Positions 1 through 32,492 of a DNA stretch of 32,492 nt are shown here, piece after piece. The DNA is taken from the NCBI GenBank assembly GCA_016213575.1, contig JACRAB010000326.1, forward strand, positions 1-32,492. The letters are read 5' to 3'. Position 1 is the stretch's first letter; every line of letters starts with the position of its first letter. The DNA is from Actinomycetota bacterium (GTDB lineage Bacteria; Actinomycetota; Actinomycetes; Actinomycetales; Kineosporiaceae). The notes beneath the pieces are model-generated. The model worked only from the letters and a program-made list of their open reading frames with translations, ran no database searches and had not been told where the DNA came from. Both the position numbers and the translations under genes were made by a program.

Positions 1-319
1 CGCCGGTGGGCCCCCGGACGGGTGCCCCCGGTCGGCCGTCGCCCGGCCGGGCGGACCGGGCCCCGGCCGCCGCGTCGGCGGCGACACGCCGTCCCGGTCA
101 GCCCGGACGCGAGCCGCCAGCGGTCTGTCGGTGCGGCGACCTAGACTGACCGGCACGCGAGGCCGTCCGGCCCGCACCGCGGGACCCCACCCCCGCGAGC
201 AGCCGGACCTTCCCCCGGCCCGCACGCGCGCCGTCCGACGCCGACACCTCCTGCCCGGAGGTGCGGCGCCGCCGTGCGCCGTCCGAGCGCACCACCCGCA
301 CGACCCGAGGAGCCGCCCC
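1..319. other. Upstream region and dnaE leader
   Basis: No gene is called before dnaE. The three forward frames over the first 140 bases are open or nearly open, so the left edge could hold the tail of an upstream gene, but I see no recognisable protein in it. A TAGACT hexamer at 142-147 would place transcription start near 154, giving a leader of about 165 nt. The leader contains a clean 7-bp hairpin at 245-263 (CACCTCC, 5-nt loop, GGAGGTG). Confidence 0.5.
142..147 (+). promoter_or_regulatory. Probable -10 box for dnaE
   Basis: TAGACT matches the TANNNT actinobacterial -10 element and is the same hexamer found before hisD and hisC in this window. No convincing -35 is visible. It lies about 170 nt upstream of the dnaE start, so the transcript would carry a long leader. 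Confidence 0.45.
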
Positions 320-3300
320 GTGCCTGCCAGCTCGTCGAGCGACTCGTTCGTGCACCTCCACGTGCACACCGAGTACTCCATGCTCGACGGCGCCGCGAAG
401 ATCGACGACCTCTTCTCCGAGGCCGCACGGATGGGTATGCCGGCCGTCGCGACGACCGACCACGGCTACCTCTTCGGCGCCTACGAGTTCTGGAAGAAGG
501 CCAAGAAGTACGGGGTCAAGCCGATCATCGGCGTCGAGGCGTACCTCACGCCGGGCACGAGCCGGTTCGACCGCACCCGGGTCCGGTGGGGCGACGGCGG
601 CGAGGACGACGTCTCCGGCACCGGCGCGTACACCCACATGACGCTCCTGGCCCGGACCACGGAGGGGATGCACAACCTCTTCCGGATGGGGTCGCTCGCG
701 AGCATCGAGGGGATGTTCTACAAGCCCCGGATGGACCGCGACCTGCTCTCGACGTACGGCGATGGCCTCATCGCGACGACGGGCTGCCCCTCCGGCGAGG
801 TCCAGACCAAGCTGCGCCTGGGCCAGTACGAGGCCGCCTGCGCCGCCGCCGCCGACTTCCGGGACATCTTCGGCGCGGAGAACTTCTTCTGCGAGCTCAT
901 GGACCACGGCCTCGGCATCGAGCGCCGGGTCCAGAAGGACCTCATCCGGCTCGCCCGTGACCTCAACCTGCCGCTCGTCGCGACGAACGACCTGCACTAC
1001 ACCCGCGCCGAGGACGCCCAGGCCCACGCGGTGCTGCTGTGCGTGCAGTCCGGCGCGACCCTCGCCGACCCGAAGCGGTTCAAGTTCGACGCCGACGACT
1101 TCTACCTCAAGTCGCCGCAGGAGATGCGCCACCTCTGGCGCGAGCTGCCCGAGGCCTGCGACAACACCCTGCTCATCGCCGAGCGCTGCGAGTCCGGGTT
1201 CACCGAGTCGGTCGGCAAGTACATGCCGAACTTCCCGTGCCCCGAGGGCGAGAACGAGGAGTCCTGGTTCGTCAAGGAGGTCGAGGCCGGCCTGCACCGG
1301 CGCTTCCCGAACGGCATCTCGGACGTCGTCCGCAAGCAGGCGAACTACGAGATCGAGGTCATCACGAGCAAGGGCTACGCGGGGTACTTCCTCGTCGTCG
1401 CCGACTTCATCAACTGGGCGAAGGCCAACGGCATCCGGGTCGGCCCCGGCCGTGGCTCCGGCGCCGGGTCGATGGCCGCGTACGTCATGGGGATCACCGA
1501 CCTCGACCCGCTCGAGCACGGGCTGATCTTCGAGCGGTTCCTCAACCCCGAGCGGATGTCGATGCCCGACTTCGACGTCGACTTCGACGAGCGCCGCCGG
1601 GGCGAGGTCATCCGGTACGTCACCGAGAAGTACGGCGACGACCGGGTCGCCCAGATCGTCACGTACGGCACGATCAAGGCCAAGCAGGCGCTCAAGGACG
1701 CCTCCCGGGTGCTCGGCTACCCGTTCTCGATGGGGGAGCGGCTCACCAAGGCGATGCCGCCGGCCGTCATGGGCAAGGACATCCCGCTCGCCGGGATCTT
1801 CGACCCGGAGCACAAGCGGTACAACGAGGCGGGCGAGTTCCGCGAGCTGCACGCCTCCGACCCCGAGGTGCAGAAGGTCGTCGCCACCGCGCGGGGGCTG
1901 GAGAACCTCAAGCGGCAGTGGGGGGTGCACGCGGCCGGCGTCATCATGTCCAGCGAGCCGCTCGTCGACGTCATCCCGATCATGCGCCGCGAGCAGGACG
2001 GCCAGATCATCACGCAGTTCGACTACCCGTCGTGCGAGGACCTCGGCCTCGTCAAGATGGACTTCCTCGGCCTGCGCAACCTGACGATCCTCGACGACGC
2101 CCTGCGCAACCTCACGCTCAACGGCAAGCCGCCGATCGAGGTCGAGAAGCTCACCCTCGACGACCCGGCGACGTACGCGCTCCTCGGGCGCGGCGACACC
2201 CTCGGGGTGTTCCAGTTCGACGGCGGCCCGATGCGCTCGCTGCTGCGCCTCATGCAGCCGGACAACTTCGAGGACATCTCCGCCGTCGGCGCCCTCTACC
2301 GGCCGGGCCCGATGGGCGCCGGCTCGCACACGAACTACGCGCTGCGCAAGAACGGGCAGCAGCCGATCACGCCGATCCACCCCGAGCTCGCCGAGTCGCT
2401 GTCGGAGATCCTCGGGACGACGTACGGCCTGATCGTGTACCAGGAGCAGGTCATGGCCATCGCCCAGAAGGTGGGTGGCTACACGCTCGGCAAGGCCGAC
2501 CTGCTCCGGCGGGCCATGGGCAAGAAGAAGCGCGAGGTCCTCGACGCCGAGTTCGTCGGCTTCAGCGCGGGCATGACCGCCAACGGCTACTCCGACGCGG
2601 CGATCAAGACCCTCTGGGACATCCTCGTCCCGTTCTCCGACTACGCCTTCAACAAGGCGCACAGCGCGGCGTACGGCCTCGTCTCCTACTGGACGGCCTA
2701 CCTCAAGGCGAACTACCCGGCCGAGTACATGGCCGCGGTGCTCACGAGCGTGCGCGACGACAAGGACAAGTCCGCGCTCTACCTCAACGAGTGCCGCCGG
2801 ATGGGCATCAAGGTCCTCCCGCCGGACGTCAACTCCTCCGCGGCGGACTTCACCCCGGTCGGCACCGACATCCGGTTCGGCCTCACCGCGATCCGCAACG
2901 TCGGCGCGAACGTCGTCGACGCGATCGTCGCGACCCGGGAGGAGAAGGGCAGCTTCACGTCCTTCGACGACTTCCTCAAGAAGGTCCCGGCCGTCGTCTG
3001 CAACAAGCGCACGATCGAGTCGCTCATCAAGGCCGGTGCCTTCGACGACCTCGGCCACACCCGCCGCGCGCTGCTGTCGGTGTACGAGGAGCGGGTCGAC
3101 AACCAGGTCGGGGTCAAGCGCCAGGAGGCGATCGGCCAGTTCGACCTCTTCGCCGACCTCGGCGGGGGCGGTGCCGACGAGCCGACCCAGCTCGGCGCGG
3201 ACGTCCCGGACCTGCCGGAGTTCGAGAAGAAGGAGAAGCTCTCCCTCGAGCGGGAGATGCTCGGCCTCTACGTCTCCGACCACCCGCTCTTCGGCGTCGA

Positions 3301-3856
3301 GCACATCCTGTCCCGGGCCGCCGACTGCTCGATCGCGACCCTCACGGGGGACGACGGCCGGCCGGACGGCGCCCAGGTCACCATCGCGGGGATGATCAGC
3401 GGCCTGCAGCGCAAGCTGACGAAGACCGGCAACCAGTGGGCGATCGCGACGGTCGAGGACCTCGGCGGCGCGATCGAGGTGCTCTTCTTCCCGCAGGCGT
3501 ACCAGACGGTCTCGCACGTCCTCGCCGAGGACCTCGTCGTCGTCGTCCGCGGCCGGGTGAGCCGCCGCGACGACACGCCGTCGATCTTCGCGCAGGAGCT
3601 GAGCATCCCCGACCTCGACGAGGGCGACCGCGGCCCGGTCGTCGTCTCGCTGCCGGTGACCCGCTGCACCCCGCCCGTCGTCGTGCGGCTCAAGGACGTC
3701 CTCTCGACCCACCCGGGCCCGACCGAGGTGCACCTCAAGCTGACCCAGCCCGGCCGCTTCAAGCTCATGCGGCTCGACGACCGGCTGCGGGTCACGCCGT
3801 CCCCGGCACTGTTCGGTGACCTCAAGGCCCTCCTCGGGCCGAGCTGCCTGGTCTGA
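320..3856 (+). CDS. dnaE: DNA polymerase III subunit alpha (DnaE)
   Basis: Catalytic subunit of the replicative DNA polymerase III. The track ORF begins at 131, but GTG at 320 is the better start: GAGGAG lies 7 nt upstream and the protein then begins VPASSSSDSFVHLHVHTEYS, putting the PHP-domain HxHxH motif at residues 12-16. The 1178-aa length fits actinobacterial DnaE1. Other landmarks are the PHP segment TTDHGYLFGAYEF, the polymerase motif GPGRGSGAGS, the catalytic PDFDVDFD (Asp417 and Asp419), the FNKAHSAAYG segment before the helix-hairpin-helix region, and a C-terminal OB fold starting near residue 1015 (VTIAGMISGLQRK). It is intact. The large antisense ORF over the same bases is a shadow caused by high GC. 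Confidence 0.97.
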   Translation: MPASSSSDSFVHLHVHTEYSMLDGAAKIDDLFSEAARMGMPAVATTDHGYLFGAYEFWKKAKKYGVKPIIGVEAYLTPGTSRFDRTRVRWGDGGEDDVSGTGAYTHMTLLARTTEGMHNLFRMGSLASIEGMFYKPRMDRDLLSTYGDGLIATTGCPSGEVQTKLRLGQYEAACAAAADFRDIFGAENFFCELMDHGLGIERRVQKDLIRLARDLNLPLVATNDLHYTRAEDAQAHAVLLCVQSGATLADPKRFKFDADDFYLKSPQEMRHLWRELPEACDNTLLIAERCESGFTESVGKYMPNFPCPEGENEESWFVKEVEAGLHRRFPNGISDVVRKQANYEIEVITSKGYAGYFLVVADFINWAKANGIRVGPGRGSGAGSMAAYVMGITDLDPLEHGLIFERFLNPERMSMPDFDVDFDERRRGEVIRYVTEKYGDDRVAQIVTYGTIKAKQALKDASRVLGYPFSMGERLTKAMPPAVMGKDIPLAGIFDPEHKRYNEAGEFRELHASDPEVQKVVATARGLENLKRQWGVHAAGVIMSSEPLVDVIPIMRREQDGQIITQFDYPSCEDLGLVKMDFLGLRNLTILDDALRNLTLNGKPPIEVEKLTLDDPATYALLGRGDTLGVFQFDGGPMRSLLRLMQPDNFEDISAVGALYRPGPMGAGSHTNYALRKNGQQPITPIHPELAESLSEILGTTYGLIVYQEQVMAIAQKVGGYTLGKADLLRRAMGKKKREVLDAEFVGFSAGMTANGYSDAAIKTLWDILVPFSDYAFNKAHSAAYGLVSYWTAYLKANYPAEYMAAVLTSVRDDKDKSALYLNECRRMGIKVLPPDVNSSAADFTPVGTDIRFGLTAIRNVGANVVDAIVATREEKGSFTSFDDFLKKVPAVVCNKRTIESLIKAGAFDDLGHTRRALLSVYEERVDNQVGVKRQEAIGQFDLFADLGGGGADEPTQLGADVPDLPEFEKKEKLSLEREMLGLYVSDHPLFGVEHILSRAADCSIATLTGDDGRPDGAQVTIAGMISGLQRKLTKTGNQWAIATVEDLGGAIEVLFFPQAYQTVSHVLAEDLVVVVRGRVSRRDDTPSIFAQELSIPDLDEGDRGPVVVSLPVTRCTPPVVVRLKDVLSTHPGPTEVHLKLTQPGRFKLMRLDDRLRVTPSPALFGDLKALLGPSCLV

Positions 3857-3914
3857 GCACCGCCCGGCCGGCGCTGCGCCGTCCGGACGATCCGGTGTCC
3901 GCCAGGTGGTGGGT

Positions 3915-3936
3915 GTCACGCCGAACCGGGCGTGAC
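3915..3936. promoter_or_regulatory. Inverted repeat overlapping a -35 region
   Basis: GTCACGCC, a 6-nt spacer, then GGCGTGAC form a perfect 8-bp inverted repeat. It lies 17 nt upstream of the TACAGT -10 box (3953-3958), so it covers the expected -35 position. It could be an operator for the next gene. It could also be the dnaE terminator hairpin, but no T-tract follows. Confidence 0.4.
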
Positions 3937-3952
3937 GTCAGCGGTGCCGTCC

Positions 3953-3958
3953 TACAGT
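3953..3958 (+). promoter_or_regulatory. Probable -10 box for the DUF3352-type gene
   Basis: TACAGT fits TANNNT. Transcription would start near 3965, leaving a leader of about 40 nt that contains the GGAGGGAG ribosome site of the following gene. Confidence 0.45.
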
Positions 3959-4004
3959 GATCGACTGCGGTCGGCGGCGCGGGCCCGTCGCGGAGGGAGT
4001 CGGC

Positions 4005-5669
4005 GTGGCGGGCACGGGCTGGGACGAGCAGGGCGAGAACGTGCCACCGGCAGGCGGTCCCGCGTGGGGCGCGCCGGCGGCCGGCGCGCCGATCCCGCCC
4101 TCGCCCTACGGCAGCGGCCCGGCCACCGCCACCGGATCACCGTACGACGGCGGCTACGCCCCGCCCGGGTACGCGCCCGGTGCGGAGACGCTCGCGCACG
4201 GCCCGACCCTCCTGCCCGCACCGCGCCGGCGCCGGGGCGCCGTCGTCGCGGCCGGCCTCGCCGCGGCGCTCGTCGTCGGCGGCGTCGGGGTGGGCGGCTA
4301 CGTGGCCACCGGCCTGCTCGGCGGCGGCGACCAGCCCGAGGACCACCTGCCCGCGTCCGCGGTCGCGATGGTCAAGCTCGACCTCGACCCGTCCGCCGGC
4401 CAGAAGATCGACGCGATCCGGTTCGCCCGGAAGTTCCCCGGCGGGAAGGACCTGCGCGAGGACGGCGACCCGCGCGAGTGGATGTGGGAGAAGCTCACCC
4501 GGGACGTCGAGGGGGCGCCGCCGTGGTCGCAGGCGAGCGAGTGGATCGGCGACCGGGCCGCGCTCGCGGTGCTGCCCCCGGCGGCCGGGGCGACCGACCC
4601 GGACGTGGTCGGGGTGCTCGCCGTCACCGACGAGAAGGCCGCCGTCGCCGACATGGCGTCGCTGGAGAACGCCGGCGTCGCCGCCGCGGACGGCTGGCTC
4701 GTCCTCGCCCGGACCGACGCCGCCGCGCGGGCCGTCGTCACCGCCGCGAAGGCGGCGTCCCTCGCGGGCGCGAAGACCTTCTCGGAGGACCTCGACCGGA
4801 TCGGCGAGGACGGCGTCGCCGCCGCCTGGTTCGACGGGCCCGGGATCTCGGCGCTCGCCGCCACGTCGTCGCAGGCTCTCGGCGGGCTCCCCGGCTGCCC
4901 GGGGGCGACCGCGGCCGCAGCCCCGCGGGTGCCCGGCCACGGCGCCGTGACGCTGCGCTTCGACGGCCCGTCCCTCGAGCTGTTCGGCAGCGTCGTCGGC
5001 GCCGACGCGACGGTGGCAACCTCCGGCGCGGGCACCGGCATCGAGGCGCTGCCGGCCGGCACGCTGGCCGGGATCGGTGCGGCCGGTCTCGGTCCGGCCG
5101 TGACGAAGCAGTGGGACCAGATGCTCGCGCAGGTCTCCGCCGCCACCTGCCAGGACGCCGGCGACCTCGTCGACGTCGCCGCCACGACGGTCGGGCTCGA
5201 CCTGCCGGGCGACCTCGCGACCCTCCTCGGCGACACCGCAGCCGTCTCCGTCGGCGGTCCCGGCGCGGACGGGACGCCGTCCGTGGGGCTCGAGGTCACG
5301 ACCTCCGGGGCGGGCCTCGGCGACCTCGTCGACACCCTCTCCGGGCTGGCGTCGGACGCCGGGGTGCCGCTCACGGCGAAGGTCGTCGACGGCGGGTACG
5401 TCGCCGGCACCGACACCGAGGCCCTCGCGGCGCTGGAGGCGCCCGGCGCACGGCTGTCGGCCGTGCCGAGGTTCCGTGACGCCGCACCGGACGCAGTGGC
5501 GGCGTCCGTCGTCGCGTTCGCCGACGTCCAGGGGCTGCTCGCGGCCTACGGCGACACGATGCCCGCGGACGCCCGGGCCGACCTCGCCCCGCTCGACGCG
5601 CTCGGGGTCACCGTCGTCGTCGACGGCGACGGCGAGCAGACCCTGCGCGTGCGGCTGACGACGCGCTGA
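4005..5669 (+). CDS. DUF3352-type membrane-anchored protein
   Basis: Function unknown. I chose GTG at 4005 over the track start at 3957 because GGAGGGAG ends 5 nt before it; the product is 554 aa. Residues 1-65 are Gly/Pro/Ala-rich and probably cytoplasmic, followed by a basic RRRRGA stretch and one hydrophobic segment (AAGLAAALVVGGVGVGG) near residues 70-95. The large C-terminal part would then be extracytoplasmic. It starts LPASAVAMVKLDLDPSAGQK, which resembles the opening of DUF3352 proteins, and alternates small strands and helices with only a few cysteines. The family assignment is recognition by eye and could be wrong in detail. It stands alone between dnaE and a small membrane protein, with its own promoter. 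Confidence 0.75.
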   Translation: MAGTGWDEQGENVPPAGGPAWGAPAAGAPIPPSPYGSGPATATGSPYDGGYAPPGYAPGAETLAHGPTLLPAPRRRRGAVVAAGLAAALVVGGVGVGGYVATGLLGGGDQPEDHLPASAVAMVKLDLDPSAGQKIDAIRFARKFPGGKDLREDGDPREWMWEKLTRDVEGAPPWSQASEWIGDRAALAVLPPAAGATDPDVVGVLAVTDEKAAVADMASLENAGVAAADGWLVLARTDAAARAVVTAAKAASLAGAKTFSEDLDRIGEDGVAAAWFDGPGISALAATSSQALGGLPGCPGATAAAAPRVPGHGAVTLRFDGPSLELFGSVVGADATVATSGAGTGIEALPAGTLAGIGAAGLGPAVTKQWDQMLAQVSAATCQDAGDLVDVAATTVGLDLPGDLATLLGDTAAVSVGGPGADGTPSVGLEVTTSGAGLGDLVDTLSGLASDAGVPLTAKVVDGGYVAGTDTEALAALEAPGARLSAVPRFRDAAPDAVAASVVAFADVQGLLAAYGDTMPADARADLAPLDALGVTVVVDGDGEQTLRVRLTTR

Positions 5670-5704
5670 CCGGTCCGGCGGCCGGCCCGGGTCCGGCGGC
5701 CACC

Positions 5705-5710
5705 TACACT
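5705..5710 (+). promoter_or_regulatory. -10 box of a leaderless promoter
   Basis: TACACT ends 6 nt before the GTG at 5717, so the transcript would begin at or next to the start codon. No Shine-Dalgarno sequence is present. Confidence 0.5.
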
Positions 5711-5716
5711 TCCGGC

Positions 5717-6148
5717 GTGACGACGCACCACGTGGCCGGGTCGGCCCCGACAACCTCGGTCCGCGGCGAGGTGTGGGTCGGTGTCGCCTGCGTGGCCGGC
5801 GGGGTCGTGCTCGGGGCGCTGTGGGCGCTCGTCGGCGCGGCCGTCGTCGGCGCCACCGACCCCGACGAGCAGGCCGCCGCCTCCGACGGCACGTTCGCGC
5901 TCCTCGGCATCGGCTTCGGTCTCGTGTCGGCCCTGCTCCTCGCCGTGCTGCCCGGGCACCGCCAGGTCGTCCGGGCCGGGGTGGCGCTCGCGGGCAGCGT
6001 CCTCGGCGGGTTCGTCGGGCTGGCCGTGGGTCTCGTGCTCGGCGCCCCCGCGCTGCGCGCCGACGGGATGGTCCTCGCCTGGCCCGTCGTCCTCGGCGCG
6101 GTGACCACGCTGCGGCTGCTCGTCGTCCACCTGCTCGGGCGCGAGTAG
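5717..6148 (+). CDS. Small multi-pass membrane protein, unknown function
   Basis: A 143-aa protein with about four hydrophobic segments (VWVGVACVAGGVVLGALWALV; FALLGIGFGLVSALLLAVLP; VALAGSVLGGFVGLAVGLVLG; VLAWPVVLGAVTTLRLLVVH) and a short acidic loop (TDPDEQAAASD) between the first two. I recognise no enzymatic motif. The start is GTG without a ribosome site but 6 nt downstream of TACACT, so translation is probably leaderless. The gene converges on the minus-strand gene at 6175 with only 26 nt between the stops. It resembles small DUF2567-like actinobacterial membrane proteins in size and layout, but that is only an impression. Confidence 0.7.
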   Translation: MTTHHVAGSAPTTSVRGEVWVGVACVAGGVVLGALWALVGAAVVGATDPDEQAAASDGTFALLGIGFGLVSALLLAVLPGHRQVVRAGVALAGSVLGGFVGLAVGLVLGAPALRADGMVLAWPVVLGAVTTLRLLVVHLLGRE

Positions 6149-6174
6149 CCGGCTCCCGCCGGACCGTCCCGGGT

Positions 6175-6780
6175 TCAGTGCCGCACGCGGCCCCAGATCG
6201 CCAGCAGCCGGCGCGCCGCCGGCAGGTCGTCCAGGTCGCCCGGCAGTGGCCGTCCGGCCTCGGCCAGGCCGGTCATGCCTCGCCGCACCTCCCACGCGTG
6301 GTCCAGCAGGTCCGGCTGCCCGAGGAGGGAGCCCGAGACCTCGTCGTCGCCCACCAGGTCCCATCGGTGCACCGCCAGCTCGCTGCGCACGTGGGTCTGA
6401 AGCTGCCGGGCCGTCATGCCCCATCCCGTGAACGGCACCGTGCGTCCAGGGTCCTGGAGGTGGAGCCGGCCCAGGGAGGCGCCGAGGCGCGCCCCTTCGG
6501 TGAGGAGCATCGCCCGCACGTCGGCGTCCGCGGCCTCGCGCAGCGGTGCCTCACGCTCCTCGAAGCCCCGGGTCGGCGGGACGGGCAGGCCGGCCAGCGA
6601 CGCGTCGACGAGCCGGGTGATCTCCTGGGCGCCGGCCACCAGGTGCGCGAGCAGATCGTGAGCCGTCCACCCGGGGCACCATGTCGGTGCGCCGGGATCG
6701 ACGCCGTTCAACGCCGTCAGGAAGGAGACGAACTCCATCGAGGGTCGCACCGGGCCGGGCGTGGGCAGGTCGTCAGTCAT
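6175..6780 (-). CDS. Maleylpyruvate isomerase/DinB-fold family protein
   Basis: About 201 aa. The segment CPGWTAHDLLAHLVAGAQE is the characteristic N-terminal motif of the mycothiol-dependent maleylpyruvate isomerase (MDMPI_N, DinB-like four-helix) family, whose histidine helps bind a metal ion. A second histidine sits in RSELAVHRWDLVG, as expected for the third ligand. Family members are thiol-dependent (often mycothiol, an actinobacterial cofactor) transferases or isomerases; the substrate here cannot be read from sequence. The start is uncertain: GTG at 6786 opens the track ORF, but ATG at 6780 is more conventional and neither has a clear ribosome site. It is transcribed divergently from the aminotransferase gene at 6923. 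Confidence 0.8.
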   Translation of the reverse strand: MTDDLPTPGPVRPSMEFVSFLTALNGVDPGAPTWCPGWTAHDLLAHLVAGAQEITRLVDASLAGLPVPPTRGFEEREAPLREAADADVRAMLLTEGARLGASLGRLHLQDPGRTVPFTGWGMTARQLQTHVRSELAVHRWDLVGDDEVSGSLLGQPDLLDHAWEVRRGMTGLAEAGRPLPGDLDDLPAARRLLAIWGRVRH

Positions 6781-6862
6781 GCGCACTCAACGCGTCCGGA
6801 CCCGGGCGTGTGAGGGCGCCCGCTGCGGGACGGCGACGGCACGGAACCGGATCCGTGCCGGA

Positions 6863-6877
6863 CTTGCGATTCGCAAG
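6863..6877. promoter_or_regulatory. Palindromic operator candidate upstream of the aminotransferase
   Basis: CTTGCGATTCGCAAG is a perfect 7-1-7 inverted repeat in a locally AT-richer stretch of the divergent intergenic region. It lies 34 nt upstream of the TACGGT -10 box. A related half-site (TTCGATTCGC) follows at about 6896-6905. A plausible reading is a binding site for the Lrp/AsnC protein encoded in the same operon. Confidence 0.55.
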
Positions 6878-6910
6878 CAGATCCGTCTAGCCGCATTCGA
6901 TTCGCTCGGA

Positions 6911-6916
6911 TACGGT
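6911..6916 (+). promoter_or_regulatory. -10 box of a leaderless promoter (aminotransferase-lrp)
   Basis: TACGGT lies 6 nt before the ATG at 6923. No ribosome site precedes the ATG, consistent with a leaderless transcript. Confidence 0.5.
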
Positions 6917-6922
6917 GGCGTC

Positions 6923-8305
6923 ATGTCCACAGACGTGACGATCGACCGCGGCCGGCTCGCGACCCTCCTCGACCGTGAGCGGTCGGCGTACACGGCCGCC
7001 CACCCCCGCTCGGCGGAGCTCTTCGGCGCGGCCGACCACCTCTTCGGCCGGGTGCCGATGACCTGGATGGCGAAGTGGAGCGGCGGCTTCCCGCTGTACC
7101 TCGACACCGCCCACGGCAACACGATCACCGACGTCGACGGCCGTTCCTACGTCGACTTCGCGCTCGGCGACACCGGTGCGATGGCCGGCCACAGCCCGGC
7201 GGCGACCGTGGCCGCCGTCCGCGAGCGGCTCGAGGTCGGTGGCGGCGTGACGACGATGCTGCCCACCGCCGACGCCGAGTGGGTCGCGGCCGAGCTGTCC
7301 CGCCGCTTCGCGCTGCCGCTGTGGTCGTTCTCGCTCACCGCGACCGACGCCAACCGCTGGGCGATCCGGCTCGCCCGGATCGCGACCCGGCGCCCGAAGA
7401 TCCTCGTCTTCTCGTACTGCTACCACGGCAGCGTCGACGAGGTCTTCGCCGTCCCCGGCCCGGACGGCGTCGCCGTCGCCCGCCCCGGCAACGCGGGCCC
7501 GCCCGTGCCGATGGATCTCACGACCCGCGTCGTCGAGTTCAACGACGCCGAGGCGCTCGAGGGCGAGCTGGCGCACGGCGACGTGGCCGCCGTCCTCATG
7601 GAGCCGGCGATGACGAACATCGGCATCGTGCTGCCCGAGCCGGGCTTCCTCGAGCGGGTCCGCGAGCTCTGCACCGCCGCCGGCACGCTGCTCATGATCG
7701 ACGAGACGCACACGTTCTCCGCCGGCTGGGGCGGGGCGACGACCGCCTGGGGCCTCCAGCCGGACATCTTCGTCATCGGCAAGAGCATCGGCGGCGGGAT
7801 CCCCTCCGGGGCGTACGGGATCAGCGAGGACGTCGCCCGCCTCGTCGGGGCGGACCCGGACGCCGACCTCGTCGACGTCGGCGGTGTCGGCGGCACCCTC
7901 GCGGGCAACGCCCTGTCGGTGTCGGCGATGCGCGCGACCCTGGAGCACGTCCTCACGCCGGCGGCCTTCGACGGCATGATCGCCCTGGCGACCCGGTTCA
8001 CCGAGGGCGTCCAGGCGACCATCGACCGCACCGGCGTCGCCTGGTCGGTGCAGCAGCTCGGGGCCCGCAGCGAGTACCGCTTCGCGAGCCCGGCACCGAC
8101 GTCCGGCACGGCGTCCGCGGCGAGCGGGGACGACGAGCTCGACGAGTACGTGCACCTCTACATGGCCAACCGTGGCGTCCTCATCACGCCGTTCCACAAC
8201 ATGGCGCTCATGTGCCCGACGACGACCGCCGAGGACGTCGACCTGCACACCGAGGTCTTCGCCGCCTGCGTCGACGAGCTCGTGGGGACGGGCCCGGTCG
8301 CGTGA
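6923..8305 (+). CDS. Class-III PLP-dependent aminotransferase (HemL-like fold)
   Basis: A 460-aa aminotransferase of fold type I. The track ORF starts at 6761; ATG at 6923 gives a natural N-terminus and sits 6 nt after a -10 box. The PLP lysine is Lys287 in VIGKSIGGGIPSGAYG, and Asp260 in MIDETHTFSAGWGG would pair with the pyridine nitrogen. YCYHGSVDE corresponds to the cofactor-stacking tyrosine/histidine segment of glutamate-1-semialdehyde aminomutase relatives. The usual GTEA-type phosphate motif is replaced by TATDANRWAIRLAR, so it is unlikely to be the housekeeping HemL. The substrate is unknown; an amino acid or omega-amino acid is likely from the family. Its stop overlaps the start of an Lrp/AsnC gene by 4 nt (GTGA), indicating a regulator-enzyme pair. 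Confidence 0.88.
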   Translation: MSTDVTIDRGRLATLLDRERSAYTAAHPRSAELFGAADHLFGRVPMTWMAKWSGGFPLYLDTAHGNTITDVDGRSYVDFALGDTGAMAGHSPAATVAAVRERLEVGGGVTTMLPTADAEWVAAELSRRFALPLWSFSLTATDANRWAIRLARIATRRPKILVFSYCYHGSVDEVFAVPGPDGVAVARPGNAGPPVPMDLTTRVVEFNDAEALEGELAHGDVAAVLMEPAMTNIGIVLPEPGFLERVRELCTAAGTLLMIDETHTFSAGWGGATTAWGLQPDIFVIGKSIGGGIPSGAYGISEDVARLVGADPDADLVDVGGVGGTLAGNALSVSAMRATLEHVLTPAAFDGMIALATRFTEGVQATIDRTGVAWSVQQLGARSEYRFASPAPTSGTASAASGDDELDEYVHLYMANRGVLITPFHNMALMCPTTTAEDVDLHTEVFAACVDELVGTGPVA

Positions 8306-8763
8306 GCGGCCGGGCCGAGCTGGACGCCGTCGACCGCACCCTGCTGCGGATCCTCCAGCACGACGGCCGGGCCTCGTACGCCGCGATGGCGCCCGAGGTC
8401 GGCCTGTCGGCGCCGGCGGTCCGGCTGCGGGTGCAGCGGCTCGTCGACGAGGGCGTCCTCCAGGTCGTCGGCGTCACCGACCCGATCGCCACGGGCTTCC
8501 CTGTCATGGCGATGGTCGGCGTCCAGACCCAGGGCGACGTCCGGGCCGTCGCCGACGCGCTCGGCGGCATCCCGAACGTCGTCTACCTCGTGCTCACCTC
8601 GGGGGAGCACGACCTGCTCGCCGAGGTCGTCTGCCGGACGCCGGAGGAGCTCCTCGAGGTCGTCAACGACCGGTTCCGGGCCGTCGACGGCGTGCTCTCG
8701 ACGCGCGTCTGGCAGTACTACGGCATCCACACGCACCGGTTCACGTGGGGCGTCCCGGACTGA
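8302..8763 (+). CDS. Lrp/AsnC family transcriptional regulator
   Basis: A 153-aa protein with the standard Lrp layout: an N-terminal winged helix-turn-helix (LDAVDRTLLRILQHDGRASY, then a recognition helix around LSAPAVRLRVQRLVDEG), a linker, and a C-terminal RAM/AsnC ligand-binding domain (VMAMVGVQTQGD, IPNVVYLVLTSGEHDLLAEV, VLSTRVWQYYG). Family members bind amino acids and usually control neighbouring amino-acid metabolism genes. The GTG start lies within the aminotransferase stop (GTGA), so the two proteins are translationally coupled. Inference: it senses the substrate or product of that aminotransferase and acts on the 6787-6922 region. Confidence 0.93.
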   Translation: MSGRAELDAVDRTLLRILQHDGRASYAAMAPEVGLSAPAVRLRVQRLVDEGVLQVVGVTDPIATGFPVMAMVGVQTQGDVRAVADALGGIPNVVYLVLTSGEHDLLAEVVCRTPEELLEVVNDRFRAVDGVLSTRVWQYYGIHTHRFTWGVPD

Positions 8764-8765
8764 GA

Positions 8766-8804
8766 CCTGTGGACGACGCCCGGGTGGCCACTGCCTGTGG
8801 ACGA
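8766..8804. repeat. Two 11-bp direct repeats CCTGTGGACGA
   Basis: CCTGTGGACGA occurs at 8766-8776 and again at 8794-8804, a 28-bp period, right after the lrp stop and upstream of the Uma2-type gene. Neither copy is in a coding region I can support. They might be regulator sites or remnants of a dispersed intergenic repeat. Confidence 0.5.
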
Positions 8805-8885
8805 AGCCGCTGCCCGTCCGTGGGTTCTGGCACGCTGCCGCAGTGGATCACGGACGACGTGACAGGTGCGGACCCGAGGGGGACC

Positions 8886-9443
8886 ATGGCGACCATGACG
8901 GTGATGCCGCGCGGAGTCGGGGAGTGGACCGTCGATGACGTCGACGCCCTGCCCGACGACGGCCTGCAGTACGAGCTGGTCGACGGGATGCTGCTCGTGA
9001 CGCCGGCTCCGACACCACGTCACCAACTGGCCCTGATGCGCCTGCTCGGGCAGCTCCATGACGCTGCGCAGACGGCGGACGCGCTTGTCCTGCCCGCTCC
9101 CGTCGACTGGCGACCGCACCGCCGGACGTCGCTGCAACCCGACATCGTCGTGCTGCGGCGGGCGGACTACGACCCTGAGCGTCTGACGCCGGACCTGCTG
9201 CTCGCGGTGGAGATCCTCTCTCCGTCCACTCGTCGCAAGGATCAGTTGCTCAAGCGGTCCGCCTACGAGGACGCCGGTGTCGCGTCGTACTGGATGGTCG
9301 ACCCTGCCGTGCCGTCGATCGTCGCGCTCGACCTCGTCGATGGCCGGTACGTCGTCACCGGTGAGGCCCGCGGCAACGAGGAAGTGCACCTCGAGCGGCC
9401 GATCCCGGTCACCCTCGTACCGACGGACCTGCTCCGGCCCTGA
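8886..9443 (+). CDS. Uma2 family (DUF820) nuclease-fold protein
   Basis: A 185-aa protein with the Uma2/DUF820 signature: YELVDGMLLVTPAPTPRHQ, then SLQPDIVVLRR (Asp86), LLAVEILSPSTRRKD (Glu109), and LLKRSAYEDAGVASYWMVDP (Lys123). These match the PD-(D/E)XK restriction-endonuclease-like fold, and the predicted catalytic residues are all present. The biological role of the family is poorly known; members are often numerous and horizontally spread. I chose ATG at 8886 because GAGGGGGA is just upstream and no homologous sequence precedes it. Codon use is slightly less GC-biased than its neighbours (for example caactg, ttgctc), a mild hint of recent acquisition. It ends 6 bp from the convergent nucleotidyltransferase gene. 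Confidence 0.9.
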   Translation: MATMTVMPRGVGEWTVDDVDALPDDGLQYELVDGMLLVTPAPTPRHQLALMRLLGQLHDAAQTADALVLPAPVDWRPHRRTSLQPDIVVLRRADYDPERLTPDLLLAVEILSPSTRRKDQLLKRSAYEDAGVASYWMVDPAVPSIVALDLVDGRYVVTGEARGNEEVHLERPIPVTLVPTDLLRP

Positions 9444-9449
9444 GGTCCT

Positions 9450-10229
9450 TCATCCCGCCGCGCTTCGCAGCAGCGCGAGCTCGCCACCCCAGGCGTCGAT
9501 CGTGCCGCCGAGCGTCGCGGCACCACGCGCGGCGTCGAACCGGCGGCACTCGCGCTCGACGACGGCGAACGCCGACCGCAACGCCGCTGATTCGCCGTCC
9601 AGGGTGGCGTCGAGCAGCGGGACGAGAGCGGCGGCCGACCACTCGGGGACGGTCAGCGGGTGCTCGGCGAGCTCCCAGGCGAGGTACTTGTTGTACGGGC
9701 GCACCCGCCCGGCCAGTGCGAAGACGACGTCGAGGAACCACGGCAGCGACTCCGCCGCGTCGAGCCGGCGCTCCCGCGGACGGCCGTCCCGGTCCGCCTT
9801 GAGCGCCCGGTAGGCGAAGTTCACGTAGCCGTCGAGCCGCGCTGCGAGGACGGCGTCCTGCTCGTCCGGGGTGAGTGTCGCCTGCCGCTGGACGGCGGCC
9901 GCGACCCGGCCGTCCGCGTCGTCGCGGAGCACCTGGGCCCAGGCGAACGACCACCGGTGCCACCAGCCGTCGGTGCCGAACGGCTCCGGTCGCTCGAGGT
10001 CGGCGAGCAGCACGGGGACCTCGTCGACCGCTGCGCTGCGCTGCACCTCGGTCGGGACGGAGCCGTTGCCCGGCAACGGGTCACGGACGACGTAGACGTC
10101 GACGTCCGAGCGGTGCGTGGCGAGGCCGCGTGCCGCCGAGCCGCTGAGCACGATGCCGACGACCGTCGGGTCGTCGCGGGCCAGGATCGCGGCGAGGGCG
10201 TCGCGGGCGGCGTCCGGCAGCCCGTTCAC
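9450..10229 (-). CDS. Nucleotidyltransferase domain protein
   Basis: A 259-aa protein with an N-terminal minimal nucleotidyltransferase (pol beta-like) core: GIVLSGSAARGLATHRSDVD, with Gly30-Ser31 and the metal-binding Asp42 and Asp44 (SDVDVYVV). The C-terminal half (for example AESLPWFLDVVFALAGRVRPYNKYLAWEL) is helical and resembles the partner domain of aminoglycoside-adenylyltransferase-like or DUF4037/DUF4111 proteins. The substrate is unknown, and I do not call it an antibiotic resistance gene. The GTG start overlaps the Nudix stop by 4 nt (GTGA), so it is the last gene of the minus-strand LON-YbaK-Nudix operon. Confidence 0.82.
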   Translation of the reverse strand: MNGLPDAARDALAAILARDDPTVVGIVLSGSAARGLATHRSDVDVYVVRDPLPGNGSVPTEVQRSAAVDEVPVLLADLERPEPFGTDGWWHRWSFAWAQVLRDDADGRVAAAVQRQATLTPDEQDAVLAARLDGYVNFAYRALKADRDGRPRERRLDAAESLPWFLDVVFALAGRVRPYNKYLAWELAEHPLTVPEWSAAALVPLLDATLDGESAALRSAFAVVERECRRFDAARGAATLGGTIDAWGGELALLRSAAG

Positions 10230-10711
10230 GCCGGCCGCACGCCGTCCGCGAAGGACGCACCGGGGGAGTCACCGAGCGCCACCGCGAGGCGCTCGAGGTT
10301 CGACGCGGACAGCGGCGGCAGAGCGTCCGGGGCGAACCACGCGACCTCGAGCGACTCGTCGTCGTTGACCCGGGCCTCGCCGGACAGCGGCGTGCACCGG
10401 AACGTCGTCACGACGTACGAGGCCCGGTCGCCGTTCGGGTACTCCATGGGCGGCACGGTCCAGACGCCGACGATCCGGTCCGGCCGCACGTGCACGCCGG
10501 TCTCCTCGAGGACCTCGCGGACGACCCCGGCGGCGACGTCCTCACCCGGGTCGAGGATCCCGCCGAGCAGTGCCCACCGGCCGGTGTCGGTGCGCCGGTT
10601 GAGCAGCACCCGGCCTGCGTCGTCCACGACGATGCCGCAGACCGCCGGCAGGAAGAGCAGGTCGGTGCCGACCTTCTCGCGCAGCCGAAGGACGTGCTCG
10701 GGCACGGCCAC
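10226..10711 (-). CDS. Nudix hydrolase
   Basis: A 161-aa protein. A complete Nudix box is visible at residues 51-73: GILDPGEDVAAGVVREVLEE followed by TGV, matching GX5EX7REUXEEXGU with the metal-binding glutamates intact. The N-terminus (LPAVCGIVVDDAGRVLLNRR) is the typical first strand. Family members hydrolyse nucleoside diphosphates linked to another group; the preferred substrate cannot be deduced. The GTG start is 1 nt after the YbaK stop, and the gene's own stop overlaps the nucleotidyltransferase start. Pairing with a nucleotidyltransferase suggests a nucleotide-related function, which is inference. Confidence 0.93.
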   Translation of the reverse strand: MAVPEHVLRLREKVGTDLLFLPAVCGIVVDDAGRVLLNRRTDTGRWALLGGILDPGEDVAAGVVREVLEETGVHVRPDRIVGVWTVPPMEYPNGDRASYVVTTFRCTPLSGEARVNDDESLEVAWFAPDALPPLSASNLERLAVALGDSPGASFADGVRPA

Positions 10712-10712
10712 C

Positions 10713-11195
10713 TCAGTGCCGCGCGATCGGCGCGGTACGCGCGCCCGTCAGCCGGACGAGGTCGGCCGGCGCCAGCTCGACGTCCACGCCGCGCCGCCCC
10801 GCAGAGACGAGGACGCTCTCGAACGCCAGCGCGGACTCGTCGACGACGGTCGCGAGCCGCTTGCGCTGGCCGAGCGGGCTGATCCCGCCGACGACGTACC
10901 CGGTCGCGCGCTCGGCGGCCGTCGGGTCGGCCATCGCGGCTTTCTTGCCGCCGGCCGCGGCGGCGAGCGCCTTGAGGTCGAGGTGCGCGTCGACGGGGAC
11001 GACGGCCACGGTGAGCGCGCCGTCGACGTCGGCGACGAGGGTCTTGAAGACCCGCTCCGCCTCGACGCCGAGGGCGAGCGCGGCCTCCTCGCCGTAGGAG
11101 AGCCCGCGCTCGTGGGCGCGCGGGTCGTGCTCGTACGCCCGGATCGTGTGCGGCACCTGCTGGGCCGTGAGCAGGACGGTCGCGGGAGTCCCCAC
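10713..11195 (-). CDS. ybaK: Cys-tRNA(Pro)/Cys-tRNA(Cys) deacylase YbaK
   Basis: YbaK/ProX-family trans-editing deacylase that removes mischarged Cys (or similar) from tRNA(Pro). From GTG the product is 160 aa: GTPATVLLTAQQVPHTIRAY, VFKTLVADVDGALTVAVVPV, LDLKALAAAAGGKKAAMADP, GYVVGGISPLGQRKRLATVV. The GGKK and GGISPLGQ segments are hallmarks of the YbaK pocket. The start is debatable. In frame upstream lies CTG AGC AAG AAG GCG AAG, giving (M)SKKAKDAVGTPA, which looks like a natural YbaK N-terminus; that CTG (11219-11217) would overlap the ancestral LON stop as CTGA. GTG at 11195 is the nearest standard start codon. The gene lies downstream of the amber-interrupted LON gene. Confidence 0.92.
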   Translation of the reverse strand: MGTPATVLLTAQQVPHTIRAYEHDPRAHERGLSYGEEAALALGVEAERVFKTLVADVDGALTVAVVPVDAHLDLKALAAAAGGKKAAMADPTAAERATGYVVGGISPLGQRKRLATVVDESALAFESVLVSAGRRGVDVELAPADLVRLTGARTAPIARH

Positions 11196-11215
11196 GGCGT
11201 CCTTCGCCTTCTTGC

Positions 11216-11359
11216 TCAGTTGGAGCTCACGCTTCCCTTCGTCAGGTCGGTCGCCGGCAGGCAGCGGAACGCGGTGATGAGGGCGCGCTCGCGCTTGAGC
11301 AGCCCGATCTCGGCGGCGAGCCGGTCCGCCGTCGTCGGCTCCTCGAGGAGCCGCTGCCG
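11216..11359 (-). pseudogene. Detached C-terminal 47 codons of the LON-domain gene
   Basis: Directly after the TAG at 11362-11360, the same reading frame continues without interruption for 47 codons to a TGA at 11218-11216: RQRLLEEPTTADRLAAEIGL, then LKRERALITAFRCLPATDLT and KGSVSSN. This looks like the normal C-terminal tail of actinobacterial LON-substrate-binding proteins (a LxLLxRExALI...LPAxDLTxxxxSxN pattern, recalled from the family). It therefore appears to be the end of the same gene, separated by one nonsense codon. It has no start or ribosome site of its own. Confidence 0.8.
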
Positions 11360-11875
11360 CTAGGGCAGGTCGAGGATGACCGCCGCGGCGACGAGGGAGG
11401 AGACGACGCGCGGGTCGTCGGGGAGCTCGGTGACGTCGACGTCGAGGACGGCCCGGTACTCGGCGAACTGCTCGACGACCCGGTCGGTGAGGGCCTCGAG
11501 GTCGCCCTCGCCGTCCGGCTCGTCGATGAGCTCGACGAGCCCGGTGAGGTACGGCGTCCCGGCGGCCTCGTCGAGGCCGACCACCCGGAACCTGCCCTCG
11601 CCGACGGTGACGATGTCGAAGCGCCCGTCGGAGTAGGGGGTGACCTCGCGCAGCTCGGCGATGCAGCCGACGGCGTGCAGCGCGGTCGCGTTGCCCTCGC
11701 CGACCTCGTGCCCGGTGCGGATCGCGACGATCCCGAACTGCCGGGTCGCCCCCTCGGGCAGCGCCATGAGGGCCTCGACGAGCACCCGGTACCGCGGCTC
11801 GAAGATGTGCAGCGGCAGCACGAGGCCCGGCACGAGGACCGTGCCCAGGGGGAAGAGCGGCAGCCGCGTCGCCAT
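11360..11875 (-). CDS. LON substrate-binding domain protein, truncated by an amber codon
   Basis: A 171-aa product as read. MATRLPLFPLGTVLVPGLVL, PLHIFEPRYRVLVEALMALP and FGIVAIRTGHEVGEG are the classic LON N-terminal substrate-binding domain, here without the AAA and protease domains, as in stand-alone YcaM-like proteins. These proteins are thought to act in protein quality control, but their partner is unknown. The frame is interrupted by TAG after LDLP and reopens for 47 codons, so the full ancestral gene would be 11216-11875. ATG at 11875 follows a TAGCCT box on the minus strand by 7 nt, so translation is probably leaderless. The sense-strand bases upstream are CCTCC, not a ribosome site. 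Confidence 0.85.
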   Translation of the reverse strand: MATRLPLFPLGTVLVPGLVLPLHIFEPRYRVLVEALMALPEGATRQFGIVAIRTGHEVGEGNATALHAVGCIAELREVTPYSDGRFDIVTVGEGRFRVVGLDEAAGTPYLTGLVELIDEPDGEGDLEALTDRVVEQFAEYRAVLDVDVTELPDDPRVVSSLVAAAVILDLP

Positions 11876-11882
11876 ACGCAGG

Positions 11883-11888
11883 AGGCTA
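11883..11888 (-). promoter_or_regulatory. -10 box of a leaderless promoter (LON-ybaK-nudix operon)
   Basis: Read on the minus strand, TAGCCT ends 7 nt before the ATG at 11875. The same hexamer precedes the minus-strand gene at 15371. Confidence 0.5.
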
Positions 11889-11944
11889 GTGGGATCGGCT
11901 CCCGGGCTCGACCGGTGGGCCCTCGGCCGCGATCATGACCGGTC

Positions 11945-12235
11945 ATGGACGAGACACCGGCACCAGGGACGGCGCAGCCCGAGCCGGAGGGCGTGCTGGC
12001 CCGGCTGTGGGACGCCTGGGTCGGCGGCGACAGCCCGGACGACGAGGGCCCGCCGTCGCCCGAGGGAAGCCCGGACGGGGCGGGGAGCTCCGACGACCCG
12101 GGCCGCGCCGACGCGGTCGAGGTGTTCGGCTCCGACGACGTCCTCTCGGACCAGCTCGCGTCGTACGGAGCCGTCGGCGACGTCTCGGACGGCGCGCTCC
12201 AGGACGACGGCACGTCCGACGTCGACTGGACCTGA
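11945..12235 (+). CDS. Small acidic hypothetical protein
   Basis: A 96-aa protein, strongly acidic (many Asp/Glu, almost no Lys) and rich in Gly, Ser and Pro. Only the segment GVLARLWDAWVGGDSP and the C-terminal VEVFGSDDVLSDQLASYGAV look able to fold; the rest reads as disordered. I recognise no family. Third codon positions are G/C-rich as in neighbouring genes, which supports coding. It is divergent from the LON gene (69 nt between starts) and ends 8 nt from the convergent GntR gene. No ribosome site precedes the ATG, and only a weak -10 (GATCAT, 11931-11936) is near. Confidence 0.6.
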   Translation: MDETPAPGTAQPEPEGVLARLWDAWVGGDSPDDEGPPSPEGSPDGAGSSDDPGRADAVEVFGSDDVLSDQLASYGAVGDVSDGALQDDGTSDVDWT

Positions 12236-12243
12236 CCCGGCGG

Positions 12244-12615
12244 TCAGCGTGCGGCGCGGCGCGCGTCGACCGCGGCGCGCACGAGAGCGACGGCCTCGTC
12301 GTCCCCGATGCCCAGCGCCGCGACCGCCCCGGCGTACGTGGCTGCGGCCGCCGCCGCCCGCCGGCGCACCGCGTCGCCCGACGCGGCGACGAGGGTGCCG
12401 CGCCGTCCCGCGGTCTCGACGAGCCCCGCCTCCTCGAGCTCGCGGTAGGCCCGGGCGACGGTGTTCGCGGCGAGCCCGAGGTCGGTCGCGAGGGTGCGGA
12501 CCGGCGGCAGCCGGGTGCCGACCGGCAGCGAGCCGTCGTCGATCCGGCCGGCGATCCCGGCCCGGACCTGCTCGTAGGGCGGGACGCTGCTCGACGGGTC
12601 GATCTCGACGATCAC
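12244..12615 (-). CDS. GntR family regulator, short YtrA type
   Basis: A 123-aa protein. The N-terminal winged helix is typical GntR: VPPYEQVRAGIAGRIDDGSL, VGTRLPPVRTLATDLGLAAN, TVARAYRELEEAGLVETAGR. After it there are only about 45 residues of helix (RRRAAAAAATYAGAVAALGI), so there is no large effector domain; this matches the YtrA subfamily, which usually controls adjacent membrane-transport genes. The GTG start (12615) overlaps the stop of the membrane-protein gene by 4 nt (GTGA), making it the last cistron of that operon. Inference: it represses or autoregulates the membrane proteins upstream. Confidence 0.92.
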   Translation of the reverse strand: MIVEIDPSSSVPPYEQVRAGIAGRIDDGSLPVGTRLPPVRTLATDLGLAANTVARAYRELEEAGLVETAGRRGTLVAASGDAVRRRAAAAAATYAGAVAALGIGDDEAVALVRAAVDARRAAR

Positions 12616-13451
12616 AGCGCCGATTCTCGCAGCCCGTCGGGCGACGGTGGCGCGCCCGCGAGCCAGGCCTGCGGCGGGGTCGCGTGGTGAAGCCGCCAGT
12701 CCTGCATCAGCGGTCTCGCCGACGAGGTGACCCACCCGTTGACGCCGATTCCCAGCACGAACAGCACCGTCAGGACTACGTCCGAACAGAACCATGACGG
12801 TGCACCGGTCCAGCGCTCGCCGTGCACCAGCCACCGGGCGGTGGCGATCGGCAGGACGGTCATGAGAGGCATCCCCAGGTCCTGCCGCGCGAGGGCTGCG
12901 TCGACGGCGCGCAGCACGGCCCCGTCCCCGATCGCCGGTGTTCCGATCACCTCCCGGACCGCGACGACGACCAGGCCTCCGAGCAGGAGCGGCACCAGCA
13001 GGGCGACAGCGGAGACCCACCCCGGTCTGCGCACGAGCAGGTCGACGGCGACCGCTGCCGAGACGCCGGCAGCCGCCGCCGGGACAGCGGCGATGCACCA
13101 CAGCGCCGTCCCGGGCCGTCGTCGTCCGGCGTCGCCGTCGGTGACCGCTGCGAGCCTGACGCGGACGGCGTCGTCGATGCGGCGTGACGTCAGCAGGGCC
13201 GTCCCACCGACGCAGACGATCACCAGTGCCAGCACCACCGCGCCGAGCACGGCGGCCGTGTCATCGCGGGCATCCGTGAACATGTCGACGCCCAACGAGA
13301 CGAGCATGACGGCCACGACCACGGTGCCCAGACCGGCGAACCGGTCCCAGCGCACGGCGCCCGGGTACCCGAGCCAGCCGCGATCGTCGACCCGGGCCCG
13401 GATCACCGCGAGGTCGAGGTCGGTCGGCGGCGGCAGGACCCGCGTCGTCAC
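12612..13451 (-). CDS. Multi-pass membrane protein, paralogue 3 of 3
   Basis: 279 aa, with about six hydrophobic segments (for example GLGTVVVAVMLVSLGVDMF, VLGAVVLALVIVCVGGTALL, VVLTVLFVLGIGVNGWV). No known catalytic motif is visible. It shares landmarks with the gene at 14508: an N-terminal DLAVIRARVDDRG, a loop RIDDAVRVRLAAVTDGD, a central AVLRAVDAALARQDLGMPL, and a C-terminal MQDWRLHHATPPQAWLAGAP. The track ORF of 613 aa is a shadow fused to this real gene; the true start is GTG at 13451, overlapping the previous stop by 4 nt (GTGA). It is in turn overlapped by the GntR gene. Confidence 0.82.
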   Translation of the reverse strand: MTTRVLPPPTDLDLAVIRARVDDRGWLGYPGAVRWDRFAGLGTVVVAVMLVSLGVDMFTDARDDTAAVLGAVVLALVIVCVGGTALLTSRRIDDAVRVRLAAVTDGDAGRRRPGTALWCIAAVPAAAAGVSAAVAVDLLVRRPGWVSAVALLVPLLLGGLVVVAVREVIGTPAIGDGAVLRAVDAALARQDLGMPLMTVLPIATARWLVHGERWTGAPSWFCSDVVLTVLFVLGIGVNGWVTSSARPLMQDWRLHHATPPQAWLAGAPPSPDGLRESAL

Positions 13452-14353
13452 GAGGCGGCCGGTGCCAGCGGCTGCGGCGCCGCGGGCGCGGCCCGGGGGA
13501 GCAGGTCGCCGTCCCCGTTCAGCCCGACGAGCAGGGCGACCTGGACGGCGAGCAGCAGACCCGCGGCGACGACCGCGAGCGTGAACCACCAGCCGGGCAG
13601 GCCGTGCCAGGCGAGGAGGTAGAGCACCGGGGCGGCCGCGGTGCCGGTGAGCCGCAGCCGCAGGTCGCGGCGCAGCAGGGCCGCGTCCGCCCAGCGGGCG
13701 AGCAGTCCGGTGCCGACGACGGGCGTCGTCGCCCGCACGGCGAGCAGCCGGACGTGCGTCGCGAGCAGCCCGAGCGGCCCGACGAGGGCGAAGGCCGTGA
13801 GCACCCCCGGGCGCTCGAGGAGGACGGCGACGGCCGAGACCGTGACGAGCACGAAGGCGACGGCGACCACGGCGGCGAGCAGCGTCGTGCCGCGGCCGAG
13901 CCGGTCGAGCAGGGTCTGCGCCGCCGACCGGCCGGGCATCCGGCGCAGGCTCTCGAACCGCCGCGCGGGCGGTGTCACCGTCATCGGCTGCGCGGCCGGG
14001 GCCGGGGCGTCCGCCCGGTCGGCGGGGACGTCCACGGCGGGCACGAACCGGTTGCGGACGAGGACGTCGACCCGCGCCGTCCGGCGTTCGGCCCGGATCC
14101 AGGCCCGGGCGCACACGAGACAGCCGACGGTGGCCGCGACACCGGCCGGGGCCGCACCGGACGGGTGCGCCCCGAGCCACGCGGTGGCGCCGACGGCCGC
14201 GGCGAGGCCGACAGGGCCGATGAGCAGCCCGGACGACGACGGGCCCGGGCCGTCGGTGCGGCCGGCGAGGACGGCGCGGCCCTCCACGCGGGCCCGCGTC
14301 ACCTCGACGTCGAGCGGCGCCTGGAGCGGCAGCGGGGCGGGCCCGCCGCTCAC
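13448..14353 (-). CDS. Multi-pass membrane protein, paralogue 2 of 3
   Basis: 301 aa with about six hydrophobic stretches (GLLIGPVGLAAAVGATAWLG; LLAAVVAVAFVLVTVSAVAV; LAVVAAGLLLAVQVALLVGL). It belongs to the same family as its two neighbours: LDVEVTRARVEGRA corresponds to their xLAxIRARVD start, ARVDVLVRNRFVPAVD to their xVDxAVRxRL loop, and LLARWADAALLRRDLRLRL to their AVDxAxxRxxL helix. It lacks the C-terminal AWLAG motif, ending instead in an Ala/Pro tail. The GTG start has GGAG 7 nt upstream, and it also overlaps the stop of a 31-codon upstream ORF. Confidence 0.8.
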   Translation of the reverse strand: MSGGPAPLPLQAPLDVEVTRARVEGRAVLAGRTDGPGPSSSGLLIGPVGLAAAVGATAWLGAHPSGAAPAGVAATVGCLVCARAWIRAERRTARVDVLVRNRFVPAVDVPADRADAPAPAAQPMTVTPPARRFESLRRMPGRSAAQTLLDRLGRGTTLLAAVVAVAFVLVTVSAVAVLLERPGVLTAFALVGPLGLLATHVRLLAVRATTPVVGTGLLARWADAALLRRDLRLRLTGTAAAPVLYLLAWHGLPGWWFTLAVVAAGLLLAVQVALLVGLNGDGDLLPRAAPAAPQPLAPAAS

Positions 14354-14445
14354 CGGCGGGCTCCGGCGCGACGGCGGTCCGCCTGCGCACCGGTCGCGGC
14401 GGGGGTGGTGGCGGACGGTGGCGTCGTCCTCCGGCGCTGCAGCAT
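14350..14445 (-). CDS. Possible 31-aa leaderless leader peptide
   Basis: ATG at 14445 lies exactly 6 nt after a TACGGT box on the minus strand and opens a 31-codon frame (MLQRRRTTPPSATTPAATGA...) that ends in TGA overlapping the GTG of the next gene (GTGA). The peptide is basic and Ala/Thr/Pro-rich with no recognisable domain. It could be a short leader ORF coupling translation to the membrane protein, or simply untranslated leader, since the next gene has its own GGAG ribosome site. Confidence 0.4.
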   Translation of the reverse strand: MLQRRRTTPPSATTPAATGAQADRRRAGARR

Positions 14446-14451
14446 GCGATC

Positions 14452-14457
14452 ACCGTA
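14452..14457 (-). promoter_or_regulatory. -10 box for the paralogue 2-paralogue 3-gntR operon
   Basis: TACGGT on the minus strand is identical to the box before the aminotransferase at 6911. It is 6 nt from ATG 14445 and about 100 nt from GTG 14353. Confidence 0.45.
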
Positions 14458-14507
14458 GAGCCGAACGGGGTCGGTGGCCCAGCCCTGCGGCTGCGGAGCG
14501 TGACGGG

Positions 14508-15371
14508 TCAGGCGGGTTCGCCCGCGAGCCAGGCCTTCGGTTCACGCGCGGTGACGAGCCGGTAGTCCTTGAACAGGGGTTCGTGAGCGAGTGCAGATTG
14601 GGCGCCGAGAGTCGCGGCGATGGTCGCGAGCGCGCAGAGGCGGAGCGGGAGCTCGTAGCGGGGCAGGTGGACGTCGGCATTCACCAGGAAGAGGAAGGTC
14701 GTCAGGGGGAGCGGCGTGAGGACGTCGAGCAGTCGGCGTCGCCGTACCGCCACGTCGACGGCATCGAGGATCTGTCCTGCCCCGACGGGCGCTGTCCGCA
14801 GCACCACGAGTCCCGCGACCGACGCTGCAAGGAGCACGGCGAGGAAGGCGATCAGGGGGAGCGGACCAGCGAGGCCATCCTCGCGCAGAGCAGCGGGCAG
14901 CGTCGTCATCAGAGCCAGCACGAGACCGACCGACCCGACCGCTCCGGCGGCGGCCACGGTGGCGCCGACCTTGCCCAGAGGGACCGTGCGACCGCGCTCT
15001 GCGGCCGCGGGCAGGTCGTCGGCCTCGAGTCGCGAGCGCACAGCGGTGTCGACGCGGCCCTGACGGACCAGGCCGACCAGGGCGACTCCCGTCCTGGCTC
15101 CGACCGCGAGAGTGAGCGCCCAGCGGGTCGCTGTCCCGGGCGGCCCGCCGGACACGAGGTCGACACTGAGGAGGGTCACGAGGACGGCCACGAGGACCAC
15201 CGTCATGACGACCCGGCCCCGCGGATGACGAGCGGCCGGTGTGTCCAGGGCGTCGACCCTGGCCCGGATCGCCGCGAGCTCGGTCGGCGTCGGCACCGGC
15301 AGGGCGGGCCGGTCGGGCATCAGCCACCACGGGCGGCGCGGCGCGGCACCCCCCGCCGCAGGCTGTGACAT
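14508..15371 (-). CDS. Multi-pass membrane protein, paralogue 1 of 3
   Basis: 287 aa. After a Pro-rich N-terminus comes ELAAIRARVDALD, then hydrophobic segments (VVMTVVLVAVLVTLLSVDLV; VGATVAAAGAVGSVGLVLAL; LIAFLAVLLAASVAGLVVLR; ALATIAATLGAQSAL) separated by a charged loop (GRVDTAVRSRLEADDL). The C-terminus FKDYRLVTAREPKAWLAGEP matches paralogue 3 closely. Function is unknown. ATG at 15371 follows TAGCCT by 6 nt on the minus strand with no ribosome site, so it is probably leaderless. It is divergent from hisD and separated by about 50 nt from the promoter of the next two paralogues. Codon use is slightly less GC-biased than the his genes. Confidence 0.82.
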   Translation of the reverse strand: MSQPAAGGAAPRRPWWLMPDRPALPVPTPTELAAIRARVDALDTPAARHPRGRVVMTVVLVAVLVTLLSVDLVSGGPPGTATRWALTLAVGARTGVALVGLVRQGRVDTAVRSRLEADDLPAAAERGRTVPLGKVGATVAAAGAVGSVGLVLALMTTLPAALREDGLAGPLPLIAFLAVLLAASVAGLVVLRTAPVGAGQILDAVDVAVRRRRLLDVLTPLPLTTFLFLVNADVHLPRYELPLRLCALATIAATLGAQSALAHEPLFKDYRLVTAREPKAWLAGEPA

Positions 15372-15377
15372 GGATCA

Positions 15378-15383
15378 AGGCTA
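15378..15383 (-). promoter_or_regulatory. -10 box of a leaderless promoter (paralogue 1)
   Basis: TAGCCT on the minus strand ends 6 nt before ATG 15371. It lies back-to-back with the hisD promoter, about 45 bp apart. Confidence 0.5.
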
Positions 15384-15428
15384 GGGCGGCGGCCCGGAAC
15401 GCGGGGGGCCCCTTCGAGACCGCGCACC

Positions 15429-15434
15429 TAGACT
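15429..15434 (+). promoter_or_regulatory. -10 box of a leaderless promoter (hisD)
   Basis: TAGACT ends 7 nt before the GTG of hisD. There is no room for a leader peptide or attenuator, so classical his attenuation is excluded at this promoter. Confidence 0.55.
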
Positions 15435-15441
15435 TGCCTGC

Positions 15442-16800
15442 GTGATACGCCGACTCGACCTGCGTGGCCAGACCCTGCGTGCCCGGGCCCTGCGGGGCGT
15501 CGTCCCGCGGGCGGACGTCGACGTCGAGCACGCCCTCGACACCGTCCGGCCGATCGTCGCCGAGGTCCGGGACCGGGGCGTCGCCGGGGTGCTCGACCTG
15601 TGCGAGAAGTTCGACGGCGTCCGGCCCGCGCACCTGCGCGTCCCGGCCGAGGCCCTCGCGCGGGCGCTCGACACCCTCGACCCCGCCGTCCGGGCGGCGC
15701 TCGAGGAGTCGATCCTGCGGGCCCGTCGCGTGCACCGCGAGCAGCGCCGCGAGGACCACGCCACGCAGGTCGTGCCCGGCGGTGTCGTCACCGAGCGCTG
15801 GGTCCCGGTCGGCCGGGTCGGGCTGTACGTGCCCGGCGGCCGCGCCGTCTACCCGAGCAGCGTCGTCATGAACGTCGTGCCCGCCCAGGAGGCCGGTGTC
15901 GAGTCGCTCGCCGTCGCGAGCCCGCCGCAGCGGGACAACCCGACCGCCTTCGAGGGGCTGCCGCACCCGACGATCCTCGCGGCGTGCGCGCTGCTCGGCG
16001 TCGAGGAGGTCTGGGCGGTCGGCGGTGCGCAGGCGGTGGCGATGTTCGCCTACGGTCTCGCCGACCCGGACGCCGACCCGGACGGCGTGCCCGCGCTGCT
16101 CTGCGAGCCCGTCGATCTCGTGACCGGCCCCGGAAACATCTACGTCACGGCGGCCAAGCGGCTGCTCAAGGGCCTCATCGGGATCGACGCCGAGGCCGGC
16201 CCGACCGAGATCGCGATCCTCGCCGACGACACCGCCGACGCCCGGCACGTCGCCGCCGACCTCATCAGCCAGGCCGAGCACGACCCGATGGCCGCCGCCG
16301 TCCTCGTCACCGACTCCGAGACGCTCGCTGCCGCCGTGGAGGCCGAGCTCGAGGAGCAGGTCGCCCGCACCAAGCACAGCGAGCGGGTCACGACCGCGCT
16401 GTCCGGCCCGCAGTCCGGCATCGTCCTCGTCGACGACGTCGACGCCGGGCTCGAGGTCGTCGACGCCTACGCCGCCGAACACCTCGAGGTGCACACCCGG
16501 GACGCCGGCTCGGTCGCTGCCCGGGTGAGGAACGCCGGCGCGATCTTCGTCGGTGCCTACGCCCCCGTGAGCCTCGGCGACTACTGCGCCGGGTCGAACC
16601 ACGTGCTGCCGACCGGTGGCTGCTCGTGCCACTCCAGCGGCCTGTCGGTGCAGTCGTTCCTGCGCGGGATCCACGTCGTCTCCTACGACGAGACCGCGCT
16701 GCGCGACGTCGCGCACCACGTCGTGACCCTGGCGAACGCCGAGGACCTGCCCGCGCACGGCCAGGCCGTCGAGGCCCGCTTCCCGGACGGCATCGGCTGA
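15442..16800 (+). CDS. hisD: Histidinol dehydrogenase (HisD)
   Basis: NAD-dependent zinc enzyme that oxidises L-histidinol to L-histidine in the last two steps of histidine synthesis. 452 aa. The zinc ligands and catalytic residues are all visible and share a constant +20 offset from the E. coli numbering I recall: Gln277 and His280 (SQAEHDP), Glu346-His347 (AAEHLE), Asp380 ([15 protein letters not shown]) and His439 ([10 protein letters not shown]). [19 protein letters not shown] and [12 protein letters not shown] are strong family signatures. GTG 15442 is placed by the -10 box 7 nt upstream. It heads the his region but is separated from hisC by three unrelated genes. Confidence 0.98.
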
Positions 16801-16823
16801 CCGGCCTCGACGCCGAGCGGTCC

Positions 16824-17579
16824 GTGACCGCCCGGGTCGCCGTCCCCGCCGGGCTGCCCGCCCGTTGCCCCGCGGACGACGGCCGGCATACCCGGCTCGG
16901 CTGGCGGCCCCGGATGGTGCTCACCGAGGTCAACCGCGACCTCGACGAGACGCCGCCGGCCTGGGCGGCGCCCGCGGTCGCCCGTCGCCGCGCCCTGCGC
17001 GACCTGCGGCGCACCGCGAAGGCGTTCGGGGCCGACGGCATCGTCGGCGTGACCTTCGAGCCGGACGGCGACCACGTCGTCGGACGCGGGGTCACGGTGC
17101 GGCGCCGCCGGGTCCCGGTGGCCGGCCTCACCGACGAGGTGTTCACGACGCACCTGCCCCTCGACGCCGCCGACCTCGCGGTGGAGGCCGGGCTGGCGCC
17201 CCGCCGCGTCGTCCTCAGCGCCTGCCGCGCGGCGCTCCACGACCCCGCGGACGCCTGGCCGGAACCGGCGGTCCCGCAGCCCGGCGAGGAGCCGTCGCTC
17301 GACCACCTCGTCGGCCTCGTCCACGACCTCGCCGCCGAGGTCGGGCGGGCCGCCGGCCGCCGGCGCGGCCCGAGCACGGTCCTCGTCGGCGCGGTCGACG
17401 TCCGCTCCGGGCTGGAGCCGTGCAGCGGCGCCGGGAGCGAGCCGGACGCCGCCGTCGTACTGCTCGCGACGGCGACGGTGCTCGCCGGCTCGGTCGACCG
17501 GTCGCCGGCCGCCCGGGACGTCGCGCACGGTCTTGGCCGGTTCGTCGTGCCGATGGCCGCCGGGGCGGGGTCCTGGTGA
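16824..17579 (+). CDS. Unknown protein with YbjQ-like modules (cassette gene 1)
   Basis: About 251 aa; function unknown. It contains RLGWRPRMVLTEVN followed by ARRRALRDLRRTAKAFGADG and IVGVTFEPDGDHVV. This resembles the YbjQ/heavy-metal-binding-domain pattern of a helix ending LGAxxVVGV followed by strands. A second, more degenerate copy starts at LPLDAADLAVEAGLAPRRVV and ends in DAAVVLLATATVLAG. The start is uncertain: GTG 16824 has only a weak GAGCGG upstream, while a CTG at 16797 would overlap the hisD stop. The stop overlaps the next start by 4 nt (GTGA). It is probably co-transcribed with hisD. Confidence 0.72.
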   Translation: MTARVAVPAGLPARCPADDGRHTRLGWRPRMVLTEVNRDLDETPPAWAAPAVARRRALRDLRRTAKAFGADGIVGVTFEPDGDHVVGRGVTVRRRRVPVAGLTDEVFTTHLPLDAADLAVEAGLAPRRVVLSACRAALHDPADAWPEPAVPQPGEEPSLDHLVGLVHDLAAEVGRAAGRRRGPSTVLVGAVDVRSGLEPCSGAGSEPDAAVVLLATATVLAGSVDRSPAARDVAHGLGRFVVPMAAGAGSW

Positions 17580-18358
17580 GCCGCGCCCCGAAGGCCGCCG
17601 CCTTCGTCGCGGCGCTCGGCGTCGACGACCTGCTCCTCACCGGGCTGCTCGGGCTGCGACCGGTGGGCGTCGTCCTCGGCCACAGCCTGCACGCGGCCGA
17701 CCGGGTCGAGCCGGCCGCGCTCACCGCCGCGCAGCAGGCGACGGACGACGCCGGCCAGCCCGGCGAGGACGTGGTCCGCACGACGGCCCTGGAGTCGGCG
17801 TGGGCGCTGGGCCTGGCGCGGCTGCTCGCCCAGGCCGAGGACCTCGGGGCGGACGGCGTCCTCGGCGTCGAGCTCACGGTGGCCACCGTCGAACGCGGCA
17901 CCCGGGTCGCGGTGACCGCGCACGGCACCGCCGTCCGCACGGCCGACGACTTCGACGGCAGCTGGCGCACCGACAGCACCGCGCCGTTCACGACCACCCT
18001 GTCCGGCCGGGACGTCTGGCTCCTCGCGAAGACCGGCTACCGGCCGCTCGGCATCGTCCTCGGTGCCTCGACCGGCCCGGCCGAGGACCCGGGCGACCTC
18101 ACGGCGGACGGCGAGCACGGGGCGGCGACCCAGGCGCTCTACGACGCCCGCGACCGCGCGCTCGCGCGGGTGCGCGCCGAGGCCGCGGCGCTCGACGCGG
18201 ACGGCGTCGTCGCCCTGCGGTTCGATGGCGTCCCGCCGCCGCCCGGCGCCCAGGACGTCCGGGTCGTCGCGTGGGGGACGGCGGTCCGCCGGCTCCCCGA
18301 CCACACCCCGCCGGGGGAGCCCGACATCGTCCTGCCGCTGCTCGGAGGCCGCCCGTGA
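17576..18358 (+). CDS. Protein with two YbjQ-like modules (cassette gene 2)
   Basis: 260 aa. Two copies of a module are clear. Copy 1: VDDLLLTGLLGLRPVGVVLG, then LARLLAQAEDLGADGVLGVE and VTAHGTAVR. Copy 2: GRDVWLLAKTGYRPLGIVLG, then ALARVRAEAAALDADGVVAL and VVAWGTAVR. The helix-LGADGVxGVE-strand-xAxGTAV arrangement resembles YbjQ/DUF74 (Pfam heavy-metal-binding domain), which forms pentamers; no role in metal binding is proved by this. There is no signal peptide or membrane segment, so it is probably cytoplasmic. It is joined by GTGA overlaps to both neighbouring cassette genes. SSV-like or secreted alternatives are not supported. Confidence 0.78.
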   Translation: MSRAPKAAAFVAALGVDDLLLTGLLGLRPVGVVLGHSLHAADRVEPAALTAAQQATDDAGQPGEDVVRTTALESAWALGLARLLAQAEDLGADGVLGVELTVATVERGTRVAVTAHGTAVRTADDFDGSWRTDSTAPFTTTLSGRDVWLLAKTGYRPLGIVLGASTGPAEDPGDLTADGEHGAATQALYDARDRALARVRAEAAALDADGVVALRFDGVPPPPGAQDVRVVAWGTAVRRLPDHTPPGEPDIVLPLLGGRP

Positions 18359-19218
18359 CCGTCGACGACAACGGCGCGGCGCAGGCGGCGACCGCCGCAC
18401 CGGACGACGAGGCCGACCTGGCCGCGACCGTGCTGCGGCTCGTCGAGGAGCTCGAGACCCGGCTGCCGCCGGCCGTCGTCCAGGTCGGGCGCGACCCCGG
18501 CGTCGGCGACCGCCTCGCCGGCCGGCCCGGCCCGGTGACGGGCGTCGTCGTCGACACCGGCGAGGGCCGCCTCCTCGTCCTCGACGCCGGGCCGCGCGGC
18601 TTCGCGTGCACGAGCGCGACCCGGGTCGGCGGGGTCGTCGTGGCCCGCCGCCGGATGCGGCTCAGCGCCTGGCTCGCCCGGCTCGACGCGTTCCTCGCCG
18701 CCCGCGAGGAGGAGACCGCGATCGCCGAGGCCGCCGCCCAGCGGGTCCTCGTGACCCTCGGCTCCGCCGAACCCTCGGACGCCCTCACCGTGCACGCCGA
18801 CTCCCTCGACGAGGACCTCGCCGACCTGCCCGCGCACGTCGAGGGCCGCGTCCCCGCGGACGTCGTCGACGCCGTCCGGCGGATCTGCGCCGAGCTCCGC
18901 GAGACCCACGACCGGCTGCCGGCCGGCGCCTCGCACGGCCACCTCGTGCACCGGGTCGCGACCGACTACCTGCCGACGACGCTGCGGATCTACCTCGAGC
19001 TGCCGCAGGAGTGGGCCCAGCAGTACTCCGGCTTCGGCGGCCGGACGGCGCTCGACATCCTCCGCGAGCAGCTCGACATCCTCGAGATCGGCGTCCGCGA
19101 GCTGCACCGCGCCGTCCTCGAGGACGACGGCGAGCGCCTCCTCGCGAACGGCGCCTTCCTCGCCGACCGCTTCGGGAACGCCGACTCCGACCTGCACCTG
19201 CCGGACCACACGGACTGA
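18355..19218 (+). CDS. Unknown mostly helical protein (cassette gene 3)
   Basis: 287 aa, no recognised family. The N-terminus is acidic and helical ([20 protein letters not shown]), the middle has a small beta-rich part ([20 protein letters not shown]), and the C-terminal half is helical with a notable [20 protein letters not shown] followed by [20 protein letters not shown]. The YLPTTLxxYL motif recalls XpaC/TelA-type proteins found near tellurite-resistance genes, but this is weak similarity by eye. GGAGG lies 6 nt before the GTG, which also overlaps the previous stop (GTGA), so translation should be efficient. It is soluble, with no signal peptide. It ends 68 nt before hisC, which has its own promoter. 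Confidence 0.7.
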
Positions 19219-19274
19219 CCCGCACCGGTCGTCCGGCCGCCGACACGCCGTCCGGGCGCGGGCGCCCCGCTCGG

Positions 19275-19280
19275 TAGACT
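19275..19280 (+). promoter_or_regulatory. -10 box of a leaderless promoter (hisC)
   Basis: TAGACT ends 6 nt before the hisC GTG. hisC can therefore be transcribed independently of hisD and the cassette between them. Confidence 0.55.
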
Positions 19281-19286
19281 CGACCG

Positions 19287-20411
19287 GTGCCTCCCACCAC
19301 CTCTGCGGACTCCGCCGCGGACACCCTCGCGCGCCTCCCGCTGCGGGACGACCTGCGCGGCAAGACGCCCTACGGCGCCCCGCAGCTCGCCGTCCCGACG
19401 CGGCTGAACACCAACGAGAACAGCTACGACGTGCCCGTCGAGGTCGTCGCGGCGATCGTGGACGCCGTCCGCAAGGAGGCCGTCCACCTCAACCGCTACC
19501 CGGACCGCGAGTTCACCGCCCTGCGCGAGGACCTCGCCATCTCCCTCGGGCACGACGTGACGCCCGCCCAGGTCTGGGCGGGCAACGGCAGCAACGAGGT
19601 GCTCCAGCACATCGTCCAGGCCTTCGGCGGCCCCGGCCGGACGGCGCTCGGCTTCACGCCGTCCTACTCGATGCACCCGATCATCTCGACCGGCACCGGC
19701 ACGGCCTGGGTCGACGGGCTCCGCGGCGCGCCGTCCGGCGTCTTCGACCTCACCGCCGAGCACGCCGCGGCACAGGTCGAGGAGCACGACCCCGACGTCG
19801 TCTTCGTCTGCTCCCCGAACAACCCGACCGGCACCTCGGTCGGCCTGGACGTCGTCGAGGCCGTCTACGAGCGCAGCCGCGGGATCGTCGTCGTCGACGA
19901 GGCGTACGTCGAGTTCTCCCGGCCCGGGACGCCGAGCGCCCTGACCCTGCTGCCCGGCCGCGAGCGGCTCGTCGTCTCCCGGACGATGAGCAAGGCGTTC
20001 GCGCTCGCCGGCGCCCGGGTCGGCTACCTCGCCGCCGACCCCGCGGTGTGCGACGCGTTCCGGCTCGTCCGGCTGCCCTACCACCTGTCGGCCCTGACCC
20101 AGGCGGCCGCACGGGCGGCGCTCTGGCACGCCGACGTCCTGCTCTCGACCGTCGAGGCGATCAAGGAGCAGCGCGACCGGATCGTCGCGACGCTGCCGTC
20201 GTTCGGCCTGCTGCCGGTCGCGAGCGACGCGAACTTCGTGCTCTTCGGCGGGCTGGACGACGAGAAGCGGGTCTGGCGCGCGCTGCTCGAGTACGGCGTG
20301 CTCGTGCGGGACGTCGGGATCGCCCACCACCTGCGGGTCACCGCCGGCACCCCCGAGGAGACGACCTCGTTCCTCGACGCCCTCGAGTCGGTCATGGAGG
20401 CCAGCCGATGA
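19287..20411 (+). CDS. hisC: Histidinol-phosphate aminotransferase (HisC)
   Basis: PLP enzyme that converts imidazole acetol phosphate and glutamate to histidinol phosphate. 374 aa, of normal family length. The PLP lysine is Lys236 in [18 protein letters not shown]. Other signatures are [41 protein letters not shown] and [15 protein letters not shown] 19287 is supported by the TAGACT box 6 nt upstream and the lack of a ribosome site, so it is probably leaderless. The stop overlaps the hisB start (ATGA), coupling the two. Confidence 0.97.
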
Positions 20412-21031
20412 GCAGCCCGACGAGCCCGACGGGGCGTACGGCCCGCGTCGAGCGCGCGACGAAGGAGAGCAAGGTCCTCGTCGAGCTCGACCTCGACGGC
20501 ACCGGCCGGGCGAGCGTCAGCACCGGCGTCGGGTTCTACGACCACATGCTCACGAGCCTGGCCAAGCACGCCCTGCTCGACCTCACGGTCTCGGCGGACG
20601 GCGACACGGACGTCGACGCGCACCACACCGTCGAGGACGTCGCCATCGTCCTCGGCCAGGCGCTGCGCGAGGCGCTCGGCGACAAGGCCGGGATCCGCCG
20701 CTTCGGGGACGCCCTCGTGCCGCTCGACGAGTGCCTCGTGCAGGCCGCCGTCGACGTCTCCGGCCGGCCCTACTGCGTGCACGACGGCGAGCCCGAGGGC
20801 CAGCAGTACGTCGTCATCGGCGGCTCGTTCGTCGGGTCGCTCACCCGGCACGTCTTCGAGACGATCGCCCTCACCGCGGGGATCGCCCTCCACGTCCGGG
20901 TGCTGTCCGGCCGCGACCCGCACCACATCGTCGAGGCCCAGTTCAAGGCCGTCGCCCGCGCGCTCCGCGCGGCCGTCGAGGCCGACCCGCGGGCCGAGGG
21001 GATCATCCCCAGCACGAAGGGCACGCTGTGA
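20408..21031 (+). CDS. hisB: Imidazoleglycerol-phosphate dehydratase (HisB)
   Basis: Monofunctional dehydratase of histidine biosynthesis; no histidinol-phosphatase domain is fused. 207 aa. The metal-binding motifs are present: [51 protein letters not shown] and [20 protein letters not shown] 20408 overlaps the hisC stop (ATGA), and the family's usual R-x-ER-TKE-T start matches [14 protein letters not shown]. Its TGA overlaps a GTG that opens a tiny 11-codon frame leading into hisH. Confidence 0.97.
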
Positions 21032-21063
21032 CGGGCACGGCCCCGCGCGGGGAGACCCCGTGA
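21028..21063 (+). other. 11-codon micro-ORF bridging hisB and hisH
   Basis: A GTG overlapping the hisB stop (GTGA) is followed in frame by ten codons and a TGA that overlaps the hisH GTG (GTGA). The peptide would be [11 protein letters not shown]. It may only be spacer, because GGGGAG within it is a good ribosome site for hisH, but the double overlap would let ribosomes pass without leaving the mRNA. Confidence 0.35.
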
Positions 21064-21707
21064 GCCGCACGCCGAAGGTCGTCGTCCTCGACTACGGCTC
21101 GGGCAACGTCCGGTCCGCCGTCCGGGCGCTCATGCGGGTCGGCGCGGACGTCGAGCTCACCGCCGACCGGGAGCGCGCCGAGGGCTGCGACGGGCTCGTC
21201 GTCCCCGGCGTCGGTGCCTTCGCGGCCGTCGCCGCGCAGCTCCGTGCGGTCCGCGGCGACGTCATCGTCGACCGGCGCCTCGCGGGCGGCCGCCCGGTGC
21301 TCGGCATCTGCGTCGGCCACCAGGTGATGTTCGAGCGGTCGACCGAGCACGGGCAGGAGCACGTCGAGGGTCTGGGGGAGTGGCCGGGTGTCGTCGAGCG
21401 GCTGCCCGCCGAGGTCGTGCCGCACATGGGCTGGAACACCGTCGAGCCACCGCCGGGCACCGTGCTCTTCGCGGGCGTCGAGCAGGAGCGGTTCTACTTC
21501 GTGCACTCGTTCGCCGTGCAGCGCTGGGAGTTCGTCGAGCGCCAGGGCGAGCACCGGCAGCGGCCCCCCGCGGTGACCTGGGCCGACCACGGCGCCCGGT
21601 TCGTCGCGGCCGTCGAGAACGGCGTGCTCAACGCGACCCAGTTCCACCCGGAGAAGTCCGGGGACGCCGGGGCGCACCTGCTCGAGAACTGGGTCGCCAC
21701 GCTGTGA
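21060..21707 (+). CDS. hisH: Imidazole glycerol phosphate synthase subunit HisH
   Basis: Glutamine amidotransferase subunit that feeds ammonia to HisF. 215 aa. The class-I triad is intact: Cys84 in [10 protein letters not shown], His196 and Glu198 in [24 protein letters not shown] and [14 protein letters not shown] are family signatures. The nucleophile context is GICVGHQ rather than the more usual GICLGMQ, a mild variation. GGGGAG lies 6 nt before GTG 21060. The partner hisF is not in this window. Confidence 0.97.
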
Positions 21708-21736
21708 CCGCCGGCGGGCGGGACGGCGGCCGATGA
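21704..21736 (+). other. 10-codon micro-ORF bridging hisH and the next gene
   Basis: GTG overlapping the hisH stop (GTGA) opens ten in-frame codons ([10 protein letters not shown]) ending in TGA, which overlaps the ATG of the next gene (ATGA). No good ribosome site precedes that ATG, so reinitiation through this micro-ORF is a reasonable hypothesis. Confidence 0.35.
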
Positions 21737-22068
21737 GCAAGGACCGTGCGAAGCCGCGCGCCGAGCGGCAGGCCGCCCCCGCGGTGGAGCGCGAGCCGCG
21801 GGCACGCGCCCAGGCCCGGGCCGCCCGGCGGCGGTCGCTGAGCGGGCTCCTCACCGCGCCGTTCAGCCGCCGCGACGAGCCGAAGAGCGCCCTGCAGCGG
21901 CAGCGCCGCCGGCAGAACGGCGTCCTCGCCGCGGCGCTCGTCGCCCTGAACGCCGTCCTGTGGCTGCTCGAGCCGTCGTGGGTGTGGCGCAGCGCCACCG
22001 TCGTCGGCTCGCTGCTCGCCTGGCCGGTGCTCGCCGTCCTCGCCTTCGACCGCCGCGCGAGCCGCTGA
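21733..22068 (+). CDS. Small membrane protein in the his operon
   Basis: 111 aa. The first 65 residues are very basic and Ala/Arg-rich ([31 protein letters not shown]), followed by two hydrophobic segments ([36 protein letters not shown]). Probably a cytoplasmic basic tail with two transmembrane helices. I know of similar small uncharacterised membrane proteins between hisH and priA in actinobacteria, but not their function. The ATG overlaps the stop of a 10-codon micro-ORF and lacks a clear ribosome site. Confidence 0.75.
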
Positions 22069-22109
22069 CCGCGGTCCGGACACCACGCCGTCCGCCGCGA
22101 CCCGTGCGC

Positions 22110-22115
22110 TAGCGT
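22110..22115 (+). promoter_or_regulatory. -10 box of a leaderless promoter (before priA)
   Basis: TAGCGT ends 6 nt before GTG 22122. It would give priA and sseB a promoter separate from hisC-hisB-hisH. Confidence 0.45.
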
Positions 22116-22121
22116 CGGCGC

Positions 22122-22475
22122 GTGGCCACCCGACGCCGAGCGAGCACGCGGACGAGCAGCAGCACCCGCCGCCGCACGACCCGCCGCCGGACGACGGGCC
22201 GCGGCACGAGCCGCACCCGCAGCACGGCGACCCGTCGCCGCAAGGGCACCGCGACCTCGTTCGGGAGCGCCGCCGGCCTCCTGCTCGTCTGGGTGCTCGT
22301 CCAGGGCCCGTGGTGGCTGAAGATCCTCACCGTCGTCCTCGCCGTCGCGGCGTTCGCCGGGTACGTCGTCGTCACCCGGCGGGGTGCGGACGACGCCGGC
22401 GACTCGACCGCCGACGGGACCGGCGACGGGACCGCACCCGACGCACCCCCTTCGGAAGGGACCAGCACCCCGTGA
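22122..22475 (+). CDS. Small basic single- or double-pass membrane protein
   Basis: 117 aa. Residues 1-45 are a low-complexity Arg/Ser/Thr tract (for example [20 protein letters not shown]), then hydrophobic segments ([20 protein letters not shown] and [14 protein letters not shown]), then an acidic Asp/Thr/Gly tail ([18 protein letters not shown]). The charge split suggests a cytoplasmic nucleic-acid- or lipid-contacting tract, which is speculation. The start is GTG, 6 nt after TAGCGT, with no ribosome site. The stop overlaps the priA GTG (GTGA). Confidence 0.7.
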
Positions 22476-23209
22476 GCACCGCCCCCGTCCTCGAGCTCCT
22501 GCCCGCCGTCGACGTCGCCGACGGCCAGGCCGTCCGCCTCGTCCAGGGCGAGGCCGGCAGCGAGACCTCCTACGGCGACCCGCTCGACGCCGCGCTCGCG
22601 TGGCAGTCCGCGGGGGCGGAGTGGATCCACCTCGTCGACCTCGACGCCGCCTTCGGCCGCGGCTCGAACCGCGACCTACTCGCCCGGGTCGTCGCAGCGC
22701 TCGACGTCCGGGTCGAGATGAGCGGCGGCATCCGGGACGACGAGAGCCTCGCCGCGGCGATGGCCACCGGCTGCGCCCGGGTCAACCTCGGCACGGCCGC
22801 CCTCGAGGACCCGGCCTGGACCCGCAAGGCGATCGCCGAGTACGGCGACCGGGTCGCCGTCGGCCTCGACGTCCGCGGCACGACGCTGGCGGCCCGCGGC
22901 TGGACCAAGGAGGGCGGCGACCTCTGGGAGACCCTCGCCCGCCTCGACGAGGACGGCTGCGCCCGCTACGTCGTCACCGACGTCACCAAGGACGGCACGC
23001 TCCGCGGCCCGAACCTCGACCTGCTCCGCGAGGTCGCCGCCCGGACCGACCGTCCCGTCGTCGCCAGCGGCGGCATCGCGGAGCTCGCCGACCTCGAGGC
23101 GCTGCGGGCGCTCGTCCCGGCCGGCGTCGAGGGCGCGATCGTCGGGAAGGCGCTGTACGCCGGGGCGTTCACGCTGGAGCAGGCGCTCGACGTCGCCGGC
23201 CGGCGATGA
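22472..23209 (+). CDS. priA: Phosphoribosyl isomerase PriA (HisA/TrpF)
   Basis: TIM-barrel isomerase acting on ProFAR in histidine synthesis; in actinobacteria the same protein (PriA) also does the TrpF step of tryptophan synthesis. 245 aa. The two catalytic aspartates are Asp14 ([14 protein letters not shown]) and Asp174 (TDVTKDGTL). [36 protein letters not shown] and [16 protein letters not shown] give the phosphate-binding loops. PriA rather than strict HisA is assigned from the lineage; the substrate-switch residues were not verified. GTG 22472 overlaps the previous stop, and GGAAGGG lies 11 nt upstream. The stop overlaps sseB (ATGA). Confidence 0.93.
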
Positions 23210-23964
23210 CCGACCCGGCCCTCGAGCCGGGCGGGGAGACCGACTCCTCCGGCGTCCCCTGGCGCGGGCGCACCCTGAACCCGCAGCCGTTCACCGGCGA
23301 CGAGGGCGGTGCGGACGCCGCGCTCGCCGCGGCGCTCGCCGGGCACGCCGCGGGGGAGCGGACGGCGGCCGAGGTCGTCGCGGCGCTCGCACCGGCCCGG
23401 GTGCTCGTCGCGGTCGTCGCCGTCCTCGGCGAGGACCACCCCGTCGTCGGCGGCCTGCGGGCCGACAAGGGCGCCGACATGGCGCTCGTCACCCTGACCG
23501 GCCCGGACGGCGTCCGCGGGCTGCCCGTCTTCACCTCGACCGCGGCGCTCGCCGCCTGGGACGCCGACGCCCGGCCGGTCCCGGTCGAGAGCGCACGGGC
23601 CGCGCTCTCCGCGGTCGCCGAGGGCTGCGACCGGATTCTCGTCGACCTCGCCGGGCCGCACCCGTTCGTCGTCCGGCGACCCGCGGTCTGGGCGCTCGGC
23701 CAGGGCCGGAGCTGGGTGCCGTCCCCGCAGGACCCCGTCGTCGTCGCTGCGGTCGAGCGTGCGACGGCCGGCGTCACCGGGGTCGTCGGCGTCCGCTGCG
23801 AGCCGGGGGGCGCTGCCGAGCTCCAGGTCGTCCTCGGCGTCCGGGCCGGGCTCGACCGCGCCGCGCTCGACGACCTGGTCCGGGTCGTCGGTGCGGCGCT
23901 CGGTCGCGAGGAGGCCGTCGCCGACCGGGTCGACTCGATGGAGCTCGTCGTCCTGCCTGCGTAG
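23206..23964 (+). CDS. SseB-domain protein
   Basis: 252 aa. [40 protein letters not shown] and [21 protein letters not shown] are typical of the SseB N-terminal domain (named after the enterobacterial protein). The C-terminal part ([20 protein letters not shown]) is the second SseB-like segment. Function is unclear in actinobacteria, where the gene often follows priA; this context is recalled, not searched. ATG 23206 overlaps the priA stop by 4 nt. It is the last gene of the run; hisF does not follow. Confidence 0.85.
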
Positions 23965-23978
23965 CCCGTGACCTGCGT

Positions 23979-24002
23979 CGCACCCGGTGACACGGGGGTG
24001 CG
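23979..24002. terminator. Weak hairpin after sseB
   Basis: CGCACCC and GGGTGCG pair over a 10-nt loop, 15 nt after the sseB stop. There is no T-tract, so termination would have to be factor-dependent or hairpin-only. It lies just upstream of the promoter of the next gene. Confidence 0.3.
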
Positions 24003-24009
24003 GACCTGG

Positions 24010-24015
24010 TAGACA
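24010..24015 (+). promoter_or_regulatory. Probable -10 box for the secreted nucleotidase gene
   Basis: TAGACA lies about 98 nt before the ATG, giving a leader of roughly 90 nt that ends in a GGAGG ribosome site. Confidence 0.4.
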
Positions 24016-24112
24016 GCGATCACTGCGCACGACCGGACGGGCCTTGAGGGGGGCTCGGACGTCAGGCACGCGCGCGTCCACCCGCACGCAGCCCGACATC
24101 CGGAGGTCGCTC

Positions 24113-25849
24113 ATGCGCCGAACACGTCCTCGTCATGCCCGCCTCGTCGCCGCGGGGGTCGCCGTCTCCGCGAGCCTGATCGCGCTCGGGTCGCTGCCCG
24201 CACAGGCGGCCGCGAAGCCGGGACCGGTGAGCATCCAGCTTCTCAACGTCTCCGACTGGCACGGTCAGCTCGACCCGGTGACGCCGACCGCGGCCGGGGC
24301 GATCGCCGCGGTCCCGACCGGCGGCGCGCCGGCGCTCGCCGCCTACTTCGCGGCCGACCGCGCCGCCAACCCGAACACGCTGACGCTCACCGCCGGCGAC
24401 GCCGTCGGCGCGACGCCGCCGGTCTCGGCCTTCTTCGAGGACACCCCGACGATCCAGGCGATGCGGCTCATGCGGTTCGACGCCGACACCCTCGGCAACC
24501 ACAACTTCGACGCGGGCCTGGCCCGGCTGCAGCGCCAGATCGACCTCGCGCGCAGCGAGGACCCCACGGTCCCGGGCAAGCGTTTCCGGTACCTGTCGGC
24601 GAACCTCAAGAACGTCGACGACAACCTCGACCACGTCGACAAGATGCGGATCTTCACCGTCGGCGGCGTCAAGGTCGCCGTCATCGGGCTGACGAACCCC
24701 GAGGCGCCGGGCCTGGTCTTCCCCGGCAACTTCGGCACCATCACGATCACCGACCCGGTCGTCGCCGCGAACAAGCAGCGCCTCGCCGCTCGCAAGGCCG
24801 GGGCCCAGGTCGTCGTCGGGCTCATCCACGCCGGCATCGAGGGCGTCAACGCCCAGGGGCAGGCGTTCGGCCCGCTCGTGCAGTTCGCGACGAACGTCAC
24901 CGGCTTCGACGTCATCCTCGGCGACCACACCGACTTCCAGTACAGCGAGACGATCAACGGTGCGCTCGTCACCGAGAACCGCAGCAAGGGCGTGACGTAC
25001 AGCAAGGTCAACCTGTCCGTCGACCGCAAGCGCGGCGTCCTCGCCAAGAGCGCCACGTTCGTGCAGCCGGTCGTCAGCGGGGTCACGCCGGACCAGACCG
25101 TCGCCGACCTCGTCGCCGGCTACCGCACCCAGCTCGCGCCGATCCTCAGCACGCAGCTCGGCTCCGCCACCCGGGCCGTGCCGCGCTCCGACTCCTGCGG
25201 ACGCGCGGACGGGCGGCTCTGCGAGTCCCTCGTCGGGGACATCGCCACGGACGCGCTGCGGCTGCGCTACGGCACCGACTTCGCGATCACGAACGCCGGC
25301 GGCCTCCGGGCCGACCTGACCTGTCCCGCCGTCGACAGCGCGACCGACTTCTGCCCGGCGTTCACGCCGCCGCCGTTCACGATCACCCGCGGGCAGGTCC
25401 TCGGGGTGCTGCCGTTCGGCAACGTCGCGACGACGACGACCGTGTCGGGGGCCGAGCTGAAGACGTTCCTCGAGAACGGCGTGTCGGTCATGCCGGGAGC
25501 GAACGGCAGGTTCCCCCAGGTGTCGGGGCTGTGCTTCACCTACGACATCTCCGCCGCTGTCGGCAGCCGGGTGACGTCCGTCGTCCGGCAGGCCGCGGAC
25601 GGCACCTGCACGGGTCCTGCTGTCGACCTCACGGCCGCAGCGAGCTACACGATCGCGTCGAACGACTTCATGGCGAACGGTGGTGACGGCTACCCGAACG
25701 TCATCGGGCGGTCCGTGACCCGTGAGCTCCTCGACCAGGTGCTCGCCGACTACGTCACCGCGGCGTCCCCGCTGGCGCCGTCCATCCAGGGCCGGATCGT
25801 CTGCACGACGTCCGGTGCCGTCCCGTGCCCGGTGGTCACCGCGCCGTAG
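24113..25849 (+). CDS. Secreted 5'-nucleotidase/metallophosphatase
   Basis: 578 aa. ATG 24113 has GGAGG 6 nt upstream and begins a classical signal peptide (MRRTRPRHARLVAAGVAVSA, then ...LGSLPAQA-A); the track start at 23987 is too early. The N-terminal calcineurin-like domain shows LLNVSDWHGQLDP, TLTAGDAVGATPP, DTLGNHNFDAG and VVGLIHAGIEG. The last metal motif reads LGDHTDFQ, where GGHTH is more common. The C-terminal substrate domain shows TNAGGLRADL, GVLPFGNVATTTTVSGAELK and SNDFMANGGDGYPN. It probably hydrolyses nucleotides outside the cell for phosphate or nucleoside scavenging. No LPXTG or C-terminal anchor is visible, so it should be released. A strong hairpin follows. Confidence 0.93.
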   Translation: MRRTRPRHARLVAAGVAVSASLIALGSLPAQAAAKPGPVSIQLLNVSDWHGQLDPVTPTAAGAIAAVPTGGAPALAAYFAADRAANPNTLTLTAGDAVGATPPVSAFFEDTPTIQAMRLMRFDADTLGNHNFDAGLARLQRQIDLARSEDPTVPGKRFRYLSANLKNVDDNLDHVDKMRIFTVGGVKVAVIGLTNPEAPGLVFPGNFGTITITDPVVAANKQRLAARKAGAQVVVGLIHAGIEGVNAQGQAFGPLVQFATNVTGFDVILGDHTDFQYSETINGALVTENRSKGVTYSKVNLSVDRKRGVLAKSATFVQPVVSGVTPDQTVADLVAGYRTQLAPILSTQLGSATRAVPRSDSCGRADGRLCESLVGDIATDALRLRYGTDFAITNAGGLRADLTCPAVDSATDFCPAFTPPPFTITRGQVLGVLPFGNVATTTTVSGAELKTFLENGVSVMPGANGRFPQVSGLCFTYDISAAVGSRVTSVVRQAADGTCTGPAVDLTAAASYTIASNDFMANGGDGYPNVIGRSVTRELLDQVLADYVTAASPLAPSIQGRIVCTTSGAVPCPVVTAP

Positions 25850-25871
25850 CGCGGGCGCGCCGTCCGACGAC

Positions 25872-25904
25872 CGAGGGCCGCTCCCCGTGGGGGAGCGGCC
25901 CTCG
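25872..25904 (+). terminator. Very strong hairpin terminator after the nucleotidase
   Basis: CGAGGGCCGCTCCCC, a 3-nt GTG loop, and GGGGAGCGGCCCTCG form a perfect 15-bp stem starting 23 nt after the stop codon. No T-tract follows (TGGTGT), which is common for actinobacterial hairpin terminators. Confidence 0.85.
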
Positions 25905-26044
25905 TGGTGTCCGGCACCCCGGGAGGTCGGTGCCGGGCACGGCACCAGGACAGCACGGCGCCGGAGCCCGGCAAGCGCAGCCGTCGCGGGGACCGCGCCG
26001 ATATCGGCAGGCAAGTTGTCGGACCATCCTGCAACCATGGGACC

Positions 26045-27292
26045 GTGCCCCTCGCTCCCTACCGTGCAGTGCTGTCCGTCCCCGGTGTCCTGCGCCTGCT
26101 CCTGTTCGGGGTGCTGGCGCGTGTCCCGCAGACGGCGGCCGGCATCGTGCTGTCGCTGCACGTCGTCGGCCCGCTCGGCCGTGGCTGGGCGGCGGCCGGG
26201 CGCGTCGGGACGGCGGCCACGGTCGGGATGGCGATCGGCTCGCCGTGGCGCGGGCGCGCCGTCGACACCCAGGGCCTGCGCCGTGCGCTCGTGCCGTCGG
26301 TCGTCGCGTCGGCGCTCGTCTGGGGCACCGCCCCGTTCGTCGGCTACCGGCTGCTGCTCGTGCTCGCGGTCGTCGGCGGCGTGCTGAGCCTGCCGATCTT
26401 CACCGTCATGCGGCAGTCGCTCGCCGTCATGGTGCCGGCCGAGAGCCGCCGGTCGGCGATGGCGCTGGACTCGGTGGGCGTCGAGCTGTCCTTCATGGCC
26501 GGCCCCGCGCTCGGCGTGCTCCTCGCGACCCAGCTGTCGACGTCCGCCGCGATCCTGTCCGTCGGCGGCTGCATCGTCGTCTCCGGGCTCGCCCTCATCG
26601 CGTTCGACCCGCCGACCCGCAGCGCGGACGGCGTCGCGGCCGACGCGGCCGAGGCGGTCGCCGCGCGCGAGCAGGAGGCGGCCGGCGGGTCCGCCCCGGC
26701 CGGCGTTCCCGGGCGCTCGCGAGGGCGGCTGACCAGCCCGGCGATGCTCGCCGTCCTCGGGGCCACGGCGGCCGCGACCGTCGTGCTCGCCGGTACCGAC
26801 GTGTCGGTCGTCGCCCACCTGCGGGCGGACGGCGCGCTCGCCCTCACCGGCCTGATCTTCGCGGCCTGGGGGATCGGGTCGATCCTCGGCGGCCTCGTCT
26901 ACGGCACCCTGCACCGGCCGGTGTCGCCGCTGCTGCTGCTCCTCGGGCTGGGTGTGCTCAGCATCCCGGTCGGGCTGGCGCCGTCGCCGTGGTTCCTCGC
27001 GCTGACGATGCTGCCCGCGGCGGCGCTGTGCGCACCGGTCATCACCTCGACGTCCGAGGCGATCGTCCGGCTCGTGCCGGAGGCGGTGCGCGGCGAGGCG
27101 ATGGGCTGGCACGCGTCGGCGCTCCAGGTCGGCAGTGCGATCGGCGCCCCGCTCGCCGGGGTCGCCATCGACGCGGACGGCGCCTGGGCCGGGTTCGCCG
27201 CGGTCGGGGCAGCGGGTGTCGTCCTCGCCCTCGCCGGGCTGGGCGTCCTGCGGCTGCGCCGGTCGCGGGCGGCGGCGCTCGTCCCGGCGTGA
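26045..27292 (+). CDS. MFS transporter
   Basis: 415 aa, about 12 hydrophobic segments in two halves. The N-terminal half contains LLLFGVLARVPQTAAGIVLS, GTAATVGMAIGSPWRGRAVD (the conserved loop 2-3 region) and MRQSLAVMVPAESRRSAMAL. A charged Ala-rich cytoplasmic loop follows (ADAAEAVAAREQEAAGGSAP), then six more segments ending LALAGLGVLRLRRSRAAA. The substrate is unknown; drug or metabolite efflux is typical for the family. I chose GTG 26045 because the first membrane-proximal sequence begins there; the track start at 25904 would add a charged non-homologous tail and overlap the terminator. No ribosome site is visible, so translation may be leaderless, though the -10 is poor. Confidence 0.88.
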   Translation: MPLAPYRAVLSVPGVLRLLLFGVLARVPQTAAGIVLSLHVVGPLGRGWAAAGRVGTAATVGMAIGSPWRGRAVDTQGLRRALVPSVVASALVWGTAPFVGYRLLLVLAVVGGVLSLPIFTVMRQSLAVMVPAESRRSAMALDSVGVELSFMAGPALGVLLATQLSTSAAILSVGGCIVVSGLALIAFDPPTRSADGVAADAAEAVAAREQEAAGGSAPAGVPGRSRGRLTSPAMLAVLGATAAATVVLAGTDVSVVAHLRADGALALTGLIFAAWGIGSILGGLVYGTLHRPVSPLLLLLGLGVLSIPVGLAPSPWFLALTMLPAAALCAPVITSTSEAIVRLVPEAVRGEAMGWHASALQVGSAIGAPLAGVAIDADGAWAGFAAVGAAGVVLALAGLGVLRLRRSRAAALVPA

Positions 27293-27323
27293 CGGCCGGT
27301 TCGGACCCTGCCCCGGGTGCTGC

Positions 27324-27329
27324 TAGTCT
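27324..27329 (+). promoter_or_regulatory. -10 box for the infC operon
   Basis: TAGTCT would start transcription near 27336, leaving a leader of about 240 nt before infC. A possible -35 (TTCGGA, 27300-27305) is 18 nt upstream. Confidence 0.5.
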
Positions 27330-27335
27330 GTGGGA

Positions 27336-27574
27336 CTGACCGACCAGGTCTAGGCCTGGTACGCAAGTGGAGTCTCTCCCACCTGTCACCGCAGCACCGA
27401 AGCGGTCCGGGTTCCGGTCCAGGCCACTCCTCCGGGAGGGGTCGTCCTGCCGTGGTCGGCAGGGCCGAGTCACGGCGTCGCTGCCGTGGCCGTGGTCCTC
27501 GAGGCTCCCGTGCGTCCGCGTCCGGGAGCCTTTCTCGTGCGCGGTGGTCCCACCGACGTGAGAAGGAGCACCAC
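27336..27574 (+). promoter_or_regulatory. Structured infC leader
   Basis: The leader holds several potential hairpins: ACCAGG/CCTGGT at 27343-27360 near the 5' end, CTCC/GGGAGG around 27427-27440, and a terminator-like stem at 27502-27531. CGGGAG at 27433-27438 can pair either locally or with CTCCCG of the terminator stem, so an antiterminator/terminator switch is possible. A 64-codon ORF (27367-27561, GTG start, no ribosome site) spans the leader and ends just before the infC ribosome site; I do not call it a gene. Confidence 0.5.
27502..27536 (+). terminator. Attenuator-like intrinsic terminator in the infC leader
   Basis: AGGCTCCCG and CGGGAGCCT form a 9-bp GC-rich stem over a 12-nt loop, directly followed by TTTCTC. 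It is the only hairpin in the window with a T-rich tail, and it lies about 40 nt before infC, inside the transcript. Confidence 0.65.
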
Positions 27575-28198
27575 ATCAGCGAGCCGAGGATCAACGACCG
27601 TATCCGTGTCCCCGAGGTGCGGCTGGTCGGCCCCAACGGGGAACAGGTCGGGATCGTCCGCATCGAGCAGGCGCTGCAGCTGGCCCAGGAGGCCGACCTC
27701 GACCTCGTCGAGGTCGCCCCGCAGGCGCGCCCGCCGGTCTGCAAGCTCATGGACTTCGGCAAGTTCAAGTACGAGTCGGACATGAAGGCACGTGAGGCCC
27801 GGCGCAACCAGGCCAACACCGTCCTCAAGGAGATCCGGCTCCGGCTCAAGATCGACCCGCACGACTACGGCACGAAGAAGGGCCACGTCGAGCGGTTCCT
27901 CCGGGCCGGCGACAAGGTCAAGGTCATGATCATGTTCCGCGGTCGTGAGCAGTCCCGCCCCGAGATGGGCGAGCGGCTCCTGCAGCGGATGGCGGCGGAC
28001 GTCGCCGAGCTCGGGTTCGTCGAGAGCTCGCCGACCCGGGACGGCCGCAACATGGTCATGGTCATCGGGCCGCACAAGAAGAAGGCCGAGGCCAAGGCCG
28101 AGATGCGGGCCCGCAAGAGCGAGGACCGTGCCGACGCGCCCCAGGGCGCCGAGGAGCACGTCGCGGACGTGACGGTCACCGAGTCCGCCGAGGCGTGA
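27575..28198 (+). CDS. infC: Translation initiation factor IF-3, ATC start
   Basis: IF-3 promotes subunit dissociation and start-codon proofreading on the 30S ribosome. The track ORF starts far upstream at 27317, but AAGGAG at 27563-27568 lies 6 nt before ATC 27575, and the protein then reads (M)[20 protein letters not shown], the normal IF-3 N-terminus. Non-AUG starts (AUU/AUC) are the known autoregulatory feature of infC. 207 aa. [20 protein letters not shown] and YGKFKYE-like [17 protein letters not shown] form the N-domain and linker; [20 protein letters not shown] and [20 protein letters not shown] form the C-domain. An acidic/Ala tail follows. It begins the infC-rpmI-rplT set. Confidence 0.95.
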
Positions 28199-28301
28199 GC
28201 CCGGCGGCCGGCGGCCACCGAAGCAGCACGACGCACCACCGGAACCATCCCAGCACCACAGCACCATCGAGCCGTGCGCCGAGCGCGGCCCGACCGGACG
28301 A

Positions 28302-28320
28302 GGGCGCCCCCGGGGCGCCC
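28302..28320. promoter_or_regulatory. Perfect palindrome before rpmI
   Basis: GGGCGCCCC, C, GGGGCGCCC is a 9-1-9 palindrome ending 4 nt before the GAGGGAG ribosome site of rpmI. In RNA it would form a stable hairpin next to the initiation site and could limit rpmI translation. Confidence 0.45.
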
Positions 28321-28341
28321 GGACGAGGGAGTACGGCAGCC

Positions 28342-28536
28342 ATGCCGAAGATGAAGACGCACAGCGGCGCGAAGAAGCGCTTCCGGGTCACCGGGAAGGG
28401 CAAGGTCATGCGCGAGCAGGCCAACCGCCGCCACCTGTTCGAGGGCAAGGCGTCCAAGCGGACGCGTCGCCTCGCCCAGGACGTCGCGCTGGCCCCGGCC
28501 AACGCCAAGGGCATCAAGCGCCTCCTCGGCCTGTGA
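28342..28536 (+). CDS. rpmI: 50S ribosomal protein L35
   Basis: A 64-aa basic ribosomal protein. [38 protein letters not shown] and the RLLGL end match L35 closely. ATG 28342 is preceded by GAGGGAG at 28325-28331 with a 10-nt spacing. It sits between infC and rplT in the conserved order, 143 nt after infC. Confidence 0.97.
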
Positions 28537-28606
28537 GCCGGCCGGGCGCGGCCGCGACAGCGGCTGCCGCCCGATCCGCCGACACCTGCCCTCAGCAGCC
28601 TTCCCC

Positions 28607-28622
28607 GCTGCAGCACTGCAGC
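28607..28622. promoter_or_regulatory. Hairpin before rplT
   Basis: GCTGCAG, CA, CTGCAGC can form a short stem-loop ending 9 nt before the AAGGAG ribosome site of rplT. It may affect L20 expression or be incidental. Confidence 0.35.
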
Positions 28623-28644
28623 TGACGTACCAAGGAGAATCGAC

Positions 28645-29028
28645 GTGGCACGCGTCAAGCGGGCGGTCAACGCCCAGAAGAAGCGCCGGGAGACCCTCGA
28701 GCTCGCCAGCGGCTACCGGGGCCAGCGGTCCCGGCTCTACCGCAAGGCCAAGGAGCAGGTCACCCACTCCCTCGGCTACGCCTACCGCGACCGCCGCGCC
28801 CGCAAGGGCGACTTCCGCCGGCTCTGGATCCAGCGCGTGAACGCCGCTGCGCGCCAGAACGGCATGACCTACAACCGCTTCATCCAGGGCCTCAAGGCCG
28901 CGGGTGTCGAGGTCGACCGCCGCATGCTCGCCGAGCTCGCGGTCAACGACGCGGCGGCCTTCACCGCGCTCGTCGCGACGGCGAAGGCGGCCCTGCCGGC
29001 GACGCCGGCGGCCGAGCCCGCGGCCTGA
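28645..29028 (+). CDS. rplT: 50S ribosomal protein L20
   Basis: 127-aa 23S rRNA-binding assembly protein. [40 protein letters not shown] and [20 protein letters not shown] are diagnostic. The C-terminus has a short Ala/Pro extension ([12 protein letters not shown]). GTG 28645 has AAGGAG 7 nt upstream, a strong site. In other bacteria L20 represses its own operon by binding leader RNA; whether that holds here is unknown, but both intergenic gaps contain hairpins. Confidence 0.97.
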
Positions 29029-29071
29029 GCACCGTCGTCGCGCGCCGTACGGCACAGCACTGAACAGCACC

Positions 29072-29947
29072 ATGCACGTCCCGGAGCGCCCGGGGCCTGC
29101 GCCGCTCGCCAACCCCCGGTCCGACCGGGTGAAGGCGGTGCGCAGGCTCTCCGGGCGCTCCGCGCGTGTGCGTGAGGGCCGGTTCGCCGTCGAGGGGCCG
29201 CAGGCCGTCCGGGAGGCGGTCGCCGGTCCGGGGGTGCTCGCGCTCTACGCGACGGACGACGCCGCCGGGCGGCACGCCGCAATCCTCGACGCGGCCCGCG
29301 CCCGCGGGGTCGAGCCGGTCCCGGTCACCGACGAGGTGATGGCGGCGATGACGGAGACGGTCACGCCGCAGGGCCTGCTCGCCGTCTGCCGGCTCGTCGA
29401 CGTCCCGCTCGCGGACGTCGTCGCCCGCGCGCCGCGCCTCGTCGCCGTCCTGGCGCACGTCCGCGACCCCGGCAACGCCGGCACCGCGATCCGCGCCGCG
29501 GACGCCGCCGGCGCCGACGCCGTCGTCCTCACCGACGCCAGCGTCGACGTGCACAACCCCAAGTGCGTCCGGTCGACCGCCGGCAGCCTCTTCCACCTCC
29601 CCGTCGTCACCGGCGTCCCGCTCGCCGACGCCGTCGCCGCCCTGCGCGCGGCCGGCCTGACCGTCTACGCCGCGGACGGCGCCGGCGACCTCGACCTCGA
29701 CGACCTCCTCGACGCCGCCGAGGAGGTCCGCCGATCGGGCGGCCCCGACGAGGGTGCGCCCGCCGGCCTCGCCGGCCCGGTCGCGTGGGTCTTCGGCAAC
29801 GAGGCCTGGGGCCTGCCCGAGGCCGACCGGGCCCTCGCCGACGCCGTCGTCAGGGTCCCGGTCCACGGCCAGGCGGAGAGCCTCAACCTCGGCACCGCCG
29901 CGACGGTCTGCCTCTACGCGGCCGCCCGCGCCCACCGCCCGCTCTGA
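29072..29947 (+). CDS. SpoU/TrmH-family RNA 2'-O-ribose methyltransferase
   Basis: 291 aa. The N-terminal part (RSDRVKAVRRLSGRSARVRE, GRFAVEGPQAVREAV) is the L30e-like RNA-binding domain. The SPOUT catalytic domain shows motif 1 VRDPGNAGTAIRAADAAGAD, motif 2 VFGNEAWGL and motif 3 VPVHGQAESLNLGTAATVCL, so the SAM-binding trefoil knot is complete. Genes in this position (between rplT and pheS) are usually annotated as 23S rRNA methyltransferases of the RlmB/TsnR group; the exact target nucleotide is not deducible. ATG 29072 is 43 nt after rplT; no strong ribosome site is seen, and the track start at 28904 lies inside rplT and is rejected. Confidence 0.93.
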   Translation: MHVPERPGPAPLANPRSDRVKAVRRLSGRSARVREGRFAVEGPQAVREAVAGPGVLALYATDDAAGRHAAILDAARARGVEPVPVTDEVMAAMTETVTPQGLLAVCRLVDVPLADVVARAPRLVAVLAHVRDPGNAGTAIRAADAAGADAVVLTDASVDVHNPKCVRSTAGSLFHLPVVTGVPLADAVAALRAAGLTVYAADGAGDLDLDDLLDAAEEVRRSGGPDEGAPAGLAGPVAWVFGNEAWGLPEADRALADAVVRVPVHGQAESLNLGTAATVCLYAAARAHRPL

Positions 29948-29951
29948 CCGA

Positions 29952-30016
29952 CCGTCCTCGGGCGGGATATCGACGCGAAAACGCGCGGGAAGCGTGCGTA
30001 CCCCGCCAGAGGACGG
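29952..30016 (+). ncRNA. Large imperfect stem-loop before pheS, possible structured RNA
   Basis: CCGTCCTC-G-GGCGGG pairs with CCCGCC-A-GAGGACGG: 14 base pairs interrupted by one G/A mismatch, closing a 35-nt loop that itself holds CGCG-AAAA-CGCG at 29974-29985. It begins 4 nt after the methyltransferase stop and lies about 160 nt before pheS. No T-tract follows. It could be a terminator, a pheST leader element or a small RNA; I know no matching family. Confidence 0.5.
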
Positions 30017-30084
30017 ACGCCGCAAGTTCGCCAAGCTCCAGCCCGCCCCCGGTAACCCGTGCGCGAGCGACCCCGCACATCTGG

Positions 30085-30090
30085 GAGACT
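30085..30090 (+). promoter_or_regulatory. Possible -10 box for pheST
   Basis: GAGACT resembles the TAGACT boxes elsewhere in the window with one mismatch. It lies about 87 nt before the pheS ATG. Evidence is weak. Confidence 0.25.
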
Positions 30091-30156
30091 CGGGGCAGCC
30101 GCCGCCGAGCCGTCGGTCCGGCCGGCGGACGCGGATGCGCGGCACCCGAAACCTGA

Positions 30157-31271
<1,115 letters not shown>

Positions 31272-31272
<1 letters not shown>

Positions 31273-32492
31273 TGCGAGTTCCGCTTCCCTGGCTCGCGGA
31301 GTACGCCGCGCTGCCCGCGGGTGCCACCGGCGAGCAGGTCGCGGCCGACCTCGTCCGGGTCGGCCTGGAGGAAGAGGGCATCCACGGCGGTGGCGTCACC
31401 GGTCCGCTCGTCGTCGGCCGGGTCCTCGAGTTCGTCGACGAGCCGCAGAAGAACGGCAAGGTCATCCGCTGGTGCTCCCTCGACGTCGGTGACCTCAACA
31501 TCGAGAACGCCGACGGAACGCGCAGCCCGCGCGGCATCGTCTGCGGCGCGCACAACTTCCTCGTCGGGGACAAGGTCGTCGTCGTCCTGCCCGGCGCCGT
31601 GCTGCCCGGCCCGTTCCCGATCGCCGCCCGCAAGACGTACGGCCACGTCTCCGACGGCATGATCTGCTCCGCCCGCGAGCTCGGCCTCGGCGACGACCAC
31701 GACGGGATCATCCGGCTCGTCGAGTGGGGGCTGGACGACGCCCCCGTCGGTGCCGACGCCATCGCCCTGCTGGGCCTGGGCGAGGAGACCGTCGAGGTCA
31801 ACGTCACGCCCGACCGCGGCTACGCCCTGAGCGTGCGCGGCGTCGCCCGCGACTACGCGCTGAGCACCGGCGCGGCCTTCACCGACCCGGCCGCTGTCGA
31901 CGTCCCGAAGCCGACGGACGACGGGTTCGAGGTCCGGCTCGCGGACGACGCCCCGATCCACGGCGTCCCTGGCTGCGACCGCTACGTCGCCCGGGTCGTC
32001 CGCGGCGTCGACCCGACCCGGCCGTCGCCGGCGTGGATGCAGCGCCGCCTCGAGCAGGCCGGCATGCGGCCGATCTCGCTCGCGGTCGACGTGACGAACT
32101 ACGTCATGCTCGCCGTCGGGCAGCCGCTGCACGCCTTCGACCTGCACCGGCTCACCGCCCCGATCGTGGTCCGGCGGGCCACGGCGGGGGAGAAGCTCAC
32201 GACGCTGGACGACGTCGAGCGCACCCTCGACCCCGAGGACCTGCTCATCACCGACGACGGCGGGGCCCGCGTCCTGGCCCTCGCCGGCGTCATGGGCGGC
32301 GCGAGCAGCGAGGTCACCGACGCCACGACCGACGTGCTTGTCGAGGCCGCGCACTTCGACCCGATCACCATCGCCCGCACGGCGCGCCGGCACAAGCTCT
32401 CCACCGAGGCGAGCCGGCGCACCGAGCGCGGGGTCGACACCGACCTCGCCGACCGGGCCGCGGAGCGCGAGGTCCGGCTCATCGTCGAGCAC
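31272..32492 (+). CDS. pheT: Phenylalanine-tRNA ligase beta subunit (PheT), partial
   Basis: The gene is absent from the ORF track because it runs off the right edge, but it is open for 407 codons from ATG 31272, which shares its A with the pheS stop (TGATG). The translation begins MRVPLPWLAEYAALPAGATG. It contains the tRNA-binding OB domain (IVCGAHNFLVGDKVVVVLPG, KTYGHVSDGMICSARELGLG), then B3/4 editing-domain sequence (VNVTPDRGYALSVRGVARDY, QPLHAFDLHRL) and the start of the next domain (AREVRLIVEH). It forms the other half of PheRS, with editing of mischarged Tyr. The remaining C-terminal part lies outside the window. Confidence 0.96.

Follow-up and report, generated by a model that had tools for sequence, protein, structure and literature searches.

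A private in-frame TAG in a LON-domain gene is most likely a draft-sequence error, otherwise a recent nonsense mutation

A LON-domain gene interrupted by an in-frame TAG

In the 32,492-nucleotide stretch of DNA analyzed here (the window), a gene for a LON substrate-binding-domain protein lies on the minus strand, with ybaK downstream of it in the same direction. The features of the locus, and the evidence behind each assignment, are as follows:

11360..11875, minus strand: LON substrate-binding-domain open reading frame as it stands, 171 amino acids, ending at the premature TAG (translation; Pfam PF02190, E 1.4e-26)
11396..11398, minus strand: codon 160, with a private TAC to TCC change (Tyr to Ser; base 11397) (homologue comparison)
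11360..11362, minus strand: premature TAG, codon 172; GAG (Glu172) in both close relatives (alignment with relatives)
11216..11359, minus strand: rest of the LON gene, 47 codons plus the TGA stop (11218-11216) (frame and homologue comparison)
10713..11219, minus strand: ybaK (Cys-tRNA(Pro) deacylase family), intact, from a CTG that overlaps the LON stop (TIGR00011, above cut-off)
11193..11195, minus strand: GTG that offers ybaK an alternative start, with GAAGGA ahead of it (sequence; the profile match starts two residues later)

In a profile search, the interrupted LON frame matches PF02190 with 94.1 bits (cut-off 28.7), and this domain match spans residues 5-165. The frame is 48 residues shorter than its homologues, and the coding sequence for what they possess is present past the TAG (11362-11360), where the same minus-strand frame runs on as 47 sense codons up to the TGA at 11218-11216. 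An open frame of 47 codons is by itself weak evidence in DNA of 75% GC; we assign the tail to the gene because homology shows that it belongs there. The original prediction, that the frame goes on past the TAG for 47 codons with the family's usual C-terminal tail, is in this respect confirmed by both relatives and homologues.

The stop is private to one genome

In the nearest relatives compared, Kineosporia sp. R_H_3 and A_224 (LON protein 98-99% identical), codon 172 is GAG, and in the tail that follows it the window departs from each of them in no more than one amino acid and five silent codons. Conversion of GAG to TAG takes a single G to T change on the coding strand, which corresponds to C to A on the plus strand at 11362. 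Examination of a broader set of homologues revealed that the codon-172 column is acidic in 96 of the 101 sequences with a residue there (65 Asp and 31 Glu, as opposed to 4 Val and 1 Thr), that none of them has a stop in this column, and that the tail past it is 44-50 residues long in all but one of 102 homologues. The sole exception, the LON gene of Micromonospora sp. ATA32 (L088), has a frameshift shortly before the same C-terminal region; apart from this frameshifted copy, no homologue ends at the site of the TAG, so the prediction of an interrupted gene stands. Because the tail is conserved and both relatives carry GAG, the tail truly belongs to the gene, and the TAG arises from a private single-base substitution, E172*, at a conserved acidic position.

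Read past the stop, the gene has the length and C-terminal tail of stand-alone LON-domain proteins (PF02190), with which it shares about 40-70% identity across Actinomycetota, and it differs from them in the TAG at codon 172 and the Ser at 160. It is an ordinary gene of this kind, encoding about 219 residues. Aside from the stop, Y160S is the only private amino-acid change in the LON gene; it lies 35 nt from the TAG, at a position occupied by Tyr or His in 98 of the 101 homologues with a residue there and by Ser in none. Private changes are not dense near the stop, with one other within 60 nt.

Further in-gene stops and private substitutions in the draft

The assembly consists of 566 contigs totaling 5.9 Mb and is 88.59% complete, the window being contig C166. 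Scanning 0.876 Mb of this genome for stops with coding-like sequence in frame on both sides revealed five further clear in-gene stops besides that of the LON gene, all of them TAG. These are listed here under names that, as for all genes other than LON and ybaK, come from reading the translations, without a family search:

L117:12511, contig C165: TAG in the middle of gltB (glutamate synthase)
L230:7955, contig C157: TAG in a phosphodiesterase-like gene
L210:300, contig C18: TAG in a molybdopterin oxidoreductase-like gene
L211:14286, contig C19: TAG in an ECF-sigma-like gene
L190:14900, contig C529: TAG in the third and last tandem repeat of a secreted-looking protein

At the four of these sites that could be aligned, the relatives carry TAC, GAG, GAG and TCG, and the sister repeats of the fifth carry Lys; with the LON gene included, the residues replaced are thus E, Y, E, E, S and K. 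That all of these clear in-gene stops are TAG is expected, because codon usage predicts that 76% of single-step nonsense changes here lead to TAG. As a control, 0.49 Mb of A_224 were scanned in the same way and yielded about one comparable interrupted gene. Taken by itself, the higher number of stops here does not reach significance (P about 0.09 when 6 are set against 0, leaving the one case in A_224 out of account).

Inspection of the sequence around these stops showed that three of the five (gltB, L210:300 and L211:14286) belong to bursts in which conserved sites carry private substitutions. In gltB, three further private substitutions fall within 15 nt after the TAG and alter two amino acids, and many of the substitutions in the bursts at L210:300 and L211:14286 occur where both relatives agree. 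These bursts point to base errors in the assembly. Clustering of substitutions was rejected as a diagnostic in its own right, as four private substitutions within 16 nt are found in the relatives too.

Private amino-acid changes of a radical kind (BLOSUM62 score no higher than -2) were counted over 15,784 codons on three contigs that had been chosen because they bear a TAG; this genome has 38, compared with 13 in A_224 and 18 in R_H_3 (odds ratio 2.4, P 0.0004), and the numbers of silent changes are similar across the three genomes. Nonsynonymous private changes of the A>C/T>G type are also in excess on the same contigs (P 0.005). A generally raised error rate is not apparent in the window's total private-substitution spectrum, which agrees with that of the relatives; the only classes in excess are the radical and A>C/T>G nonsynonymous ones. 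The roughly 20,500 codons compared contain no clean private frameshift, unlike what gene decay usually produces; an apparent frameshift on contig C461 was traced to an N in the relative. The combination of substitutions without indels and of stops in core genes fits base errors in the draft better than ordinary gene decay.

Origin of the TAG

The original prediction offered a nonsense mutation, a sequencing error and readthrough as the possible origins of the TAG. This was the right set of options, from which readthrough drops back as unlikely. We consider E172* to be ordinary: in place of a new mechanism, the most likely cause is an error of the draft sequence and, failing that, a recent nonsense mutation.

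The explanation that we favor, at a probability of roughly 0.55, is an error in the draft consensus: one wrong base would have turned the conserved Glu172 codon of the LON gene into TAG, and the living cell would keep a sense codon at 172 and probably make the full LON protein. Consistent with such an error are the GAG of both relatives and the conserved tail, the five further private TAGs, the excess of radical changes with no clean frameshift, the never-seen Y160S 35 nt away, and the incompleteness of a draft in which even prfA has been lost in a contig break. Weighing against it, private changes are not dense around the LON stop, the overall spectrum of private substitutions is unremarkable, the contigs used to count radical changes had been picked for their TAGs, and A_224 has about one interrupted gene as well; lineage-wide relaxed selection could be another source of the radical changes. 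Any stop or odd residue in this assembly accordingly calls for caution before it is accepted.

Slightly short of an even chance goes to a genuine and recent nonsense mutation, which would leave a 171-residue protein lacking its last 48 residues, probably unstable or inactive, and make the gene an incipient pseudogene; we infer the loss of function from the removal of 48 conserved residues. If the stop is real, this would be ordinary gene loss. The change is a single G>T step from GAG that is private to the lineage, and TAG is by far the nonsense type to be expected here. Six of the eight private codon changes in the LON gene are synonymous, indicating that selection held until recently, and Y160S could represent early decay. 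In 34 of the 58 related genomes searched, no LON-gene relative turned up, which means that its absence is tolerated within the order; on the other hand, the gene was found in 11 of 12 other genomes of the family, and the draft shows a general excess of radical changes, with stops in genes such as gltB. In comparison with nonsense pseudogenes and the in-frame bacterial stops surveyed in PMC7918605, the LON gene is alike in having a single sense-codon substitution private to one genome, and in that the disabling change is absent from its orthologues (GAG in the relatives, no stop elsewhere). It differs in that no second genome has the TAG and the base is known from a draft assembly alone.

Tests for readthrough or recoding

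A third explanation, that the TAG is read through or reassigned by amber suppression and the full LON protein is still made, is very improbable. In-frame stops with signs of selection have been reported in bacteria (PMC7918605), the LON gene keeps an undamaged tail, and all the clear in-gene stops identified in this genome are TAG, although this last pattern is what codon usage predicts. Against readthrough, TAG is not avoided as a terminator, ending 12.4% of open reading frames here and 10.2% in A_224 (P 0.31); an excess of TAG terminators in a first, small comparison disappeared with a larger control. No tRNA with a CTA anticodon occurs among the 41 tRNA hits, a negative that is not absolute in an assembly that is 88.6% complete, and a 130-nt tRNA-like match considered as a suppressor proved to be a threonine-type tRNA with an insertion in its anticodon loop. 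The stop is not conserved at this site in relatives, and the residues replaced at the six TAGs do not correspond to one amino acid. Loss of release factor 1 was also considered, as prfA gave no profile match; the place of this gene, however, coincides exactly with the break that separates the end of contig C461 from the start of contig C339, indicating that its absence is an assembly gap. Least probable of all is that the lineage tolerates many in-gene ambers through partial suppression by a tRNA in the unassembled part of the genome, with gltB and LON products made at full length. Of these possibilities, the only one that would be a surprise is amber suppression on a wide scale in an actinobacterium, and the evidence runs against it.

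Consequences for ybaK

The ybaK gene is intact and scores 174.6 bits against TIGR00011 in a profile search (cut-off 153.25), placing it among the YbaK Cys-tRNA(Pro) deacylases. Its probable CTG start (11219-11217) overlaps the LON TGA (11218-11216), as had been predicted; the overlap is common to both close relatives, and the CTG aligns with the MAKK/VAKK-like starts of more distant ybaK genes. This probable start overlapping the LON stop, seen only in these three genomes, sets their ybaK apart from other members of its family. Elsewhere in the family and order, the LON stop is followed by the ybaK start after 2 to about 75 nt or more, or this start is at another place; because the spacing varies in this way beyond the immediate relatives, tight coupling of the two genes is not a conserved trait.

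If the TAG is real, ribosomes would leave about 141 nt ahead of the ybaK CTG. The idea that this is polar on ybaK is possible but weak: a GTG lies 24 nt past the CTG, and a ribosome-binding-site-like GAAGGA of its own precedes it at a suitable distance (CAAGGA at the same site in R_H_3, GAAGGA in A_224), and the spacing is conserved only in the immediate relatives.

Additional observations

The threonine-type tRNA noted above (L163, C441:36505-36634; GGT) carries a 57-nt anticodon-loop insertion according to ARAGORN, and may be a tRNA remnant or an odd insertion.

Comparison of the window with the two relatives also revealed three differences away from the LON gene. Positions 8770-10246, with Uma2-like and nucleotidyltransferase-like genes, have no counterpart at this locus in R_H_3, in which about 80 bp separate the flanking sequences, and are unaligned in A_224 too. 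At about 6153-6861, neither relative has the minus-strand gene 6175-6786 at this place, and the sequences on its two sides almost adjoin in both. Finally, a nucleotidase-like gene at 24146-25870 is conserved with R_H_3, but in A_224 it has diverged strongly, with 133 private amino-acid changes, which looks as though recombination had replaced the A_224 allele.

What the first reader, a model, noticed from the sequence alone, without database searches (positions are those of the whole stretch)
16824..19218. Three-gene translationally coupled cassette with YbjQ-like modules inserted between hisD and hisC
Three genes with no histidine function, each linked by a 4-nt GTGA overlap, sit between hisD and an independently promoted hisC. 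Two carry YbjQ-like repeated domains and the third is an unrecognised helical protein. Strict coupling suggests that the three products form one complex or pathway. I know no described system with this composition, so it is my main candidate for something new.
Basis: partly seen in the sequence, partly recalled or inferred. Interest (0 to 1): 0.7.

Follow-up and report, generated by a model that had tools for sequence, protein, structure and literature searches.

The report
Tandem-YbjQ module inside histidine operon
Three uncharacterised genes sitting in an actinobacterial histidine operon turn out to be a divergent, rearranged copy of a small gene set found across several bacterial phyla, with one protein fused to a part borrowed from a cell-envelope-stress operon, so the set is probably an undescribed membrane-stress apparatus.

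Summary
The three genes are real (16824-17579, 17576-18358, 18355-19218). Their GTGA overlaps and their position between hisD and hisC hold in all three genomes of the genus, and all three are under purifying selection. Sister genera have hisD and hisC abutting, so the trio is a genus-level insertion. B is a clear tandem-YbjQ protein (Pfam and predicted fold); A is a weak, degenerate one. C is a fusion: residues 16-132 match a ~130-aa partner (S) that sits beside tandem-YbjQ genes in 64 of 80 distant loci (Actinobacteriota, Chloroflexota, Bacillota, Armatimonadota), usually S-Ya-Yb; residues 150-277 match the protein encoded between telA and an AAA ATPase gene in related genomes. In 14 of the 80 loci the module adjoins a PspA/IM30 gene. 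The mycobacterial version is Rv1762c (tandem YbjQ) with Rv1761c (DUF5073); Rv1762c was reported in ultracentrifuged nanocompartment preparations. Best reading: a widespread, apparently undescribed S + tandem-YbjQ module, here rearranged and wired to TelA-type machinery, acting as a multimeric platform in envelope-stress response. Composition is well supported; function is inferred. The coupling itself is ordinary (10 of 28 same-strand pairs), and no independent hisC promoter was found.

The parts
16824..17579 (+). Gene A, 251 aa, degenerate tandem-YbjQ protein; sub-threshold YbjQ match at residues 53-79 (16980-17060)
   Evidence: Pfam PF01906 E=0.0074, 17.3 bits, below cut-off; hhalign to the Ya family score 57.6, P=6e-8, and to Yb 44.8; dN/dS 0.36-0.42
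17576..18358 (+). Gene B, 260 aa, two YbjQ domains (about residues 10-123 and 138-240)
   Evidence: Pfam PF01906 E=6.5e-17, two stretches; tandem-YbjQ profile E=1.2e-56 in a whole-genome search; AlphaFold model pLDDT 89.4, pTM 0.85, best PDB matches 1y2i and 1vr4
18355..19218 (+). Gene C, 287 aa, fusion protein
   Evidence: Two separate profile matches; model with an alpha-beta5-alpha N-terminal domain and an all-helical C-terminal domain
18400..18750 (+). C residues 16-132: homologue of the ~130-aa partner (S) of tandem-YbjQ operons
   Evidence: hhalign score 60.9, P=1.1e-9, 20 shuffles at most 18.3; a whole-genome search with the C profile hit the S gene next to Ya/Yb in G167, residues 12-142, E=3.5e-8
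18802..19185 (+). C residues 150-277: homologue of the protein encoded between telA and an AAA ATPase gene in related genomes
   Evidence: About 40% identity, E down to 1.6e-21; hhalign score 138, P=4e-21, 20 shuffles at most 20.3; neighbours TelA PF05816 and AAA PF00004
15442..16800 (+). hisD, upstream neighbour (23 nt between its stop and A)
   Evidence: TIGR00069, 449.6 bits
19287..20411 (+). hisC, downstream neighbour (68 nt after C)
   Evidence: PRK03317, 556 bits

Best explanation
The trio is a divergent, rearranged copy of a widespread three-part module: a small alpha/beta partner protein (S) and two tandem-YbjQ proteins (Ya, Yb). Here the order is YbjQ-YbjQ-S instead of S-Ya-Yb, and S carries a C-terminal helical domain otherwise found as the product of the gene between telA and an AAA ATPase gene. 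The module was inserted into the his operon in the ancestor of this genus. Single-domain YbjQ proteins form pentamers (published). Most likely A and B assemble into larger ring or particle-like homo- or hetero-oligomers in the cytoplasm, with S capping or recruiting them, and the complex serves the envelope-stress response together with PspA-type (elsewhere) or TelA-type (here, through the fused domain) partners. Shown: gene structure, conservation, homologies, the fusion, module recurrence and PspA adjacency elsewhere. Inferred: assembly, membrane role, and that the fused domain docks on TelA or its ATPase.
For: S beside tandem-YbjQ genes in 64 of 80 distant loci, most within 160 bp, canonical S-Ya-Yb order. 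C is an S + TelA-companion fusion. TelA PF05816 and AAA ATPase neighbours of the companion. PspA/IM30 next to the module in 14 of 80 loci, checked by Pfam in three (two over the cut-off); a Band-7 gene near one. B model matches solved YbjQ structures and, more weakly, RcsF (an envelope-stress sensor). YbjQ homopentamers: PMC2954204. Rv1762c is consistently found in ultracentrifuged Mtb nanocompartment preparations: PMC8635971. A disruption mutant of the Listeria telA-like gene is more nisin-sensitive, as cited in PMC12791056. Purifying selection.
Against: No assembly or stress phenotype was tested. No TelA or PspA gene lies beside the trio in the window, and the own genome was not searched for them. 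Most of the 80 loci, chiefly actinobacterial ones, lack adjacent PspA. A and B group with each other rather than with the Ya and Yb slots (support 0.87, long branches), so one-to-one slot identity is not shown. The C model found no confident PDB match. Location in the his operon could mean a role unrelated to the envelope.
Confidence: 0.5

Rival explanations
1. Metal-handling complex: the YbjQ proteins bind and buffer heavy metals, as the Pfam name suggests, and TelA-type parts give toxic-anion resistance.
For: Family name of PF01906; TelA is called a toxic anion resistance protein; a metal role was suggested for Rv1762c in PMC9846648.
Against: B has no cysteine at all, and the histidine motif kept in relatives (YH) is lost in its second domain. 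The metal label is a putative family name; no binding data were found.
Confidence: 0.12
2. Histidine-pathway accessory proteins: the trio regulates or scaffolds his enzymes, explaining its place between hisD and hisC.
For: 23 nt from hisD, same strand, conserved in all three genomes of the genus.
Against: Sister genera lack it with his genes intact; in the distant loci examined the module was not seen with his genes.
Confidence: 0.08
3. Neutral passenger: a module fragment that landed in an operon and is decaying; A is degenerate and the fusion is accidental.
For: A falls below the YbjQ cut-off and its dN/dS (0.36-0.42) is several times that of hisD (0.05-0.08).
Against: All three frames are open in three species, B and C dN/dS is 0.20-0.30, and overlaps and fusion are kept.
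Confidence: 0.1
4. The small partner is a chaperone for membrane-linked assemblies (CesT/Tir-like), and the YbjQ proteins are its clients in a PSP-like system.
For: CesT/Tir-like proteins pair with PspA and Band-7 in PSP operons (PMC11237479); the S-type domain is predicted alpha-beta5-alpha; PspA adjacency.
Against: No CesT structure was among the listed matches of the C model; a domain-only search was not possible.
Confidence: 0.15

Closest known systems
Canonical S-Ya-Yb tandem-YbjQ operon (e.g. Conexibacter/Solirubrobacterales, Ktedonobacteria, Sulfoacidibacillus loci L090-L169; no published description found)
   Same: Same three protein kinds, adjacent, same strand
   Different: Gene order here is Y-Y-S; C carries an extra TelA-companion domain; A is degenerate; located in the his operon
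Mycobacterial Rv1762c-Rv1761c pair (tandem YbjQ + DUF5073)
   Same: Tandem YbjQ and small partner, overlapping genes; profile link of DUF5073 to S (score 51.5, shuffles at most 20.5)
   Different: Only one YbjQ gene, no fusion; direct profile link of DUF5073 to C not significant
TelA - companion - AAA ATPase operon (also present in G001 and G002)
   Same: C residues 150-277 homologous to the companion
   Different: TelA and the AAA ATPase are not beside the trio; the companion has no S domain
Single-domain YbjQ (PF01906; 1y2i, 1vr4, 2gtc)
   Same: Fold of each B half
   Different: Tandem, divergent, no cysteine in B
PSP/PspA envelope-stress systems
   Same: The module adjoins PspA in 14 of 80 distant loci
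   Different: No PspA by the trio; YbjQ is not named in PMC11237479, a survey of PSP partners (full-text count 0)

Membership tests
YbjQ family (PF01906) | Score above the Pfam cut-off (23 bits), protein B | tested here: met
   B 62.5 bits with two stretches
YbjQ family (PF01906) | Score above the Pfam cut-off (23 bits), protein A | tested here: not met
   A only 17.3 bits; profile-profile match to the Ya family is significant
YbjQ family (PF01906) | YbjQ fold | tested here: met
   B model, pLDDT 89.4, best PDB matches 1y2i, 1vr4, 3qkb; A not folded
YbjQ family (PF01906) | Pentameric assembly | not testable with these tools
   Known for 1y2i/1vr4 (PMC2954204); not tested for A/B
S + tandem-YbjQ module | S-family protein adjacent to tandem-YbjQ genes, same strand | tested here: met
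   C residues 16-132 vs S, score 60.9 against shuffles at most 18.3; adjacency in the window
S + tandem-YbjQ module | Order S-Ya-Yb with A=Ya, B=Yb | tested here: not met
   Order is Y-Y-S; A and B pair with each other in the tree
TelA operon | telA and AAA ATPase genes flank the companion | tested here: not met
   Neighbours are B and hisC
XpaC (PF10112) | Pfam match | tested here: not met
   No match for C or companions; 0 of 28 relatives carry the family
DUF5073 (PF16817) | Pfam match | tested here: not met
   No match for C; mycobacterial partner 1.7e-64, S of L084 2.7e-4 below cut-off
PSP system | PspA gene in the locus | tested here: not met
   None seen among genes flanking the trio; the own genome was not searched for PspA

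The most novel reading that the evidence does not exclude
An undescribed, cross-phylum protein assembly: tandem-YbjQ proteins form large particles or stacked pentameric rings, gated by the S partner, acting as a cytoplasmic envelope-stress platform that plugs into PspA in some lineages and, through the fused domain, into TelA/AAA machinery here. Rv1762c in the Mtb nanocompartment fraction would then be its own particle (or a shell partner), not contamination.
Probability: 0.22. Interest if true: 0.75.

Novelty: new variant of a known kind. Interest (0 to 1): 0.55.

Why it matters
YbjQ/DUF74 proteins have solved structures and occur widely, but no function was found for them here. Finding that their tandem versions travel with one specific small partner across several phyla, next to PspA in some, and fused here to a TelA-operon domain, gives the family a testable context (envelope stress) and defined partners. 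It also offers a concrete hypothesis for Rv1762c/Rv1761c in mycobacteria.

Tried and rejected
First alignments A1 and A2 used the wrong strand for G002 loci and were redone. XpaC as the identity of the C-terminal domain: no Pfam support. PDB sequence search and fold search with C: nothing convincing. Promoter scan for hisC: nothing. TelA-companion search in the 80 module loci: none, so the fusion link is specific to this genus so far. A tree to assign A and B to Ya and Yb slots: unresolved, A and B group together on long branches. Paper searches for a published tandem-YbjQ or YbjQ-TelA system found none.

Full report
Observation. Three + strand ORFs lie between hisD (15442-16800) and hisC (19287-20411): A 16824-17579, B 17576-18358 and C 18355-19218, with GTGA overlaps. 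They are real genes: all three are open and at the same place in the two other genomes of the genus, with the same overlaps, at 88-95% protein identity, and dN/dS is 0.36-0.42 (A), 0.23-0.30 (B), 0.20-0.22 (C) against 0.05-0.08 for hisD. The overlaps are not unusual: 10 of 28 same-strand neighbour pairs in this window overlap by 4 nt. An independent hisC promoter is not supported.

Insertion. In sister genera (L039, L046, L048) hisC follows hisD directly, overlapping or within 100 bp. A tandem-YbjQ profile finds strong hits (E below 1e-50) only in the three genomes of the window's genus among 78 relatives. The trio is therefore a genus-level insertion; gain by transfer is likely but not proven.

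B and A. B scores 62.5 bits to PF01906 over two stretches, matches a profile of 83 tandem-YbjQ rows (one of them B itself) at E=1.2e-56, and its AlphaFold model (pLDDT 89.4, pTM 0.85) matches solved YbjQ structures and, more weakly, RcsF. A is below the Pfam cut-off but aligns with the Ya family (score 57.6, P=6e-8), so it is best read as a degenerate tandem-YbjQ protein. In a tree A and B group together (0.87) and not with the Ya and Yb slots; long branches make this undecided.

C. Pfam, NCBIfam and PDB sequence searches find nothing convincing. Profile comparison splits C in two. Residues 16-132 match the S family (score 60.9; 20 shuffles at most 18.3) and residues 150-277 match the TelA companion (138.4; at most 20.3); profiles of A and B against S, and of C against Ya and Yb, are at noise level. 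Independently, a whole-genome search with the C profile hit the S gene next to Ya and Yb in G167. The companion lies between TelA (PF05816) and an AAA ATPase in G001, G002 and many relatives. The C model (pLDDT 78.7, pTM 0.53) shows an alpha-beta5-alpha N-terminal domain and an all-helical C-terminal domain; its alignment had depth only over the N-terminal domain.

The module elsewhere. A profile of tandem-YbjQ proteins found at least 573 related stretches in genome contigs; the best 80 cover Actinobacteriota (mostly Solirubrobacterales), Chloroflexota, Bacillota, Armatimonadota and Dormibacterota by record title. 64 of 80 loci have S beside a tandem-YbjQ gene, nearly all within 160 bp; 59 show at least two YbjQ ORFs; of the 16 without S, most have the YbjQ ORF at the contig edge and five (L102, L108, L111, L119, L123) appear truly to lack it. 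In 14 loci a PspA/IM30 gene adjoins the module (11 downstream on the same strand, 3 upstream on the opposite strand). In Actinobacteriota the family is sparse: 10 of 297 genomes.

Mycobacteria. L087-L089 carry a tandem-YbjQ gene and a DUF5073 gene that abut or overlap; the latter is the Rv1761c family (2k3m, E=1.2e-54). The YbjQ partner corresponds to Rv1762c by size, DUF74 annotation and gene number (inference, its sequence was not fetched). DUF5073 is linked to S by profile (51.5; shuffles at most 20.5), though not directly to C. Rv1762c was consistently present in Mtb nanocompartment preparations made by ultracentrifugation (PMC8635971). That fits, but does not prove, that tandem-YbjQ proteins form large particles.

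Function. Shown: composition, fusion, recurrence, adjacency. Inferred: an oligomeric platform in envelope stress. Support comes from two separate contexts, PspA adjacency elsewhere and the TelA-operon domain here; a disruption mutant of the Listeria TelA-like gene has raised nisin susceptibility (cited in PMC12791056), YbjQ is pentameric (PMC2954204), and RcsF, a structural relative, senses envelope stress (established knowledge). The heavy-metal reading is weak: B has no cysteine.

Novelty. No held paper describes this module or its link to TelA or PspA; the library is not complete. The parts are known families, so I call it a new variant of a known kind, with an apparently undescribed cross-phylum module behind it.

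Noticed in passing
L133-L136, L139, L145, L147, L156, L158, L162, L168 (downstream of Yb); L149, L157, L159 (divergent): PspA/IM30 genes directly adjoin the S-Ya-Yb module in 14 of 80 loci, mostly Bacillota.
   Followed up: partly
L087:8508-8894, L088, L089: Mycobacterial partner is DUF5073/Rv1761c, whose solved entry 2k3m came from membrane-protein work (recalled, not checked), while the homologous domain of C is predicted as a soluble-looking alpha-beta5-alpha domain; the two pictures should be reconciled.
   Followed up: partly
window 12612-15371, - strand: Three adjacent membrane-type proteins with a shared N-terminal motif (PxPTxxDLAxIRARVD-like), probable paralogues, next to a GntR-like regulator at 12244-12615 and divergent from hisD; the two scanned had no confident Pfam match.
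   Followed up: no
L086:5068-6036: A Band-7/SPFH gene lies about 0.9 kb from a module with three tandem-YbjQ genes.
   Followed up: no
L040-L045 (hisD flanks of relatives): In the genus of G004/G008-G012 hisD is followed by a DUF1697-like gene and a TetR-type regulator (read by eye) instead of hisC, so the hisD-hisC junction is broken in a second, different way in this family.
   Followed up: no
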